A DNA stretch of 62,094 nt from Deltaproteobacteria bacterium. GTDB taxonomy: Bacteria > Desulfobacterota > Binatia > HRBIN30 > JACQVA1. Below are positions 1 to 62,094 of the stretch, in pieces. Location of the stretch: NCBI GenBank assembly GCA_016210005.1, contig JACQVA010000184.1, positions 1 to 62,094 on the forward strand. Reading direction: 5' to 3'. Position 1 is the first letter of the stretch. Every line of letters begins with the position of its first letter. Below the pieces are notes generated by a model that saw only the letters and a list, made by a program, of their open reading frames with translations, made no database searches and was not told the origin of the DNA. Made by a program: the position numbers and the translations under genes.

Positions 1-2
1 GT

Positions 3-25
3 CTGACAGTACTGTGTACTGTCAG
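3..25. repeat. perfect 10-bp inverted repeat
   Basis: The arms CTGACAGTAC (3-12) and GTACTGTCAG (16-25) are exact reverse complements around a 3-nt loop. There is no T-run, so a simple intrinsic terminator is unlikely. It lies at the window edge, so its wider context is not visible. It could be a terminus or half of a small palindromic repeat. Confidence 0.8.
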
Positions 26-60
26 GCCGAGGCCCATGGCCGAAAGGGACGAAATTTGTA

Positions 61-80
61 ATTCCAGCGAAAGCGGGAAT
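61..80. repeat. REP-like palindrome with GAAA tetraloop
   Basis: Bases 61-68 pair with 73-80 (one mismatch) around a GAAA loop. The sequence resembles the widespread bacterial REP-type palindrome with a core like ATTCCCGCGAAAGCGGGAAT. It sits inside the reading frame that leaves the left edge on the minus strand, so it may have been inserted into the start of that gene. Confidence 0.65.
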
Positions 81-198
81 GACGGCCATAACACCGAACA
101 GGATCAGGGTCGGCACCACGTTACCCACAAATTTGTCGCGCACCCGGACCGGTTCGCCATCCTTGATTTCTGCCGGCCGGGGAGTAGCCTGCACGGCC

Positions 199-654
199 AT
201 GCACCTGCCTCGCTTCATGCGGCGCGTAAACCGTATCTTCACCAACCCGCTCATGGGCAGCTTCGCCTGGCTGGTGCCGCCGCTGGCGATGGTGCACCAC
301 CTCGGGCGCAAGAGCGGGCGCGAGTACCGTACACCGGTGGTGGCTTTTCCCAGCGCTACCGGCTTCGTGATCCCCATGACTTATGGCCGTGACGTTGACT
401 GGGCGCGCAACATCGTCAGCGCACATGGATGCGAAGTCATGCAAATGGGCCGGAGCACCAGCCTGTGCAACCCGCGCATCGTGGGTTTCAAGGCGGCCGA
501 GCCCCACCTGCCCGCGTTCGTGCGCCCAGCCCTGCGCGCCGCCGATTTCCCTGGCTACGTGTTGCTGGATCTCGCCAACGAGCACGCGCGCCGTGCCGCC
601 AAGCACCCGCCCGCCGCCAAGCGCCGCCCGGGCGGCAGCAGCAAGAGGCTCTAG
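199..654 (+). CDS. deazaflavin (F420)-dependent nitroreductase-family protein
   Basis: This 151-residue protein has the short split-barrel pattern of the DUF385 / deazaflavin-dependent nitroreductase (Ddn-like) family: NRIFTNPLMG near the start, then HHLGRKSGREYRTPV, which is the family's signature segment, and a central GRDVDWARNI stretch. Family members reduce quinones or nitro compounds with F420H2. The frame is open upstream to 79, but the family similarity begins just after ATG 199, so that start is used (ATG 217 is an alternative). The C-terminus is a Lys/Arg/Pro-rich tail. No F420 biosynthesis gene lies nearby, so cofactor use is inferred from the family only. Confidence 0.75.
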   Translation: MHLPRFMRRVNRIFTNPLMGSFAWLVPPLAMVHHLGRKSGREYRTPVVAFPSATGFVIPMTYGRDVDWARNIVSAHGCEVMQMGRSTSLCNPRIVGFKAAEPHLPAFVRPALRAADFPGYVLLDLANEHARRAAKHPPAAKRRPGGSSKRL

Positions 655-796
655 CGCGTCGCTAACCGCACCACCTTTGCCTTGTCGATCGCACGGTGGC
701 GGGCGATCTGGCTGAGGCTGCGGCAGCTTGCAACGGGCAAGGGCGCGTGGAAATAGGCCCCGGGGCGCGCGCCCCGGCGATCAAGGAGCCACACAC

Positions 797-2728
797 ATGA
801 CATTATTCGAACGAACAAGAATCGGCACCATGGAGGTCAAGAATCGCGTCGCCATGGCGCCGATGGGGACAGCCGGGCTGGCCGACAGCGATCTCGGCTA
901 TTCGCGCCGGCTGATCGAGTTCTATGCGGCGCGTGCCCAGGGCGCCACCGGCATGATCATCACCGGCGCCGCCATCGCCAACACCCGGCTCGAAGGCGGC
1001 CTCGCGCACTTCTTGCCCCGCCTCGATAGCCCCAAGTACGTCTCGCGCTTGAGCGAGCTGTGTGATGCCGTCCACCACTACGATGCCAAGCTGGTGTTGC
1101 AACTGAGCGCCGGCTTCGGCCGCGTCAATTACTTGCTCGGCAATACCATCCTGCCGCCGATCTCGGCCTCGGAGGTGCCCTGCTTCCATGACCCCAGCGT
1201 CACCACCCGTGCACTAACGGTCGAGGAGATCGGCGAGCTCATGATGTCCTTCGCCATGGCAGCAGCCATGGCCAAGATGGCCGGCGTCGATGCCATCGAG
1301 ATCCAGGGCTACGGCGGCTATCTCATCGATCAGTTCCAGAGCGCACTGTGGAACCGCCGCACCGACCACTACGGCGGCGATCTCGATGGCCGGCTGCGCT
1401 TCTCGCTCGAACTCATCGGCGCTACCCGCAGCCTGGTAGGGCCGGATTTCCCGATCATCTACAAGTTCACTCCCGATCATTACATACCGGGCGGACGCCA
1501 ACTCGACGAGGGCCTGGAAATCGCCCGCCGGCTCGAACGCGCCGGGGTCGACGCCCTGCACGTCGACGGCGGTTGCTACGAAGTGTGGCACCGCGTCATC
1601 CCCAGTATGTACGAGGCCCAGGCCTGCCAGATCCCGCTGGCACAAGCCGTAAAACAGGTAGTGAAGCTGCCGGTCATTGCCCACGGCAAGCTCGGCAACC
1701 CGGCGGTGGCGAAACAAGTCATCGAGGACGGCCAGGCGGATTTCGTCGCCCTGGGCCGGCCGCTGCTCGCCGATCCGGCGTGGGCCAAGAAGGTGAAGCA
1801 AGGGCGCATCGGCGACATCCGGCCGTGCATTGCCTGCAACGAAACCTGCCTGGGTAAGAAGTTCTACGTCAGCTGCACGGTCAACCCGCAGACCGGCATG
1901 GAACGCGACTACGCGCTGGTGCCGGTCGGGCGTAAGCGCAAGGTGCTGGTCATCGGCGGCGGTCCGGGCGGCCTGGAAGCGGCGCGGGCCGCCGCCGCTC
2001 GCGGTTGTGAGGTCACGCTGTGGGAGCAGACCGCTCGCCTGGGCGGCAAGATGCACGTCGCCGCGGTGCCGGAGTTCAAGCGCGACATTCGGCCGCTCAT
2101 TCGCTTTCTCTCTACCGAGGTCGAGAAGGCCGGCGTCAAGGTGGAGTTGCAGAAGGCCGCCACGCCCACGCTGGTGCAGCAACACCGGCCCGACGTGGTG
2201 ATTGTCGCCACCGGCTCGCAATTCAAGCTGCCGGCGGTGCCCGGGGTGGAGAGCCGGCACGTGCTCAATACCGTCGAGTTGTACCAGCGGCCCGAGTCGC
2301 TGGGAGAGCGGGTGCTGGTGGTCGGCGGCGGCCTGTGCGGCTGCGAGGCGGCCGTCTACCTGGCGCAGCAAGGCCGGCGGGTGACCATCGTCGAGATGAT
2401 GCCGGAGATGGTGCCGCAAGGCAGTAAGACCATCAACACCATCCTGGCAATCAAGGCCCTGCTGGCGCAAGCTCAGGTGACCGTGATGACCAGCACCAAG
2501 CTGGTCGAGATCACCCCCCGCGGCGCGATGGTCGAGCGCAACGGCGGCCGCGAGGAACTGGCAGCGGACAGCGTCGTCATCGCCACCGGCTTCACCCCCG
2601 ATCTCACACTACGTGATGCGCTGGAGCAGCTGGGGACGGAGGCGGTCGCCGTCGGCGACTGCAACCGGCCGCGCACCATCCAGGAGGCGATTTGGGAAGG
2701 CTATCACGCCGCCCGCGTGATCAGCTGA
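797..2728 (+). CDS. NADH:flavin oxidoreductase / 2,4-dienoyl-CoA reductase-like, Fe-S flavoenzyme
   Basis: A 643-residue two-part flavoenzyme of the FadH/BaiCD/2-enoate reductase type. The N-terminal ~350 residues form an Old Yellow Enzyme TIM barrel (IEIQGYGGYLIDQF, SALWNRRTDHYGG). A 4Fe-4S cysteine cluster follows (CIACNETCLG and a further Cys in YVSCTVNP). The C-terminal half is a pyridine-nucleotide disulphide-oxidoreductase fold with two dinucleotide motifs (VIGGGPGGLEAA and VVGGGLCGCEAA). The family reduces C=C bonds of enones or enoyl-CoAs using NAD(P)H through FMN, FAD and the Fe-S cluster; the substrate cannot be told. The start at ATG 797 is supported by AAGGAG at 783-788; the frame is open to 728 but that extension is Arg-rich and unlike the family. 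It is probably monocistronic. Confidence 0.9.
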   Translation: MTLFERTRIGTMEVKNRVAMAPMGTAGLADSDLGYSRRLIEFYAARAQGATGMIITGAAIANTRLEGGLAHFLPRLDSPKYVSRLSELCDAVHHYDAKLVLQLSAGFGRVNYLLGNTILPPISASEVPCFHDPSVTTRALTVEEIGELMMSFAMAAAMAKMAGVDAIEIQGYGGYLIDQFQSALWNRRTDHYGGDLDGRLRFSLELIGATRSLVGPDFPIIYKFTPDHYIPGGRQLDEGLEIARRLERAGVDALHVDGGCYEVWHRVIPSMYEAQACQIPLAQAVKQVVKLPVIAHGKLGNPAVAKQVIEDGQADFVALGRPLLADPAWAKKVKQGRIGDIRPCIACNETCLGKKFYVSCTVNPQTGMERDYALVPVGRKRKVLVIGGGPGGLEAARAAAARGCEVTLWEQTARLGGKMHVAAVPEFKRDIRPLIRFLSTEVEKAGVKVELQKAATPTLVQQHRPDVVIVATGSQFKLPAVPGVESRHVLNTVELYQRPESLGERVLVVGGGLCGCEAAVYLAQQGRRVTIVEMMPEMVPQGSKTINTILAIKALLAQAQVTVMTSTKLVEITPRGAMVERNGGREELAADSVVIATGFTPDLTLRDALEQLGTEAVAVGDCNRPRTIQEAIWEGYHAARVIS

Positions 2729-3144
2729 CCGTGACCGCGGCCCGGGCGCAGCCAGCGGCCTGCCGCAGCGCGCGGGCCGCATACACCCGCGTTAGGTGAG
2801 CGCGCTATTCGGCCGAGGCAAACAGATCCGAGAGCACCGTGACGCCCTGTGCCACTTGCTGCGTTGCGGCTGTATAGCAACGGCGGTTCGGGCCTTTGGT
2901 TCACCAGCGCCGCCGCCGGTCTCCTACAACGGATTGAACGGATTAAAGGGATCGAGCGGAACTGGACGCCGACCTTTGCCCCAGGCTACACCAGGCGCGG
3001 GATCGCATCTTCTTGGTTCTTGGCCTAATTCGCGCACCTTCGGGCGCGCTGCGCGCTCTTGCTCTTGAGACGTCGGCTGTTGCTTTGGTGCATCAGCCAG
3101 CATAAACTTCATCCGCAAATGATGAGATGTCTATGGAGGTAACG
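2729..3144. other. 416-bp intergenic region, no convincing gene
   Basis: No frame here resembles a known family. A 64-codon minus-strand frame (2924-3118) exists, but its C-terminal end (DPFNPFNPL) simply translates a 9-bp degenerate repeat, so it is not called as a gene. The end of the region (3135-3140, GGAGGT) is the ribosome-binding site of the next gene. Confidence 0.6.
2931..2957. repeat. short 9-bp degenerate tandem repeat
   Basis: Three consecutive 9-bp units begin with GGATT or GGATC: GGATTGAAC, GGATTAAAG and GGATCGAGC. The array is short and degenerate, with no visible function. Confidence 0.55.
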
Positions 3145-3846
3145 ATGCTGACGAGAAGGAACCTGGCACTTGGGGTCATAGCCGTCCTAGTGGTCTCCTC
3201 TTTGTCCGGCTGCGCGGCCTGGCAGAACACGTCGCGGACCACCAAGGGCGCAGTGCTCGGAACAGCGGGGGGCGCAGGAGCCGGAGCCGCAATCGGCGCG
3301 ATCGTCGGCGGTGGCAAGGGTGCCGGCAAGGGCGCTGCCATCGGCGCGGTGGTCGGCGGCCTCGCCGGTACGGGCATCGGCTACTACATGGAACAGCAGG
3401 CAAAGGAGATGGAGGCGGTTCTCGCCGAACAGGACCGCCTGCGCCGCCGCCAAGATCAACTCGACATCGAGCTTTCGAGCGACGTGCTCTTCGAGTCCGG
3501 CAAAGCGTACCTTCAACCCGGCGCGCGCGACAAGCTCGCCCGCTTCGCCGGCGTGCTCAATCGCTACCCGGAGAGCCGCGTCGCGGTTGTCGGGCACACC
3601 GACAACCGCGGCAGCGACGAGCTGAACTACAGCCTATCCAAACAGCGCGCCGACGCGGTGGCGTCCGTTTTCTCGGCGAGCGGCGTATCGCCAAGCCGCA
3701 TGACTACACTCGGCGAGGGGAAGTCGCGCCCCGTGGCCACCAACGAGACTCCGGAGGGTCGCGCGCAGAACCGGCGCGTCGATGTGCACGTGATGCCCGC
3801 CGATCAGGCCGGCTCGCCAGCGGGTGCTGGGTCGGAGCCTTACTGA
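3145..3846 (+). CDS. OmpA-family lipoprotein with glycine zipper
   Basis: A 233-residue lipoprotein. It starts with a signal peptide and lipobox (SLSGC), then a glycine-zipper segment rich in Gly/Ala (residues ~35-80: AIGAIVGGGKGAGKG, AVVGGLAGTGIGYYME), a short coiled-coil-like region (EAVLAEQDRLRRRQDQL) and a C-terminal OmpA-like peptidoglycan-binding domain (SDVLFESGKAYL, VVGHTDNRGS, NRRVDVHV). Members tether the outer membrane to peptidoglycan. The start at ATG 3145 is chosen because GGAGGT lies 4 nt upstream; an in-frame ATG at 3127 has no such site. A second OmpA-domain protein lies 0.8 kb downstream. Confidence 0.9.
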   Translation: MLTRRNLALGVIAVLVVSSLSGCAAWQNTSRTTKGAVLGTAGGAGAGAAIGAIVGGGKGAGKGAAIGAVVGGLAGTGIGYYMEQQAKEMEAVLAEQDRLRRRQDQLDIELSSDVLFESGKAYLQPGARDKLARFAGVLNRYPESRVAVVGHTDNRGSDELNYSLSKQRADAVASVFSASGVSPSRMTTLGEGKSRPVATNETPEGRAQNRRVDVHVMPADQAGSPAGAGSEPY

Positions 3847-3980
3847 TACGTTCGGGAAGACTCCGATCCGCCAATCGCCGAGGTGGCGGCCGGTACAGCG
3901 GTGCACGCTGCCGTACCGGGATCTAGACGTATGGTCGCCCGGATCGCGTCCATCCTTTGATGCCAGCGAAACCCGGCGAC

Positions 3981-4412
3981 TCAGTCACAGTTGCCCAGGC
4001 GTTTGCCCTTCCACTTCGTCTCCATCGTCATCGCCTGCGGGCCCATCTGCATGTTCACCGTCATGCCCCCTTCGACGCTATCGCCGTGCCCGGTCAGCGT
4101 CGCGCGCCCCTTCATCTCGGGACCCTTCGCACCTTTGCAGGTGACCTCGAAGGTGTGCGTATTCCCGGAGACCTCGCGTCCGCTCAGCGTGCAGTGGCCA
4201 TCCTTGGTCAATCCCTTCATCGCGTTGTCGGGATCGGTATCCTTCTCCGTGAGGCACTTCGTCTGAGTCTTGGTCTGCGGCTGCGGCATTACCGACATGA
4301 CCGAAGTGGTCTCGAACTGCCACTTCCCGGCCCTCATCTCGAAGGCGGCGAAGACCGCAGCGGGCGCGAGAGTAACGGCAGCGGTGACAAGCGTAACACG
4401 AATGCCAAACAT
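3981..4412 (-). CDS. DUF3617-family periplasmic protein
   Basis: The 143-residue protein has a signal peptide ending near PAAVFA and then the DUF3617 pattern: MRAGKWQFETT near the mature start, QTKCLTEKD, HCTLSGREVSG and FEVTCKG. The conserved cysteines (in KCLTE, HCTL, VTCKG and the C-terminal NC) fit a small disulphide-bonded exported protein. Its function is unknown in the family. A GGAGGGATCC ribosome-binding region directly precedes ATG 4412. It is convergent with the upstream OmpA lipoprotein gene. Confidence 0.8.
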   Translation of the reverse strand: MFGIRVTLVTAAVTLAPAAVFAAFEMRAGKWQFETTSVMSVMPQPQTKTQTKCLTEKDTDPDNAMKGLTKDGHCTLSGREVSGNTHTFEVTCKGAKGPEMKGRATLTGHGDSVEGGMTVNMQMGPQAMTMETKWKGKRLGNCD

Positions 4413-4622
4413 GGATCCCTCCCCGATCGGTTCCGGGCACCTTACCAGTTGAGCGGCCTAGTGCAACCGATTACTTTTGGACCGGAAGGTCGGCGGGCCG
4501 TCCCTTGACAGCGGGTTCAAGCGCGTTCTAAGGGGTGGTGTGTCCAAGCGCACTAAGGTAGACGCCTCATTTGTCATCGTGCAATCGGCGGAGTCGTCCA
4601 TGAATGAGAGGAACGACAAGGC

Positions 4623-5900
4623 GTGAGACCAGCCTGGTTCGCGGCCAGCATCTATTCGATCGCGTTGTTCGTCGCGGTCGACCTCGCCGCATCCTCTGAC
4701 GGCAGGGCCGAGCCGCCCGCGGGTTCAGAGAAACTCGTGCTGGCGGCGGAGGTGGCGGAACGTATTGACTACCTGACGTTCGCACAGGGGGCGGTACCGA
4801 TCCGGGTTGGCGGCGCGGGGGCAAAGCAGGGCGCCAACTTCGAGCATGCCGTCCGTGTCATCGACGGCGACGCCACGAGCTTCTCGATCGTCAGCAAGGC
4901 AACGGCCGGGACCGACACCGAATTTGTCTATATGTTGCCGGCGCCCACGACGTTCGATCGGTTTGCGGTACCGGGCATCCTGGAGACGCCAAGCCCATCC
5001 ACGACGTTCACTCGCCTGGTCGAGGTGCACGGATCCGCGACGGGTCCTGACGAGGGATTTACGCTTCTTTCGTCCGCGACGCTGCATACGCATCGAAAAC
5101 GCGGCCAGGTAACGGAGCTCACAGTCGCATGGAAGCGTCCGGTGCGCTGGGTCAAAGTACGATTGGTGGGCGGCATCGAGATGCTACGGCCCGAGATGTC
5201 GTTGGAATTCAGCGAGATCATCGGTAACGGCACACAGGAATCGCCGCCGCTAGCCGAGTATTTCACCGGCGCCTGGCGCGGTGCGGGGGTGAAGCTCGAG
5301 ATGAAACAAGCGGGCCCTCTCGTGTCCGGTTGTTACGACAACAGCGGAGACCTCAAGGGGACCGTGAGCGGCAACATCCTGCAGGCCACTGGAGTCGACC
5401 GCTCCGACGGTGTACAGAGCACTTTCATACTGTCCGTGGTTGACGATGGAACGATCCGCGGAGTCCGCTCGACGAACAAGGGACCCTTCCGACTCTACAC
5501 CGGGCCGACCGCAGCTTCCGGTGCGGCTTCCATCTGCAAAGATCCCCCGGCGCCGAGACTCGGTTGCGGTTCCATCATTCACGGGATTCGTTTCGCGTTC
5601 GATTCCGCCGAGATCCAACCAGCCTCCGAGCCGGTCCTCGCCGAGCTGTTCAAGGGACTCAAGTCCGACCCCAGCGGCGCAATCATCATCGAAGGTCACA
5701 CCTCGAGCGAGGGCTCGGACAGCTACAACCAGGAGCTCTCGGAGCGGCGAGCCCGCGCGGTCGTGGAGGATCTTGTGCGGCGCGGAGTGGCCGCGAATAG
5801 AATTAGTGCCGCCGGGCTAGGGGAACGCCGTCCAATTGCCGGCAACAACGACGAGAGCGGCCGCTCGCTGAATCGCCGAGTCGAGGTCCGTTGCCGATGA
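4623..5900 (+). CDS. exported protein with C-terminal OmpA-like domain
   Basis: A 425-residue protein starting at GTG 4623, with an N-terminal signal-like segment (FAASIYSIALFVAVDLAA). Residues ~45-205 look like a beta-rich sugar-binding-type (discoidin-like) domain (TTFDRFAVPGI, KRPVRWVKVRLVGG), though that assignment is tentative. A second beta domain follows (EYFTGAWRGAGVKLEM ... VSGCYDNSGDLKGTVSGN). The last ~105 residues are a clear OmpA/MotB peptidoglycan-binding domain (IRFAFDSAEIQPAS, IIIEGHTSSEGSDSYN, LNRRVEVRC). It probably anchors an outer-membrane or periplasmic recognition module to the cell wall. There is no good SD before GTG 4623. Confidence 0.8.
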   Translation: MRPAWFAASIYSIALFVAVDLAASSDGRAEPPAGSEKLVLAAEVAERIDYLTFAQGAVPIRVGGAGAKQGANFEHAVRVIDGDATSFSIVSKATAGTDTEFVYMLPAPTTFDRFAVPGILETPSPSTTFTRLVEVHGSATGPDEGFTLLSSATLHTHRKRGQVTELTVAWKRPVRWVKVRLVGGIEMLRPEMSLEFSEIIGNGTQESPPLAEYFTGAWRGAGVKLEMKQAGPLVSGCYDNSGDLKGTVSGNILQATGVDRSDGVQSTFILSVVDDGTIRGVRSTNKGPFRLYTGPTAASGAASICKDPPAPRLGCGSIIHGIRFAFDSAEIQPASEPVLAELFKGLKSDPSGAIIIEGHTSSEGSDSYNQELSERRARAVVEDLVRRGVAANRISAAGLGERRPIAGNNDESGRSLNRRVEVRCR

Positions 5901-5980
5901 AGACAATCCGGCGCAGCTCTTTGAATTCATTACGATCGACGGTCTGAGAACGCTCTCAACTCGACCGGAGGTGGACGGAG

Positions 5981-6421
5981 GTGGATACTGCCTCTCGATT
6001 TTCGAGACGACGACGCCGTATCTGGAGAACGCGCATCGCCAGCGTTTTGATCTTGGCCTCATCGGTCTTCTCCGGGTGCGGGTACGGCAAGGCCGGTGAG
6101 CCCTGCCAACGCACGGGCGACGGTTTCCTGGCGCATCACAACTGCGAGACGTTTTGTTTGTCTTTCCCCATTTCTTGTCCCGACGGGTCCAGTGGCACAC
6201 CGAACCTCTGCGCCGGGAAAGAGAGCTGCGTGGAGGGGGAATGCCCCGTGGGCCAGGTGTGTATCCGGGTAAACGTCGACCGCTCGTTCTGTGTTCCCGA
6301 CACGATCTGCCCAACGTGGCGCCAGATCGGCGTTCCGAATCCCGTGCTTACGCCCGATGCAGAGATCAAGCGTCAGATGAGCGCACCTCGCCGCAACCTC
6401 AAACCCGTCGATACGCCGTGA
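5981..6421 (+). CDS. small Cys-rich lipoprotein
   Basis: A 146-residue protein starting at GTG 5981, preceded by GGACGGAG. After an Arg-rich n-region comes a hydrophobic signal with a lipobox-like FSGC. The mature part carries about a dozen cysteines spread in a knottin-like manner (GEPCQRTGDGF, CETFCLSFPISC, NLCAGKESCVEGECPVGQVC). Such proteins are common on the surface of myxobacterial and deltaproteobacterial-like cells. Its function is unknown. Its stop codon overlaps a possible GTG start of the next gene (GTGA at 6418-6421), suggesting co-transcription. Confidence 0.65.
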   Translation: MDTASRFSRRRRRIWRTRIASVLILASSVFSGCGYGKAGEPCQRTGDGFLAHHNCETFCLSFPISCPDGSSGTPNLCAGKESCVEGECPVGQVCIRVNVDRSFCVPDTICPTWRQIGVPNPVLTPDAEIKRQMSAPRRNLKPVDTP

Positions 6422-6444
6422 GCGCAGAACTCGAACGGAGATGC

Positions 6445-7587
6445 ATGGCAGCGGAAAGGCTCGCGGCCCGCACGCACACGCCCCTGCGCTTTCTGGTCGC
6501 AAGCTTACTCGCGCTTCTGCTCGCGCGTCCGACTCTGGCGTGTCGATGCGTACCTCAAACACTCGATCACTACTTCGAACGCGCCGATCTGGTCATGGTG
6601 GCGCGCACTGTATCGACCCGCATCGTCAAGGGATCGCCGGACTTTCGAACGGCTGAGTTCGCGCCAGTCCAGGAACCTTACAAGGGCGACCCGAAGTCGA
6701 TCGTTGCCTTTGCCACGCATCTTTCGTCGGCCAGTTGCGGAGTACCGGTCGAGGCGGGACAAATGTTTCTGATCTTCGCCGCGCGCGACGAACCCGGCGG
6801 GACCACAGCCTGGTTCGACTCCTGCAATGGAACCCGTCCCTTCGGCCCCGATGTGAAGGTCGTCGACTTCGTCGACACGCCGGCGGAGAAGATCCTTCTC
6901 CGCCTCGAGGGGTTGCGCACCGCCAATGCGGTTCGCGATCCGAGCGCGAATCCCGGCGGACCACGCCTCCCGAAGCCCGGCCATCCGCACGCCGAGTTGA
7001 TCGGATTGCTCGAGCTTGTGACGGTGTTGAATCTCGACGAACCTGGCGCCTCATCACCACCACCGCGCCTGCCCTCTGCGGTGATCGAGGTGATGGCTTC
7101 GCCGGAGTCCGGGGCCGCAGTGGTCGCCCAGATTCGTCTTCCGACCGATATCATCACGCGAGAATTGGACTACGAGAGGAAGGCGGCCGTCGTGCTAGAG
7201 CAGCGAGCCGCTTGGTATCGGATCGCGCTGCCCCACGATCGTAGCGGATGGCTGAGCGCGCGCCTCGCTGGTCCTTTCCACCCGTTCGCGGAGCTCATCG
7301 TAAATCGCCTGTCCTACTTGACGGCCCATTGGGATGGCTGGATATGGCCCGATCCAGGCGCCGGCAACCCAGTGAATGCGAACGTGAAGCAGAGCGAGGG
7401 ACGTCACGAGTACCCGGTAAACGTGCGCGGCACTCAGGACCTCGCTGGCACGCTCTGGCTCCAAGTCGAAATATTGAGTGCGAGCCCGTGCGAAGGTGGA
7501 TCGCCGAAGACAGTAATAAGCGGTTGGGTGCCTGCCTATTCACCTGAAGGAAAGCTTACCGCCTGGTTCTATTCGCGTGGATGCTGA
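6445..7587 (+). CDS. secreted TIMP/netrin-like domain protein
   Basis: This 380-residue protein has a signal peptide ending in LARPTLA, so the mature protein would begin CRC. The residues that follow (CRCVPQTLDHYFERADLVMVARTV) and a later SCGVPVEAGQMFLIFAAR segment follow the layout of TIMP/netrin-type (NTR) domains, in which an N-terminal C-x-C and a 'G..YLIFA' strand are hallmarks. A C-terminal region (WYRIALPHDRSGWLSARL) looks like an SH3-type wall-binding domain. ATG 6445 is chosen for the SD-like CGGAG 5 nt upstream and the signal peptide directly after it; GTG 6418 overlapping the upstream stop is an alternative. The frame is open to 6154 but that part overlaps the upstream gene. The NTR assignment is by eye. 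Confidence 0.65.
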   Translation: MAAERLAARTHTPLRFLVASLLALLLARPTLACRCVPQTLDHYFERADLVMVARTVSTRIVKGSPDFRTAEFAPVQEPYKGDPKSIVAFATHLSSASCGVPVEAGQMFLIFAARDEPGGTTAWFDSCNGTRPFGPDVKVVDFVDTPAEKILLRLEGLRTANAVRDPSANPGGPRLPKPGHPHAELIGLLELVTVLNLDEPGASSPPPRLPSAVIEVMASPESGAAVVAQIRLPTDIITRELDYERKAAVVLEQRAAWYRIALPHDRSGWLSARLAGPFHPFAELIVNRLSYLTAHWDGWIWPDPGAGNPVNANVKQSEGRHEYPVNVRGTQDLAGTLWLQVEILSASPCEGGSPKTVISGWVPAYSPEGKLTAWFYSRGC

Positions 7588-8039
7588 TCCAGGTGGTTGT
7601 CGGGACACCGACTGGCCGGTGTCCCCTTCACCGATCCGGACGTGATCCAGGTCTCCGAGGCGGACAGCCCGCATAAAGGCCTAATTTGACTCATCCGCGA
7701 GCGCCGCACTGAACCCGTCCGACGCCCGCGACGGCGCGCCCAGATCGTGCGACACCGGTAACTGCAGGCTTCCAATTCGAGCTCACGAGCGGGTCTGAAG
7801 TGCGATAGAGGTGGATTCGACGGAACCTGGATCTCCTTGGGTTCACGTTTCGCTACGATCGCGACCTCCACGGAGGCATCGATATCTGAACGTGCAGCCC
7901 TCGAAGAAATCGGTGGCACGAAGGCGAGAGGCGCTGCGGGGCATCGCTCTCCTGCGGCCACGGGCATTCGCGCCATATGCCGCGGCCCTGCAAAGGTCAA
8001 TCGCCGGCGCCCGCCGCACTCGACTGCGGCGGCGCGGCT
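7588..8039. other. 452-bp intergenic region
   Basis: Apart from the hairpin at 7602-7625, nothing recognisable is seen. Frames that are open here are short or extend into the antisense strand of uvrB. The region separates convergent genes, so no promoter is expected for either neighbour. Confidence 0.5.
7602..7625 (+). terminator. 9-bp GC-rich hairpin after the TIMP-like gene
   Basis: GGGACACCG (7602-7610) pairs perfectly with CGGTGTCCC (7617-7625) around a 6-nt loop, 14 nt after the stop codon. No T-run follows, so it would be an atypical intrinsic terminator or a 3'-end stabilising hairpin. Confidence 0.45.
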
Positions 8040-10097
8040 TCACTTACGCTTACGTCGCGGAGGTGGAGAATTCGGCGGCGGGACATCGCCGGCGTCGCGA
8101 AGCGCGAGCTCCCGCTGTTGCAGGTGTTGGATCTCGTCCCGCAGTTCGGCGGCGCGCTCGAACTCCAAGTCCGCCGCCGCCTGACGCATCTGTCTTTCGA
8201 GCGCGGCGATGCGTTTGGGAATGTCCACCAGCGCCACATACTCCTCGCCCTCCTCCGCCACGATCGGCACCTCGACGTAATCGGCTTCGGCGACTTCGAC
8301 CAGCCGGGCATCTATGGCCTTATGAATCGTTTGCGGCGTGATGCCGTGTTCGCGATTGAACGCCTCCTGCTTGGAACGGCGGCGGTTGGTCTCGTCGATG
8401 GCGCGGCGCATCGACTCGGTGACCCGGTCGGCGTACATCAGCACCGTCCCGTTGACGTTGCGGGCGGCGCGGCCGATGGTTTGAATCAACGAGCGCGTCG
8501 AGCGCAGGTAGCCTTCCTTGTCGGCATCCAAGATCGCCACCAGCGACACTTCGGGCAGATCGAGGCCTTCACGCAGCAGGTTGATACCCACCAAGACATC
8601 GAAGACGCCCTTGCGCAGATCGCGAATGATATCGACGCGCTCGATGGTCTCGATGTCGGAGTGCAGATAGCGCACGCGCACGCCCAGCCCCTGGTAATAG
8701 TCGGTGAGATCCTCGGCCATTTTCTTGGTCAGCGTCGTCACCAGCACACGCTCTCCGCGTCCTACCCGTTCATTGATATTCTCCAGCAAGTCGTCCACCT
8801 GCCGGCGCGCCGGCCGCACGATGATCGCCGGATCGGTCAGACCGGTGGGGCGAATCAGCTGTTCCACTACCACCCCGCCGGTTTGCGTCAGCTCGTAATC
8901 ACCCGGGGTCGCCGACACGTACACCACCTGGCGCACGAGCTGCTCGAACTCCTGGAAGTTGAGCGGCCGGTTATCGAGCGCCGACGGCAGGCGGAAGCCG
9001 TATTCCACCAGCGTCTCCTTACGCGAGCGGTCACCGCGATACATGCCGCCGACCTGCGGCACAGTGACGTGGCTCTCGTCGATGAACAGCAGCCAGTCGT
9101 CGGGAAAGTAGTTCAGCAGCGTCGGCGGCGGCTCGCCGGTTTGCCGGCCGGTGAGGTGACGCGAGTAGTTCTCGATGCCGGGGCAGAAGCCCATCTCGGC
9201 CAGCAACTCCAAATCGTAAAGCGTGCGCTGCTCGATGCGCTGGGCTTCGAGCAGCTTGTTGTCCGCCCGCAGCTCGGCAATGCGCGTCTTCAATTCCGTG
9301 CGGATAGCGGCGACCGCTTTCTCCATGCGATCAGGCGAGGTGACGTAGTGGCTGGCGGGATAAATCGCGACCTTGTCGAGCCGCCGCAACACCTGCCCGC
9401 GCAGGGGATCGATCTCGGCTATGACCTCGACGGTGTCGCCGAACAGTTCGATGCGGAGGGCGCGCGCTTCTTCGTAGGCGGGAAACACCTCGACGACGTC
9501 GCCCCGCACGCGGAACGTGCCGCGATGGAAGTCATAATCGTTGCGCTGGTACTGGATATCGACCAGCTTGCGCAGCAGCCAGTCGCGATCCACCTGGCTG
9601 TCGCGCTCGAGGAAGATGAGCATCTCGAAGTACGCCTCGGGCGAGCCCAGGCCGTAGATGCACGAAACGCTGGCGACGATCAGCACGTCGTTGCGCTCGA
9701 GCAGGGCTTTGGTCGCCGAGTGGCGCATCTTGTCGATCTCGTCGTTGATCGCGGAGTCCTTCTCGATGTAGGTGTCCGTGCTCGGCACGTAGGCTTCCGG
9801 CTGGTAGTAGTCGTAGTAGCTGACGAAGTACCGCACGGCGTTCTCAGGAAACAGGGTCTTGAACTCGTTATAGAGCTGCGCCGCCAGCGTTTTGTTCGGC
9901 GCGATCACCAGCGCCGGTTTGTTCACCCGCGCCACCACGTTGGCCATGGTGAAGGTCTTGCCGGAACCGGTGACACCGAGCAGCACCTGCGCCCGGCGGC
10001 CTTGCTCGATGCCGTCGCGGAGCTGCGCGATGGCCTCGGGCTGGTCCCCCTGCGGCACGAAGTCGGCGACCAGGCGGAAGGCGCCCTCGCCTCTCAT
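8040..10097 (-). CDS. uvrB: excinuclease ABC subunit B
   Basis: A 685-residue UvrB, close to the usual ~670. It acts with UvrA and UvrC in nucleotide excision repair, verifying damage and handing DNA to UvrC. It shows the N-terminal QGDQPEAI helicase entry, Walker A ([10 protein letters not shown]), the beta-hairpin region ([22 protein letters not shown]), the DESH box ([13 protein letters not shown]), helicase motifs V/VI ([26 protein letters not shown]) and a C-terminal UVR motif ([23 protein letters not shown]) that binds UvrC. The frame is open to 10160; ATG 10097 fits where the family begins ([14 protein letters not shown]) and has AGGTT upstream. uvrA is not in the window. The gene is divergent from the cupredoxin gene. 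Confidence 0.97.
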
Positions 10098-10264
10098 GCG
10101 ACATAACCTCCAGCCACCGCCGGCGTGCCGCCGCACTCCAGTCGCCGGCGCCGCTGCCATATGTGCACGCTCATGGCGCTGGCTTATAGCAGAGCACGGC
10201 CTGGATTGAATTGAGGTTGTTCTTGTGGCCAGATGCGGTCACATTTGGATGCGGGAGGTCCTTC

Positions 10265-10624
10265 ATGCGAACACTGAGTGGGGTTGTCGCGATCGCGGCG
10301 TTGTTGCTGGCAGCGGTGGTAGCCCGAGCCGAGTCGCTAATGCAGTTCACCGTGGTGAACATCGAGTACGAGGGCAGCAAGATCTGGACGCCGGCGACGC
10401 TGGTGGTCGAAAAAGGGGACAAGGTGAAGCTGACGCTGATCAACAACGTGAAGTCCGAGCCGAGTCAGCACGGCTTCGCCATTGCGGCTTACAACATCGC
10501 TGAGCTCGTCGCCCGGGGCGAGCCTAAGACGGTGGAGTTCACCGCCGACAAGGCCGGCATCTTCCCGATCAACTGCCAGTTACATCCGACTCACGTAGGC
10601 GGCCAGCTCGTCGTGCTGCGGTAA
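10265..10624 (+). CDS. periplasmic cupredoxin-like protein
   Basis: A 119-residue protein with a cleavable signal peptide (ALLLAAVVARA) and a single cupredoxin domain. The Greek-key pattern is visible (EGSKIWTPATLVVEKGDKVKLTLIN), with likely copper ligands His in SQHGFAI and Cys/His in CQLHPTHVGG. The ligand loop reads C-x2-H-x2-H, with no Met in the usual axial place, which recalls CuA-like and nitrosocyanin-type (red copper) proteins rather than plastocyanin. Its partner is unknown; it could carry electrons or bind copper. GGGAGG at 10251-10256 supports ATG 10265 over the longer frame from 10211. Confidence 0.75.
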   Translation: MRTLSGVVAIAALLLAAVVARAESLMQFTVVNIEYEGSKIWTPATLVVEKGDKVKLTLINNVKSEPSQHGFAIAAYNIAELVARGEPKTVEFTADKAGIFPINCQLHPTHVGGQLVVLR

Positions 10625-10726
10625 CCCGAGCCTGCTCACCGGCGAGCCGGCTCCTCAACCTGACGGATGCCGGCTTGCCGCCCGCGGGCATGGCCGAGGC
10701 CGCCCGGTTGCTCACTTGGCCGGCTT

Positions 10727-11776
10727 TCATTCTCTGAATTCCGCGCAGCCGTTGGGCACTACCTCGAGCGGCGGATCGCGAACTTGTGGCGCGAGTCGCA
10801 GCACGCGAAATTCGGGTACCGGAATGCGATCGAGCATGACGTAGGCCTTGCCAAAACGGTCCCCGCGTACGACCACGTCACCGGAGAAGAGCCCGGCATA
10901 GGGATCGACGCTGACGCTCTTGGGGTGGACCGCGTAGAGCGTGATGCCGCCGCCGTCATCGGAGAGGAACATGCCGTACTCCTGGAGCGCCCGGGCGATG
11001 ATTCGCTCGGTTGGCGTGAGGCCGAGCCTGTCGAGATCCAACGCCGGATTGAGTTGAATGCGTGCGCCTTCCGGAATCGCGCCGGCACGCACCGAATCAC
11101 CGTCGCTTTCAGTCGCAGGCGGGACTGGTCCTCCGGCTTTCGTGTTCGAGTAGCTGAAGCTCAAGGCGTGCGAAATCCTGCCTGCCCGCAGTTCGTCCGG
11201 CCAGATCATGCCCGCCAGCAAGCCGAAACCCGACCCACGCGCTGAAACACCCTTCGGAAACACGCCATCACTATCGGTGTTGAGAGCGTTACCCCACGCT
11301 GCCGTCCATCGTCCGAGCGCCTTGCGGGCGCGCCAGAAATCATACTCGCAGCCCGAGGTGAGATCGATAATAGCCATGTGCCGATCGCTCATCGCGTCGG
11401 GCGTGGCAAATGACGGAATCGGCACACCCTTCATCGTTCGATACGGTGCCCACGACGCCGTCAGGCGGACGTCGTAGCGCTTTGTGTTTGCGCTCGCGTA
11501 GTAGACCGGAACCGTCCACTCTTTGACCGTCATCAGGAATCCCTGCTTCCTGGCTTCCTCGATCAGGCTGCCCACCATCGCGGCCGAGCCCGGATCGACG
11601 GCGGGATTGGGAGGGATCATACGGTTGAATGGGCTTTCAGGGCTGTAAAGGGGAGGATGGAGGAGTGCCGCTGGTTTGCTCTCGGCAGCAGCCAACTGCG
11701 GTTGCGCCGGCGCGTACAAGGCCGCAGCAACCAGCACAGCCGCGGATACCACTACGAGACGTTTGCGGTTGAACAT
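10727..11776 (-). CDS. conserved secreted protein of unknown function
   Basis: A 349-residue exported protein: signal peptide (VVSAAVLVAAALYAPAQPQLAAA), then a globular region with distinct conserved-looking blocks: SPFNRMIPPNP, DRHMAIIDLTSGCEYDFWRA, GSGFGLLAGMIWPDEL, ISHALSFSYSN, and DDGGGITLYAV near the end. These blocks (WPDEL, ISHAL) occur in a family of actinobacterial and other secreted proteins for which no function is known to me. The start at ATG 11776 has GGGGAGG 6 nt upstream; the frame runs on to 12046 but the extension is low-complexity Arg/Gly. No neighbour suggests its role. Confidence 0.6.
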   Translation of the reverse strand: MFNRKRLVVVSAAVLVAAALYAPAQPQLAAAESKPAALLHPPLYSPESPFNRMIPPNPAVDPGSAAMVGSLIEEARKQGFLMTVKEWTVPVYYASANTKRYDVRLTASWAPYRTMKGVPIPSFATPDAMSDRHMAIIDLTSGCEYDFWRARKALGRWTAAWGNALNTDSDGVFPKGVSARGSGFGLLAGMIWPDELRAGRISHALSFSYSNTKAGGPVPPATESDGDSVRAGAIPEGARIQLNPALDLDRLGLTPTERIIARALQEYGMFLSDDGGGITLYAVHPKSVSVDPYAGLFSGDVVVRGDRFGKAYVMLDRIPVPEFRVLRLAPQVRDPPLEVVPNGCAEFRE

Positions 11777-12090
11777 AGGTGCCTCCCCTGTTCGCGATTG
11801 CCGCAGTGGCGGCGGCGTCACCCCAGCCAAGTTGCCATTGCCGCGCCTACGGTGGACATACGCGGCACGCCTGTCAAACCCCCGGCCAGGCCCTTCTCCT
11901 CCAGGGTTCCGGGCGCGCGTGGCGTTGACCGACCCGAGCGAGACGGCGTAGTAAAGCACACTATGCCGGGAACGCTCGCAGGCAGCGCTGGAGATGATCC
12001 GCACGGAACTAGTGTGAGCGGCCGAGGCTGGGAGCAGTTGAACCACTCACCCCGATCCTCTCCCCGCGGCAAGGACAGCGGAGACGAGCG
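11777..12090. other. 314-bp divergent intergenic region
   Basis: This lies between two divergent genes (secreted protein and acyltransferase) and should hold promoters for both. No clear -35/-10 pair can be fixed by eye. The segment CTCACCCCGATCCTCTCCCC (12047-12066) resembles half of a common inverted repeat found between genes. Confidence 0.4.
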
Positions 12091-12525
12091 GTGCGTGTGG
12101 TCTTGAAGAAGTTGCTGAAGTGGGCGGCGCGCTGGTTGCCCGGCTTCCGGCTGCGGGTAGGGTTGCTGCGGGCCTGCGGCCATCGCATTGGCCGCGACGT
12201 CTACGTCGGCGAAGAGCTGCTCGTGATCGAAGAGCTATCGGACTTTTCCGAGAAGCTGGTCGTCGGCGACCGCGTTGCGATCGCCCCACGGGTTACGCTG
12301 GTGACCTCATCCGACGCCAATTTCTCGCGGCTGATGGAACGGATTCAGCCCATTCGCGGCCGCATCGTGATCGAGGACGATGCCTGGATCGGCACCGGCG
12401 TGATCATCTTGCCCAACGTCACCATCGGCCGCCGCGCCATTGTTGCGGCCGGCGCAGTGGTGACGCGCGACGTGCCTGATGACGCGGTGGTGATGGGGGT
12501 GCCGGCACGTGTGCGCGGCACGTGA
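12091..12525 (+). CDS. hexapeptide-repeat acyltransferase
   Basis: A 144-residue left-handed beta-helix (LbH) protein starting with GTG 12091. The repeats are visible: [79 protein letters not shown]. The family (maltose/galactoside O-acetyltransferase, serine acetyltransferase-like) transfers acetyl or acyl groups from CoA to sugars or other small acceptors. The N-terminal basic helix ([18 protein letters not shown]) suggests membrane association or a partner. The acceptor is unknown. Confidence 0.85.
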
Positions 12526-12619
12526 GCGGATCGCCGTTGCCAGGGGGCAGCCGTTTCATTATTGTCCGCGCCACGCAGAGGGGCGGCGAGCCCCAGCCCC
12601 GTGACGGAAAGGAGCCACC

Positions 12620-13402
12620 ATGGAGTTCAAAGAGGTCCTCGGCCGGCGGCGCTCCATTCGCTACTTCCAAGCCTGGCGGCCGGTCGAGCGCGAGAAAGTG
12701 CAGGTCATCCTCGAAGCCGCCCGCATCGCCTCGTGCGCCGTCAATGCCAGCTACCTGCGCGGCATCGTGGTCGAGCGCGATAAGCTCGATCCGGCGCTGT
12801 TCGAGTCGATCAAGACGCCGGTGTCCGGCCTGGTTATGGAGATGGCCCCGCTGCACATCTATTTCTACGGCGATCTCGACGCCTACAAACGCGGGCGCAC
12901 TTCGCTCAAGGAGCTGGTGGACGCCGGTGCGCTCAACGCCAGCCACGGCTGGAGCCACAAGTTCGTCGACGACTTCGTCTGGCCGATGATCCTCGAACCC
13001 ATCGGCAAGGACCGCGAGAACCTGATCCGCGCGGTGTCGGTGGACAGCGGCACGGCAATTTGCCAGGCACTGCTGGCGGCCTTCGATGAGGGGCTCGGCG
13101 CCTGTCTCACCGCCTTCGTCGATCCGCCCATTCGCCAGGCCCTCAAGGTGCCCGATCACTGGTTGCCGATGTGGGTGATGCTGGTCGGCTATCCGGCCGA
13201 GTCGTGGGAGGCCGGCGGGCAGCGGCCGCGCTTGCCGCTGGAGCAGTTGTTCTTCGAAAGCCAGTACGGCAACGGCTTCAAGCGCGACCCCAAAGTGGTT
13301 GAGCGCCTCAAAGCCGAGAAGATGCTGCAAGACCCTGCGCCGCTGCCGTGGCGCAAGGACGAGGTGCGCGCCCTGGCGCGCATGTTCGGCTTGCCGGAGT
13401 AG
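12620..13402 (+). CDS. nitroreductase-family flavoprotein
   Basis: A 260-residue FMN-dependent nitroreductase-fold protein. The typical opening is present: MEFKEVLGRRRSIRYFQ and REKVQVILEAARIASCAVNA; a later DNA-unrelated loop QALLAAFDEGLGACLTAF and WLPMWVMLVGYPAE match the conserved 'ALGLGS...VMLVGYP' region of the fold. Family members reduce nitro groups, quinones, or other electrophiles with NAD(P)H. A GGAAAGGAG site precedes ATG 12620. It stands 23 nt before the small gene at 13426, so both may be cotranscribed. Confidence 0.85.
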   Translation: MEFKEVLGRRRSIRYFQAWRPVEREKVQVILEAARIASCAVNASYLRGIVVERDKLDPALFESIKTPVSGLVMEMAPLHIYFYGDLDAYKRGRTSLKELVDAGALNASHGWSHKFVDDFVWPMILEPIGKDRENLIRAVSVDSGTAICQALLAAFDEGLGACLTAFVDPPIRQALKVPDHWLPMWVMLVGYPAESWEAGGQRPRLPLEQLFFESQYGNGFKRDPKVVERLKAEKMLQDPAPLPWRKDEVRALARMFGLPE

Positions 13403-13425
13403 CCGGCGATAGCGCCGCACGCAGG

Positions 13426-13776
13426 ATGGAGAACGACTTTCACGCCTACCGCACGGTACAAACCTGGTACGCCGGGCTACGCCGGCAATCGAACGTTGAC
13501 CCTGATGCCGACCCCAAACGGTTGGCGACGCTGCGAGCGTTTTGCGAGTTTGTCGGCAAGGAGCCCGACGACATCATCCAGGAATGCCTGCGCGAGAGCG
13601 GCGAGCAGCTGAAGATCAGCCTCAAAGGGCGGCGGCTCTACGGCGCGAAGATCCAGGAGTTCGAGCAGCAGGCCAGCGGTGGGAGCCCCGGCGAGCGCGC
13701 ACGCATCGGCAGCACGCTGCGCGGCTTTCTCATCCACAACGGCATCTTCATCCAAGCGCCGTCGCTGTTGCGCTGA
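13426..13776 (+). CDS. stand-alone integrase SAM-like (core-binding) domain protein
   Basis: This 116-residue protein looks like the N-terminal core-binding (SAM-like) domain of tyrosine recombinases: KRLATLRAFCEFVGKEPDDII, then a middle helix and STLRGFLIHNGIFI, which match the 'Y...L..FCEFLGK.PDEL ... LRSFFRHNGI' pattern. No catalytic domain (R...HxxR...Y) follows; the frame ends before rsmD. It could be an evolved DNA-binding protein or the remnant of an integrase. The gene lies 23 nt after the nitroreductase stop and 26 nt before rsmD-coaD. Confidence 0.6.
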   Translation: MENDFHAYRTVQTWYAGLRRQSNVDPDADPKRLATLRAFCEFVGKEPDDIIQECLRESGEQLKISLKGRRLYGAKIQEFEQQASGGSPGERARIGSTLRGFLIHNGIFIQAPSLLR

Positions 13777-13802
13777 GCGTTCGCCATCCCCCTGAGGCAG
13801 CC

Positions 13803-14879
13803 ATGAGGGTGATCGCCGGGAGTGCCAAAGGCCGGCGCTTGAAAACTACCGCCGGGCGCGCCACTCGCCCGACTGCCGATCGGGTGAAGGAGGCGATGTT
13901 CAGCATCGTTTGCAGCCGCTTCGAGCTGGCGGAGACGGCGGTGCTGGATCTCTTCGCCGGCAGCGGAGCTTTGGGAATCGAGGCCCTCAGCCGCGGCGCC
14001 CGCCGCGCCGTCTTCGTCGAGGCGGGGCATGCGGCGGCGCGGGCGCTGCGCGCCAACCTCGAGGCCTGCGGATTCGGTGATCGCTCGCGCTTGCTGCCGC
14101 TTTCCGCCCCCGCCGCCCTGCGGCGCCTGGCGCGTGAAGGAGCCCGCTTCGAGGGCGCCCTGCTCGATCCGCCTTACTCCAAGGGGCTGGTGGCGGCGAC
14201 ATTGGCTCAGCTCGCCTCCGCCGCCATCGTCCGGCCCGGTGGTTGGGTGCTGGTCGAGCACCACTGTGATGAGCCGCCCCCGGCCGAGCCCTGGCCGTAT
14301 TTGACGCCAACCCATCGCTATGGGAAGACGGGCGTGAGCATACTGCGCGTGCCCGAGGAGCCGAGCGATCACATCATGCCGCGAATAGCCGTATACCCTG
14401 GTTCATTTGATCCCATTACCAATGGCCACCTCGACATTGTGCGCCGCACGCTGCAGGTGTTCGACAAGGTCGTAGTCGCGGTGGCCTACAACCCTCACAA
14501 GGATGTCGCCTTGTTCTCTGCCGCCGAGCGCGTGGATATGATCCGCGAGGCGCTCACCGACCTCGCCGAGCGCGTGATTGCCGATAGCTTCCATGGGCTG
14601 CTGGTGGATTACTGCGACCGCGTCGGCGCCACCGTTGTGATCCGCGGCTTGCGGGCGGTCTCTGACTTCGAGACCGAATTCCAGATGGCGCTGATGAATC
14701 GCCACCTCAACGGCCGCGTCGAAACGTTTTTCATGACCGCCAGCGAAGCCTACTTTTACACCGCCTCGCGCCTGGTTAAGGAAGTGGCGGCGCTCGGCGG
14801 CGATGTCCGTGCGCTGGTGCCGCCGGTGGTGTTCCGGCGGTTGCAGGCCAGGAACCAGGAACAGCAGCCGAAGCGGTAG
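13803..14879 (+). CDS. RsmD-CoaD fusion (16S rRNA m2G966 methyltransferase + phosphopantetheine adenylyltransferase)
   Basis: One open frame of 358 codons covers two enzymes that are normally separate neighbours. Residues 1-~183 are RsmD, which methylates G966 of 16S rRNA: MRVIAGSAKGRRL, RPTADRVKEAMFSI, the SAM-binding LDLFAGSGALGIEALSRGA and catalytic LLDPPYSKG. From residue 192 the frame is CoaD, which makes dephospho-CoA in CoA synthesis: YPGSFDPITNGHLDIV (nucleotidylation TNGH), VIRGLRAVSDFETEFQMA, and ASRLVKEVAALGGDV. No stop occurs between them and the ATG at 14376 that would start CoaD has its nearest SD-like sequence (GAGGAG, 14355-14360) 15 nt away, too far for a usual start. I favour a true fusion, but internal initiation is possible. 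Confidence 0.85.
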   Translation: MRVIAGSAKGRRLKTTAGRATRPTADRVKEAMFSIVCSRFELAETAVLDLFAGSGALGIEALSRGARRAVFVEAGHAAARALRANLEACGFGDRSRLLPLSAPAALRRLAREGARFEGALLDPPYSKGLVAATLAQLASAAIVRPGGWVLVEHHCDEPPPAEPWPYLTPTHRYGKTGVSILRVPEEPSDHIMPRIAVYPGSFDPITNGHLDIVRRTLQVFDKVVVAVAYNPHKDVALFSAAERVDMIREALTDLAERVIADSFHGLLVDYCDRVGATVVIRGLRAVSDFETEFQMALMNRHLNGRVETFFMTASEAYFYTASRLVKEVAALGGDVRALVPPVVFRRLQARNQEQQPKR

Positions 14880-14944
14880 CCGCCGCACGCTCGTCGAAAC
14901 GCGGCACTGGTGGTGCGGCGGCGATATGATCTAGGAGTGCTCTG

Positions 14945-16141
14945 ATGAATCTGAGCGAGCGCGTGCGCGCGATCAAGCCCTCGGCAACGCTGGCGGTGAC
15001 TGAACAGGCCACCGCCCTGCGGGCGAAGGGGATCGAAGTGATCGACTTCGGCGCCGGGGAGCCCGACTTCGATACCCCGGAAAACATCAAGCAGGCGGCG
15101 GTGCGAGCGGTGCAGGCCGGCCAGACCAAGTACACCGCCGTCGGCGGCACCGCGGCACTCAAGCAGGCGATCGTCACCAAGCTCAAGCGCGACAACGCCC
15201 TCACTTACGACGTCAGCGAAGTCATCGCCAGCTGCGGCGGCAAGCACGCGCTCTACGTCGCCTTCCAGGCGCTCTTCGGACCCGGCGACGAAGTCATCGT
15301 GCCGGCGCCGTACTGGGTGAGCTACCCCGACATGCTGGCGCTGGCGGGCGCGCGCGCGCGCATCGTGGCGACGAAGATGGCCGCTGGATTCAAGCTGACT
15401 GCCGCCGAACTCGAGGCCGCCGTCACTCCGGCCACTCGCGCGGTGATTCTCAATAGCCCGAGCAACCCGGCCGGGGTGGCTTATGGCGACGCCGAATTGC
15501 AAGACCTGACTGATGTGATCGCGCAGCACAACCTGTTCGTCATCAGCGACGACGTCTACGAGATGATGGTCTACGGCGGCTTCCGCTGCGGTCAGGTCCT
15601 GCGCGTGCGGCCGGCGCTGCGCGAGCGCACGTTGATCGTCAACTCGGTGTCCAAGACCTACGCCATGACCGGCTGGCGCGTCGGCTACAGCGCCGGGCCG
15701 AGCGCGTTGATCAAAGCCATGGCCACCTTGCAGGGGCAGATGACCTCGAACCCGTCGTCGATTGCCCAGGCCGCTGCCGCCGAGGCTCTGGCCGGGCCGC
15801 AGGAATCGGTGCCGCTAATGATGCGCGAGTTCGAGCAACGGCGCCAGTTCGTGGTCAGCGGCCTCAATGTCATCCCGGGCGTGCACTGCCCGCTACCGCA
15901 AGGCGCCTTTTACGTCTTTCCCAACGTCGCGGCGTATCTTGCGCCCGCCGGCGACGGGCCGAAAAGCGGCGACGACTTGGCCGCCTACCTGCTCAAGGCC
16001 GCCCGCGTCGCGGTCGTCGGCGGCACCGACTTCGGTTACCCGGAACACATCCGGATCTCTTACGCCACCTCGTTGGAGAACCTGCGCACCGGCCTCGAGC
16101 GCATGACCGAGGCGCTGGCGAAACTGAAGGCGCGAATCTGA
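14945..16141 (+). CDS. class I aminotransferase, aspartate aminotransferase-type
   Basis: A 398-residue PLP-dependent fold-type I aminotransferase. It shows the AspC/AAT-I pattern: INFGAGEPDFDTPENIK-like opening (IDFGAGEPDFDTPENI), YTAVGGTAALK, NSPSNPAGVAY, and the Schiff-base region NSVSKTYAMTGWRVGY with Lys in SVSKTY. The family moves amino groups between aspartate and 2-oxoglutarate (sometimes aromatic amino acids). AGGAGTG precedes ATG 14945. No biosynthetic neighbours point to a narrower substrate. Confidence 0.92.
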   Translation: MNLSERVRAIKPSATLAVTEQATALRAKGIEVIDFGAGEPDFDTPENIKQAAVRAVQAGQTKYTAVGGTAALKQAIVTKLKRDNALTYDVSEVIASCGGKHALYVAFQALFGPGDEVIVPAPYWVSYPDMLALAGARARIVATKMAAGFKLTAAELEAAVTPATRAVILNSPSNPAGVAYGDAELQDLTDVIAQHNLFVISDDVYEMMVYGGFRCGQVLRVRPALRERTLIVNSVSKTYAMTGWRVGYSAGPSALIKAMATLQGQMTSNPSSIAQAAAAEALAGPQESVPLMMREFEQRRQFVVSGLNVIPGVHCPLPQGAFYVFPNVAAYLAPAGDGPKSGDDLAAYLLKAARVAVVGGTDFGYPEHIRISYATSLENLRTGLERMTEALAKLKARI

Positions 16142-16208
16142 GGCGCAAGCGCCCCTGACCTGAAGCTCGCCGGAGCTGACCCCCGGTGAAACGCTGCGGT
16201 GGTGCGGC

Positions 16209-17747
16209 TCAGAACGAGTACCGTAGGCGCACGAAGCCTTCGTCGTTGCGGCGGTACTGGCCGCCGACCGAACTGCGGCGGCCGGCGATGAAAAGGTAGC
16301 CGAGGCGAACATCGAGCGCGTCGGTGAGTCTATAAGTCAGCCGCGGCAGTACCACGCTGTAGTCGCTGCTGGCTCCGTACACGGCTATCAGCTGCGCCTG
16401 CAAGTCGTCGTTGAAGAAGTTCTTGCGCACATTGGCCAACAGCCGGGTCTCGACGTCCTTGATCAGCAGCGCCGCGTCGTTGTGCAGCACATCGGTCTGG
16501 TTCAGCTGCAACAGCAAGAGGTAGCCGTTGGACGAGTAGTCGGCGCCCATACCCCATTCGACGGCATCACGAGTGACGAACGATGCCCCGAGATCGATCG
16601 GAACGCGGGTGGCGCCGTTGAGGAAGGCGGCCAAGCCTTGCTCAATCTGTGGCCCGAGCACGCGGGGATCAGTGATGAGAAGGCGCAGGTCACGATTGAA
16701 CGGACGGCCGCTGATGTAAGCGCCTTCGGCGCGGATAGTGAAGGGACCGATCGGGTAGGCGGCATCGGCGCCCCAGGAATCAATCTGGCGAAACGCCGGC
16801 GTCAAAGTTGTGGTGGCGGTGATATCGAACCCGAGCGGATTGCGGGGGTCGGCCGGAGGATGAGCGAACGCCTCCGCACTCAAGCCGAAGCAGGGCTGCA
16901 CGTCGAAACCGTGGTAGTAGTAAAGGGCGACATCGGCCTCGCCGGCAATACCCGCCAGCCGTACGCCCCAGTCGCCGTTGTCGAAACGCAACGCCGGAGT
17001 GCGGCTGTTGGCGGCGCGAAAACTCACCGGCACCCGGATCGGTACCGGTAGCGGCTGTCCGCCCGGCAACGTCACTAGCCCAGCGGGAATGAAGAACTCT
17101 TGCGTGGTGGTCAGAGTCGGCGGAAACCAACGTTCGCCGACTTCGGGAAAGCGGAACGGCACATAGAACGGAGCCCACACCGCGGTGAAGCGCATCTCCT
17201 GCGGCAGCCAGTCGGCCGCCGGCAGGTAGTACGACGCCTGCACCGCCGGCACACCGATCTTGCGTTCGTCCTCCTCCTGTAAGAACGGGTCGGCGAAACG
17301 CTCGGGGTTGATCAAATCGTTCGGCTGCGTGCGATCGAGCTTGCCCCAAGCCACCTTCTGCTTGCCCAAGCGCAGGTCAAAGCGATCGAGGCGGGCATCG
17401 AGATAGGCCTCCTCGAACTCGACGGCGGGCGAGACGTCCTGAAAGACATCGTCGAGGTTGAAGGTGCCCGCCTTGGTCGCCTTGAAAGTCGGGCCCCCGT
17501 TGCTTCCCACCGTGGTGGCGTCGAGGCGCAGCCAGCTGGTGACTTCGGCGGCGGCGCGCAGTCGCAACGTTTGCTGCGTGCGGTCGTGGGAGGTGGCGCG
17601 GTTTTCCTCGAACACCTCGCGCCCCTCGACATAACCATCGAGTTCGAGAGCACGCCCTGCCAGCGTGGTCTTGAGTCCCCAGGCCTGTGCTGGGAGCCAC
17701 AGCGCCCCGATCACCGTGGTCACCCGCAGTAGCTGCCACCTGCCCAT
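16209..17747 (-). CDS. DUF1302-type outer-membrane protein
   Basis: This 512-residue protein has a signal peptide (VTTVIGALWLPAQAWG) and a beta-rich body ending in a terminal Phe (VRLRYSF), typical of outer-membrane barrels. Motifs of the DUF1302 family are visible: LRLGKQKVAWGKLDRTQPNDLINPE and FEEAYLDARLDRFD. Such proteins often accompany DUF1329 proteins and RND pumps, which are not seen here. The role is probably a porin-like channel for hydrophobic substrates, by inference from the family. GGGAGGGG just upstream supports ATG 17747 over the in-frame start at 17765. Confidence 0.8.
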   Translation of the reverse strand: MGRWQLLRVTTVIGALWLPAQAWGLKTTLAGRALELDGYVEGREVFEENRATSHDRTQQTLRLRAAAEVTSWLRLDATTVGSNGGPTFKATKAGTFNLDDVFQDVSPAVEFEEAYLDARLDRFDLRLGKQKVAWGKLDRTQPNDLINPERFADPFLQEEDERKIGVPAVQASYYLPAADWLPQEMRFTAVWAPFYVPFRFPEVGERWFPPTLTTTQEFFIPAGLVTLPGGQPLPVPIRVPVSFRAANSRTPALRFDNGDWGVRLAGIAGEADVALYYYHGFDVQPCFGLSAEAFAHPPADPRNPLGFDITATTTLTPAFRQIDSWGADAAYPIGPFTIRAEGAYISGRPFNRDLRLLITDPRVLGPQIEQGLAAFLNGATRVPIDLGASFVTRDAVEWGMGADYSSNGYLLLLQLNQTDVLHNDAALLIKDVETRLLANVRKNFFNDDLQAQLIAVYGASSDYSVVLPRLTYRLTDALDVRLGYLFIAGRRSSVGGQYRRNDEGFVRLRYSF

Positions 17748-17903
17748 GTCCCCTCCCGCGCGCAACGTCGCGGCTACTTAGCGCGGCGCTGTTGCCGGAT
17801 GCAAGCGAATCAGCCGGCGGCTGCTGCTGGTATTCGCATTCGACTTCCAGGCTGCGAGCGTGTAGGACTCGGCAGCACAGACTTGCGTTCTTGGGGGTTC
17901 GAG

Positions 17904-18821
17904 ATGGGTGCGTTACGAATGGACAAGCAGAGGGTCTTGCAGGCGGTGGTGGCGGCGTTGGTGGTGTTGCTGGCACGACGGCCGGTGCTCGGCGTAACCA
18001 TCGAGGTCGGTTCGGCGTCGTTGGAGCCCGGATCGAGCGTCGAGATCATGGTCAGCATGGGGCTCGGCGCCGGCGAGCACGTTGCCGGCTTTCAAGCCGA
18101 TATCCAATTTGATCCGGCGCTGGTGATGGTCAGCGGCTGCCGCATCAATCCGGATATCGGTCCGGGATCGCTGGCTGACAAGACGCTCAGCACCTCGCCG
18201 GCGCGGGGCCAGCCGTTTGTGCGCAACATCATCTTCTCCGCCAACAACGTCGCCGCAATTCCCGCCGGTGTGCTCTACGCCTGCACCTTCAGCATCTCGC
18301 CAGATGCCGCGGGCTCGATAGTCCTGCAACCGACACGGATCATTGCCTCCGATCCCAAGGGCGGGCGGCTGCCGGTATCGGGGACCGCCGGCACCATCTT
18401 CGTTAGCGGCGCTACGGGTGAGGCGGGCGGCCGCGGCCCGCGTCCGCTCGCGCCGGTACAGCCGCGTGCAGTTGCGCCCGCACCGGGTGCCGCGCCTGCT
18501 CCCGGGCTTGGCGCGGCGCCAATGCCACCAGCCGAATCCGCGCCGCCGGCAGCCGGCCGCGAGTTGGCCGAGCCGGTAGAGGAAACCACCCCGGAGCCCG
18601 AGCCGACCATTGCTGCAACTGCGCTGGCGAGCAAGACCGGGGCGAAGGGCTCGGCAACCCCCGGCACCCCGACGCTCAAAGCAACCGCGGCCACCACCAC
18701 GACCCCGATGGCTAGCGGGACGCCGGGCACGGCAACAGCGGCACCGGGCACGCCCGCGCCAACCATGGCCACGCCAAAGGCATCGCCGAAGGCTGCTAAG
18801 AAGACGCCCGCGCAGCGATGA
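17904..18821 (+). CDS. secreted cohesin-like domain protein with Pro/Thr-rich tail
   Basis: The 305-residue protein has a signal-like segment (VLQAVVAALVVLLARRPVLG), followed by a cohesin-type beta domain: SLEPGSSVEIMVSMGLGAGEHVAGFQADIQFDPALV, AAIPAGVLYACTFSISPDAAGS and GGRLPVSGTAGTIFV. Cohesins bind dockerins or act as surface adhesion modules. The C-terminal ~110 residues are rich in Ala, Pro and Thr (GTATAAPGTPAP) and probably form an unstructured or glycosylated spacer, ending in a basic KKTPAQR. GGGGGTT precedes ATG 17904. A truncated relative sits at 58224-58535. Confidence 0.7.
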   Translation: MGALRMDKQRVLQAVVAALVVLLARRPVLGVTIEVGSASLEPGSSVEIMVSMGLGAGEHVAGFQADIQFDPALVMVSGCRINPDIGPGSLADKTLSTSPARGQPFVRNIIFSANNVAAIPAGVLYACTFSISPDAAGSIVLQPTRIIASDPKGGRLPVSGTAGTIFVSGATGEAGGRGPRPLAPVQPRAVAPAPGAAPAPGLGAAPMPPAESAPPAAGRELAEPVEETTPEPEPTIAATALASKTGAKGSATPGTPTLKATAATTTTPMASGTPGTATAAPGTPAPTMATPKASPKAAKKTPAQR

Positions 18822-18903
18822 GATACGCGGGCGAGTCGAGGGCTGTTGACCGGCGCCGCAGGCTTCCACTAGAGGGTCCCCCGGATTTGCGACGGAGGCA
18901 GAG

Positions 18904-20046
18904 ATGATCACCGTACCCGCTATGCGGCTGCACCAGTTCGGCGTCGAGTTCTACCAGGCGATCTTGGGCGTGAGCGACGTGCAAAAGCTGGTGCGCTTCG
19001 AGGTGCTCAGCTACAGCGGCGACGGCCGCACGGCCGGTAAGCGGCCGGTCAAGACCGGCCGAGCCGGAAAGATCAACTGGGATGTGCTGGAGCAGAAGAT
19101 CGCCCACAGCGAAGAGGCCTACCAGCGGCCGCTGATCCAGAAGAAGATCGCCGAGCTGATGGATTACTTCGTCCAGTGCTCGGAGACCGGGAACTTGCCG
19201 GCGGTGCCGGGAGCGGTGCTGCTCACCTCCGATCGCCGGCTCGACTTCGTGCCGGTCAGCTCGCATCGCATCCTCGGCGTCCTGCAGCTGCCGCCGGTGG
19301 AAGGTGCGTTGCGTGCCCTCGACGGGCAACACCGCTTGCTCGCCATTCACCAGCTCGCCGAGCAACGGCCGTTGGAGAACGTGCAGGTGCCGGCGGTGAT
19401 TTTCGATCGACTCGCCCCCGACCAGGTTGTCGAGTTGTTCGTGACCATCAACGCCAAGCACACCAAGCTCAACCCATCGCACCTGATCAGTCTTTCAGGC
19501 CGCCGCCTCTATCCCGATAAAGCGCTGGCCGCCAGCCACGACATCATTCGTGCCCTGGCCGAGAGCAAGGAGTCGCCACTGCACGGCGAGATCAAGCTCT
19601 TCGGTGTGGGCGCCGGCCGGGTGGCGCAGGCGCCGCTGGCGGACGAGCTGAAGGGCGTCTTCGCCGCACTCGACGCCTTCGGGGGCCGCCCGGCGGAGCA
19701 ATTCCGCGATAACGCTCCCAAGTTCTTCCTCAGCTACTTCAAGCAGATCGCCCGAGTGTTCGAGAAGGCGTGGCACAGCAAGCGTTACAGCATCAAGACC
19801 GCCACTGCGTTGCGGGCCTTCTTGCGCGTGGTGCCCGACGTTCTCGGCGCCGTGCGCCAGGCCGGCGCTGATCCTTTCGAGGCGGCCGCGATTCATGCGG
19901 CGATAGCCCCGTGGGCCGATTACCTCGGCGATGCGCGCTTCGAGACCGAAGGCGAGTGGCGTATCAAGTTGGCCGGCGGCACCCGCGGCAGCGTCGATGT
20001 ACTCGCACGCGAACTACGTTCCGCGCTGCGCACGGTGTCGGGCTGA
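18904..20046 (+). CDS. DGQHR-domain protein, DndB-like orphan
   Basis: A 380-residue protein of the DGQHR family. The signature DGQHR is present (RALDGQHRLLAIHQL) with the family's next block (LFVTINAKHTKLNPSHLISLSGR). Relatives include DndB and DptB, which regulate or gate DNA phosphorothioation, and ParB-like family proteins in DNA-modification islands. No dndA/C/D/E, DptFGH or methylase gene occurs nearby, so it is an orphan. The N-terminus (VQKLVRFEVLSYSGDGR) fits the usual family lead-in. GGAGG sits 7 nt before ATG 18904. Function is not known for orphans. Confidence 0.75.
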   Translation: MITVPAMRLHQFGVEFYQAILGVSDVQKLVRFEVLSYSGDGRTAGKRPVKTGRAGKINWDVLEQKIAHSEEAYQRPLIQKKIAELMDYFVQCSETGNLPAVPGAVLLTSDRRLDFVPVSSHRILGVLQLPPVEGALRALDGQHRLLAIHQLAEQRPLENVQVPAVIFDRLAPDQVVELFVTINAKHTKLNPSHLISLSGRRLYPDKALAASHDIIRALAESKESPLHGEIKLFGVGAGRVAQAPLADELKGVFAALDAFGGRPAEQFRDNAPKFFLSYFKQIARVFEKAWHSKRYSIKTATALRAFLRVVPDVLGAVRQAGADPFEAAAIHAAIAPWADYLGDARFETEGEWRIKLAGGTRGSVDVLARELRSALRTVSG

Positions 20047-20114
20047 GACGCCCTGCGAACCGCCCACGTGCGAGGCGAACGCTCTGGCAGCACGTCGCAA
20101 CAAGTGGAGGAGTT

Positions 20115-21980
20115 ATGCCGGCAAAGCGCCCCGTGGCTGTAAGTTTGTTGCTTAGCTGTGCGCTCGCCCTGGGCGCGTGCAAGCGCGGCGATACCGAAAC
20201 CCGGCCGCCCGACCCGGCGACGCGCCGGCTCACACGCTCGGGCGAAGTGATCGGGTTCCAAGGACAGTACGGCAGCCACGTCTGGCTGGGGTTGCCGTTT
20301 GCGCAGCCGCCGGTGGGCGAGCGGCGCTGGCGGGCGCCGGCACCGCCGCAGTCGTGGACCGGTAGCCGCGAGGCCGTGCAGTACGGCTCGTCGTGCCCGC
20401 AATTTGCCAGCACCTTCGGCGGCGTCAGCGGTGCCCGCCCGGGCACACCGGTGGGCAGCGAGGACTGTCTCTACCTCAACGTCTACGCCCCCCGCTTCAG
20501 TGCCAGCGCGCTGCCCGCCGGGGCGCAGCGGTTGCCGGTGATGGTTTGGATCCACGGCGGCGGCAATACCATCGGCGAGGGCGCCTTCTACAACGGCGGC
20601 AACCTCGCCGTAACTCACAATGTCATCGTCATCACTGTTAATTATCGCCTGGGCCCATTTGGCTGGTTTCGCCACCCCGCCCTTCGCGGCCAAGGCACGA
20701 GCGACGATGAACGCTCCGGCAACTTCGGTACACTCGATCTGATTCGCGCGCTCGAATGGGTGCGGGAAAATGCCGAAGCCTTCGGCGGTGATCCCGGCAA
20801 CGTCACCATCTTCGGCGAATCGGCCGGCGGTGTGAACGTGTACAGCCTGCTCTTGTCCCCCAGGGCACGCGGATTGTTCCACCGTGCCGTGGTTCAAAGC
20901 GGCGGGCTGCATCTGCGCCAGGTCGCCGAGGCCGAGCACTTCAGTGACGACGCCGCGCCGGGGGACCCGAACAGCTCCAACGAGATGCTCTTGCGTCTGC
21001 TGCTTGCAGAAAAGCGGGCGCCGGATCGTGCTGCCGCGAAGTCACAGCTGGCGGCGATGAGCAAAGCTGAGGTCGAGGCTTATCTGCGGGGCAAAACCCA
21101 GCGGGCAATCCTCACGGCCTACACACCCATGCCGGGCGTCGGCATGATCAGCATGCCGCTGGTGTTCCGTGACGGGGCGGTCTTGCCGCAGGAAGAGCCT
21201 TTACCGCAGCTCGGGCGCAGCGGCGGCTACAACCCGGTGCCGGTAATGATCGGCACCAACCGCGACGAGAACAAGCTGTTTCTGTTTCCCGATCGCACCC
21301 GGGTGCGACGCTGGTTGTGGCTCTTCTACCGCTTGCGCGACGAGCGCTGGTACAACCTCAGCGCCGAGTACCTGTCGAAGATGTGGAAGGCCACCGGCGC
21401 CGACGAGCCGGCAGCGGCGTTGGCGGCGTTGCCGGGGCAAAGCGTGTTCGTCTACCGCTTCGACTGGGACGAAGAGCCGGCGCTCTTCGGGGCTGATCTC
21501 TCCACCATGCTGGGCGCGGCCCACGGCTTCGAGATCCCGTTCGTGTTTGGTCACTTCGACCTCGGCCGGGCGGCCAACATGATTTTCTCCGAAGACAACG
21601 AACCCGGCCGCCGTGCCCTCAGCTCGCAGATGATGTCGTACTGGGCGCAGTTCGCTTACACTGGCGCACCCGGTAGGGGCCGTGACGGCGAGTTGCCGGA
21701 ATGGCCGGCGTGGGGGGCATCGAACCCCACTACTCCCAAGTTCATCGTCTTCGACACGCCTGCCGGCGGCGGCTTGCGCATGTCCTCCGATACCGTGACG
21801 CGCGCCAGCGTGCTGGCAGCGGTGGACGGCGATTCCCGCTTGTCGACCCCGCGCCAGCGCTGCATGATCTTCCGCGAGCTGGCCAACTGGTCTCGCGGCT
21901 TGTCCAAGAACGATTACCCCAACGCCGGCCGCAGCGGCTGCGCCGAGTATCCCTTCGACACTTATCCGTGGCCCGAGTGA
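20115..21980 (+). CDS. carboxylesterase type B lipoprotein
   Basis: A 621-residue type B carboxylesterase (alpha/beta hydrolase). It has a signal peptide and lipobox-like ALGAC (residues ~16-20) that would anchor it in the membrane. The esterase body shows GLPFAQPPVGERRW, EDCLYLNVYAP, VMVWIHGGG (oxyanion hole), NVTIFGESAGG (nucleophile Ser), and the distal GAAHGFEIPFVFG with the catalytic His. Likely substrates are esters or lipids outside the cytoplasm. GTGGAGG precedes ATG 20115; the frame is open upstream to 19911 but overlaps the preceding gene. The gene is 68 nt downstream of the DGQHR gene. Confidence 0.88.
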   Translation: MPAKRPVAVSLLLSCALALGACKRGDTETRPPDPATRRLTRSGEVIGFQGQYGSHVWLGLPFAQPPVGERRWRAPAPPQSWTGSREAVQYGSSCPQFASTFGGVSGARPGTPVGSEDCLYLNVYAPRFSASALPAGAQRLPVMVWIHGGGNTIGEGAFYNGGNLAVTHNVIVITVNYRLGPFGWFRHPALRGQGTSDDERSGNFGTLDLIRALEWVRENAEAFGGDPGNVTIFGESAGGVNVYSLLLSPRARGLFHRAVVQSGGLHLRQVAEAEHFSDDAAPGDPNSSNEMLLRLLLAEKRAPDRAAAKSQLAAMSKAEVEAYLRGKTQRAILTAYTPMPGVGMISMPLVFRDGAVLPQEEPLPQLGRSGGYNPVPVMIGTNRDENKLFLFPDRTRVRRWLWLFYRLRDERWYNLSAEYLSKMWKATGADEPAAALAALPGQSVFVYRFDWDEEPALFGADLSTMLGAAHGFEIPFVFGHFDLGRAANMIFSEDNEPGRRALSSQMMSYWAQFAYTGAPGRGRDGELPEWPAWGASNPTTPKFIVFDTPAGGGLRMSSDTVTRASVLAAVDGDSRLSTPRQRCMIFRELANWSRGLSKNDYPNAGRSGCAEYPFDTYPWPE

Positions 21981-22162
21981 TGGCTCCCTCTGAGAAGCCC
22001 CAGCGGCGAATGCGCCGGCTGGGCGCGGCCATGAACCCCGCCTGGTTCGAGGAGGCCGTACGGCGGACCTCTCGATGCCGGCTTCACGGGTAGCTGATCG
22101 ACTCGGGCTGAAATGCTGTTCCCGCGCGGACCACTGCCTGTCTACACCTGAGGCCTGGCCGG

Positions 22163-23131
22163 ATGGCGAAGCGGCGCGCGCTTGAAGACACGCTCGCAGA
22201 GCTGCACGCCCTGCGTCAGGCCCCGCTCACGACCGCGGCATTGTCCGCGCTTCGCCAAGGGCTGAACAGCAAGATCTCGTACGTTGTAGCCAAGGCAGCT
22301 GAGATCACCGGGGAAGCCGAAATCGGCCAACTCACCCCCGAATTGGTGGCGGCTTTCGGGCGTCTCATGCTCGAGCCGGCAAAGAGTGATCCGGGCTGTC
22401 AGGCCAAGGCGCAGATTGCCGATGCGCTCTACCGCATCGGTTACGAGGAGGCTGACTTGTTCCTGCGCGGCATTCACCACGTGCAGCTGGAGCCGGTATA
22501 CGGCGGCCGAGTGGATACCGCGGCCGGCTTGCGGAGCGCCTGCGCTTTGGGGCTGGTGAGAATGAACTACCCCGATGTCCTCAGTGAGTTGGCCGATCTG
22601 TTAGCCGATCCGGAAGCCCCCGCGCGGCTGGCTGCGGTACGCGCGCTGGCGTACAGCGAAAACCAGAACGCGGCGCCATTGCTGCGACTGAAGGCCCATG
22701 TGGGCGACGAGGACCCGCAAGTAATCGCGGAATGCCTTGGCGCGCTGTTGAAAGTGGCTGCGGCGGCGGCGCTACCGTTCGTGGCCCGTCAGCTCGATGC
22801 CGGCGCCGTGACCACGAGGGAGTCCGCCGCTTTGGCACTGGGGAGTTCGCGTTTACGTGCCGCCTTCCCGATCCTGCGCGAGTGGTGGCAGCGCATTCGC
22901 GAGCGCGAGCTGCGGCGCACCGCGCTGCTGGCAATCGCTATGCTCCGGCAAGACGAAGCGCTGGCATTCCTGCTGTCATTGGTGGCGGAAGCTCCGGGGC
23001 ACACCGCGCGTGAAGCCCTCGCGGCGTTGGGCTTGTACCGCCATGACGACGCCCTGCGCAAACGCGTACTTTGCGCTGCCACTCAACGCACAGACGTGGA
23101 CCTGAGCGCGACTATCGCCGAGGTGTTCTGA
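22163..23131 (+). CDS. HEAT-repeat protein
   Basis: A 322-residue protein of repeated alpha-helical pairs (HEAT-like): GLVRMNYPDVLSELADLLAD, PARLAAVRALAYSENQNAAPLL, VTTRESAALALGSSRLRAAFPIL and LRRTALLAIAMLRQDEALAFLLSLV. Each repeat has the Pro/Ala-Arg-Ala pattern typical of the fold. Such scaffolds mediate protein interactions; nothing shows the partner. Start ATG 22163 lacks a good SD, so it could begin a little further in. Confidence 0.7.
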   Translation: MAKRRALEDTLAELHALRQAPLTTAALSALRQGLNSKISYVVAKAAEITGEAEIGQLTPELVAAFGRLMLEPAKSDPGCQAKAQIADALYRIGYEEADLFLRGIHHVQLEPVYGGRVDTAAGLRSACALGLVRMNYPDVLSELADLLADPEAPARLAAVRALAYSENQNAAPLLRLKAHVGDEDPQVIAECLGALLKVAAAAALPFVARQLDAGAVTTRESAALALGSSRLRAAFPILREWWQRIRERELRRTALLAIAMLRQDEALAFLLSLVAEAPGHTAREALAALGLYRHDDALRKRVLCAATQRTDVDLSATIAEVF

Positions 23132-23162
23132 AGCCGCGGCGGCAGAGCGGCACGGGCAATCG

Positions 23163-23855
23163 TCAGCTCCCCATGCGGTGGCGAAAGGCGCGGCCACGGC
23201 GTGTGCTGCCATGTAACTCGATGAACAGCAGCCCGCGCATCACCATCGCGAAGTAGACCAGCAAGGCTCCGAGACCGGTCTGCACCCACGTCAGGACGCC
23301 GTCGAGCGGCAGCGCGTTGACCGCGTACACCAGCACCGCGGCGGCGATGTTGGCCGGAAACCACTCGATCCAGTTTTCCAGCACGAAGTGGTAGCTCTCG
23401 ACGATCAACGCCAGCGAGCCGGAGTGGCCGAGGTAGATCAGTTCCGGTACCGCATTGCAGAATACGAATAGCGCCAGGTTGATGCACAACAAGATCACCA
23501 TGCCGTTGGGCAACGCCGCCAGCACCGGCGTGGCAAACGTGAAGAACAACCAGAAGACGAAACCGACGCCCATGACCTCCCAGAGATAGACGCCAAAACT
23601 GCGCTTGAAGTCGTCGAGCGATACGCGCGAAGTGCGCACCATCATTTCGACCAGGTAGAGGAACGAGCCCACGCACGCCGCCCACACCAGCCCCATGATG
23701 AAGCCCCCGATCACCCCGAGCAGAGCGACCAGCAGGCCCGCCGCCGCCATCACCATCGAATAGACGAAGACGGTGCCCAGCACCGGCCAGTTCTTGAGCG
23801 TCAGCTCCGCGGCACGGCTGAAGGCTTTTCGATACATAGCGAGCGTAACGGTCAT
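23163..23855 (-). CDS. polytopic membrane protein, unknown function
   Basis: A 230-residue protein with about six predicted membrane segments: VLGTVFVYSMVMAAAGLLVA, VIGGFIMGLVWAACVGSFLYL, MGVGFVFWLFFTFATPVLAA, MVILLCINLALFVFCNA, WFPANIAAAVLVYAVNAL and TGLGALLVYFAMVMRGLLF. It has no catalytic motif that I recognise and resembles small integral membrane proteins such as the DUF4013-like or YesL groups only by overall shape. ATG 23855 has GGAG upstream; the frame is open to 23957. Confidence 0.5.
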   Translation of the reverse strand: MTVTLAMYRKAFSRAAELTLKNWPVLGTVFVYSMVMAAAGLLVALLGVIGGFIMGLVWAACVGSFLYLVEMMVRTSRVSLDDFKRSFGVYLWEVMGVGFVFWLFFTFATPVLAALPNGMVILLCINLALFVFCNAVPELIYLGHSGSLALIVESYHFVLENWIEWFPANIAAAVLVYAVNALPLDGVLTWVQTGLGALLVYFAMVMRGLLFIELHGSTRRGRAFRHRMGS

Positions 23856-23976
23856 CCACTCCACACAATCTCCTTGTCGGCGGCGGCGACTGTACCGGTC
23901 AGTGCCGGGTAGGGTCAAACCGTTCAGAATGCACGCGTCCTCTCGGTAGGCACGCACACGTGACGCTCGGGGAACC

Positions 23977-26205
23977 CTACTCTTCGGCGTAGCGCCACGG
24001 CTCAGACCGCACTGGCGGTAACACCAGGCGTACGGTGGTGCCTTGGCCGGGGGCGGTGATGATCTTCAGCTCTGCCCCGAGGGCGGCGGCACGCTCGCGC
24101 ATTCCGAGAATGCCGCTGCCCATCATCGCCTTGGATAGCTCGAAACCGGCGCCGTCGTCCGATACTTCGAGGACGGTTTCGCCGCCGTTGCGATAGAGCC
24201 GGATGGCAATGAGTTTTGGCGCCCCGTGGCGTACGGCATTGGCGAGCGACTCCTGTGCGATGCGGTAGACATCACGGGTAGCCCAGTCCGGCACGCTGAT
24301 GTGCGGCGGGATGTCGACACGCAAGGCCACGTTATGGCCGCGCGCGAGCACTTGTGCGTGGGCTGTCACCGCCTCGGCCAAAGAAGCTTCGCCTAGATCA
24401 GGCGGACGCAGCTCGTCCACCACCCGGCGCAGATCACCGATCAGGCGCATCAGCTGCTCGACCATGGGCTGGAGCGAGCTGCCCTGTTTGCCGGCGATCT
24501 CCAGCCCTAATTTCACCGCGATGAGATCCTGCAGCACGGTGTCGTGCAGCGCCCGCGCCAGGCGGTGCCGCTCGCTGGCGCGCGCGGCACCGGCGGCGCG
24601 GCGGTGTTGCTCCTGCGCCACGTCCACCTGTTGCTGAATCTCACCGAGCGAATGCGCCATGGCGTTGACCGACTCGGCCAGACGGGCGAACTCGTCGGCG
24701 CTGCCGAGCTCGACGCGGTGGCGCAGATCACCGGTTGCCAACACGCCGGTGGCAACCGTGAGCTGGTTGATGGGTTGGATGAGCCAGCGGCCGACCGCGA
24801 CCATGAAGGTGAGCGACTGTGCCAGCCCGGTCACAATCAAGCCGATCACCAGGGCGGCGGCACCGCGATCGATCCACTTGCGGCGCGCGTGGAGCTGGGC
24901 CTCGCGCCGGTGGTAGCGCTGGCGCAACTGCTCGATGGCGCCCCGAGCCGCAGGCCAGTTAGCCTGGCGCACGGCCGCGCTCGCTGCTTCCACTTGGCTC
25001 TGCTCGTCGACGGTCTCCAGCAGCGCCGCGACCGCACCGAGGTGGTGAAGCGCGGCTCCCGGCGTGCCCTCGAGGAAACGCTCGACCCGCGCCTGTTGCT
25101 GGTGGTTGAGGGTGAAGTCGTCAAGCAGTCGATCACGGCTGGTGTTAAGCCAAAACAGCGCGACCCCGATCAGGAACGCGGTCTCGACCGCACCGAGGAA
25201 CAGCAAAGACAAGCGCAGCCGCAGCGACTGGCCTTGGGCCTGGCCGGACCGCACCTGCACCAGCGCACCGGCCGTGAACACCGGAAAGATCACCAGCGGC
25301 CAGACCAGCAGCAGCGGTGATACCGGCCCGCGCAGAGCCGGATAGGTCACGAAGATCACGCCGGCGACCAAGCCCGACAACAGCACCGCCAGCAGCGCGC
25401 GGTTGATGGCGGAGCGCTGCCGGCCGTCGCCGATGGTCGAGCGGCTCAGCAACAGGCGCGCCAAATAGAGAAAGAGGGCATTTGCGAGCAGCAGATACAC
25501 TGTGTACAGCAGCGGCAGGAAGAGCGAGGGGTCATGGCGCATGAGGTGGAAGACGAGCGCAAGCGCGAGCGCGCCGGCATAGAGCAGCCCCAGAGCGACA
25601 CGACGCCAGCGCGACTGAATGCCGATCGGCTCGGGGAAGCTGCCGGCCAGGTGCAACAGCGCCGCCGGGCTGAAGCTGAAGGCAGTGAAGTAGAGCGGCG
25701 TGAACCAATACGGGCCGTAAAGATCGCCGCCGGTCAGCAGCACCAGCGCGCAGGCTTGGCAGAAGACGAAGAAGGCGATGACCGCCGGCGCCAGCGCATC
25801 GACGCGCAGCACCACCCACAGCCCCGCCAGCGCAAAGCAGACGCCGGCGGCGAAATACGAGCCGTACACCGACAAGTAATCGGCAACGGTGAAGACCCTG
25901 GCGGCAACCACCTCGGCGAAAACCTCGGCCTGCTTGCGGAAGCGGTACGATACCGCAGTGTCGTTGGGCAGCTTGGCGGCGTGGACTTGCAGTTCGGCCG
26001 CCTCCGCCAGCGGGTGATTCTCGATTCCGACGACTTCGGCAAACAAGATCCGCGCGGTCTTCTCCAGTGACCACTGCGGGCGGCCGATCGAGACCACGAT
26101 GCGATTGTGCAAGACCAGGAAGCCCGGGAAGGTCTCCCCGATCCGGCGGGCGCCGTTGCCGGCGCAGAGCGCACCGATGGCCAAGACGCCGCCGGTAACC
26201 AGCAC
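23977..26205 (-). CDS. membrane sensor histidine kinase, NarL-partner type (HisKA_3)
   Basis: A multi-pass sensor kinase of ~742 residues. After an N-terminal membrane segment and an exported loop (~100 residues) come seven-plus hydrophobic segments (for example YFAAGVCFALAGLWVVL, ALLHLAGSF, LGLLYAGALALALVFHLM), a further exported loop, and a last membrane helix. A HAMP-like linker (GRWLIQPINQLTVATGVLATGDLRHRVELGS) precedes a coiled coil. The HisKA_3 dimerisation helix carries the phosphorylatable His (HRLARALHDTVLQDLIAV, ~residue 556) and the ATPase follows (AVRHGAPKLIAIRLY, VLEVSDDGAGFEL, GILGMRERA). It likely phosphorylates the LuxR-type regulator at 28997-29632. The frame is open to 26319; the start shown is GTG 26205, uncertain, and overlaps the divergent lnt region if a longer start is used. 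Confidence 0.82.
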   Translation of the reverse strand: MLVTGGVLAIGALCAGNGARRIGETFPGFLVLHNRIVVSIGRPQWSLEKTARILFAEVVGIENHPLAEAAELQVHAAKLPNDTAVSYRFRKQAEVFAEVVAARVFTVADYLSVYGSYFAAGVCFALAGLWVVLRVDALAPAVIAFFVFCQACALVLLTGGDLYGPYWFTPLYFTAFSFSPAALLHLAGSFPEPIGIQSRWRRVALGLLYAGALALALVFHLMRHDPSLFLPLLYTVYLLLANALFLYLARLLLSRSTIGDGRQRSAINRALLAVLLSGLVAGVIFVTYPALRGPVSPLLLVWPLVIFPVFTAGALVQVRSGQAQGQSLRLRLSLLFLGAVETAFLIGVALFWLNTSRDRLLDDFTLNHQQQARVERFLEGTPGAALHHLGAVAALLETVDEQSQVEAASAAVRQANWPAARGAIEQLRQRYHRREAQLHARRKWIDRGAAALVIGLIVTGLAQSLTFMVAVGRWLIQPINQLTVATGVLATGDLRHRVELGSADEFARLAESVNAMAHSLGEIQQQVDVAQEQHRRAAGAARASERHRLARALHDTVLQDLIAVKLGLEIAGKQGSSLQPMVEQLMRLIGDLRRVVDELRPPDLGEASLAEAVTAHAQVLARGHNVALRVDIPPHISVPDWATRDVYRIAQESLANAVRHGAPKLIAIRLYRNGGETVLEVSDDGAGFELSKAMMGSGILGMRERAAALGAELKIITAPGQGTTVRLVLPPVRSEPWRYAEE

Positions 26206-26256
26206 CGCCAGCGAGCGAAGGCGATTGCTGCCGATTTGCAGGCGCGCTGGTGCCTG

Positions 26257-27774
26257 ATGCGCGCGAGCAGCTACAACCTCGGGGCGGCGCTGTTGTTGGT
26301 TGGGGCGATCTGGTTGCACGGTGCTCTCGCTTGGCTTGTCTGCGCCCCTTTAGTGCTTACTGCCATGCGCGCGCAAGGCTGGCGTGAGGCCTGCGCCGGC
26401 GGTGCAGTCTTCGGCGCCGCTGTGGCGCTCGCGGCGCATGCGCCATGGGTCGCTGCTGCGGGGCGCTTGTACTTCGGTCTGGGGCCGTGGCTAGCAGCGG
26501 TCGCCGCCACAGCTCTTGCCGTGGGTTGCGGCGCCGTCTACGGCTCGGTACTCGGCGCGATGCTGCGCTGCGCGCTCTGCAGCCGGCCGGCGGGGCTGGC
26601 AGCGATCGCAGTGGGCGCGGCGTGGGCGGCGTGGGAATCGCTCACCACCGCACTGTTCCCCTACTATCCCTGGGCCGGGCTGGCGGCGACCCAAACTGAT
26701 CTGCCGACACTGCAACTGGTGAGCGTGGCGGGCCAAGGCGCCCTGAGCGCAGTGATCGCCGGCGCCGGCGCATGCTTCGGGCTCGCCGGGCGCGCCGGCG
26801 AGCGCGGCCCAGCGTTACGCCGAGCAGCCGCGGGCGCCGCCATCGTCGTCGCGGTCGCCGGCTTCGGGCATCTGCGGCTCGAATGCGCTGCGCCCGCGGC
26901 CGCGCCGGCTTGTACGGTCGCAGCCGTTGACGCCAGCATCTCCTCAGGCGAGCTGCGACTGCCGGAGGTGCTTGATCGCTACGAGGCAGCCAGTCGGGCG
27001 GCACTCGCCCCAATGCCGGCGGCGGTGGTTTGGCCGGAGTCGGCAGTACCGGGGTATCCTGAAGTCGACGTAGTTCTCCAGGAGCGCCTGCGAAAGCTGG
27101 CCGGAGGCTGGGCCGTGGTGCTCATAGCGGGCGGTGCGCGGGTAAGCTGGACTTCGACGTGGCAGCCAACCGTGTTCAATTCGGTGTATCGGATCGCCAA
27201 CTCAGAGCCGATCGAGACGTACGACAAGCGAATGCTGGTACCGTTTGCCGAGTCCTGGCCGTTGCCATTGGTGCCCCGACCGCAGTGGTTGTTGGCCCAA
27301 GAGGTGGCGCCCGGCACGCAGCCGCGCCTGTTTCGCGCCGCTCAGTGTCGTCTGGGCGTGCTGGTTTGCTTCGAGGTCGAGCAGGCGGTGCTGGCGCGCG
27401 AGTCCGTCGAGCTGGGTGCTGATGCGTTGCTGGTGCTCAGCAACGACGCTCAGCTTCCGCCGCAAGCCGTGGCCTTGGAGCTGGCGCAGGCGCGGCTGCG
27501 TGCGGTGGAAACCGGGGTGCCGGTGCTGCGAGCGGCCAACCGCGGAATCAGCGCGGCGATCGACCGCTATGGGCGCGTAACCGAGCAAGCTCGGGGAGCG
27601 GTGCTAACCACGACAGTGCCGCCGGCGACGCGCGCACCGGCCTCGTGGCTCGGGCCTTGGTGGCTAGCAGCCTGCTGGGTCACCAGCGCGCTGGCAGTAG
27701 CCTCGATGTTGTTTGCTCAACGACGGCGCCCGGCGGGACGCTCCGGACAAACGTTGCCGAAGCTATCGAGTTGA
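26257..27774 (+). CDS. lnt: apolipoprotein N-acyltransferase
   Basis: A 505-residue Lnt, which adds the third acyl chain to the N-terminal Cys of lipoproteins on the periplasmic face of the inner membrane. The N-terminal half has six or so membrane helices (for example AAALVGAIWLHGALAWLVCAP region and AAVAATALAVGCGAVYGSV). The C-terminal nitrilase domain carries the expected catalytic triad: Glu in VVWPESAVPGYP, Lys in YDKRMLVPFAE, and Cys in VLVCFE; the loop LLVLSNDAQLPPQAVAL fits too. It has a final transmembrane helix. It is divergent from the histidine kinase gene, and its 3' end overlaps the minus-strand gene at 27717 by 58 bp. Lipoproteins in this window (3145, 5981, 20115) are likely substrates. 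Confidence 0.85.
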   Translation: MRASSYNLGAALLLVGAIWLHGALAWLVCAPLVLTAMRAQGWREACAGGAVFGAAVALAAHAPWVAAAGRLYFGLGPWLAAVAATALAVGCGAVYGSVLGAMLRCALCSRPAGLAAIAVGAAWAAWESLTTALFPYYPWAGLAATQTDLPTLQLVSVAGQGALSAVIAGAGACFGLAGRAGERGPALRRAAAGAAIVVAVAGFGHLRLECAAPAAAPACTVAAVDASISSGELRLPEVLDRYEAASRAALAPMPAAVVWPESAVPGYPEVDVVLQERLRKLAGGWAVVLIAGGARVSWTSTWQPTVFNSVYRIANSEPIETYDKRMLVPFAESWPLPLVPRPQWLLAQEVAPGTQPRLFRAAQCRLGVLVCFEVEQAVLARESVELGADALLVLSNDAQLPPQAVALELAQARLRAVETGVPVLRAANRGISAAIDRYGRVTEQARGAVLTTTVPPATRAPASWLGPWWLAACWVTSALAVASMLFAQRRRPAGRSGQTLPKLSS

Positions 27775-28814
27775 CTCTGCTCGCCGGTGGACCTGTTGTT
27801 CGGCCGCCCCCGGCTGCTTGCTGGGTTGAGCCGGGCCGCAGTCAGACGCAACGAGATTGGGCTGGAATCGCGCGCCAGCGCCGCAAACGGCGAGCGCCGG
27901 CCGCGAGCCCACGAAATGTTTCCGCGCATGCGCAGGACCAGGTCGATCGCATCGTTCAGGCGGCACAGCGATACGCCCAGGGTATCCGCCACATGGAGCA
28001 GCTGGATGCGTTCGGAAAGCCGCATGCCGTAGAAATTCTGGTCTTGGATGACAACGTCACCGAGATACGAGCTGAGGTTGCGGACGCGCGCGAGCGGGTT
28101 GCGCCGAGAGCTGTCGACTCCGACGATCTCGGCGGCGGCGATCTGAATCGGCGCCGGCTCGATGAAATTGCCGGGACAGCCCGGCATGTCCATCGGCTCA
28201 CCGTGAAATGCCGCGGGTACCCACAGGGCCCCGTCCGCGGCCAACGCGGCTTGCACCACCTGCTCCGGATTCTGGCCGAGGATGAATGCCGAGACCTCGC
28301 TAGCGGCGGGCAACGCCACCAAATCCCACCAGGCGATGTGCGCCACCGTTCGGCCATCGGCGACCACCTGGACGTCAACGGGCCCGGCGAGCCCGCGGCC
28401 CAACTCCGCGCTGGTGTCGGGGAACTCGAAAGTCAGCACCGCCGAGTTCGACGTGGTTGCAGCACGAGGCGCAAGCACTACCGCACTGCCGAAGAGCGAG
28501 TGAAACACGATGGCGACATGGTTGCCGTCGGGGGCGAGACTGAAGCCGGCGCTAGCGGCCTCTGCCGCGTTGAGGACGATGGTAAAGGCGTGCCCCGGGT
28601 GAATGAAGGGGGCGACGGTGGCACCGCGCACCGAGGGATACACCGGCAGCGGCGGCGACGGGCAGGAACTCCACTTGGCGGCGTGTGCTATGCTGCTTAG
28701 CAGCACCAGCCCGCAGGCCATGGCCAGCAAAGCCTGTTGCGGCCGCCGCGGTCGAGGCAGTTGGTAGAAACCGGCGGCGAACGAGCGGTAGGTGAACAGC
28801 ATGATCGTCCACAT
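27717..28814 (-). CDS. secreted protein of unknown function
   Basis: A 365-residue protein with a signal-like N-terminus (LLAMACGLVLLSSIAHA). Its body is beta-rich with blocks such as FIHPGHAFTIVLNAAEAA, DGNHVAIVFHSLFGSAVVL and GPVDVQVVADGRTVAHI, and an immunoglobulin-like or CARDB-like fold is possible but not certain. The C-terminal ~45 residues are basic and low in hydrophobicity, and overlap the end of lnt; the true end of the functional protein may be earlier. ATG 28814 is the likely start, with ATG 28802 as alternative; the frame is open to 28877. No neighbour indicates its role. Confidence 0.5.
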   Translation of the reverse strand: MWTIMLFTYRSFAAGFYQLPRPRRPQQALLAMACGLVLLSSIAHAAKWSSCPSPPLPVYPSVRGATVAPFIHPGHAFTIVLNAAEAASAGFSLAPDGNHVAIVFHSLFGSAVVLAPRAATTSNSAVLTFEFPDTSAELGRGLAGPVDVQVVADGRTVAHIAWWDLVALPAASEVSAFILGQNPEQVVQAALAADGALWVPAAFHGEPMDMPGCPGNFIEPAPIQIAAAEIVGVDSSRRNPLARVRNLSSYLGDVVIQDQNFYGMRLSERIQLLHVADTLGVSLCRLNDAIDLVLRMRGNISWARGRRSPFAALARDSSPISLRLTAARLNPASSRGRPNNRSTGEQSQLDSFGNVCPERPAGRRR

Positions 28815-28996
28815 GGTGCAGGTATATTCCCGCGCATAATCAGGTGTCGCGGTGAGCATTGGCGATAGGAATTTCATTGGTCAAATGATAAGTGCACGAT
28901 CGCGGCCGAGTCAAGCCGCAGGCGGCCCGCTGGCGGGGATTCGCACGGGACGCTAGAGAACACGGGTGAGAACTCAGTTTGCGAGCGGGGAGCGAA
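28815..28996. promoter_or_regulatory. divergent intergenic region
   Basis: This 182-bp region separates the secreted-protein gene (minus strand) from the LuxR-type regulator gene (plus strand), and should contain promoters for both. It is noticeably more AT-rich around 28875-28895 than the surrounding coding DNA. No specific operator can be assigned by eye. Confidence 0.4.
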
Positions 28997-29632
28997 ATGG
29001 CGATCACGGTATTTGTAGTCGATGACCATGTGCTGGTGCGCAACGCCGTCGCACAGGTCATCAAGCTCGAGGCCGACCTCGAGGTGATCGGTGAGGGCTC
29101 GGGCACGGCTGACACGGTTGAAGCCGTGCGGCGCTTGCAGCCGAGCGTGGTGGTGTTGGATCTCGAGATGCCCGTGATTCGGGGTGCGGACTTCATCGGC
29201 ATGATCACCGACGGTTCGGCAAAGATTCGCACCCTGGTGTGTTCGATGCACGCTTCGTACGGCTACGTCGCCGAAGCCCTGCGCCGCGGTGCCGACGGCT
29301 ACGTGCTCAAGAGCAGCCCCAGCACCTTGCTGCTCGAAGGCATTCGCGCAGTGGCGATGGGCAAGGCGTTCATCGATCCGGCGCTACAGTCGGAGGTGCT
29401 GCGCATGGTGCAAAGCGGTGGCCCGCGCTCGGCGCCGAAAGACCTGTCGGCGCGCGAGATCGAGGTACTGCGCTTGGTGGCGGAGGGCCTCAGCAACGAA
29501 GAAATCGCCCAGCGCACACAGCAATCGTTGGAGACGGTGAAGCTGCGGATGCGGCGCGCGTTCCAAAAGCTGGGCGCCACCGACCGCACCCATGCGGTGG
29601 CGCTGGCGTTGCGGCAAAACTTGATTCAGTGA
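28997..29632 (+). CDS. LuxR/NarL-family response regulator
   Basis: A 211-residue two-domain regulator. The receiver (residues 1-~120) has the acidic pocket (FVVDDHVLVRNAV), the phosphorylatable Asp (VVVLDLEMPV), and the conserved Lys (GYVLKSSPS). The C-terminal GerE-type helix-turn-helix starts LSAREIEVLRLVAEGLSNEEIA and ends KLRMRRAFQKLGATDRTHAVALAL. Family members bind DNA as dimers after phosphorylation by HisKA_3 kinases such as the one encoded at 23977-26205, though the two genes are separated by two others. GGGGAGCG precedes ATG 28997; the ORF has an alternative start at 28979. Confidence 0.92.
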   Translation: MAITVFVVDDHVLVRNAVAQVIKLEADLEVIGEGSGTADTVEAVRRLQPSVVVLDLEMPVIRGADFIGMITDGSAKIRTLVCSMHASYGYVAEALRRGADGYVLKSSPSTLLLEGIRAVAMGKAFIDPALQSEVLRMVQSGGPRSAPKDLSAREIEVLRLVAEGLSNEEIAQRTQQSLETVKLRMRRAFQKLGATDRTHAVALALRQNLIQ

Positions 29633-29660
29633 GCTGCCGCCGTTTAGCGGGGCGGCAACT
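29632..29660. terminator. imperfect 10-bp hairpin between convergent genes
   Basis: Bases 29632-29641 pair with 29651-29660 with one mismatch (TGCCGCC / GGCGGCA core). It lies across the stop of the response-regulator gene and the end of the convergent small gene, as a bidirectional terminator would. No flanking T-run exists, so the role is uncertain. Confidence 0.35.
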
Positions 29661-29925
29661 GTCCAGTGGCGCGCAGCAGTTGCTGCTCTTCGAGTTGCAA
29701 CTTCCTGAACTCTTTTGACACCCGCTTGATCTCGGCGGCATCGTGGCTCATCCGCGCGCGGAAGAGCTCACGCTGCAAATCGTTCATCTGCGGCTGCAGC
29801 GCGTTGAGACGGGCTTCCTGCTCAGTGCGCGTACTCGGCAATTCCGCCGCGCCCGCAGTGCTTCCGGACGACGCGGCGGTGGCAAGGGCAAGCAGAAGGC
29901 TCAGTATCACGGTCTGCCAGCGCAT
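29644..29925 (-). CDS. small exported coiled-coil protein
   Basis: A 93-residue protein with a signal peptide (VILSLLLALATAASSGSTAGA) and a helical, charged body (EARLNALQPQMNDLQRELFRARM, RVSKEFRKLQLEEQQLLRA) that likely forms a coiled coil. It follows the minor-pilin operon by only 2 nt, so it is probably its last gene. It may have a structural or chaperone role in the periplasm; nothing more can be said. Confidence 0.6.
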   Translation of the reverse strand: MRWQTVILSLLLALATAASSGSTAGAAELPSTRTEQEARLNALQPQMNDLQRELFRARMSHDAAEIKRVSKEFRKLQLEEQQLLRATGQLPPR

Positions 29926-29927
29926 GA

Positions 29928-31121
29928 TTACAGCTCCTGCCAGGAGGCCGACAGTATCGTCATTGGCCGCGCCAGATTTCCGGCTCCGCCGCCGATACTG
30001 TCGACGAGATTCATGCAGCTCTGGCAGTAATCGATGTTGGCGTGGCCGCCGACGGTGACGCGCATATCACCAGTCCACAGCGCGCCCACGATCGTTGCGG
30101 TGCCTTGGACGGTCGTTTCGTCGTTATTGTCGATACCGTAGGCGTAGCCGTTGGCGTCGATCACGGTGTCGCCGCGAACGATGATCCAGCCGATGAAATC
30201 GATGGTTCCACTCACGGTTAGGGAACCGTCAACGATGAGGATGCCGGCACCGGTGATGTTGCCGTTGATGGTCACGTCGGCGGCGGTCAGATGGGTGATC
30301 TGCGGCGCCGCCTCGCTGCCCCACGATCCGTTGTAGCTGTTGTTGAAGTTGCTGGCGCTGATGTTCACGACCCCCGCTTTCGACAAGATGCGGCTGGTCA
30401 TCGTATCCAAGTCGGCGACGCTGGGACCGCCCGTGGTCATGACGCTGGGCGTTAGCGGGTTGCTGCTAAAGCCGAGCCCCAGGACGTTGTTCTTCTGCTG
30501 GTTGTTGAGCGAGCCGCTGAGCTGGCTGGTAACACTGTCGTTGCGCGTGGAGATGCCGGGCATCAAGGGCCCGCTCGGATTGAGTGAGTCGTTGGTGTTA
30601 TGGTCGTTGCCGTCAACGTTGAAGCTGTTGCCGTTGAACGTCGAGGCGCTGAGGGTGTCGGAGGCCAGATAGAGCGCGCCGGGCGAGCCCCCGATGCCGG
30701 ATCGGACCAGCGCGACGCGAAGCCGCCGCTGCGCTTGCAGCGGGGCGGTTCCAGTGGCCGTAATCGTGCCGCGGTCATCAGGGTTCGCGGCATCGGCCGC
30801 CACGACCACCGTGTAGGTGTAGTCGCTATAGCTCGGCATGGTCTTCGCCGAGGCGCCCCAGAGAGTGCTCCATTGTTGCACGACATCGAGGTTGAATGAT
30901 TGGACGCCGCGAGTGTTCATGGCGCTCAGTCCGTGGATCAGGCCGGACTCGGCAGACACCAGCGCCTGGTTGCCGGTGCGGTAGTGGCTGGTCGACCGCA
31001 GGTCAAGGCTGCTCAGCGTTAGCCCGGTTACCGCCAGCGAGGCGATGAGCACCAGCAAGAGGAAGGTTGGAAAGAGCGCGAAGCCGCGCCGATCGCGAAG
31101 TCGTGTGAGCAACCAGGTCAT
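29928..31121 (-). CDS. PilX-type minor pilin / type IV pilus assembly protein
   Basis: A 397-residue protein with a short basic lead (RLRDRRG), then FALFPTFLLLVLIASLAVTGL, a type IV pilin-like N-terminal hydrophobic helix lacking the classical F-T-L-x-E form, as is normal for PilX proteins. The region after it (SLDLRSTSHYRTGNQALVSAESGLIHGLSAMN) matches the PilX/PulK-type start; the Glu in SAESGL is the family's conserved one. The rest is a long beta-rich region with many Gly/Asn/Thr, unlike the shorter classic PilX, and could act as a surface-exposed adhesin-like module. It is the fourth gene of the pilin operon. Confidence 0.75.
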   Translation of the reverse strand: MTWLLTRLRDRRGFALFPTFLLLVLIASLAVTGLTLSSLDLRSTSHYRTGNQALVSAESGLIHGLSAMNTRGVQSFNLDVVQQWSTLWGASAKTMPSYSDYTYTVVVAADAANPDDRGTITATGTAPLQAQRRLRVALVRSGIGGSPGALYLASDTLSASTFNGNSFNVDGNDHNTNDSLNPSGPLMPGISTRNDSVTSQLSGSLNNQQKNNVLGLGFSSNPLTPSVMTTGGPSVADLDTMTSRILSKAGVVNISASNFNNSYNGSWGSEAAPQITHLTAADVTINGNITGAGILIVDGSLTVSGTIDFIGWIIVRGDTVIDANGYAYGIDNNDETTVQGTATIVGALWTGDMRVTVGGHANIDYCQSCMNLVDSIGGGAGNLARPMTILSASWQEL

Positions 31122-31124
31122 GGT

Positions 31125-31790
31125 TCAACTCCCCGGGCACTTGGTGGAGGCAATAAAGAAGCGATTGCGCAGGTCAACGTCGGTGGCGACTTGCGCGGAC
31201 GGGGCTGCGCCGTTTAGCGGATCGGCGGCCTGGCTCCGCAAACTCAGCTGTAAGCGAACGCGGCGGATGGCGGAGCGGTCGGTGGCGCTGAGCGAGCCCG
31301 AGGTCGGGACCAACTCGGTTCCGCTGCCGTCGAAGTAGCGGATGCTTGAGCCGCTCAGATCCACGTCCGAGAGCAGCGTGTCCGTGTTCGACCAATTGTT
31401 GTTGTCGATGCGCTGCACCGTTTTCGCGGAGTAGTTGTAAGTGTAGGTCAGGTCCTCGTTCGGACCGAGGTGTTGGCCGCTATTGTTGAGGTCGGCCTGG
31501 ACGCGGATCGAGTAGCTGCGGGCGTCGGCGATGCCGCTGAAATTGGCGATGTCGCAGTTGGGATTCATCCCGGCACGGCGGACTTCACGCGCAAAGAGGT
31601 CGACCACGTTGCGCGCCGTAGTCTGGACATCGATCTGATTGGCCTGATTGCGTAGGGTCAGCAGCTGGTAGCGGTTAAACGAGAGGAATCCGCTCATGGC
31701 AACCAGCGTCAGTGTCGTGGCAACGAGCACCTCGGTGAGCGTGAAACCGGCGTGGCCGCGGCTGCTGTTGAATGTTGCTGTCAGGCGCAT
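31125..31790 (-). CDS. PilW-type minor pilin
   Basis: A 221-residue minor pilin of the PilW kind. The prepilin cleavage site and helix are visible: GHAGFTLTEVLVATTLTLVAMSGFL, with the conserved Glu at position 5 of the mature chain. It continues with TTARNVVDLFAREVRRAGMNP, the characteristic PilW block. The ATG at 31790 overlaps the PilV gene's stop by 10 nt (31781-31790), indicating translational coupling. Prepilin peptidase and the pilus core genes are not in the window. Confidence 0.85.
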   Translation of the reverse strand: MRLTATFNSSRGHAGFTLTEVLVATTLTLVAMSGFLSFNRYQLLTLRNQANQIDVQTTARNVVDLFAREVRRAGMNPNCDIANFSGIADARSYSIRVQADLNNSGQHLGPNEDLTYTYNYSAKTVQRIDNNNWSNTDTLLSDVDLSGSSIRYFDGSGTELVPTSGSLSATDRSAIRRVRLQLSLRSQAADPLNGAAPSAQVATDVDLRNRFFIASTKCPGS

Positions 31791-32206
31791 AGGGCAGTCC
31801 GACAAACGTAAGTGACCCCGACCACCGACCGGGATTCGGGGTTGCTCCAGGACACCGTGACCACCACCTGCGAGAGCCCATACTTCGGCGTGTTCGCGAT
31901 CACGGTCCAACTGCGGGTGAACTTGCCGCCCGCTTGTCCCAGCGGAGTGATCGGATTGAGCGCGTCAGTGTGTGCCCCAGCTGTCAGATCGCCGGGGTTG
32001 GTCGTGGGGTCGAGGGCGCGTAACTGCTCGACTTTGTCCTGTACCAGCGAGGTGGCAGCGGCAACCCGCCTACTCGTGCCGTTGGCCTTCAATGTGCCTG
32101 CGGTTGTGGTCGACAGCCCTGTGGCGACGATCGCAAAGATCGAGATCGCCGCGAGGACCTCGATGACTGTGTATCCACGTTCTGGATGCCGATCTGGTGA
32201 GGTCAT
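31781..32206 (-). CDS. PilV-type minor pilin
   Basis: A 141-residue prepilin with a clear class III signal: ERGYTVIEVLAAISIFAIVATGLS, cleaved between Gly and Tyr, with Glu at mature position 5. The block LVQDKVEQLRAL is typical of PilV/GspI-type pilins. It overlaps the fimT-like gene by 4 nt (ATGA) upstream and the pilW gene downstream. Confidence 0.82.
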   Translation of the reverse strand: MTSPDRHPERGYTVIEVLAAISIFAIVATGLSTTTAGTLKANGTSRRVAAATSLVQDKVEQLRALDPTTNPGDLTAGAHTDALNPITPLGQAGGKFTRSWTVIANTPKYGLSQVVVTVSWSNPESRSVVGVTYVCRTALCA

Positions 32207-32658
32207 GATATCGTCACTCGCCCTAGCAGACCGGTCCGTACTGTCTTGGTGATCTTGCCGTTGGTCAACGCCGTGGCGACGACCGCTGTGGCCACGCCGT
32301 TCTTGTTGAAAGAAGTTGTCGTCGCGGCGCCGGCGCTAATTCCGGGGGGCAAGGTGATGGCAGCACCGTCCTGCGCGTAGGTGGCGCCCCCGTCGGTGCT
32401 GCGCTCCCTGGCGTAGCTGGTGGTGTTCAAGAAACGGACTCGAGTGAAGACGTTCTGCCCCACAGCCTGCATACGTGCTCGCGAAATCTCGAAGGCGAGC
32501 TCGCTGCTAGCGCCGACAATTCGATATTGACTCATGTAGGCGCTCGCTGACGGCAGCGCGATCGCGGAGATAACTCCGGCCAGGGAAATCGCGACCAGTG
32601 CTTCCATCAGCGAGAAGCCAGCCTGTCGCTCGATCGTTCGTCCCAGTCGATTCTTCAT
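32203..32658 (-). CDS. FimT/GspH-type pseudopilin
   Basis: A 151-residue prepilin: QAGFSLMEALVAISLAGVISAIALPS, with the Glu at mature position 5, followed by LAFEISRARMQAVGQNVFTRVRF, the FimT/GspH arrangement. FimT-type proteins initiate pilus assembly together with PilV, PilW and PilX. This is the first gene in the operon; 400 bp of gene-free DNA precede it, where a promoter must lie. Confidence 0.82.
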   Translation of the reverse strand: MKNRLGRTIERQAGFSLMEALVAISLAGVISAIALPSASAYMSQYRIVGASSELAFEISRARMQAVGQNVFTRVRFLNTTSYARERSTDGGATYAQDGAAITLPPGISAGAATTTSFNKNGVATAVVATALTNGKITKTVRTGLLGRVTIS

Positions 32659-33061
32659 GGGCCTTGCCGGTTATCGCCCTTCTTGCGAGCCGCGTGCCGA
32701 GCATGCGGCACTAGCCTCCAACGCGGACCGTGTTGCCGGCTATCGTAAGCCCTGCGGCCGTTGGCGCTTGGGCCAAGTGCGATAGCCAGCTGAATTCTTG
32801 ATGCTTTTGAGCACCACCGATCCCGCCCTCAGCCCACATCTGGTTGCGCAGCGACAGAATGGCTTGCGGCGCCATGGAATTTAACCTGATAGGCAACGTG
32901 ACTTTAGCCGACGGGTGATGGCTAGCAGCCGCCCCTCGCCAGCAGCAGCGTGCCGCAAGTGGCGAGTAGTTGTCGCGCTCAGCGTAATAGTGACACAAAC
33001 TCGGCACGCTCCGCTGCCTTGACCTTGCGCGCTCGGGCGGCTCGCATGCGCTTTGCCGGCG
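32659..33061. other. 403-bp intergenic region upstream of pilin operon
   Basis: No convincing gene. A 98-codon frame (32711-33007, minus) exists but shows no domain, repeat or conserved start, so it is not called. The region should hold the pilin-operon promoter next to 32658, and separates it from the exporter operon ending at 33062. Confidence 0.5.
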
Positions 33062-34309
33062 CTACTCTTCGCGCAAAGCCACGGCCGGATCGAGGCGCGC
33101 TGCCCGTAACGCCGGCACGATCCCGGCAAGAATGCCGACCCCCACCAGCACAGCGAACGACAGCAGCGCCAGCGCCGGCGAAAAGCTCACCTCGGGCATG
33201 AGCAATTGCGCGCGCTCGGCCGAGTTGCGCAGCACTTGCAAGATGAGAATGATGCCGCTGCCCAAAGCGAGTCCGGCCAGCCCGGCACCGACGGTGATGA
33301 TGACGGTCTCGGCGATTACCTGCATGAAGAGATCGCGCCGGCTGGCGCCGACCGCTTTGCACACCGCCAAGTCGCGCGTTCGTTCGGCCACCGCCACCAG
33401 CATTATGTTCATCACCCCGACACCGCCGACCACCAGCGTGAGCACGCCGCAGGCGACGAGAAACACTTGCAGCGCGACGCCGATCAGCTCGACCCTCCGC
33501 ATGGCTTCGACGATGTTGAAGAAGCTCACCGCCTCTTCATCCTGCGGCTTGAAGTGGTGGTGGCGACTGAGCAGCGCCCGCGCCCGCCCGATCGAGGCGG
33601 CGCCCTCTTCACGCGTGCGCGGCTCGTAAATGATGTGGCTGATGGCGTCACTGCCGCTGAACAGCGCCTGCGCGGTGGTGACCGGCAGCAGGGCTTGTTC
33701 GTCGTCGCGCGGCCCCATGTTCACAAACTGTTCGCCCTTGGCGACGGAGACGCCGACGATGCGAAAGGGATGCCCTTCGAGGCGCACCTGTCGCCCGAGT
33801 GCCGACTGCCGGCCGAACAACCGCTCGGCGACCTTGGCGCCGATCACCAGGACACGGCGGCGCTCGGCAACGTCGGCGGCGTTGATGAAACGGCCGCGGC
33901 CGACTTGGAAATTGCGGATACGGCCGGTCTCCGGCCCGACCCCATACGTCCAGACGACCTTGATGTGGCCGCCGCCCTTCATCACCCGCGCGCCGTTCCA
34001 CAGCTCCGGCGCTGCCCGTTCGACTAGCGGCGATGCCGTCAGCCGCGGCGGATCATCGACTTCGAGCGTGATCCGGCGCGCGTTGCGGTTAGCGCTGCCC
34101 TGGCGGGCTACCGCACCGGGAAAGGTGAAGATCACCTTGCGGCCGATCGCTTCCATCTTGGCGCGATAGTGCGCCCGCATCGCCGTGCCGGAGGCGCTGA
34201 GGGTGACGAACAGCGCAATGCCCCAGACGATGCCTGAGCCGGTGAGCAACACCCGCAGCCAGTTGGCCCGCACGTCGCGTAGCGCATCGGCAAGGAGGTC
34301 TCGCAGCAT
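33062..34309 (-). CDS. MacB-type ABC transporter permease (second)
   Basis: A 415-residue permease of the FtsX/MacB type: a first helix (LRVLLTGSGIVWGIALFVTLSASG), a long periplasmic MacB_PCD domain (residues ~45-270), and three C-terminal helices (VFLVACGVLTLVVGGVGVMNIMLVAVAERTRDLAVCKAVGASR, IIILQVLRNSAERA, LLSFAVLVGVGILAGIVPALRAARLDPAVALREE). It is the last gene of the exporter operon, 4 nt after the other permease. It differs clearly from the first, suggesting a heterodimeric transporter. ATG 34309 is used because the family starts there; the frame is open to 34435. Confidence 0.88.
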   Translation of the reverse strand: MLRDLLADALRDVRANWLRVLLTGSGIVWGIALFVTLSASGTAMRAHYRAKMEAIGRKVIFTFPGAVARQGSANRNARRITLEVDDPPRLTASPLVERAAPELWNGARVMKGGGHIKVVWTYGVGPETGRIRNFQVGRGRFINAADVAERRRVLVIGAKVAERLFGRQSALGRQVRLEGHPFRIVGVSVAKGEQFVNMGPRDDEQALLPVTTAQALFSGSDAISHIIYEPRTREEGAASIGRARALLSRHHHFKPQDEEAVSFFNIVEAMRRVELIGVALQVFLVACGVLTLVVGGVGVMNIMLVAVAERTRDLAVCKAVGASRRDLFMQVIAETVIITVGAGLAGLALGSGIILILQVLRNSAERAQLLMPEVSFSPALALLSFAVLVGVGILAGIVPALRAARLDPAVALREE

Positions 34310-34313
34310 GCTG

Positions 34314-35540
34314 CTACTCCGCCCGCAGCGACTCGGCCGGATCGATGCGCGCCGCGCGCCACGCCGGCCCACTGCCGGAAATGATCCCCACCACCGTGGT
34401 GATCGCCAGCGCCAGCACCACCACCTGTGGGACAATGACCGGGACCGGAATCACGTCCCTCGGCAGCTGACCGAGGATGGCGCAGGCGAGCACTCCGAGG
34501 GCAAGCCCGGCGAAGCCGCCGACCAGCGTAATGACCAGCGTCTCGACTAGGAACTGCCCGACCACGTGCCGGCGTGCGGCCCCCACCGCCAGCCGCACCC
34601 CGATTTCGCGCCGGCGCTCGTTGACCGAAACCAGCATCATGTTCATCACCCCGATACCGCCGATCAGTAGCGTGCCCGCAGCCAGCACGATCATAAACAC
34701 GTTGAGCGCGGCAAATACCGAGTCGAACCCGGCCAGCATGTCGACCAGGCTGATGATGAACACGGCTTCCTCATCGCTGGGCGAGACGTGTAGCCGGCGC
34801 GCCAAGATGGTGCGAATCTCCCGCTTCAGTTCTTGATTGAAGCGCCGCTCGGTAGGCCGGGTGAGAATCACATCGAGGTGCTCGCGCCCGGTCATGGTCA
34901 GTGCCGTACTTATCGGAATCCAGATCTGCTCGTCGGTTTCCGTGCGATCGCGGCTGAGCTGGGTGCCGACGCGATCGAGTAGCCCGATAACCTCGAAGGT
35001 CTGTCCGTCCAAGTTGATGCGCGCGCCCAGCGCCGGGCGTGGGCCCAACAGCCGCGCCCGGGCGGTGTGCCCGATCACCGCGACGCGGTGCTGGAAGCGC
35101 ACGTCGTCGGCGGTGATGAAGCGACCGGCCGCCAGCGTCGCGCCGCGCAGCTGCTGCATCAGTGGCTCGACGCCGCGCATGTCCAGGTTCCGCCCCTGGG
35201 CCCCGGCGCGGGCGTACGTCCAATGCCGCAGCTCCCCGGTAACCACATCCGCCCGCCGCGCGGCTTGGCGCAGCGCGGCGACGTCATCGAGGTCGAGCGT
35301 GATGGTGCGCCGCTCGTCCGCCGCCGACAGATCCTCACCCACGCGCCCGGGCAGCACCAGCACCAGGTTCTTACCGATCTTCTGCATGCCGGCGTCCACC
35401 ATGCCGTGCACGCCGATGCCCCAGCCGACGAGCAGCACCACCGAGGCCGTGCCCCAAACGATGCCAAACATGGTCAGCGCGGCCCAGCGGCGGTGCAGCC
35501 GCATCGTCCCGAGCGCCTGGCGAATGATGGCTAAGAACAT
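34314..35540 (-). CDS. MacB-type ABC transporter permease (first)
   Basis: A 408-residue permease with the same plan: MFLAIIRQALGTMRLHRRWAALTMFGIVWGTASVVLLVGWGIG, a periplasmic domain (residues ~45-260), then GTLLIGGIGVMNMMLVSVNERRREIGVRLAVGAARR, and a final RIDPAESLRAE. MacB-type pairs power mechanotransmission through the adaptor to a TolC-like outer-membrane channel; a TolC homolog is not present in the window. It is the third gene of the operon. TTG 35555 with GGTAAGG upstream is an alternative start. Confidence 0.88.
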   Translation of the reverse strand: MFLAIIRQALGTMRLHRRWAALTMFGIVWGTASVVLLVGWGIGVHGMVDAGMQKIGKNLVLVLPGRVGEDLSAADERRTITLDLDDVAALRQAARRADVVTGELRHWTYARAGAQGRNLDMRGVEPLMQQLRGATLAAGRFITADDVRFQHRVAVIGHTARARLLGPRPALGARINLDGQTFEVIGLLDRVGTQLSRDRTETDEQIWIPISTALTMTGREHLDVILTRPTERRFNQELKREIRTILARRLHVSPSDEEAVFIISLVDMLAGFDSVFAALNVFMIVLAAGTLLIGGIGVMNMMLVSVNERRREIGVRLAVGAARRHVVGQFLVETLVITLVGGFAGLALGVLACAILGQLPRDVIPVPVIVPQVVVLALAITTVVGIISGSGPAWRAARIDPAESLRAE

Positions 35541-35558
35541 CCGACCGCCGGCCAAGCC

Positions 35559-36254
35559 TTACCCAGCCCGGCGCATGTCACTCTCGACCGCCCCGTCGCG
35601 CAACCGCAGTTGCCGGCCGACGCGCTCGCCGATGCGCGGGTCGTGGGTGACGACGATGACGGTTTGGCCGTCACGGTTGAGGGCCTCGATCAGTTCCATG
35701 ATGCCGTTGCCGGTAGCGGTGTCGAGCGCACCGGTAGGTTCGTCGGCCAGGATTACCGAGGGGTGATTGATCAAGGCGCGGGCGATAGCGACGCGCTGGC
35801 GCTCGCCGCCCGACAACTCGCTCGGGCGATGCTGTGCGCGGTGGGCGAGGCCGACACGTTCGAGTAACGCCTGCGCCCGCTCGCGCCGGCGCCGGCGGGG
35901 TACGCGCCGGTACAGCAGCGGCAGCTCGACGTTCTCCAGCGCGCTCAGCCGGGGCAAAAGGTTGAAGGTCTGGAATACGAAACCGATGCGCTCGCCGCGC
36001 AATGTCGCCAGCCCCGAGTCGTCGATCTGGTCGACCCGCCGGCCGTCAAACTCGTAGCTTCCAAGACTCGGCCGCGCCAGGCAGCCGATGATGTCCATGA
36101 GCGTGGTCTTGCCCGAGCCCGACGGCCCCATGACGCCGACGTACTCGCCCGCGGCGATCTCCAGGTCGATGCCCTTGAGCGCCTGCACCGCCGCCTCGCC
36201 CATGTCGTACACCTTGGTCACCCCGCGCAGGCGAATGACGGCCGGTGCGCTCAT
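35559..36254 (-). CDS. ABC transporter ATP-binding protein, MacB/LolD-type
   Basis: A 231-residue ATPase with Walker A (GPSGSGKTTLMDIIGCL), Q-loop (FVFQTFNLLPRLSALENVELPLLY), signature (LSGGERQRVAIARALIN), Walker B (VILADEPTGALD) and H-loop (VIVVTHDPRI). This belongs to the MacB/LolD subfamily that drives extrusion rather than substrate uptake. It overlaps the adaptor gene by 4 nt (ATGA) and is followed by two permeases. Confidence 0.95.
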   Translation of the reverse strand: MSAPAVIRLRGVTKVYDMGEAAVQALKGIDLEIAAGEYVGVMGPSGSGKTTLMDIIGCLARPSLGSYEFDGRRVDQIDDSGLATLRGERIGFVFQTFNLLPRLSALENVELPLLYRRVPRRRRRERAQALLERVGLAHRAQHRPSELSGGERQRVAIARALINHPSVILADEPTGALDTATGNGIMELIEALNRDGQTVIVVTHDPRIGERVGRQLRLRDGAVESDMRRAG

Positions 36255-37300
36255 TGCAACTTCACCGTATCACCTTCGGTGACGCCGTCGAGTACTTCGA
36301 CGCGATCGGCGTTGGCAATACCGAGCCGTACGGCCCGCCGGGTCAAACGCGGCGGTGAGTCATGCTCGACGACCTCGACCATCACTTCGTTGCCTTCGTA
36401 CAGCAGCGCGGTTTCCGGCAGCAACAGCGCCTGGTCGTGGACCTCGGCAATGATGTCGGCGTCGCCTGACATCCGGGGCCAGAGCGAATCCACGCCTTCG
36501 AGCACGGTAACCTCGACCTTGAACGAGGTCACGTTGTCCTTGCGGTCCCCAATCGAGGCGATCTTGCGCACCCGCCCGGGAAAGATCCGTTCGGGATAGG
36601 TTTCCGTCCGGATGCGCGCGGTCATACCGACCCGCACCTGTGCGATCTCATTCTCGTCGACGATGCCGAGCAGGTGCATCTGCGAGGTGTCGGCGATCGT
36701 CATCAGCACGGTGCCGCCGGTGACGGAAGCAACCGAGGCCACCGCGGCCCCGGGATTCAACTCCCGCCGCAGCACGACGCCATCGATGGGGGCGCTGATG
36801 GTGGCATAAGCCAGCTCCTGTTCGAGCCGCTCGAGCGTGGCGCGGGCGCGCTCGAGGCGGGCGCCGGCGCGCGCGTGTTCGGCGCGAGTGCGATCGAGCA
36901 CATCCTTCGATTCTACGCCGCGGCCGAAGAGATCGCTCTTGCGCTGCAACTCTACTGCGCCATGGTCGTGCTCGACTTCCGCTTCGTGCACCACCGCTCG
37001 AGCCTCGCGCACCGCCGCCTCCAGGGTCTGGCGATCGAGTTCGGCGATCACCTGGCCGGCGCGCACGCGCTCGCCGGCATCGACGTGAAAGCGCTCGACG
37101 ATGCCGCTAACTTTGGCACGGACCTCGACCAGATGCTCCGGCTCGATGGTACCCGAGGCCACCACGATCCGCTCGATCGCGGCGCGCGTCACTAGGGCGG
37201 TCTTGCCCAGCTCGGGGCCGCGCCCGCCCAGGCGCAGCAGCGCCACGCCGCCCAGTCCGGCAAGCACCAGAGCAAATGCAATGACCAGCCTTCGACCCAT
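36251..37300 (-). CDS. periplasmic adaptor (MacA/HlyD-type)
   Basis: A 349-residue membrane-fusion protein. It has an N-terminal membrane anchor (LVIAFALVLAGLGGVALL), a lipoyl-type half-motif (SGIVERFHVDAGERVRAGQVIAELD), an alpha-helical hairpin (AVREARAVVHEAEVEHDHG ... ARLERARATLERLEQELAYATISAP) and a beta-barrel region (GMTARIRTETYPERIFPGRVRKI). The adaptor links the inner-membrane ABC complex with an outer-membrane channel. ATG 37300 is preceded by AGGGG-rich sequence and is the first gene of the operon. Confidence 0.92.
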   Translation of the reverse strand: MGRRLVIAFALVLAGLGGVALLRLGGRGPELGKTALVTRAAIERIVVASGTIEPEHLVEVRAKVSGIVERFHVDAGERVRAGQVIAELDRQTLEAAVREARAVVHEAEVEHDHGAVELQRKSDLFGRGVESKDVLDRTRAEHARAGARLERARATLERLEQELAYATISAPIDGVVLRRELNPGAAVASVASVTGGTVLMTIADTSQMHLLGIVDENEIAQVRVGMTARIRTETYPERIFPGRVRKIASIGDRKDNVTSFKVEVTVLEGVDSLWPRMSGDADIIAEVHDQALLLPETALLYEGNEVMVEVVEHDSPPRLTRRAVRLGIANADRVEVLDGVTEGDTVKLQ

Positions 37301-37499
37301 AGGGGAATTCCCGTGTATCAAAGGCTTGCGCCGACTGCTACGCAGAGCGCTGCCCATCGCACGGGCGTGGAGAGCAGATCGAATGCCAGCGCGGGGGCGT
37401 CGAGCCGGCAAGGCGCGGCCCCTGCCCTGCGCATAGCGCCCGCTGCGCCGCCGCAGCACCGAGGCTGCGCTGCCGGCGTCTCCCGACGGCAGCGCGCCT

Positions 37500-40400
37500 T
37501 CAAGCGGCTGCGGGCGTCCGCCAGTTGACGCGATGCAAGGTGTAGCTGCCGCTCAGGCCCTTGAGCTGTACCTCGCGTTGCCCATCGAAGGCGATCTCGC
37601 AGCGGCCGCTGATAAGCTCCTTGAGTGCGGCCGACACCAGGATCTCGTCGCCGGCCGCTTGCGCGGCGATACGGGCGGCCAGGATCACGGTCTTGCCGAA
37701 GAAGCGGTCGGCCTCGGCGATGGCCTCACCGGTATGGAGGCCGATGCGCACGCGAATCGGCCGTTGCGCGTAACGCTCGTTGTAGCCCGCGAAGGCGCGC
37801 TGGATGGCGATGGCGCAGCGCAGACCGCGCTCTGGGTCGGCAAAGGCGAGCAGGAAGCCGTCGCCCTGCAACTCCAGCTCGGCCCCGTCATGAGCGGCCA
37901 GTTGCCGGCGCACGATGGCGTTGTGCGCGCGGATGACGCGGTGGGCTTCGCGGTCGCCCAAGCGCTCGGTCATCTGCGTGAAGCCCTCCATGTCGCTGAA
38001 CATCAGGGTGACGGTGCCATCGCGCGCCACGTGCCGGCGCAAGTCGGGCCGGCGCCGCTGCACGCTCGAGGCAACACTGTCGATCGAGGTGGTGAAGTCT
38101 GTCGCGCTGATGCCCTGGGCGCGCAGCTTGAGCGTGGTCACGGCGGTCACGAGGGCGCGCATTCCTAGTGCCTGCGCGGTTTCCAGCGCCTCACCGGCCA
38201 GCTCCAGCGCTCGTTCACGATCGCCCGGCTGGCTGCGGGCGAGCAAGAGCAGGGCATAATCGTGCTGGCTTTGCGCCAACAGCGGGCGCGACTTCAGCCG
38301 GGCATGCATCGCCAGCGCGTCGTCCATGTGCTCGAAGGCCAGCGCCAGCTGGCCGCGGGTGAAGGCCAACAGGCTGAGCGAATGAGAGGCGCAGCCGACG
38401 CACACTAGGCAGCCGCCGATGATGACGTTGCGGCCGGCATAAGGCAGCAACAAGCGATAGAGGGTTTCAGCGCGGTCAGCATCCCCGAGCAGGGCACAGA
38501 CCTCGGCCAGCAAACTGACTGAGATCACCCACAACAAGTCGGGCCGTAATGCAGCGAAGTCATTGGCCGCCAGCCGCTCGAACTCAGCCCGCGCCTCGGC
38601 TTCACGGCCGAGCTCGGCGTAGAGATACGCCAGTGCGCAGCGCCAAGCGGGCAAGTGCGGATACTGCGTCACCATCCGCTGCACGGTCTCCTCCAGCTCC
38701 TGGATGCGGCCCTGCTCGCGCCGCAGTATGAGCATCTGGACCGCGTACGACTGATAGGTGTCCTCCGGGCGCAGGCGCTGCCCCAGCGCCAGGGCCTCGG
38801 TGATGCAGCCTTCCGCCTCGACGAAGCGGCCATCAAGTAGAGCGCGCATGGCCGCCCACTCGGTGGCCAGCCACAGATGAATGGGCAGCCGCAGCTCCTT
38901 GGCCAGCCGGCGGTGGGTTTCGATTTCACGATCCGCCGCGGTGATGTCACCGAGCTGAAGCAGGGCCAGCAGCCGCCATTCATGCCCGATCGGGCGCAAA
39001 TTCTGATCGCCGCCGACCTCGGCCAAGTGCATGATCTGGTTGGCGGCCGCCAGGAGCTCTTCAACATTGAGCGGGTTCCAGAGCACCATCTGGCGCATGC
39101 TGAGGGTGCGCGCCAGCGCGGCCGGATCACCGACCCGCTGCGCCATTTCCACCGCCGCCTGACTGACTGCCACAATGCGATCGCGGGCCTCGGTCCAGTA
39201 AAGGTGAGCGGCCAGCCGGGCCATGGCCTGGGCACGCAGGGCGCTGTCGGCGTCCGGCAAGGTGGCCAGGGCCTCTTCCAGCAGCTCGATCGCGGTTTGG
39301 TCGAGGGCGCCGGCCTGCACCCACTCTTCGGAAAAGCCGATCGCGGCACGGGCGAAGGACTCGTTCGAACCGAGTGTACGCGCCACGCTGGCGGCGGCGC
39401 GAAAAGCCTCGCGCGCCTTGGCGAAGTCGCCGGCGTAGCGCTGCGCGTCGCCCAGGGCCAGCAGCAGCTCGCAGCGGCGTCTGCCGCCGATCGGCGGTTG
39501 CAGCTCCAGAGCTTGCAGCGCGCGCTCGTAGTGAACGACCGCTTCTTCATGCGCCAACAGCGCGGTGGCGCGCTCGGCGGCGCGCGTGGCGTAGGCGATC
39601 GCCCGCTCGACGTCGCCGCCGGGGGCGGCTTCGTAGAAGTGATAGGCCAGCTCCGCCATGTGCGATTCGGGGTTGGCCGCGTAGAACTCCTCCAACACCG
39701 CGGCAATCTGCCGGTGTAAACGCACGCGCCGCGTCGTGGTCAGCTCACCGTAGAGGGTCTCGCGCACCAGCGCGTGGGCGAAGCTGTAACGGCCGACGGC
39801 ACGGGGCAGCTCGGTGATGATGCGGGCGGCCATCGCCTCCTCGAGGTTCTCGATCAGCTGCTCCGCCGGCAGCTCGCTCACCCGTTCGAGCGCGCTGAGG
39901 CTGAATTCCCGTCCCATCACCGAGGCGATTGTCAGTAGCTGGTTGCAGCGCTCAGAGAGCCGGTCGAGCCGGCGGCCGACGACTTCGCGCACGCTTTGAG
40001 GAATGGTGATGCCCCACTCGGCGTCGCGGCCCTCGGCGTCGAGCCGGCCCTCGGCAATGAGCAGCCGGGCGATCTCGGTGACAAAGAAGGGGTTGCCGTC
40101 GGTTTCGCGATAGACCGCGTTCACCAGCGCCGCCGGGGCGACCTTACCGGCGGTCAGTTCGAGATAGCGGGCAACGTCACCTGCGGTGATGCCGCGCAGC
40201 AGGATGCGCCGGCTGAGCTGCTCGCGCGCCAGCTCGCCGAGGCTGTGCGACAACGGATGCTGGCGGCGCAACTCGACGTCGCGATAAGTGCCCAGCACGA
40301 GCAGGCGGCTGCTGCTCAGCTCGCGGGCCAGGAACTGCAGCAGCAGCAGCGAAGGCTTGTCGGCCCAGTGCAGGTCGTCGATAATCACCACCAGCGGTTG

Positions 40401-42023
40401 GCGGTTGGCGGCGTTCTTGAGAAAGGCCGTGATGCTGTCGAACAGGCGGAAGCGCGCCTGCTCGGGCTCGAGCGCCGCCGGCGGCGGCAAGTCGGGCAAG
40501 CGCTCGCGCACCTCGGAGACGATCTGGGCGATGTCGGCCGCGCCCGAACCCAGCTCGGAGCGCAGGATGGCGGGGTCGCGCTCTTGGACGTAGGAGCGCA
40601 GCACCTGCACCCAGGGCCAGTACGCCGGGGCGCCTTCGCCCTCGTAGCAGCGGCCGATCAGCACCTGCGCGCCGCGCACCCGTGCGTAGGTGGCCAGCTC
40701 CTCGGCGGTGCGGGTCTTGCCGATGCCGGGCTCGCCGACCAGCAACAGGAGCTGGCCGCGCCCCGAGAGCGCGGCCTCGAGACCTGCGCGCAGCTCGTGC
40801 ATGGCGGCCTCGCGTCCGACAAACGCACCCGCCGCCATGCGGTCGAGGGGATTGGCGTTAACGGCGAGTCCCGGCGCCGTGCTGCCGGCCAGCGTCGTGC
40901 TGGCGCGCTCGATCGCCGCCAGCGCCTCGAACACTAGACTCGCCGTTGCCGGACGATCCTCTGGCGCCTTGGCCAACAGCTGCATAATCAGCGCTTCCAG
41001 GTCGAGCGGCACTGCCGGGTTGTGCCACGAGGGCGCCACCGGCGCGGTGTTGAGGTGCTGGGAGATGACGGCTACGGCATCGTCGCCGAGAAAGGGCGGG
41101 CGCCCGGTGACCATTTCATAGAGCACGGCGCCCAAGCCGTAAAGATCGGCACGGGCGTCGATGCTGCGGCCCAGGGCCTGCTCCGGCGGCATATAGGTGG
41201 CCGTGCCCACCATCATTCCTTCTTGAGTCAGGCGCGAGCGATCGAGGGCCAGCGCCAGGCCGAAGTCGCCGAGCTTGGCCGAGCCATCGGCAGTGAGCCA
41301 GACATTGCCCGGTTTGAGATCGCGGTGCAGCACCTCGCGGGCGTGTGCGTGCTCCAGCGCTTGCGCAATCTGTCCGGCGATGCGCAGGGCGTGCTCGATC
41401 GGCAGGTGGCGCGGCAGCGCTGCCGTGCCGGCTGCGGCGGCTGCCGGATCAGCGCTGTCATCCGCCGGGGCGCGGCGCAGCAAACCCTCCAGCGATCCGC
41501 CGGCCATGTACTGGCTGACGATGAATGGTTGGCCGGCTTCTTCGCCGATGTCGAACACCGTGACGATGTGCGGGTGGTCGCCGAGCCGGGCCATCGCCTG
41601 AGCTTCGCGCTGCACGCGCGTGCGGCCGCTGCCGTCCAAGCCTGCGGTCTTGATCAGCGCGATGGCAACATCACGATCCAGCCGCTCGTCATGGGCGCGG
41701 TACACGCGCTTGCGGCTGCCCTCGCCGAGAAAACACAGCACCCGGTAACGACCCGCGGCGAACGAGGCCGGCAAGGCCGCCGGTGGGGCCGGCCCGTCAT
41801 CGGCCGCTGCCGTCGGGCCAAGATCACGGCGGCGCGCCAGTTCACCGGCAAGCGGAACGCCGCAGGCGTGGCAGAACGTGTTGGCAACGGGATTCGAAGT
41901 GCCGCAGGTTGCACAGGCAACATCGGTTGCCAGCGCCCAACCGCAGCGGCCACAAAAACGCGCAACCGGCGGATTGGATTGCGCACAGCTCTGACAGCTG
42001 ACGCTCTGCGATGCAGGACTCAT
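37500..42023 (-). CDS. zinc ribbon-Ser/Thr kinase-AAA-TPR-adenylyl/guanylyl cyclase fusion regulator
   Basis: A 1507-residue multi-domain protein. Residues ~10-60 form two zinc-ribbon-like modules (CQSC...CGRCG and CATCG...CHACG). Residues ~95-365 are a Hanks-type Ser/Thr kinase with intact key residues: glycine loop GEGSRKRVY, Lys in VAIALIKTAG, HRDLKPGNVW and DFGLAL. Residues ~410-800 are a STAND/AAA-type ATPase (Walker A LLVGEPGIGKTRT, Walker B-like LVVIIDDLHWAD). A TPR-type array then runs to ~1300. The C-terminal class III cyclase (~1335-1480) keeps both metal Asp residues (FSDMEGFT, QGDGFLLAF) and the Arg (AARI), but the usual transition-state Asn reads Ile (GKTVILAARI). The kinase probably relays signals to the cyclase; inputs are unknown. 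The frame is open to 42068 (TTG); ATG 42023 is used. Confidence 0.85.
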   Translation of the reverse strand: MSPASQSVSCQSCAQSNPPVARFCGRCGWALATDVACATCGTSNPVANTFCHACGVPLAGELARRRDLGPTAAADDGPAPPAALPASFAAGRYRVLCFLGEGSRKRVYRAHDERLDRDVAIALIKTAGLDGSGRTRVQREAQAMARLGDHPHIVTVFDIGEEAGQPFIVSQYMAGGSLEGLLRRAPADDSADPAAAAAGTAALPRHLPIEHALRIAGQIAQALEHAHAREVLHRDLKPGNVWLTADGSAKLGDFGLALALDRSRLTQEGMMVGTATYMPPEQALGRSIDARADLYGLGAVLYEMVTGRPPFLGDDAVAVISQHLNTAPVAPSWHNPAVPLDLEALIMQLLAKAPEDRPATASLVFEALAAIERASTTLAGSTAPGLAVNANPLDRMAAGAFVGREAAMHELRAGLEAALSGRGQLLLLVGEPGIGKTRTAEELATYARVRGAQVLIGRCYEGEGAPAYWPWVQVLRSYVQERDPAILRSELGSGAADIAQIVSEVRERLPDLPPPAALEPEQARFRLFDSITAFLKNAANRQPLVVIIDDLHWADKPSLLLLQFLARELSSSRLLVLGTYRDVELRRQHPLSHSLGELAREQLSRRILLRGITAGDVARYLELTAGKVAPAALVNAVYRETDGNPFFVTEIARLLIAEGRLDAEGRDAEWGITIPQSVREVVGRRLDRLSERCNQLLTIASVMGREFSLSALERVSELPAEQLIENLEEAMAARIITELPRAVGRYSFAHALVRETLYGELTTTRRVRLHRQIAAVLEEFYAANPESHMAELAYHFYEAAPGGDVERAIAYATRAAERATALLAHEEAVVHYERALQALELQPPIGGRRRCELLLALGDAQRYAGDFAKAREAFRAAASVARTLGSNESFARAAIGFSEEWVQAGALDQTAIELLEEALATLPDADSALRAQAMARLAAHLYWTEARDRIVAVSQAAVEMAQRVGDPAALARTLSMRQMVLWNPLNVEELLAAANQIMHLAEVGGDQNLRPIGHEWRLLALLQLGDITAADREIETHRRLAKELRLPIHLWLATEWAAMRALLDGRFVEAEGCITEALALGQRLRPEDTYQSYAVQMLILRREQGRIQELEETVQRMVTQYPHLPAWRCALAYLYAELGREAEARAEFERLAANDFAALRPDLLWVISVSLLAEVCALLGDADRAETLYRLLLPYAGRNVIIGGCLVCVGCASHSLSLLAFTRGQLALAFEHMDDALAMHARLKSRPLLAQSQHDYALLLLARSQPGDRERALELAGEALETAQALGMRALVTAVTTLKLRAQGISATDFTTSIDSVASSVQRRRPDLRRHVARDGTVTLMFSDMEGFTQMTERLGDREAHRVIRAHNAIVRRQLAAHDGAELELQGDGFLLAFADPERGLRCAIAIQRAFAGYNERYAQRPIRVRIGLHTGEAIAEADRFFGKTVILAARIAAQAAGDEILVSAALKELISGRCEIAFDGQREVQLKGLSGSYTLHRVNWRTPAAA

Positions 42024-42064
42024 GGCGGCAGACCCGATACCTTTATGACCCGCTGTGGCAGGAA

Positions 42065-42304
42065 TCAAGCAAGTGCGCTAGCCCCGGCTGCGCCGCCCCG
42101 CCGCTGGCCGGCTAGAGCTGCAAACGCCAGCCGCAGCGCCAGTGTCACTCGCGGTTCGATCAGCACGCGCCAACGGCCGAGCAGAGCGACTCGTAGGCCG
42201 GGCACGGCAACGCCGCGTAGGCCGATCTCCGCGACTGCGATGCCCGAGAGCGAGACCAGGAGTGCCAAGCTCCCACCTTTGCGCTGCAGCGTGGCGCTGC
42301 TCAT
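42065..42304 (-). CDS. possible small hydrophobic protein
   Basis: This 79-codon frame starts directly at the stop codon of the amidohydrolase (TGA 42307-42305, ATG 42304), and carries a hydrophobic stretch (LALLVSLSGIAVAEIGLRGVAV) that could be membrane-spanning. No family is recognised. It could be a small membrane protein translationally coupled to the amidohydrolase, or an accidental frame in GC-rich DNA. Confidence 0.3.
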   Translation of the reverse strand: MSSATLQRKGGSLALLVSLSGIAVAEIGLRGVAVPGLRVALLGRWRVLIEPRVTLALRLAFAALAGQRRGGAAGASALA

Positions 42305-43525
42305 TCACGAGTCGTGTCGGACGTTGGCAGCGGCCGCGGCAAATACCCGCTCGGCGTTGCCCCGCAGAATCGCCGCTCGTGCCTCTGGTTGTCCCTCGGT
42401 TACCAGCAGCACCTTCGCCAGCGTCGCCGCCAGCGGGTAGAAGGGCCAGTCGCTGCCGAACAGCACGCGCTCAGCGCCAACCGCGCCGATGATGTCATGC
42501 AGCTGGGTGACGCCTTGGCTGGCGATCTCCAGCCAGACGTTGGCGTGGCGCTGGGCCAAGGCCACCCCCTCGGCCACGTCGCGGGCGCCGGCATGCCCGA
42601 GCACGAACTGGACCCGTGGAAAGGCCTCGATGCCTTTAACCAGATGGCGGATCAAGGCGTAAGGCCGCATGAAGTTCGGCTCGATGCCGGAGCGGCCGGC
42701 GTGAAAGATCACCGGCAGTCCTAAACGCTCACATTCATCGTAGACCTCCAAGGCCGCCGGGTCGTCGGGAAAGAAGCGCTGCATCTCGGGGTGCAACTTG
42801 AGGCCGCGCGCGCCCCGGCCGGCGAACTGACGCAGCTGCTGCCGCCAGGTGCGGCTGTGCGGATGCACCGAAGCGAACAGCAGCAGGCGCCGGTCGGCAC
42901 CGGCTTGCTCGATGGCCTGCAACCAGGTGTCAGTGAGGTTGTCGCCGAAAGGCAGCCCGGTGGCGATGGCGAGTACGTTGGCTTGCGCGACGCCCATGGC
43001 GTCCATCTCGGCAAGCAAATTCGGAACGGTGTGGGTTTGGGCGGCGCGGCTGCCGAAGAGTAGCTGGTTGCGGATTTCGCGCTCCAACTCGTCGTGGGCC
43101 GCCCGGCTGAAGTTGGTATTGATGTACACATCGAGGTCGAAGTCGCAGCCGGGCTGGTCGCGGTCGCAATCGAGGAAGTACTGCGTCCGTTCGGTGCGGC
43201 GTTGCAAATCGAGCGCCGGGGCGAACAGCAAGGCCACGCCCAGGTGGGTGTGGAAGTCGAGCGCCGGCGGCATGCCTTCAAGACGCAACCGCAGTTGCCC
43301 ACTTTGGTCCAGTGCGAAGTAGGGCAGCTGCGCCAAGCCGCGGTAGCCGCGATAGCGCAACGCACCATACGGGCCCCGCCCGGAGCGCTCCGCCTCCTCG
43401 CGCATCTGCCGCTGCAACTGCGCGGCGTCGGCACCGGTGTCGCCACCCCAACAGCCGGCCACCAACCCGGCCGCGCTCAGCATCATTAGCTTGCCGAAGT
43501 CCCGGCGATTGATTGAGTCGTGCAT
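42305..43525 (-). CDS. Tat-exported amidohydrolase-family protein
   Basis: A 406-residue protein with an N-terminal twin-arginine-like signal (INRRDFGKLMMLSAAGLVAGC), ending in a Cys lipobox. The body is a TIM barrel of the amidohydrolase_2 type: metal-binding DFHTHLG near residue 95, then VIFHAGRSG, VQFVLGHAGARD and VLFGSDWPFYP. The family hydrolyses or decarboxylates aromatic or cyclic acids. It follows the FAD oxidoreductase by 33 nt, suggesting the same operon. Confidence 0.85.
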   Translation of the reverse strand: MHDSINRRDFGKLMMLSAAGLVAGCWGGDTGADAAQLQRQMREEAERSGRGPYGALRYRGYRGLAQLPYFALDQSGQLRLRLEGMPPALDFHTHLGVALLFAPALDLQRRTERTQYFLDCDRDQPGCDFDLDVYINTNFSRAAHDELEREIRNQLLFGSRAAQTHTVPNLLAEMDAMGVAQANVLAIATGLPFGDNLTDTWLQAIEQAGADRRLLLFASVHPHSRTWRQQLRQFAGRGARGLKLHPEMQRFFPDDPAALEVYDECERLGLPVIFHAGRSGIEPNFMRPYALIRHLVKGIEAFPRVQFVLGHAGARDVAEGVALAQRHANVWLEIASQGVTQLHDIIGAVGAERVLFGSDWPFYPLAATLAKVLLVTEGQPEARAAILRGNAERVFAAAAANVRHDS

Positions 43526-43558
43526 AGATAGCAGAAGGCGCAGTCAGGCTGAGTGTGA

Positions 43559-44833
43559 CTAGCGCTTAGGCACATCGAGGATAGCGCCGCGCGTGCGCAA
43601 GCGCTGTTGCAGCCCGGGTACGTCGAGCTGCTTGAGCGGCAGGCGCGCAGCGGCCGCCAACGCCGCTGCCGTGCCGGCGGCCTCGCCGGTGGCCATGCAC
43701 GCGGGGATCTCCTTGGTCGCGTGGTGGGTGCGGTGATCCACCGAGATGCAGCGTCCGGCCGCCAACAAGTTGCGGTACTGCTTGGCGAGCAACGAACGAA
43801 ATGGAATCCAATAGAGCGCTCCGTACTTGGTCCAATGCCCGGTGATGGCGATCGCGTCGGCCATCGGCCGGTCCATGTCGTCGCGCGTCAACACATACTC
43901 GCCGAGCATACGGCGGCTCTCGGTGATGCCGAGGTCGCGGGCGATCTCGCAGATGTGGGCATCCTTAAATTGCGGCGACTCGGCGCGCAGGCGGTCGACG
44001 GCTGCCATCACTTTGCTGCGGCACTCCAACTCGGCCAGCGTCAAGTCGCGCGGGTCGGTGGCGTCGATCTTGCGAATGATGCGATCAGTAGCGCCCCAGG
44101 GAAACAGCACTTGGCCTTTGCCAAGCGTTTGCAGGCAGGCCGCGCCGCTACCGAATGCGGCCTCGACCTCGGCCACCCCACCCATGCGGAACCACAACCA
44201 CGGCAGCACCTTCTCCAACTCGAAGGGCACACCGAGCGAGGCGAAGACGTCGCCGTCACCGCTGGCGTCGATGACAACGTCGGCGAGAATCGCAAACCGG
44301 CCCGACTTGCTCTGGAAGGTGACACCGCGAACACGCTCGCCGTCGCGCAAGCCCTCACAGGCCCAACTGTGCAGCAGCAGGCCGACGCCACTGTCGGCAC
44401 ACATCCGGCTGAGCGCCAAACGGAATTCCTCCGGGTCGTAAGCCACCGAGTAGCGCACTTTGTGCGGCCCCGCGCCCCAGACTAACCCCCAGCGCAGATA
44501 CTGCACCACCAGCGCCTCGTCCGTCGAGCCCCATTCTGCCGGCGGCGGGAAGTAAGCCGCGCCCCGCGCTGACAACCGCTCGACCACTTCCTGGCACAGC
44601 CCGCCGATGACTTGGTGCCCGTCGCCGTCATCGAGCGTGAGCAGCAAGATGATCAAGCCGTTGGTCGCCAGCCCGCCGAGCGAGCCGCTGCGCTCGACCA
44701 GCATGACCTCCGCGCCGTTGCGCGCCGCAGCGATGGCGGCAGCACTGCCGGCCACACCGCCGCCGACCACCAGCACCTGCGTTTCGGCCAACACCGGCGT
44801 CCGCCGTGCCGGTTCTTCCACGAACGACTTCAT
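43559..44833 (-). CDS. FAD-dependent oxidoreductase (FAD_oxidored-type)
   Basis: A 424-residue flavoprotein with an N-terminal Rossmann motif (VLVVGGGVAGSAAAIAAARNGAEVMLVERSGSLGG), a central DASGDGDVFASLG and a C-terminal LLAAGRCISVDHRTHHATKEIPACMATGEAAGTAAALA block typical of the FAD_oxidored family. Substrate unknown. Its ATG overlaps the stop of the upstream luciferase-like gene by 4 nt (44830-44833), so they are coupled. Confidence 0.85.
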   Translation of the reverse strand: MKSFVEEPARRTPVLAETQVLVVGGGVAGSAAAIAAARNGAEVMLVERSGSLGGLATNGLIILLLTLDDGDGHQVIGGLCQEVVERLSARGAAYFPPPAEWGSTDEALVVQYLRWGLVWGAGPHKVRYSVAYDPEEFRLALSRMCADSGVGLLLHSWACEGLRDGERVRGVTFQSKSGRFAILADVVIDASGDGDVFASLGVPFELEKVLPWLWFRMGGVAEVEAAFGSGAACLQTLGKGQVLFPWGATDRIIRKIDATDPRDLTLAELECRSKVMAAVDRLRAESPQFKDAHICEIARDLGITESRRMLGEYVLTRDDMDRPMADAIAITGHWTKYGALYWIPFRSLLAKQYRNLLAAGRCISVDHRTHHATKEIPACMATGEAAGTAAALAAAARLPLKQLDVPGLQQRLRTRGAILDVPKR

Positions 44834-45996
44834 GGCGGAGTCCCGGCGGGCAAAGCCGGCTCAGTGCCTGGGCGCAGCGCCGGGATCACTTCGCGTGCGA
44901 ACAGCTCCTGGCTCTTGAAGGCGAGTTCTCGCGGCATGTCACCGATGCGACCGCCGTGGATGAAAAGACCGAACCCGAGTTCCTCGCGGTATTGTTGGAG
45001 GCGCGCGACAATCGTAGCCGGGCTGCCGGCCAAGACGTAGCCGTTGCGCTGCAACTCCTCGAACGACAGCTCCGACGGTGGCCGCAGGCCGGCGCTGAGA
45101 AACTTGCGTAACGACTGCTCACTGACGTAGCCCGGCGGCAGCAGGAGGTGCGGCGGAATCCGCAACCCGCGCCGGAACAGCCATAGTACGTGCGGCTCGG
45201 CCTCGGCGCGCGCGCCGGCATCGCTCTCGGCTACGTATACCGGCAGGGCCAGGCCGAGCTGCTGCGGCGGCGCGTTGTAACCGGCGCGCTCGGCTTCGGC
45301 CTTGTATTCCTCCAGCAGGCGTTTGGTTTGCGCGTACGAGGTGAACAGGGTCACGAAGGGATAGCGGCGCTGCACTGCGAAGCGGATGGTCTCGGTGCTG
45401 CCTTGCGATGGCAGCCAGATCGGCGGATGCGGTTGCTGCAGCGGGCGGGGCCAGATGTTGGCGTAACGCACGCGGAAGTGCTTGCCCTCGAAGGCGAAGG
45501 GGCCGTCCTCGGTCCATGCCCGCACGATCAAATCGTGGGCTTCGTAGAAACGCTCGCGGGAGTATGTCGGGTTTACGCCCAGCGACAAATACTCACAACC
45601 GATGCCGCGGACGAAGCCGGAGATGATCCGGCCGCCCGAAAGCACATCCAACAGGGCTACTTCCTCAGCCACGCGCAAGGGATGGTCGCGCAGTGCGATG
45701 CTGTTGCCCAGGATGGCGATGCGAGCGCGGGTAGTGCGCCGCACCAGCGCGGCCGCGATCAAGTTGGGCGCCGGGCCGGTGCCATAGGCGGTCTGATGAT
45801 GCTCGTTGACCCCGAGGCCGTCGAAGCCGAGTGCTTCGGCGCGCTCGAGCTCGTCGAGGTACTCGTTGTAAAGCGCCTGGCCGCGCGCGGGGTCGTAGGC
45901 GCGGTTGGGGAAGGTGATCCAGAGCGAGCGATGGCGGCGCTCGGAGTTGGCCGGCAGGTGCGGCCAGGGCATGAGATGAAAGTAGAAGAACTGCAT
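44830..45996 (-). CDS. LLM-class (luciferase-like) flavin-dependent oxidoreductase
   Basis: A 388-residue member of the bacterial luciferase-like superfamily: LGFDGLGVNEHHQTAYGTGPAPNLIAA, ILGNSIALRDHPLRVAEEVALLDVLSGGRIISGFVRG and FEGKHFRVRYANIWPRPLQQPHPPIWLPSQG. Members use FMN or F420 to oxidise small molecules, including alkanals, alkanesulfonates and cyclic compounds. It precedes and overlaps the FAD oxidoreductase, and the alpha/beta hydrolase gene lies 22 nt upstream, pointing to a catabolic operon. ATG 45996 is used; the frame is open to 46281. Confidence 0.9.
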   Translation of the reverse strand: MQFFYFHLMPWPHLPANSERRHRSLWITFPNRAYDPARGQALYNEYLDELERAEALGFDGLGVNEHHQTAYGTGPAPNLIAAALVRRTTRARIAILGNSIALRDHPLRVAEEVALLDVLSGGRIISGFVRGIGCEYLSLGVNPTYSRERFYEAHDLIVRAWTEDGPFAFEGKHFRVRYANIWPRPLQQPHPPIWLPSQGSTETIRFAVQRRYPFVTLFTSYAQTKRLLEEYKAEAERAGYNAPPQQLGLALPVYVAESDAGARAEAEPHVLWLFRRGLRIPPHLLLPPGYVSEQSLRKFLSAGLRPPSELSFEELQRNGYVLAGSPATIVARLQQYREELGFGLFIHGGRIGDMPRELAFKSQELFAREVIPALRPGTEPALPAGTPP

Positions 45997-46018
45997 CGGC
46001 GCGCCGGTCGCTGACGGC

Positions 46019-46795
46019 CTACGGCTGGGCGAGGAAGTCGGTTGCCAGCCGGACGAAGGCGGCGGTTTGCTCGAAGGGGACGAAATGGCCGCAGTCGGCC
46101 ACCGTGCGCAGTACCGCCCCGGGAATGGCGCGGGCGTAAGCCTCGCCGTAAGCCAGCGGCAGGAAGGTGTCCTGCTTACCCCACACCACCAGCGTGGGCG
46201 CGCTAATGCGAGCCAGACGCCGCTCCAACTTGGGGTCGTAGAAGTACGGATTCCACGCCAGACGCGCCAGCGTGGTGGCATCGTGGTAGCCGCGCACGAT
46301 CAGCTCCGGGCCATACTCGGCCGGCAACAGTTGCGTTGCCCGGACGGGGTCGTGGAAGAGGTGAGGCAAGGTGTCCTCGAAGGAATTGAGAAACAAATCG
46401 TAGCGCGCGACGCCGTCAACTTTCAGCCCGGCGGCGCCAATCAAGATCAAGGCGCTGACCCGCTCGGGGTAGGTGGCGGCAAAGGCCGCGGCAATCCAGC
46501 CGCCGAAAGAAGTGCCGACAACGGCGGCGCGCGGCAGGTCGAGAGCCGTGAGGAGATCGGCGTAGTGCAGCACCAGATCGTCCATCGCGTCGAGCCAGTC
46601 GGGCCGCTCGCTGTTGCCGAAGCCGAGGTGGTCGGGCGCCAACACGCGGCCGTGCGCCGCCAAGCCGTCGAGATAGGGATGCCACATGTTGCCGCAGTAT
46701 TCCGGGTGCAAGACCAACACCGGCGCGCCGCCGCCGCCGTGCTGCAGGTGCGTGCGCACACCGCCGATGGTGAGGAACTCGGAGCGATGCGACAT
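46019..46795 (-). CDS. alpha/beta hydrolase
   Basis: A 258-residue alpha/beta hydrolase with nucleophile elbow GTSFGG, oxyanion-type HPEYCG region, acid in VVWGKQDTFLP and catalytic His in CGHFVPFE. Similar proteins hydrolyse C-C bonds (MhpC-like), esters or epoxides. It is the likely first gene of the four-gene operon with the LLM oxidoreductase, FAD oxidoreductase and amidohydrolase. ATG 46795 fits the family; the frame is open to 46933. Confidence 0.88.
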   Translation of the reverse strand: MSHRSEFLTIGGVRTHLQHGGGGAPVLVLHPEYCGNMWHPYLDGLAAHGRVLAPDHLGFGNSERPDWLDAMDDLVLHYADLLTALDLPRAAVVGTSFGGWIAAAFAATYPERVSALILIGAAGLKVDGVARYDLFLNSFEDTLPHLFHDPVRATQLLPAEYGPELIVRGYHDATTLARLAWNPYFYDPKLERRLARISAPTLVVWGKQDTFLPLAYGEAYARAIPGAVLRTVADCGHFVPFEQTAAFVRLATDFLAQP

Positions 46796-46936
46796 CGGCA
46801 CGCTGATACACCCGGCGCCCAGCGGCGGCAAGGGCGCTGGCGGGGCTCCTGCTGCGGGTAGCCCGGTCCAGGTTCGAGTCCTCGGGCACTGCGGATTCGC
46901 CTTTGCTCCGGATTCGCCCTGGCCGTTGTTCATCTT

Positions 46937-47491
46937 CTACCACACGAATGGAATCAACCGCTTCACCTCCCGGCAATAGGCCTCGTACGGCGTGCCGAGT
47001 TGCGCGCGCAGGCGATGTTCTTCCTGCGCGGCGCGCATCGCCAACGCCGTGCAGCACAGGGCGAAGGTGAGCAGGAAGGGCGCCCGGGGAACAATCGCGA
47101 GTGGCGCGGCGGCAGCGAGCAGATAACTGAAATACAGCGGGTGGCGCACGATGCCGAACGCGCCGTCGCGGCGCAGCCGGTGCGGGGGCTCGTCGGGTAA
47201 GCGCGTCCGGCGCAGCGGCCCGATCTGCACCCGCCCCCAAAACCAGAAGGCAATCGCGGCGCCAAACACTGTCAAACCGAGCACTGCCCGCCCCAGCGGC
47301 ACGACCGGCAGCCAGCTCAGCGTCACGCAGGCCGCGCTGACGTGCAGCGAGATGATCGTGACGCTGAAGCGCACCCACCATCGTTCGCGCCGGTCGTAGA
47401 ACGGCAGGGCCTCTGCCACGGCCTCGGCGCGAAAGAAGTGTAGCGGCAGCCAACCCAATGCGAACACCATGGCCACGACCACGCCCACCAT
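46937..47491 (-). CDS. isoprenylcysteine methyltransferase-like membrane protein
   Basis: A 184-residue protein with several membrane helices and the ICMT/PEMT-type signature: RLRRDGAFGIVRHPLYFSYLLAAAAPLAI ... EEHRLRAQLGTPYEAYCREVKRLIPF. The RHPxY and EExxLxxxxGxxYxxY motifs are as expected for this methyltransferase fold. The acceptor is probably a small lipid or isoprenoid molecule. Its start (47491) overlaps the stop of the UPF0104 gene, so they are coupled. Confidence 0.82.
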   Translation of the reverse strand: MVGVVVAMVFALGWLPLHFFRAEAVAEALPFYDRRERWWVRFSVTIISLHVSAACVTLSWLPVVPLGRAVLGLTVFGAAIAFWFWGRVQIGPLRRTRLPDEPPHRLRRDGAFGIVRHPLYFSYLLAAAAPLAIVPRAPFLLTFALCCTALAMRAAQEEHRLRAQLGTPYEAYCREVKRLIPFVW

Positions 47492-48528
47492 CACGCCGCC
47501 GCCTTCTGCGCTGCGGCCAACCGCAAACGCGAGAGCGTTAATCCCTGCGCCGACAGCACCAGCAACCCCGCCGCCATCCACGCGCTCTCGTGCAAGCGAA
47601 TCACCACACCGACCACGAAGCCCAACTCGGGACGCCCACCGGCAAACGCGAGGACGCCCACTTGGCCGGCTTCCAGCGCCCCCAGCCCGGCGGGGCTCGG
47701 CGCCGCCCGCGCCACCCCGGTGCCGAGCAGCACCATCAGCAAGGTCGGCAAATCGAGCACGACACCAAACCCCGCCAGCAAGCAGTAGTACTCGCCAATC
47801 ACCAGCACCTCGATCAGCAGCGAGCCGGCCAGCCCCGACACAAACGTTGCCGGATGATCGCGAAAGAAGCCGACCATGTGCTCTTCCGTGCGCCGCAGCG
47901 CGGGCATCCAAGACGCCGACCGCGGCAGCATCCGCCGCGCCCGCTCACTGTAACACCAGGCCAGCGGCCGCCGCCCGCGCCGCAGCTGCGCCAGCGGCAG
48001 CGCCAACAACCCCAGCAACGCCAGTATCGTCAGCACCAAGATGAGCGCCGCGCGCTGCGACGAGCCTAGCACCTGGGCCACCGAGAACACCGCAACATAC
48101 GCCAGCACGCAGAGCATGTTGCTGATCAGCTCGAGCGCCCGGTCGATCGTCACCGCCGCACCCGCCTGTGTACCGCCAACCCCGCCGGCATACATCAGCG
48201 CAATCCGAACCGGCTCGCCCGCAAGCTTGGCCGACGGCACCAGCGCGCCGACCGCGTCGCCGGCTAGCCGCGCTGCCACCAGCCGCGCCAAGGGCAACCG
48301 CGCCCCCAGCGCGCGCGCCGCCGCCCCCCAGCGCAGGCTGTAGCCAACGAGCACCACCGCGGCTAGGACCATGTAAGCCGACAGGTACGCCGGCGACACG
48401 CGGCCGAAAGCCGCCGCCAACTCACCCAGCCCGAACTGCCAACACAGCCCGACCAGCACCGCCACGCCGACAACCAGCGGCGCGGCGCTCAAACATCGCC
48501 GCCCGACACCCTCGCCCCAGCGCATCAT
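47491..48528 (-). CDS. UPF0104 / lysylphosphatidylglycerol synthase TM-type flippase-like protein
   Basis: A 345-residue polytopic protein of the LPG_synthase_TM (UPF0104, AglD/YbhN) family: LSAYMVLAAVVLVGYSLRWGAAARALG, VGALVPSAKLAGEPVRIALMY and ARAAPSPAGLGALEAGQVGVLAF. Such proteins carry the membrane part of lysyl-PG flippases, or act in lipid or polysaccharide export. It lies in a coupled row with the ICMT-like methyltransferase (1-nt overlap) and the polysaccharide deacetylase upstream (4-nt overlap), suggesting a lipid or glycolipid modification pathway. Confidence 0.85.
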   Translation of the reverse strand: MMRWGEGVGRRCLSAAPLVVGVAVLVGLCWQFGLGELAAAFGRVSPAYLSAYMVLAAVVLVGYSLRWGAAARALGARLPLARLVAARLAGDAVGALVPSAKLAGEPVRIALMYAGGVGGTQAGAAVTIDRALELISNMLCVLAYVAVFSVAQVLGSSQRAALILVLTILALLGLLALPLAQLRRGRRPLAWCYSERARRMLPRSASWMPALRRTEEHMVGFFRDHPATFVSGLAGSLLIEVLVIGEYYCLLAGFGVVLDLPTLLMVLLGTGVARAAPSPAGLGALEAGQVGVLAFAGGRPELGFVVGVVIRLHESAWMAAGLLVLSAQGLTLSRLRLAAAQKAAA

Positions 48529-49364
48529 CGAGTAGCTCCCGCAACCTCGGACGATCGCTCTGCCGAACTCAACTGGGCGGCGAATACATCGGCAATCGGG
48601 GCGAAGGCATACTCGCGTAACAGCGCTCGCAGGCGCGCCATCAGACGATGGCGACCGATACGGAGCAGCCAGCGACCGGCACCCGGCCCGGTGGGCGATG
48701 CGGGATCAATCTCCCAGGGGTGGAGATAGAACACCGCCGTCCCCACCTCGCGTTCGAAGCGCTGCACGCAGCGCCGCAACAGCCGCGGCGGCACCAGGCG
48801 TAGGCCGGCGCCGCTGGCCAGCGGCAAATACCAGAAGCAGAGCATTTGCAAGATTCCGACCGGGATTTCCCACAGCCCGCTCGGGTGGCGAAACGGCGCC
48901 CGCGGACAGACCAGCTCGAGGCCCGGCGGGCGGTCGATGGCGAGAATGCTCGAATCATACGTCACGCCCAGCTCCGCCAGGGTCTCGATCGGCCAGCGCA
49001 CGTCGGCTTTGATCGAGAAGTATGGAGCGCGGTAGCCGCGCACGTGCCGCCCCGTGATATCTTCCAGCAGCCGCAACGAACGCGCGACATCGGCGCGGAA
49101 CTCGCGCCGGACCAGCTCGGCCACCGGGCGATGGCCGTAACCGTGGCTGGCAATCTCGTGGCCGGCAGCGGCCGCGCGCCGCACCAGGGCGGGGAAGCGG
49201 GCTGCCACCTCGCCGAGAAAGAAGAACGTCGCCCGCGCCTCATACGCGGCGAACAAGTCGAGCAGCTGCAAAGTATTCGTCTCCACCCGCTGCGCGGGGT
49301 GCCCCGCTAGCGCCGCGTCGTGATACCAGTCCTCCACGTCGACGCTGAGTGCGTGCCGCATCAT
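48525..49364 (-). CDS. polysaccharide deacetylase (DUF3473-type)
   Basis: A 279-residue NodB-homology deacetylase: catalytic region LSVDVEDWYHD, metal His pair in HEIASHGYGHRP, and RGYRAPYFSI, ending with FYLHPWEIDPASP and GRHRLMARLRALL. This matches the XrtA/PEP-CTERM-associated deacetylase group, although no exosortase gene lies in the window. It would remove acetyl groups from an N- or O-acetylated polymer or lipid-linked sugar. It starts the coupled row of three genes. The divergent radical SAM gene begins 127 bp upstream. Confidence 0.88.
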   Translation of the reverse strand: MMRHALSVDVEDWYHDAALAGHPAQRVETNTLQLLDLFAAYEARATFFFLGEVAARFPALVRRAAAAGHEIASHGYGHRPVAELVRREFRADVARSLRLLEDITGRHVRGYRAPYFSIKADVRWPIETLAELGVTYDSSILAIDRPPGLELVCPRAPFRHPSGLWEIPVGILQMLCFWYLPLASGAGLRLVPPRLLRRCVQRFEREVGTAVFYLHPWEIDPASPTGPGAGRWLLRIGRHRLMARLRALLREYAFAPIADVFAAQLSSAERSSEVAGATR

Positions 49365-49490
49365 TCGAGTCGCTAGCGCAGCTTGCCCCCCACGGTCAAC
49401 ACCAAGCCGACCGGACAGCTCACGCTGGCGCTCCTCAGCGCACGCGCGCCGGTTGACCGCTGCGCGTCACAGCACTACAACAGGTGCCAA

Positions 49491-50654
49491 ATGCCGGGGA
49501 TGGACGACTTTGATCTTGACGAGAGCGGTTTGCGAAGTGCCACCGAACGGGCCCGCGACGGCAAGCTCGATACCGCCGCCGCCGTCAGCCGCGCCCGCGA
49601 GGGCCGCGGCCTGCCGGCGCAGGACATGGCGGCGCTGTGGTATGCGCCCGGGCTTACTACAGCAGCGATTTATGACCTGGCGCTCGAGCTGCGGCGGGCG
49701 CATCCGGTGCGGCTCGAGACTTTCGCCCCGCTTTACTTGACCAACACCTGCGACGGCACCTGCCGCATGTGCGGCATGCGCAGCGGCAACAAAGCTCTCG
49801 AGCGCGACACCGCCGACTTGGCCCGCATCGAAGAGCAATTGGGCACTCTGCGGCGGCGCGGCATGCGCGCCGTGGCGCTGGTAACCGGCGAGTATCGCGC
49901 GCCCCGGCGGCGCTGGGCCATGGAGTATGTCAACCAGGCGCTGCACACCGCGCTGGGGCTGCAGTTCTCCCACGTCCTGTTGAACATCGGCGGCATCGAC
50001 GATGGCGAGTTCAGCCGCTTACTCGACGGCATCGAACGCGACGATCGGGGCGGGGTGAAACCTCACATCACCATCTCCAATTTCCAGGAGACCTACTGCC
50101 GGGCGCACTACGCCAAGTTCATGGGCGTCGATCCGGACAACCCGCGCGCCGGGTTCGACCGCCGGCTCAACGGCTTCGATCGCGCGCGCCGCGGCGGTCT
50201 GCGCTCGGCCAACCCCGGGATCTTGCTCGGCCTCAATCGCGATCTGGGTTGGGAGCTGGCGGGATTTGCCAGCCACGCGCGCCACCTCCGCGCTCACGGC
50301 ATGCAAGTCTATCTTTCCGTGCCGCGCCTGCGCCAGATCGCCGGCAAGCAGCATCAGCGCGGCGCCAGCGACGAGGAGTTCGTGCGCTTGGTCGCGATCC
50401 TTTCGCTCGGTCTGCCCGACTGCAAGATCGTTATCACCACTCGTGAGTCAGTAGCGATGCAACGCCAGCTGGTACCGATTGTCACCGTACTGTCGGCCGG
50501 CTCCTCCGCCGTCGCACCGTATACCGACACCACCGCCCGCTACCGCATCGAAACCAGCCAATTCCGCGTCCTCGATCAGCGGCCATTCGAGGAGATCTTG
50601 CGCGAGCACCTGAGCTCGGGCCAATCGATTGTGAACTTTCAGCCGCCGGCCTGA
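49491..50654 (+). CDS. HydG/ThiH-like radical SAM enzyme
   Basis: A 387-residue radical SAM protein. The cluster motif reads CDGTCRMC, a CX3CX2C form (APLYLTNTCDGTCRMCGMR), as in ThiH, HydG and other tyrosine-lyase/aromatic-amino-acid radical enzymes. Other visible blocks: the N-terminal helix RSATERARDGKLDTAAAVSRA, ETFAPLYL, and SLGLPDCKIVITTRESVAMQRQLVPIV (the BATS-type C-terminal). The substrate is unknown; an aromatic or amino-acid derived building block is possible. It is convergent with the ketosynthase operon (12 nt apart) and divergent from the deacetylase. ATG 49491 is the first reasonable start; the frame is open to 49383 (TTG). Confidence 0.85.
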   Translation: MPGMDDFDLDESGLRSATERARDGKLDTAAAVSRAREGRGLPAQDMAALWYAPGLTTAAIYDLALELRRAHPVRLETFAPLYLTNTCDGTCRMCGMRSGNKALERDTADLARIEEQLGTLRRRGMRAVALVTGEYRAPRRRWAMEYVNQALHTALGLQFSHVLLNIGGIDDGEFSRLLDGIERDDRGGVKPHITISNFQETYCRAHYAKFMGVDPDNPRAGFDRRLNGFDRARRGGLRSANPGILLGLNRDLGWELAGFASHARHLRAHGMQVYLSVPRLRQIAGKQHQRGASDEEFVRLVAILSLGLPDCKIVITTRESVAMQRQLVPIVTVLSAGSSAVAPYTDTTARYRIETSQFRVLDQRPFEEILREHLSSGQSIVNFQPPA

Positions 50655-50666
50655 ACGCCGGTATCG

Positions 50667-51932
50667 TCACCCCGCGCGCCTGAACAGCAGCGCGGCGCCG
50701 GTTCCGCCTCGGCCCAGCCCGCACAACAGAGCGCGCCCGAGCGGCTGCGCCTGCCCCCGGCCGCCAGCGAAGAGAAACGGCGCACCCGGCTCGGCCTGGC
50801 GCAAGTTGCACAGTGGCGGTACGGCTTGGTGGTGAAGCGCAAGACAGGCGGCCGCAGCGCTCAGTGCGCCGGCCGCACCGAACTCTCCGATCGCACCTTT
50901 GATCGAAGTGAGGTAGACGCCGCCGGCGAGCCCGCCGAACACACCCGCGAAGAGGTCGAGCTCGCAGGCATCGAGCTGGCGCGAGGAGTTAGCCGAGCCG
51001 CAAATCAGCCCGACCGGTAGGTCGCCGAGCAGACGGCGCAACGGCACCCGTGCCGCCGGGGCGCGCGCGGGCCACTGGTAGGGCGGAGCGCCCACGCTGA
51101 AGTTGGCATCGCCCTCGATTTCGGCGTACACCCGCGCCCCGCGCACCCGCGCCCGCTCCGCCGACTCGAGCGCCAGCATGGCGGCGCCCTCGCCCAGCAC
51201 CACCCCGTTGCGCCCGGCATCGTACGGGCTGCACCACTCATCCCCGCCGTGTTGCCCCGACAGCGCCCCGGCCCGGCGATAGATGTCGCACACGATCCCC
51301 GCCAATTCATCCCCGCCGCCGGCCAGCACCACGTCGGCCCGACCCGCACGCACCGCCGCGCAACCGAGGATAATCGCCTGTTCGCCCGTGGTCTCCGCCT
51401 GCGTGACCGTGAAGTTGACGCCGGTAACACCCAGTTCCATCGCGGTGTAGCTGGCGGCGGCGTTGAGCACCAAGTTGGGGAAAATCATCGGGCTAGCGGC
51501 CGCCGGCCCCTTGCTGAACACCCTTTCCAGCTGCACCGCCGATTCCGAGATATCTCCCAGCGCCGACCCGACTATTACGCCGACACGCGCAGGCGGCAGT
51601 GTCGCGGCAGCAATGCCGGCGTCATCCAGCGCCATGCGGCTAGCCGCGACTACCATGCGCGAGCAATTGTCCATGCGCCGCAGCTGCGCGGAAGTAATGA
51701 ACTCGCGCGCGGCGAAGTCGCGCACCTTCGCCGCTACGGATGGAACCTCGGCCGCCACCAGGCGGCCTTCGCTCCGGGCGATCCCCGACTGCCCATCCGC
51801 CAACGCCGCCCAGAAGCGCTCGCGGCCGATGCCGATCGGACTCACCACCCCGATGCCGGTAACGGCAACCGCGGGGGGCCGCCGCCCATCTCCGCGTCGT
51901 GGTGTCTCGCTGGTCAGGCTTTCACCCTTCAT
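50667..51932 (-). CDS. ketosynthase-like protein lacking catalytic residues (KS-beta/CLF type)
   Basis: A 421-residue thiolase-fold protein of the beta-ketoacyl synthase family: VTGIGVVSPIGIGRERFW, SPYDAGRNGVVLGEGAAMLALE and the final GGTGAALLF. Where active synthases have the Cys (TACSSG) this one reads QAETTG; the first active-site His region (HGTGT) reads SANSSR; the second (IGH) reads IGEFG. With Cys and both His gone it should not condense, but could act as the heterodimer partner, like a chain-length factor. Its start overlaps the active KS gene upstream by 11 nt, which fits a KS-alpha/KS-beta pair. Confidence 0.85.
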   Translation of the reverse strand: MKGESLTSETPRRGDGRRPPAVAVTGIGVVSPIGIGRERFWAALADGQSGIARSEGRLVAAEVPSVAAKVRDFAAREFITSAQLRRMDNCSRMVVAASRMALDDAGIAAATLPPARVGVIVGSALGDISESAVQLERVFSKGPAAASPMIFPNLVLNAAASYTAMELGVTGVNFTVTQAETTGEQAIILGCAAVRAGRADVVLAGGGDELAGIVCDIYRRAGALSGQHGGDEWCSPYDAGRNGVVLGEGAAMLALESAERARVRGARVYAEIEGDANFSVGAPPYQWPARAPAARVPLRRLLGDLPVGLICGSANSSRQLDACELDLFAGVFGGLAGGVYLTSIKGAIGEFGAAGALSAAAACLALHHQAVPPLCNLRQAEPGAPFLFAGGRGQAQPLGRALLCGLGRGGTGAALLFRRAG

Positions 51933-53160
51933 AGCCGCGGATGATCACGCTGGTGTTGTTGCCGCCGAAGCCGTACGAGTTCGAAAGCACGGTGGTGAGC
52001 TGCGCCGGGCGGCTCAGCTTCGGGACATAGTCGAGATCGCACTCGGGATCGGGGCTTTCTAGCGTCGCCGTCGGGGGCACGAAGCCGCCGCGAATCGCCA
52101 GCAAGCTCGCCAGCGCCTCGATCGCGCCGGCGGCGCCGAGGCAGTGCCCGATCATCGACTTGGTCGAGCTCACCGGCACCTGCAAGGCGCGGGCACCGAG
52201 CACGGCTTTGATGGCGCGAGTCTCGACCACATCGTTGAGCGGCGTCCCCGTCCCGTGGGCATTGACGTAGTCGATCTCCTCCGCCGCCACGCCGCCTTCG
52301 TGCAGTGCGCGGCGCATGGCGAGCGCGGCGCACTCGCCGTCGGGTCGCGGTTGTGTGAGATGATGCGCGTCGGCACTGACGCCATAGGCGACAAACTCGC
52401 CGACAATGCGTGCCCCGCGCTGCCTCGCGTGCTGCCAGTGCTCGAATACGAACATGGCCGCGCCTTCGCCGAGGGTGAGGCCGGCGCGGTTCTTGTCGAA
52501 CGGACGGCAGGGCTCGCGAGCAAGCGCCTGCAAAGCGTTGAAACCCGAATACGTCATTTGGCAGAGCGAATCCGTCCCGCCACAGAGGACGGTGGCGGCG
52601 CGGCCGCTTCTGATCCAGTCGGCAGCCAGGCCAAGCGCATTGGCGCCGGAGGAACACGCGGTCGACACGGTCAAGCGCGGTCCGTAACAGGCAAAGGCGT
52701 GGGCTACAGCGTCTGCCGGCGTCGACACCGGCGTTTCGAGCCAGTCCGACAGGCGCCGGTGTCCGGGCTCGCCTACCACCATTCGCCTAAAGCACTCCTC
52801 CCCTGCCGCCATGCCGCCGGTGGTGGTGCCGATGACCACGCCGGCATCTCCCGGTTCGGTTAAGCCCGCCATGCGCCACGCCTCCGCCGCCGCCATCAGC
52901 GCCAGCAGCGTCGTACGCGAGGCCCGCCGCACGGTTGCACGCGGCAGCCAAGCCGGCGGGTGCAACTCCTTAACCTCGGCCGCCGTCGAGCTGCGAAATC
53001 CCGCGCTGGAAAACAGCGACAGCTCACCGATGCCGCAGCTTCCCGCACGCAGGCCTTCGGCAAAGGCCGCCACACCGACGCCGAGCGCGTTGATACTACC
53101 GAGTCCGGTGATGGCTATGCGATCCAAGGTGAGGTCCAACGTCGAAGGTCGTAGTCTCAC
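51922..53160 (-). CDS. beta-ketoacyl synthase (active, KS-alpha type)
   Basis: A 412-residue ketosynthase with the full Cys-His-His triad: nucleophile in [12 protein letters not shown], His in [11 protein letters not shown], and His in [16 protein letters not shown]; plus the terminal [14 protein letters not shown]. It would catalyse decarboxylative condensation of malonyl and acyl units on an ACP. Starts at GTG 53160, overlapping the ketoreductase stop (GTGA). Its partner is the catalytically empty KS-like gene just downstream. Confidence 0.92.
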
Positions 53161-53915
53161 GCCATCATTAGGCCGCCGTCGACGACGAGGGTGGCGCCGG
53201 TGATGTAATTCGCGGCCGGGCTGGCGAGGAAGCGGATGGCGTGAGCCACCTCAGCCGGCTCGCCGAATCGGCCCAACACAATCTGTTGGTTGAAGCGCGC
53301 ACGCTCCGCCTCGGGGAGGCCGGCGATCATGCGCGTCTCGATCAGCCCTGGGCAAACGGCATTGACCGTGATGTTGTAGCGGCCGACCTCACGCGCCAGC
53401 GACTTGGTCAGGCTGAGTAGCCCGCCCTTGGCCGCGGCGTAATTGGCGGCGCCATCCTTACCCAGCAGTGCGGCCGGCGAGATCACGTTGATGATCCGCC
53501 CCCAACGGCGGCGGATCATCGGCCGCAGCGCGTGCCGAGTGCACAAGAAGGCTCCGCGCAGGTTTACCGCCATTACCTCGTCCCACGCCTGCGGCGCCAT
53601 CATCATCACGAAGCCGTCGCGCGTGACGGCGGCATTGTTGACCAAGATGTCCACCCCGCCGCGCTCACCGAGTTGTGCGAACATGGCGTCGATCGCCGCC
53701 GCATCGCCGACGTCGGCACGCACCACGCTCGCCTCCGCCCCGAGCGCCCGCACGGCGGCGGCCACATCTTCGGCTTCGGCGGCCGAGCGCGCGTAGTTGA
53801 CGGTCACCGCCGCGCCCGCTGCTGCCAACGCCTCGGCCGCAGCCCGGCCAATGCCGCGCGAGGCGCCGGTAATCAGCGCGCGCTTGCCGTCAAGGCGAAA
53901 GGGATCTCCGTTCAT
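53157..53915 (-). CDS. FabG-type 3-oxoacyl reductase (SDR)
   Basis: A 252-residue short-chain dehydrogenase: cofactor motif [32 protein letters not shown], Ser in [10 protein letters not shown] and the catalytic YxxxK in [20 protein letters not shown] and the terminal GATLVVDGG also fit FabG. It would reduce the beta-keto group formed by the ketosynthases. Its start (53915) overlaps the B12 radical SAM gene's stop by 4 nt. Confidence 0.9.
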
Positions 53916-55300
53916 CGCAGCAGCCGCCACAGTTGCCCCTTGATCTTGCGCGCGCGCAGTGTCTGTAGCACTTGGATATTGGTCTTGATGCCTTTCCCGG
54001 GCACGATCCAGTTGGCGTGTGCGCGCGCGTAGGTCTCGATCCGTTCGATTAGATCACCCTCGAGTGTCGGCGCAATGTAGAACTTCGGGTAGAGCAGGTT
54101 GTCGTCGGCGTCGATCTGACCGTCGCGCAGCGCGGTTTCCACCATGGCGGTGCCGGGCAGGATGCGGATGCCGGTCATGGCGATCACCGCGGTCGGTTTG
54201 AGTTCGTCCATCAGCGCGATCGTCTCGCTCACCGTCTGGCGGGTCTCGCCGGGGCCGCCGAAGATCAGACTGTGGCAGAACTTGAGCCGGTGCTGGTGAC
54301 ACAGCTGCGAGGCCCGCCGCAGGTCATCGATGTCGAACTCCTTCTTCAGGTTGGCGATCATCGCCGGCGAGCCGGCATCGGTGCCGAACTCGATCGCCTT
54401 GCAACCCGAGGCCGCCATCAAGCGGCACAGCTCGTCGTCGACAAACTTCGGGTTGAGGTAGCCGGACCATTCGACGTCGAGCCGGCGGGCGGCGATCTCC
54501 GCGCAGATGTCCTTGGCGTGCCGCATGGGCAGGTTGAAGATGTTATCGACGAAGAACCAGTGGCGAATCTGGAACTGTTCCCGCGTCGCCTGGATCTCGT
54601 CAACGACCGCCTTCGCGCTCCGCATCCGCACCATCGACCCTTCGATGAGCGGGTAGCTGCAGAAGACACAGTCGAAGTGGCAGCCGCGCTTGGTCTGGAT
54701 GTTGAGCGCCCCGCCGCGTTCGTAGTACCGATCCAGGTCGAAGCGCTGGCGCATCGGCACACCGGTGATATCGAGGTGCTTGATGCGCGCAACTGCGTTC
54801 ACGCAGACGCCGCCGTTCACCGGCTGGCAGTTGAACTCCGCGGTCGAGGCGAACGGCGCGCCGCTAGCGAGGCGGTCGAGAACCCACGGAAACGCCGACT
54901 CGCCCTCTCCGATCACACCGGCGTCGGCACCGAGGTAGTCCATGATCGTTGCCGGCATGATGGTGAAGCCGGCGCCGCCGAGCACGATCGGCGCGCTGGT
55001 CAGCTCGCGGATGGCATCGACCAGCCGTTTGTAGTCGTCGATGTACGAAGTGTTCTGCGGAAAAGCCGATGAGTCGAGGTTACGCAGCGAAATACCGATG
55101 ACCTGCGGGTTGAAGGCGCTGATCTTCTCGTCGAGCGCCGGGCGCAGGGCGTCGAGAAAACACAGGTCGAGCGTATCGACGGCGTGCCCCTGCGCGGCCG
55201 CCACCGCCGCCATGTACGCCGCGCCGATCGGGAACACCGGGTCCGGCAGCTGCTCGGTGTTGGCAGAGATCAACAGCACACGCAGCGAGCGGTTGGTCAT
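53912..55300 (-). CDS. B12-binding radical SAM protein
   Basis: A 462-residue protein of the cobalamin-binding radical SAM class. The N-terminal ~150 residues are a Rossmann-like B12 domain ([34 protein letters not shown] ... [30 protein letters not shown]). The radical SAM core has CHFDCVFC (CX3CX2C) with flanking TKRGCHF, and the C-terminal continuation [15 protein letters not shown]. Such enzymes methylate unactivated carbons or make ring and C-C bonds in lipids and natural products. It lies in the ketosynthase operon, 4-nt overlapped on both sides, so it probably modifies the product. A Cys directly after the first Asp-X motif of the B12 domain (the classic DxHxxG) is not visible, so B12 binding is by family resemblance. 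Confidence 0.85.
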
Positions 55301-56451
55301 GAGGTTTCTTCGCGGCTGAGAACCAGACTGACGATGTTGCCCGAATAGCACAGGGCATTGACCATCACCACCGGCGGTTCCAGCAGACCTTCTTCAGCCA
55401 TCGACAAAGAAGAACCGCAGAAAGCCTCCGGGCGCATCACCCCCGCCGCCAACGCCAATGCCAGGACCCCGCTGGCGGCGAAGCTCTCGCCCAGCACCGC
55501 TTTCGGTGCCAGCACAAGCGGCGGCGACGGACCGAACAGCTGCGCTAGTGCCGCTTGCTCGCTAGCGTCGAGCGGAGTTCCGTGAGCACCGGCAAGCACC
55601 AAGGCGATGTCATCGGGCACATGACCGCTCAGATCGAGTGCGCGCCGCATCGTCGCAGAAATGCCCGTACACTCTCGAGCCCGGCGCGTCAGGCTCGGCT
55701 CGAAGCCGGCACCGTAGCCGTCAATTCGCCCCAAGGCGCGCGCGCCCCGCTGCCCGGCATGATCCTGGCGTTCAAGCACGACAACCACAGCCCCTTCAGA
55801 AGGCCAAATACCTGCCACGGCGTCGGCAAACGGGCGCGACTGTTCCGGCGCCTTCAACAGCCCCATGTCGTCGAGTCCCTCCAGCAGCGCGGAACCAAGC
55901 ACATCCGCACCACCGGCCAGCACTACATCCGCCTTGCCCATCTGGATCAAGTCGAAGCCGTAGCCCACCGCACCCAAGCCGGCGGCAAGGCCCATGTGCG
56001 CGGTAACGTTGGGGCCCCTGATCCCGAGCGCAATCGACACTTCACCTGCGGCCGCGCTCGAAACCGTGTAGGCGAACAACCGCGGGCTAGCCGCCGCCGG
56101 GCCCTGTTCGATGATCTTCTGGTTGTACTCGGCGTTGGTAAGTAAGCAGCCGAGCCCAGTACCAAATGAAAGCCCGACGCGATCGGCTTGCGCCGGTGCA
56201 ATCGTGAGTGCGGCGCTATCGACGGCGAGGTACGACGCCGACAAGAACATCCGGCACAAGCGGTCGAGTCGTCCGATGCGCGAGCGCTTGTCCGGCGGGA
56301 TCGCCTCCAGCGGGATTTCAGCCACTGTCAGTGCGCGCTCGCGATCGTGCGCGTATGGCGGGCCGCTGGCTGCGACTCCTTGCAGCAGCGCCTCGACCGA
56401 GTGACCGAGGGGCGAGACCACTCCCAGGCCCGTGATCACCACCGGCGGCAT
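55297..56451 (-). CDS. degenerate ketosynthase-like protein (second KS-beta type)
   Basis: A 384-residue member of the ketosynthase family: VVITGLGVVSPLGHSVEAL at the start and IWPSEGAVVVVLERQDHAGQRGARALG in the middle. The Cys position reads MGLAAG in place of ACSSG, the first His region reads AHGTPLD (His kept, GTG shortened), and the second His is Glu (LGESFAASG). It is therefore unlikely to be an active condensing enzyme. It is the partner of the active KS just upstream in the operon (13 nt away) and follows the same KS/degenerate-KS order as the second pair. Start ATG 56451. Confidence 0.82.
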   Translation of the reverse strand: MPPVVITGLGVVSPLGHSVEALLQGVAASGPPYAHDRERALTVAEIPLEAIPPDKRSRIGRLDRLCRMFLSASYLAVDSAALTIAPAQADRVGLSFGTGLGCLLTNAEYNQKIIEQGPAAASPRLFAYTVSSAAAGEVSIALGIRGPNVTAHMGLAAGLGAVGYGFDLIQMGKADVVLAGGADVLGSALLEGLDDMGLLKAPEQSRPFADAVAGIWPSEGAVVVVLERQDHAGQRGARALGRIDGYGAGFEPSLTRRARECTGISATMRRALDLSGHVPDDIALVLAGAHGTPLDASEQAALAQLFGPSPPLVLAPKAVLGESFAASGVLALALAAGVMRPEAFCGSSLSMAEEGLLEPPVVMVNALCYSGNIVSLVLSREETS

Positions 56452-56464
56452 CACCGATGCAGCC

Positions 56465-57688
56465 TCATGACGCCCGCTGCAGTACGATCGCGGCGTTGTT
56501 GCCGGCAAAGGCCGACGAAGTCGACAGAGCGGCGCGCACGGCATGGCGCCGCGGCGTGCCGCGCACGACGTCCAGCGAGCACGCCGGATCGATCTGCTCG
56601 CAATTGGCGGTAGGCGGGATCACGCCGTCGTCCAGAATGCGCGCGCACATGATGGCCTCGAAAGCGCCGGCGGCGCCGAGGGTATGACCGATCGCGCCCT
56701 TGATCGAGTTCACCGGGATGTGCGGGGTGGCGTCGCCGAAGACGGCACTGATCGCGGCGACCTCCATCGCATCGTTGTAAACGGTGCCGGTACCGTGGGC
56801 GCTGATGAAGTCGATGGCGCCGGCCTCCATGCCCGCGTCCGCCAACGCCGCGCGCATCGCGCGGGCGGCCCCGGCACCGTCGCGCGCCGGCGCCGTCATG
56901 TGCACCGCGTCGCCCGCCAAGGCGGTTCCCGCCACCTCGACCGTAGGTTCGAGGCCGCGTGCCCGTGCATGCGCCGCCGACTCGACCACCAGAACCGCCG
57001 CGCCCTCTCCCAGCAGCAGTCCATCGCGCCGAGCATCGAACGGCCGCACCGTGTCAGCCGTCGTCGCCCGCAAGCAGTTGAAACCGCTCACCACAAATTC
57101 ACAGATGGTTTCGGCGCCGCCGACGATGAACACCTCGCCCTGCCCGCGCCGGATGAATTCTAGCGCCAGCCCGACGGCATGCGTGCCCGAGGCGCACGCG
57201 ATCGATGGGCTGACTACGGGACCGCGCACGTCGAGTTCACGGGCGAGACGGGCAGCGACCGCGTAGTAGGGATAATGCAGGAGCTGGCGGACCGCGAAGG
57301 CCGCCCCGCTGCGGCGGCGGCGCTGATACAGCTCGCCGATCAGCATCCCGCCCAAGGTCGTGGCTAGAATCACCCCGACGCGCGTCCGGTCGGCGGCAGC
57401 CAGATCAAGGGCGGCGGCGCTCAGCGCCTCGCGCGCCGCCACCAGGGCGTACTGGCTGATGCGATCGAGCCGCAGTCCTTCGCCGGCAGACAGATCACGC
57501 GGCGGCAGAAAGTCCGCCACCTCGCCCGCCGCGGCGTGGGCGTACGCGCTGGTATCGAACGAGCGAATCGGGCCAAGGCCGCTGCGTCCGGCGAGCAAGC
57601 CGCTCCAGAAGGCCGGCACCCCTCGGCCCAGGGGCGAAAGCGCACCGCAGCCGGTGATGAAGGCACGCTGGTCGGGGTTCGGGTACAT
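56465..57688 (-). CDS. beta-ketoacyl synthase (active), first gene of operon
   Basis: A 407-residue ketosynthase with all catalytic positions intact: SIACASGTHAVG (Cys), SAHGTGTVYND (His), NSIKGAIGHTLGAAGAF (Lys, His). It starts the operon at ATG 57688; the upstream 250 bp contain the likely promoter. Its sequence differs clearly from the second active KS (51922-53160), so the two probably handle different steps or chain lengths. Confidence 0.92.
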   Translation of the reverse strand: MYPNPDQRAFITGCGALSPLGRGVPAFWSGLLAGRSGLGPIRSFDTSAYAHAAAGEVADFLPPRDLSAGEGLRLDRISQYALVAAREALSAAALDLAAADRTRVGVILATTLGGMLIGELYQRRRRSGAAFAVRQLLHYPYYAVAARLARELDVRGPVVSPSIACASGTHAVGLALEFIRRGQGEVFIVGGAETICEFVVSGFNCLRATTADTVRPFDARRDGLLLGEGAAVLVVESAAHARARGLEPTVEVAGTALAGDAVHMTAPARDGAGAARAMRAALADAGMEAGAIDFISAHGTGTVYNDAMEVAAISAVFGDATPHIPVNSIKGAIGHTLGAAGAFEAIMCARILDDGVIPPTANCEQIDPACSLDVVRGTPRRHAVRAALSTSSAFAGNNAAIVLQRAS

Positions 57689-57939
57689 GGTGCGGCGGAA
57701 TCATACGGGGCGAACGGCACATCGTTCAAGCCCGTGTTCGCAGCTCGTGTTCGCCGGCACGACCGTAACGGCCCGCGGGCCACGGCAAAGTCGTTCACGC
57801 GGGTTCCCGGGGTTATCGCGTTGCCGCGGCAACAGGTTTCTCTTTGAAAAGTTGGGGGTCGGGAGGGATTTGGTACCTCAAACAGGTGCGCGCTGCGAAT
57901 GTCGTTGCATAGCCCGATCGGCCTTCGTACAGGTTGGTC
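57689..57939. promoter_or_regulatory. divergent region with repeated leader sequence
   Basis: This 251-bp region lies between the ketosynthase operon (minus) and the truncated subtilase-like gene (plus) and must contain promoters for both. Its right end (from 57889) belongs to a segment repeated at 61450. The stretch TCTTTGAAAAG (57841-57851) is AT-richer than its surroundings. No operator can be named. Confidence 0.4.
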
Positions 57940-58223
57940 ATGAGAACCCCACGCCGGCTGGCGCTGAGCGCAGCCACCGCCTGGCTCGGAGCCGTGCTCG
58001 CAGTGGCGGTGGCCGCCGAGCCGCCCGGCAAGGATCGGCAGCCGCCCCGCCCGCCGGCGGTGGCGGGGCAGCTGCCGGTGCGCTTGCGTTCGGACTTCCC
58101 GGAATGCGCGCACTGTCTGGTGGCCAAGGGTGCGGGGCTTAAAGGCGTTACCGGCACGTACATTCTGGATCAGGTGCGGCTGAAGCACGGCATCACGCAG
58201 ATGGAGCCGGTGTTCGGCGGCGT
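57889..58223 (+). repeat. 335-bp direct repeat, copy 1
   Basis: This segment matches 61450-61784 without a gap at a constant offset of 3,561 bp. It contains ~50 bp of leader DNA and the first ~95 codons of the subtilase-like gene. Agreement is close in the leader and signal-peptide part and looser after ~58110, so the two copies have diverged. Similarity stops sharply after GGCGGCGT (58216-58223). Confidence 0.85.
57940..58223 (+). pseudogene. truncated subtilase (S8 peptidase) propeptide, chimeric 3' end
   Basis: Starting at ATG 57940 the frame encodes a signal peptide (ALSAATAWLGAVLAVAVAAEP) and a propeptide start (QLPVRLRSDFPECAHCLVAKG, LDQVRLKHGITQMEPVFGGV), matching the intact gene that begins at 61501. 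After 58223 the frame is open to 58521 but this part is antisense to a cohesin-like gene fragment and has no protease residues. The gene is therefore broken by rearrangement, with its catalytic domain missing. It may still produce a short exported peptide. Confidence 0.75.
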
Positions 58224-58535
58224 CCCGCTACAGCCGGCGGGCAAGAAGGCCAACGACAGCTCCTTGCTCAGTTGCTCTTCCTTGACGCAGGTGGCGATCG
58301 GGGTGTTCGCACTGTTGAAGCCGATGTCATTTTGGGTGGCGGCAATGCTCTTACCTTGCGGATCGAGCGTGACATCGAACCACACCGAAGTCCCGGGCTG
58401 CCCGCAGGCCTCACCCGCGGTGATGGTCTGTGCCGCCGCGGGCATGGCCAGCAAGGAAGACAGTACCGTGAGCAACAGCCCCGATCGTGCCCGCCGCAGC
58501 CGGCGGCGGGTCGCGCGATGATAATCAGCAGACAT
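58224..58535 (-). pseudogene. 5' fragment of a cohesin-like secreted protein gene
   Basis: On the minus strand from ATG 58535 (AAGGAGGG, 8-9 nt upstream, supports this over 58541) the frame encodes a signal peptide (SGLLLTVLSSLLAMPAAAQ) and the first part of a cohesin-type domain (GEACGQPGTSVWFDVTLDPQG, IAATQNDIGFNSANTPIATC, ELSLAFLPAGCSG). The remaining frame residues come from the subtilase repeat, so the gene was cut in mid-domain. The intact relative is at 17904-18821, which has the missing 'VLYAC...SISPDA' half of the domain. Confidence 0.7.
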
Positions 58536-58562
58536 TGCCATCCCTCCTTCAGCGCTCGGCGA

Positions 58563-59048
58563 TCAGCGTTGAGCGGCCGCGCTTCTCGCCTTCAGATAGG
58601 CGGCGCTCCACCAGCCCTCCCACTGCCCCTGGCGCCCGTGCGGATCGGAGAAGCTGCCGCTCAGCCGTACGCCCTGGATGGTGCCCTCGAAGGCACACAG
58701 GGATTGTCTACCCGCCGGCGACTCCGCCCGGGTCGATACCAGCCGGAAGCCGATTTGATCGCCGTCGACGGTGCCTGCGAGATCGGCCGGGCCGCCATCG
58801 CCCATGCCCTTCATCGTCCGCACGCCGCTGAGGGCGCCGCCGGGGCTCACTTGGAACCGCGCCGCCCGCCGCCCGCTCGCCTGCTGCCCGTTCTCGTCCA
58901 GCGCATCTACGCCAACTTGCCACGTGCCGTTGGCGTTCATGGCGGTTACCTCCGGCGGCTGAGCGGAGGCGCGGCTTGCCGCGCCCAGCACTAGCGCCAC
59001 ACCCGATACGGCGATTCGCATCAGTTGTTGTCTGCCGCCGCCCGTCAT
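58563..59048 (-). CDS. small secreted beta-rich protein, unknown
   Basis: A 161-residue protein with a signal peptide (VSGVALVLGAASRASAQ) and a body rich in Gly/Asp turns (MNANGTWQVGVDALDENG, GALSGVRTMKGMGDGGPADLAG, IGFRLVSTRAESPAG, FEGTIQGVRLSGSFSDPHGRQGQWEGWW). The repeated 'G..I.G..L.G.F.D' style resembles small beta-barrel or lipocalin-like extracytoplasmic domains. No family recognised. It lies upstream of, and in the same direction as, the cohesin fragment, probably with it as part of a former operon. Confidence 0.55.
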   Translation of the reverse strand: MTGGGRQQLMRIAVSGVALVLGAASRASAQPPEVTAMNANGTWQVGVDALDENGQQASGRRAARFQVSPGGALSGVRTMKGMGDGGPADLAGTVDGDQIGFRLVSTRAESPAGRQSLCAFEGTIQGVRLSGSFSDPHGRQGQWEGWWSAAYLKARSAAAQR

Positions 59049-59173
59049 AGTGTCGTCCCTCTCTTCCTCGGGCGCTAGCGGCCAATGTTGCCGCTATACC
59101 CGATCGACAATGTGATCGTCCAGTAGCACAGATCAGTGAATGTACAGGGTAACGAAAAGGTACCAAGTACTTC

Positions 59174-59223
59174 GTACCGGTCCTGGTCCTACAGGACCCA
59201 GTTACCAGGACCAGGACCGGTAC
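59174..59223. repeat. perfect 17-bp inverted repeat with 16-nt loop
   Basis: GTACCGGTCCTGGTCCT (59174-59190) and AGGACCAGGACCGGTAC (59207-59223) are exact reverse complements. The loop (59191-59206) also contains AGGACCC, and the arms themselves hold short repeats of GGTCCT, so several alternative hairpins are possible. No T-run follows the stem. It may be a transcription-stopping hairpin or a mobile-repeat end. Confidence 0.85.
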
Positions 59224-59645
59224 TAGGACCCGGGCCGCTGCAGGGCCGTGGTCGCCACGGCGCGCCGCGAGCGCCCGCCACCGTGGCCTCAGCCAAAGGC
59301 ATGGAAAAGAAAGCCCGCGCCCTCGACGTGAAGCAGCTGCTGGCGGCGGCAATGAAGAAGTGATCGGCTGCTGCGCTCGCTCAGAGAGATGGCGCGGGTC
59401 CGTCGGCTCACCGCGTGCGCCCCCTGCGGAGCTAGAGTCTGGCCGCGAGATTGCGGTCGCCGACTGACGGCCGGCAACTTCGCCCGCTCGCTTAACGCTG
59501 CGGGGTTACCGGTTGACTCCGCAATAATTGTGATCGCTTGACTTCAACACCTGCTTTTGGCATCTGCGGGGCCGATGCTTGTGTAACTTAACCTTGACGG
59601 GTCGCACAGCCGGGAGGGCGTGATGCGCAAGCGGTTGACAGCACT

Positions 59646-59678
59646 GGTCACCGGTCACCGGTCACCGGTCACCGGTCA
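59646..59678. repeat. 7-bp tandem repeat (GGTCACC), ~4.7 copies
   Basis: Four full GGTCACC units (59646-59673) and a partial fifth (GGTCA) lie in a row. Since the unit is itself palindromic at its centre (GGTNACC), the array can fold in several ways. Such short arrays often vary in copy number between strains. Confidence 0.85.
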
Positions 59679-59790
59679 GTAAGGGCGATTGCCCTGGTTG
59701 TACTGCTTTGTCAACTGCTGTGGGCGCAGGAGCCGCCGGTGCGGCGGTTCTTTTATTGTCGCGCCCCTCTTCCCGTCGCCGGAGGTACTC

Positions 59791-61440
59791 ATGAGACGAA
59801 TGGGTAACGGCCGGTGTGCGCCTATTCTCGTGCTGGCTGCCCATAAGTTGGTCGGCGAGGCGTTTGCTTGTAGCCTTCGACTCACCACTGCGCTGTGTGC
59901 GCCGCTGGCCGCCTTTACTGCTGGAGCTGTAGCCAGGCTGGCGGAGCAGTTGACTGCTGCGCCCGAGCTGGCGATCGTGATCAGCCCCGATGTCGCCGTC
60001 TTGACTGGGGCCATTCGCGCGCTCAAACGACAATGGCCCACGGTGAGGGCACTGGCCGTGGCTGTGCCGAACCAGGAGACTGCGCTGATCTCGGTCGACA
60101 CGCTGCGCGCGGACCATCTCGGGAGCTACGGCAGTTCAGAGAGCCTCACGCCGCACCTCGACCGTCTGGGAGCCGACGGCGTGGTGTTTGAGCATAGCAT
60201 CACGTCGTCACCGTGGACGCTGCCGGCGATGGCATCGCTGTTTACCGGCCTCTATCCCCGCCACCACGGCGCGGGAACCATCACCAACCATCGCACGCCT
60301 CTGGGACGCGCGCCGCTACCCCCCGGCTCGTGGACCGTCGCCACGGCCTTGCGCGAACGCGGCTATCGCACGCACGCCATCGTGACCAATCCCTATCTCG
60401 CCCTGCATTATGGCTTGGGCGAAGGGTTCGATGCCTACGAGAACATCACGATTGAGTCGGAGGCTTTCCTGTCATTTCGGGAGACGACGGCCGGTCGGTT
60501 GCTCAACTGGCTGCGTCCCGATCTCGTGATCGGCGACCGCGGGGAGACGGTCAGTCGACGGGCGCAACAGTGGCTCGCCACCGTCGACCCGGCACAGCCA
60601 TTCTTGCTGTGGCTGCACTACCTCGACCCGCATCCGCCTTACAGCCGCGCCGGGGTCACGAGGCACAAGAGCCTCCGCGGGGACATGGCCTTCGAACCGG
60701 CCACCGCGGGATCGGCGCCGCTGAGTCTCACGTCGCCCGACGTGGCCCGGCTCCGCAGTGGGGAGATTCGGCTGAGCGACGCAGAGAAGGAATCGGTTCG
60801 CACGTTGTACCGTGCCGAGGTGGCGAGCGTGGACGCCGCTATTGGCTCGGTACTCGATGCGCTCGACGCCCGCGGCTTGCGGGAGCAGACCTTGGTGGTC
60901 TGCATCGCCGACCACGGCGAGGAATTCTGGGAGCACGGCGGTGTCGAGCACGGGCACACGGTGTACGAGGAGCTGGTGCGCGTGCCGCTGCTGATGCGCT
61001 GGCCGGGCAGATTGCCGCACACGCGCATCGGACAGCTGACCCGTATCATCGACGTGGCGCCGACGATTCTCGACCTGCTCGGCCCCCCGGCACCGGCGGG
61101 CCTTGACGGCACGTCGCTGGTGCCGCTTCTTCGCGGCGAGAAGGTGGCGCCACGAACTGCGCTGACCGAGAACATGCTGTTCGCGGAGGAACGCGTTGGG
61201 CTGCGCACCGCCGGGCACAAGTACGTTCGCTGGCCCTCGGGCAAGGAGGAGGTGTACAATCTGCTCCAGGATCCGCGGGAGCTGCGTGATCTGGCGGGTA
61301 TCGATGCCGCCGTCAGCCCGTTGCGCCAGCTCTTCGCCGAACTCGACCGTAGCACCATCGTGCGACCCGAGAGCGTGCTGGCGCCGGCACTGGGCGAGAA
61401 GACCCGGAGTGCGCTGCGGGCACTGGGGTATCTGCACTGA
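59791..61440 (+). CDS. sulfatase-type hydrolase with receiver-like N-terminal extension
   Basis: A 549-residue protein starting at ATG 59791, with GGAGG five nt upstream. From ~residue 97 it is an alkaline-phosphatase-superfamily sulfatase: ALISVDTLRADHLGSYG (metal Asp), SPWTLPAMASLFTGLYPRHHG, DHGEEFWEHGGVEHGHTVYEELVRVPLLMRWPG (metal Asp/His). The canonical sulfatase C/S-x-P-x-R is replaced by PWTLP, as in related sulfatase-like hydrolases that probably use Thr. Residues ~1-95 (ILVLAAHKLVGEAFACSLRL, AELAIVISPDVAVLTGAIRALKRQWPTVRALAV) resemble a degenerate receiver (REC) domain without a phosphorylatable Asp. This join may be an old recombination product. Confidence 0.78.
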   Translation: MRRMGNGRCAPILVLAAHKLVGEAFACSLRLTTALCAPLAAFTAGAVARLAEQLTAAPELAIVISPDVAVLTGAIRALKRQWPTVRALAVAVPNQETALISVDTLRADHLGSYGSSESLTPHLDRLGADGVVFEHSITSSPWTLPAMASLFTGLYPRHHGAGTITNHRTPLGRAPLPPGSWTVATALRERGYRTHAIVTNPYLALHYGLGEGFDAYENITIESEAFLSFRETTAGRLLNWLRPDLVIGDRGETVSRRAQQWLATVDPAQPFLLWLHYLDPHPPYSRAGVTRHKSLRGDMAFEPATAGSAPLSLTSPDVARLRSGEIRLSDAEKESVRTLYRAEVASVDAAIGSVLDALDARGLREQTLVVCIADHGEEFWEHGGVEHGHTVYEELVRVPLLMRWPGRLPHTRIGQLTRIIDVAPTILDLLGPPAPAGLDGTSLVPLLRGEKVAPRTALTENMLFAEERVGLRTAGHKYVRWPSGKEEVYNLLQDPRELRDLAGIDAAVSPLRQLFAELDRSTIVRPESVLAPALGEKTRSALRALGYLH

Positions 61441-61449
61441 CACGAGGCA

Positions 61450-61784
61450 CGCGCTGCGAATGTCGTTGCATAACTCGATCGGCCTTCGTACAGGTTGGTC
61501 ATGGAGACCCCCCGCCGGCTGGCGCTGAGCGCAGCCACCGCCTGGCTCGGAGCCGTGCTCGCAGTGGCGGTGGCCGCCGAGCCGCCCGGCAAGGATCGGC
61601 AGCCGTCCCGCCCGCCGGCGGTGGCCGGGCAGCTGCTGGTACGCTTGCGTTCGGACTTCCCGGAATGCGCGCACTGTCTGGTGGCCAGCGGCCGGGGGCT
61701 GACCGCTGCCACCGGCACGCGGGTTCTCGATCAGGTGCGGCTGAAGCACGGCATCACGGCGATGGAGCCGGTGTTCGGCGGCGT
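61450..61784 (+). repeat. 335-bp direct repeat, copy 2
   Basis: Second copy of the segment at 57889-58223 (constant offset 3,561 bp), carrying leader DNA and the 5' end of the subtilase gene. Here the frame continues as expected for a subtilase propeptide, so this copy is the intact one. Confidence 0.85.
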
Positions 61785-62094
61785 GCATGCGGCCGAGCGG
61801 CGCAAGGCGGCGCAGCAGCGCTTCGGGGCCAAGGGGGCAAGAGGCGGTGCGGGGACTGTAGATCGTCGACTGTCGACCGTCGACTTGTCCCAGATCTATC
61901 TGGTGCGCGTGGATCCGAAGGCCGATGTGTTGAAAGTGGCCGCTGACTTCCGCCGCGACCCCAACGTGGTGTCGGCCGAGCCGAACTATCTGTACTCGAT
62001 CAAGTCGACAGGTGACCTCAGTCCGGAAGTGAACCTCGCGCCAAGGCGCAAAGCCGCAAAGCAGAGTACGGTCTCCGAAGAGGCGTCGCCAGCA
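61501..62094 (+). CDS. subtilase (S8 family) precursor, 5' part
   Basis: At least 198 codons from ATG 61501; the gene leaves the window at the right edge. It encodes a signal peptide (ALSAATAWLGAVLAVAVAAEP) and a propeptide of the fervidolysin/inhibitor-I9-like type (QLLVRLRSDFPECAHCLV, LSQIYLVRVDPKADVLKVAADFRRDPNVVSAEPNYLYSI). The last residues are a spacer before the catalytic domain (expected D-T-G, H-G-T-H, G-T-S-M), which lies beyond the edge. The propeptide predicts a subtilisin-like secreted protease; a protease inhibitor alone is less likely because of the signal and length. Confidence 0.75.
   Translation, partial: METPRRLALSAATAWLGAVLAVAVAAEPPGKDRQPSRPPAVAGQLLVRLRSDFPECAHCLVASGRGLTAATGTRVLDQVRLKHGITAMEPVFGGVHAAERRKAAQQRFGAKGARGGAGTVDRRLSTVDLSQIYLVRVDPKADVLKVAADFRRDPNVVSAEPNYLYSIKSTGDLSPEVNLAPRRKAAKQSTVSEEASPA

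Follow-up and report, generated by a model that had tools for sequence, protein, structure and literature searches.

In Campylobacter fetus, the sap genes of the S-layer are a set of paralogues with conserved ends and variable middles that are kept alike by recombination. Two of the units described here resemble them in having near-identical ends, divergent middles and what appears to be an inverted arrangement, but their proteins belong to other families (S8, cohesin-like and EF-hand) and the resemblance is one of sequence layout. Cohesin and dockerin modules reportedly also occur outside cellulosomes, and our locus recalls this in that a small cohesin-like protein is encoded beside paired EF-hand proteins; however, the unit has no cellulase, the cohesin-like protein being accompanied instead by a protease and by a large protein that belongs to no known family. 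A third likeness is to subtilisin-like serine proteases with a fervidolysin-type prodomain (PF22148), and is seen in the S8 bodies of genes on two other contigs of the genome, C157 and C159, and in the prodomain of what we call unit B. Unlike those proteases, the first subtilase copy in the window has a leader and partial prodomain only, while the full subtilases of this genome carry extra PD40 repeats and an EF-hand/dockerin-like tail.

The window, by which we mean the whole stretch of 62,094 nucleotides that was analysed, is the entire contig C184, and it contains two copies of a subtilase leader on the plus strand, at 57889-58223 (unit A) and 61450-61784 (unit B). As the initial annotation had reported, they align gap-free, 3,561 bases apart throughout, with 306 of 335 bases identical (91.3%); no other ungapped direct match of 335 bases in the window scores as high at offsets of at least 400, the runner-up (206/335, offset 4,540) lying inside ketosynthase genes. 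Further copies, which had been suggested as worth seeking, do exist in the genome: a third leader lies at C190:8301-8635, 85% identical to copy 1, and homology between these two begins at 57883. Copy 1 comprises some 51 bases before an ATG at 57940, a signal-peptide-like start and the first part of the subtilase prodomain. In unit B, the 5' part of the subtilase gene (61501-62094, plus strand) encodes a signal-peptide-like start and a Fervidolysin_NPro-like prodomain (E 7e-6, above the family cut-off), and runs past the contig end, where it is cut at 62094. The locus had been described as holding one broken and one intact subtilase gene; the former stands, but the latter can only be inferred because the contig ends there, and its intactness is suggested by C157 and C159. 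The final 72 bases of C184 are the initial 72 bases of both these contigs when reversed, and their subtilase frames stay open across them.

The subtilase homology of copy 1 stops at 58223, upstream of the S8 domain, the last sequence before the break being GGCGGCGT. Beyond the break, 58221-58845 matches C157:635-1 in reverse complement (84.6%), which bears out the earlier description of a copy cut abruptly and joined to antisense cohesin-like DNA. Judged from the paralogues, the subtilase and cohesin sides of this putative deletion junction overlap by three bases, CGT, at 58221-58223. The open frame of the broken subtilase (57940-58521, plus strand) starts in the leader, crosses the junction, continues in the antisense DNA and has no catalytic domain; as listed, the ORF begins with TTG at 57934 and has 195 aa. 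Copy 1 has the marks of a pseudogene, with fuller relatives in the genome (C190, C157/C159) and the catalytic domain missing. On the minus strand, what is left of the cohesin-like gene (58221-58541) comprises 107 codons, where the C157 gene has 182, and covers the beginning of the gene and roughly half of the domain. At the protein level this remnant is 91-92% identical to its C157 counterpart, and it forms part of a chimeric frame of 123 aa (58170-58541). Next to it is an intact frame of 161 aa (58563-59048, minus strand), which would be the first gene of a minus-strand operon; the N-terminus of its product resembles a signal peptide when read by eye, and the protein matches neither a Pfam nor an NCBIfam entry at E ≤0.1. 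The remnants of unit A contain no stop codons.

Such a junction might be an assembly artefact, with two different unit copies wrongly joined at 58223, and the assembly gives some grounds for suspicion, since it has 268 contigs and 4.5% contamination, and contigs do break at copies of the unit. Yet the true breaks show 141-base overlaps, whereas the parents of the junction have only 3 bases in common. Junction-spanning words of 15, 21, 25, 31, 51 and 141 bases do not recur in the rest of the window, and at the same six lengths they are absent from the related contigs C190, C157, C159 and C179. Both flanks are private to unit A rather than copies of C157, C159, C190 or unit B: the leader is 91% and 85% identical to the other leaders, and the side with the cohesin-like and 161-aa genes matches C157 at 84.6% and, in a shorter alignment, C159 at 69%. 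Given these differences on either side and the lack of a recurring junction word at the lengths tested, a repeat-driven misjoin, and with it an assembly error at 58223, appears unlikely on word-sharing grounds. A misjoin should also have left a severed close subtilase body, and there is no further one in the assembly. Overall, we regard an artefact as very improbable.

The model for unit A comes from C157 and C159, in which full subtilase bodies are convergent with genes for a large EF-hand protein, a cohesin-like protein and a protein of the 161-aa family, such that the subtilase gene on one strand faces, on the other, the EF-hand, cohesin-like and 161-aa genes in that order. Both bodies match Peptidase_S8 (PF00082; E 1e-63 for C157, 1e-54 for C159) and presumably belong to MEROPS S8. 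They are the only close subtilase bodies among 14 matches in the genome; nine further matches are partial, at 38-51%, and two are brief matches at the ends of contigs C184 and C190. The copies number three by each count, whether of leaders, of the nearest cohesin-like genes (99, 91 and 54%, against 35% for the following one among 10 matches) or of the palindrome cores at the 5' end.

We read unit A as a deleted copy because copy 1 joins homologues of both ends of the C157/C159 order. Very probably, a four-gene unit for secreted proteins is present in triplicate, unit A being the copy that has lost some 6.3-6.6 kb. The ancestral unit would have consisted of a subtilase gene converging on minus-strand genes for the 161-aa, cohesin-like and large EF-hand (dockerin-like) proteins, and duplication of the whole would have given three paralogues, A, B and C. 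One illegitimate deletion of the microhomology type in unit A, reaching from the subtilase prodomain to the cohesin-like gene, would then have removed the large third gene as well, so that 57.9-59.4 kb now holds no more than the subtilase leader, a cohesin-like gene cut to its first half, and the 161-aa gene. We infer from the paralogues both the former completeness of unit A and its lost content; the deleted DNA is not present in the assembly. A duplication followed by a rearrangement had been proposed at the outset, and both steps are retained, but the duplicated segment would be a whole unit, in three copies, rather than a leader and 5' segment alone. Likewise, the supposed destruction of a subtilase and a cohesin gene becomes the loss of most of the one and the end of the other through a single internal deletion.

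Synonymous divergence is alike on either side of the junction (leader A-B dS 0.14; cohesin-like A-C157 dS 0.10), as expected if A and the combination of B and C157 are sister units. A and B would then be sister copies, a relation based on 10 and 8 synonymous differences and open to mimicry by conversion. Between the 161-aa genes of A and C157 the divergence is larger (tail dS 0.51). This similarity on both sides of the junction also bears on a different history, in which the leader segment alone was transposed or duplicated beside a separately broken cohesin gene and no full unit ever stood there. The upstream neighbours of the three leaders all differ (ketosynthase, sulfatase and Fic), which would suit such a history, but the leader, cohesin-like end and 161-aa gene are ordered and oriented as at the ends of complete units, and the flanks of unit A (60 bases on the left, 120 on the right) have no common word longer than 6 bases. 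We therefore find it hard to credit that the leader moved by itself.

Descent of the leaders may not have been entirely simple. Leader dN/dS, which might reveal relaxed selection after the loss, is 0.66 for A-B, against 0.15 for B-C and 0.17 for A-C, but 17 of the 29 A-B leader differences fall within 58127-58167, possibly a conversion tract. In addition, 58127-58149 holds a cluster of eleven changes, each private to A or different in all three leaders, which simple descent explains poorly.

We take the far end of unit A to be the 5' region of the 161-aa gene (58993-59355, minus strand), which is 91.8% identical to C179:12-378. It occurs at both ends of C179, whose bases 1-333 match its own inverted right end at 95.5%. 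Inside this region is a palindrome with perfect 17-base arms (59174-59223; DNA fold z -4.7). Its 25-base core word, searched for with up to 3 mismatches permitted, has three exact matches in the genome and a control word none; because these lie only in C184 and at both C179 ends, we take the palindrome to be part of the unit and reject the idea of a dispersed REP-like repeat. A mobile element or MITE was also rejected as unsupported, the same flank comparison giving no target-site duplication around unit A and the scan of unit proteins against Pfam and NCBIfam no transposase or recombinase. The hot spot for shuffling that had been suspected here is supported only in the sense of mosaic sequence exchange between units.

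At 61954-62094 (plus strand), 141 bases of unit B are identical to the end of C190, and these probably start a 210-base tract common to units B and C, at which the assembly breaks. Both body contigs, C157 and C159, overlap exactly with both leader contigs, C184 and C190, and with one end of C179; each leader contig overlaps either body contig, such that the pairing of C184 with C157 and of C190 with C159 is ambiguous in the assembly. The left end of C179 joins the repeat by a 93-base exact match, not the full 141. C157 and C159 have ends that are 98-100% identical and middles that are mostly 40-55% identical, a combination that indicates gene conversion, from which the near-identical ends of units B and C would derive. 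The contig ends also suggest that units B and C lie in opposite orientations on either side of C179.

These observations could instead reflect active, invertible, homology-driven switching, in which B and C, inverted around the 11.4-kb C179, form a cassette-exchange locus that swaps bodies between two leaders, and thereby pairs different protease/EF-hand/cohesin bodies and leaders, with A as a failed product, a dead by-product of the exchange. It is in keeping with this that identical tracts border divergent bodies, that the body contigs overlap exactly with both leader contigs and one C179 end, and that the ends of C179 bear inverted unit 5' regions at 95.5% identity. However, any repeat longer than the assembly word would yield the same fork, the leaders have themselves diverged (B-C dS 0.23-0.38), and the junction in A is outside the identical tracts. 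We consider switching quite unlikely; were it true, what is shuffled would be a secreted cohesin-dockerin-like complex, and not a single surface protein.

The cohesin-like proteins of C157 and C159 have no Pfam or NCBIfam match at E ≤0.1, but a profile built from 8 of the 10 cohesin-like matches mentioned above finds the solved cohesins 5n5p (E 2e-8, in two partial stretches), 6kg8 (4e-6) and 6kgc (5e-6), and by this comparison the cohesin label appears to hold. As for dockerins, the C157 subtilase alone has a Dockerin_1 match, at E 0.06 and under the Pfam cut-off, and a four-sequence EF-hand profile has a dockerin as its top PDB match (2.8e-5), with general EF-hand proteins from 8e-5 among the best 60 of 280. 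The large EF-hand protein has no solved relative at E ≤0.01; its CSLREA match is below cut-off, and we do not claim for it the beta-helix fold which that match and a reading by eye suggest. The products of an intact unit may form a cohesin-dockerin-type complex, secreted or at the surface, that includes the protease.

Counting the genome itself in each case, the leader matches 12 of 148 genomes of the class, with 27-42% identity in the others, and 3 of 395 sampled genomes of the phylum (E ≤1e-5); the 161-aa protein matches 6 of the 148, and the large protein 25, most of the matches listed for it spanning only the EF-hand module. A selection of 15 loci was read, comprising 14 from nine other genomes (seven with a leader match, drawn from 6 of the 11 further genomes that matched, and seven found via the large protein) and one, on C6, from the genome itself. 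At none of the 15, several of which end at contig ends, is a second gene of the unit present beside the homologue of the first at thresholds of 1e-4 (blastp) and 0.01 (cohesin profile). Among the loci read, the four-gene cassette occurs together only in this genome.

The putative deletion would be an ordinary case of gene loss within a repeated cluster that is unusually mosaic, and the chimera would be explained as a deletion in one of three cassette copies rather than as a new type of gene. The mosaic pattern provides a case in which recombination between paralogues can be phased by long reads. Moreover, the adjacency of secreted protease, cohesin-like and EF-hand (dockerin-like) genes makes a direct test of binding possible outside cellulosomes.

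The two leader segments that the initial annotation paired without gaps at an offset of 3,561 bases, copy 1 at 57889-58223 and copy 2 at 61450-61784 (both plus strand), are equal at 306 of 335 bases; no other ungapped direct pairing of 335 bases in the window scores as high at offsets of 400 or more, the second best (206/335) falling within ketosynthase genes. Their 29 differences are clustered: 17 lie in 58127-58167, while one run of 93 bases is without change, a length reached in 0.145% of 20,000 random placements. The abrupt end claimed for copy 1 is likewise borne out, the leader halting after GGCGGCGT at 58223, and from 58221 onward a cohesin-like gene and the gene next to it follow in reverse complement.

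Two other contigs of the genome, C157 and C159, carry the bodies of units to which such leaders would belong. Each encodes a subtilase (1,099 aa on C157, Peptidase_S8 at 1e-63; 1,059 aa on C159, 1e-54) that has PD40 repeats and, at its C terminus, an EF-hand-like pair. Convergent with the subtilase gene is that of a large EF-hand protein (907 aa on C157, 835 aa on C159), upstream of which lie a cohesin-like gene (182 and 177 aa) and a gene of the 161-aa family, only the end of which is present on these contigs. For the large protein a solved relative was sought and none found at E up to 0.01. The cohesin-like family had no match in Pfam or NCBIfam at E up to 0.1; its profile, built from eight own-genome members among 10 matches in an own-genome search, nevertheless found cohesins among solved structures at 2e-8 (in two partial stretches), 4e-6 and 5e-6. 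The EF-hand pairs matched a dockerin first, at 2.8e-5, with general EF-hand proteins following from 8e-5, and for this reason they are described as dockerin-like and not classed as dockerins. Judging from these families, an intact unit would supply a protease that is secreted, together with an EF-hand protein that may dock on the small cohesin-like protein. A further cohesin-like domain occurs in the window at 17922-18407, in a 362-aa frame (26% to the C157 protein), and six more distant ones were located on other contigs.

Set against these bodies, unit A, which comprises the leader on the plus strand, the junction, a cohesin-like remnant and the 161-aa gene on the minus strand, and a palindrome-bearing 5' region, reads as both ends of a complete unit with the middle absent. 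Coordinate arithmetic from contig-end and copy alignments puts the loss at about 6.57 kb relative to unit B plus C157 (310 bases past copy 2 in C184, the window contig, plus 6,964 - 635 - 72 in C157) and about 6.3 kb relative to C190, which bears the leader of unit C, plus C159. By comparison with the paralogues, the missing parts would be the subtilase catalytic domain, PD40 part and tail, the whole of the large EF-hand gene and, from the cohesin-like gene, about 75 codons. The two sides of the junction overlap by three bases, CGT, which in our judgement is close to what a blunt illegitimate join would show by chance. The fragments are free of stop codons and both strands are open through the junction (195 aa on the plus strand, from TTG 57934; 123 aa on the minus), although open frames are a poor sign of function in GC-rich DNA.

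The junction could instead be an assembly error. Words spanning it (15, 21, 25, 31, 51 and 141 bases, both strands) recur neither in the rest of the window nor on C190, C157, C159 or C179, another related contig. Within 100 bases of the junction, the longest exact matches are 50 bases (C190) and 30 bases (copy B) on the subtilase side, 28 bases (C157) on the cohesin side, and 10 bases (C159); the flanking sequence is private on both sides. Only C157 and C159 hold close subtilase bodies (the own-genome search gave 14 rows, nine others being partial at 38-51% and two being contig-end matches), and therefore the lost piece is not elsewhere in the assembly. The case against an artefact is strong but not final.

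The assembly (5.9 Mb in 268 contigs, 97.6% complete) is itself broken within these units; subtilase B is truncated at 62094 because the window is the entire contig. The ends of C184 and C190 have 141 identical bases in common, as do the starts of reversed C157 and reversed C159, and the two pairs overlap by 72 bases, which together imply an identical tract of 210 bases and contigs that break where a 141-base word turns ambiguous. At their opposite ends, C157 and C159 are identical over 141 bases to each other and to the right end of C179, whose left end repeats that 5' region in inverted orientation (95.5% identity across 333 bases, the first 93 identical). The simplest layout that we infer is C184 - body - C179 - body inverted - C190.

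Several small repeats were also noted. The palindrome, with AGGACC repeats, lies upstream of the 161-aa gene at 59174-59223 and on C179 at 195-244 and about 10,940-10,970; its 17-base arms are perfect in the window and imperfect in the right-end copy of C179, its core word has three copies in the assembly, its DNA fold in the window scores z -4.7, and it may serve the minus-strand operon as a regulatory hairpin. A 52-base inverted repeat (90% identical; C179 10793-10844, C190 6263-6313), which in C179 lies on the outer edge of the 5' region of the unit, may mark the join of units to their surroundings. A CGCAAAGC-type repeat at 62039-62062, within the tract common to the C184 and C190 ends, is in frame in the linker joining prodomain to catalytic domain, and a GTCGAC-rich repeat in subtilase B (61854-61885) lies where that gene has 21 extra in-frame bases compared with C190 (gap 61853-61873). 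About five tandem CACCGGT units (59642-59678) directly precede a sulfatase frame, and near the left ends of both leader-bearing contigs there is a short gapped match (73-146 against C190 106-162; 76% over 74 columns).

Synonymous divergence varies sharply along the units. Leaders differ by 0.14 (A-B), 0.38 (B-C) and 0.45 (A-C); the cohesin part by 0.10 (A-C157) and 2.2 (C157-C159), with A-C159 saturated; the 161-aa tail by 0.046 (C157-C159) and 0.51 (A-C157); the C157 and C159 subtilases by 0.68 in the first 317 aligned codons and 2.1 thereafter; and the large proteins by 1.4. In 150-base steps, C157 and C159 are 99-100% identical at both ends, 65-87% where the catalytic part begins and mostly 40-55% (range 22-66%) from 1,501 to 6,600, while leaders B and C climb from 68-90% to 98-100% toward the contig ends. 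Gene conversion between paralogues leaves patchworks of this kind. The closeness of the leader A-B and cohesin A-C157 values suggests a sister relation between A and (B + C157), one that depends on 10 and 8 synonymous differences, which conversion could disturb, and that is absent from synonymous divergence in the 161-aa gene.

Among relatives, the leader protein was matched in 12 of 148 genomes of the class (own included, E up to 0.001; 27-42% identity in the other 11) and in 3 of 395 of a phylum draw (own included, E up to 1e-5). A second unit gene was found near single-gene homologues in none of 15 loci, 14 in nine other genomes and one in the window's own genome, chosen among leader and large-protein matches and several of them ending at contig ends; among the loci examined the four-gene unit is thus seen only here, in three copies. 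The motif VTVDELVxGVN marks a paired EF-hand module that seems very common across the order (the large protein gave 31-194 first-look candidates in each of the genomes G066-G078, only six per genome being scored) and that may represent a large dockerin-like repertoire outside cellulosomes.

The best explanation is that a four-gene unit would have been duplicated, that its copies later exchanged sequence, and that a single illegitimate deletion occurred within unit A. The original reading of duplication plus rearrangement was largely right, except that the duplicated object is larger, the whole unit, and the rearrangement simpler, one deletion. That deletion is ordinary; what deserves attention is the mosaic make-up of the cassette, whose inverted copies may possibly swap bodies with each other.
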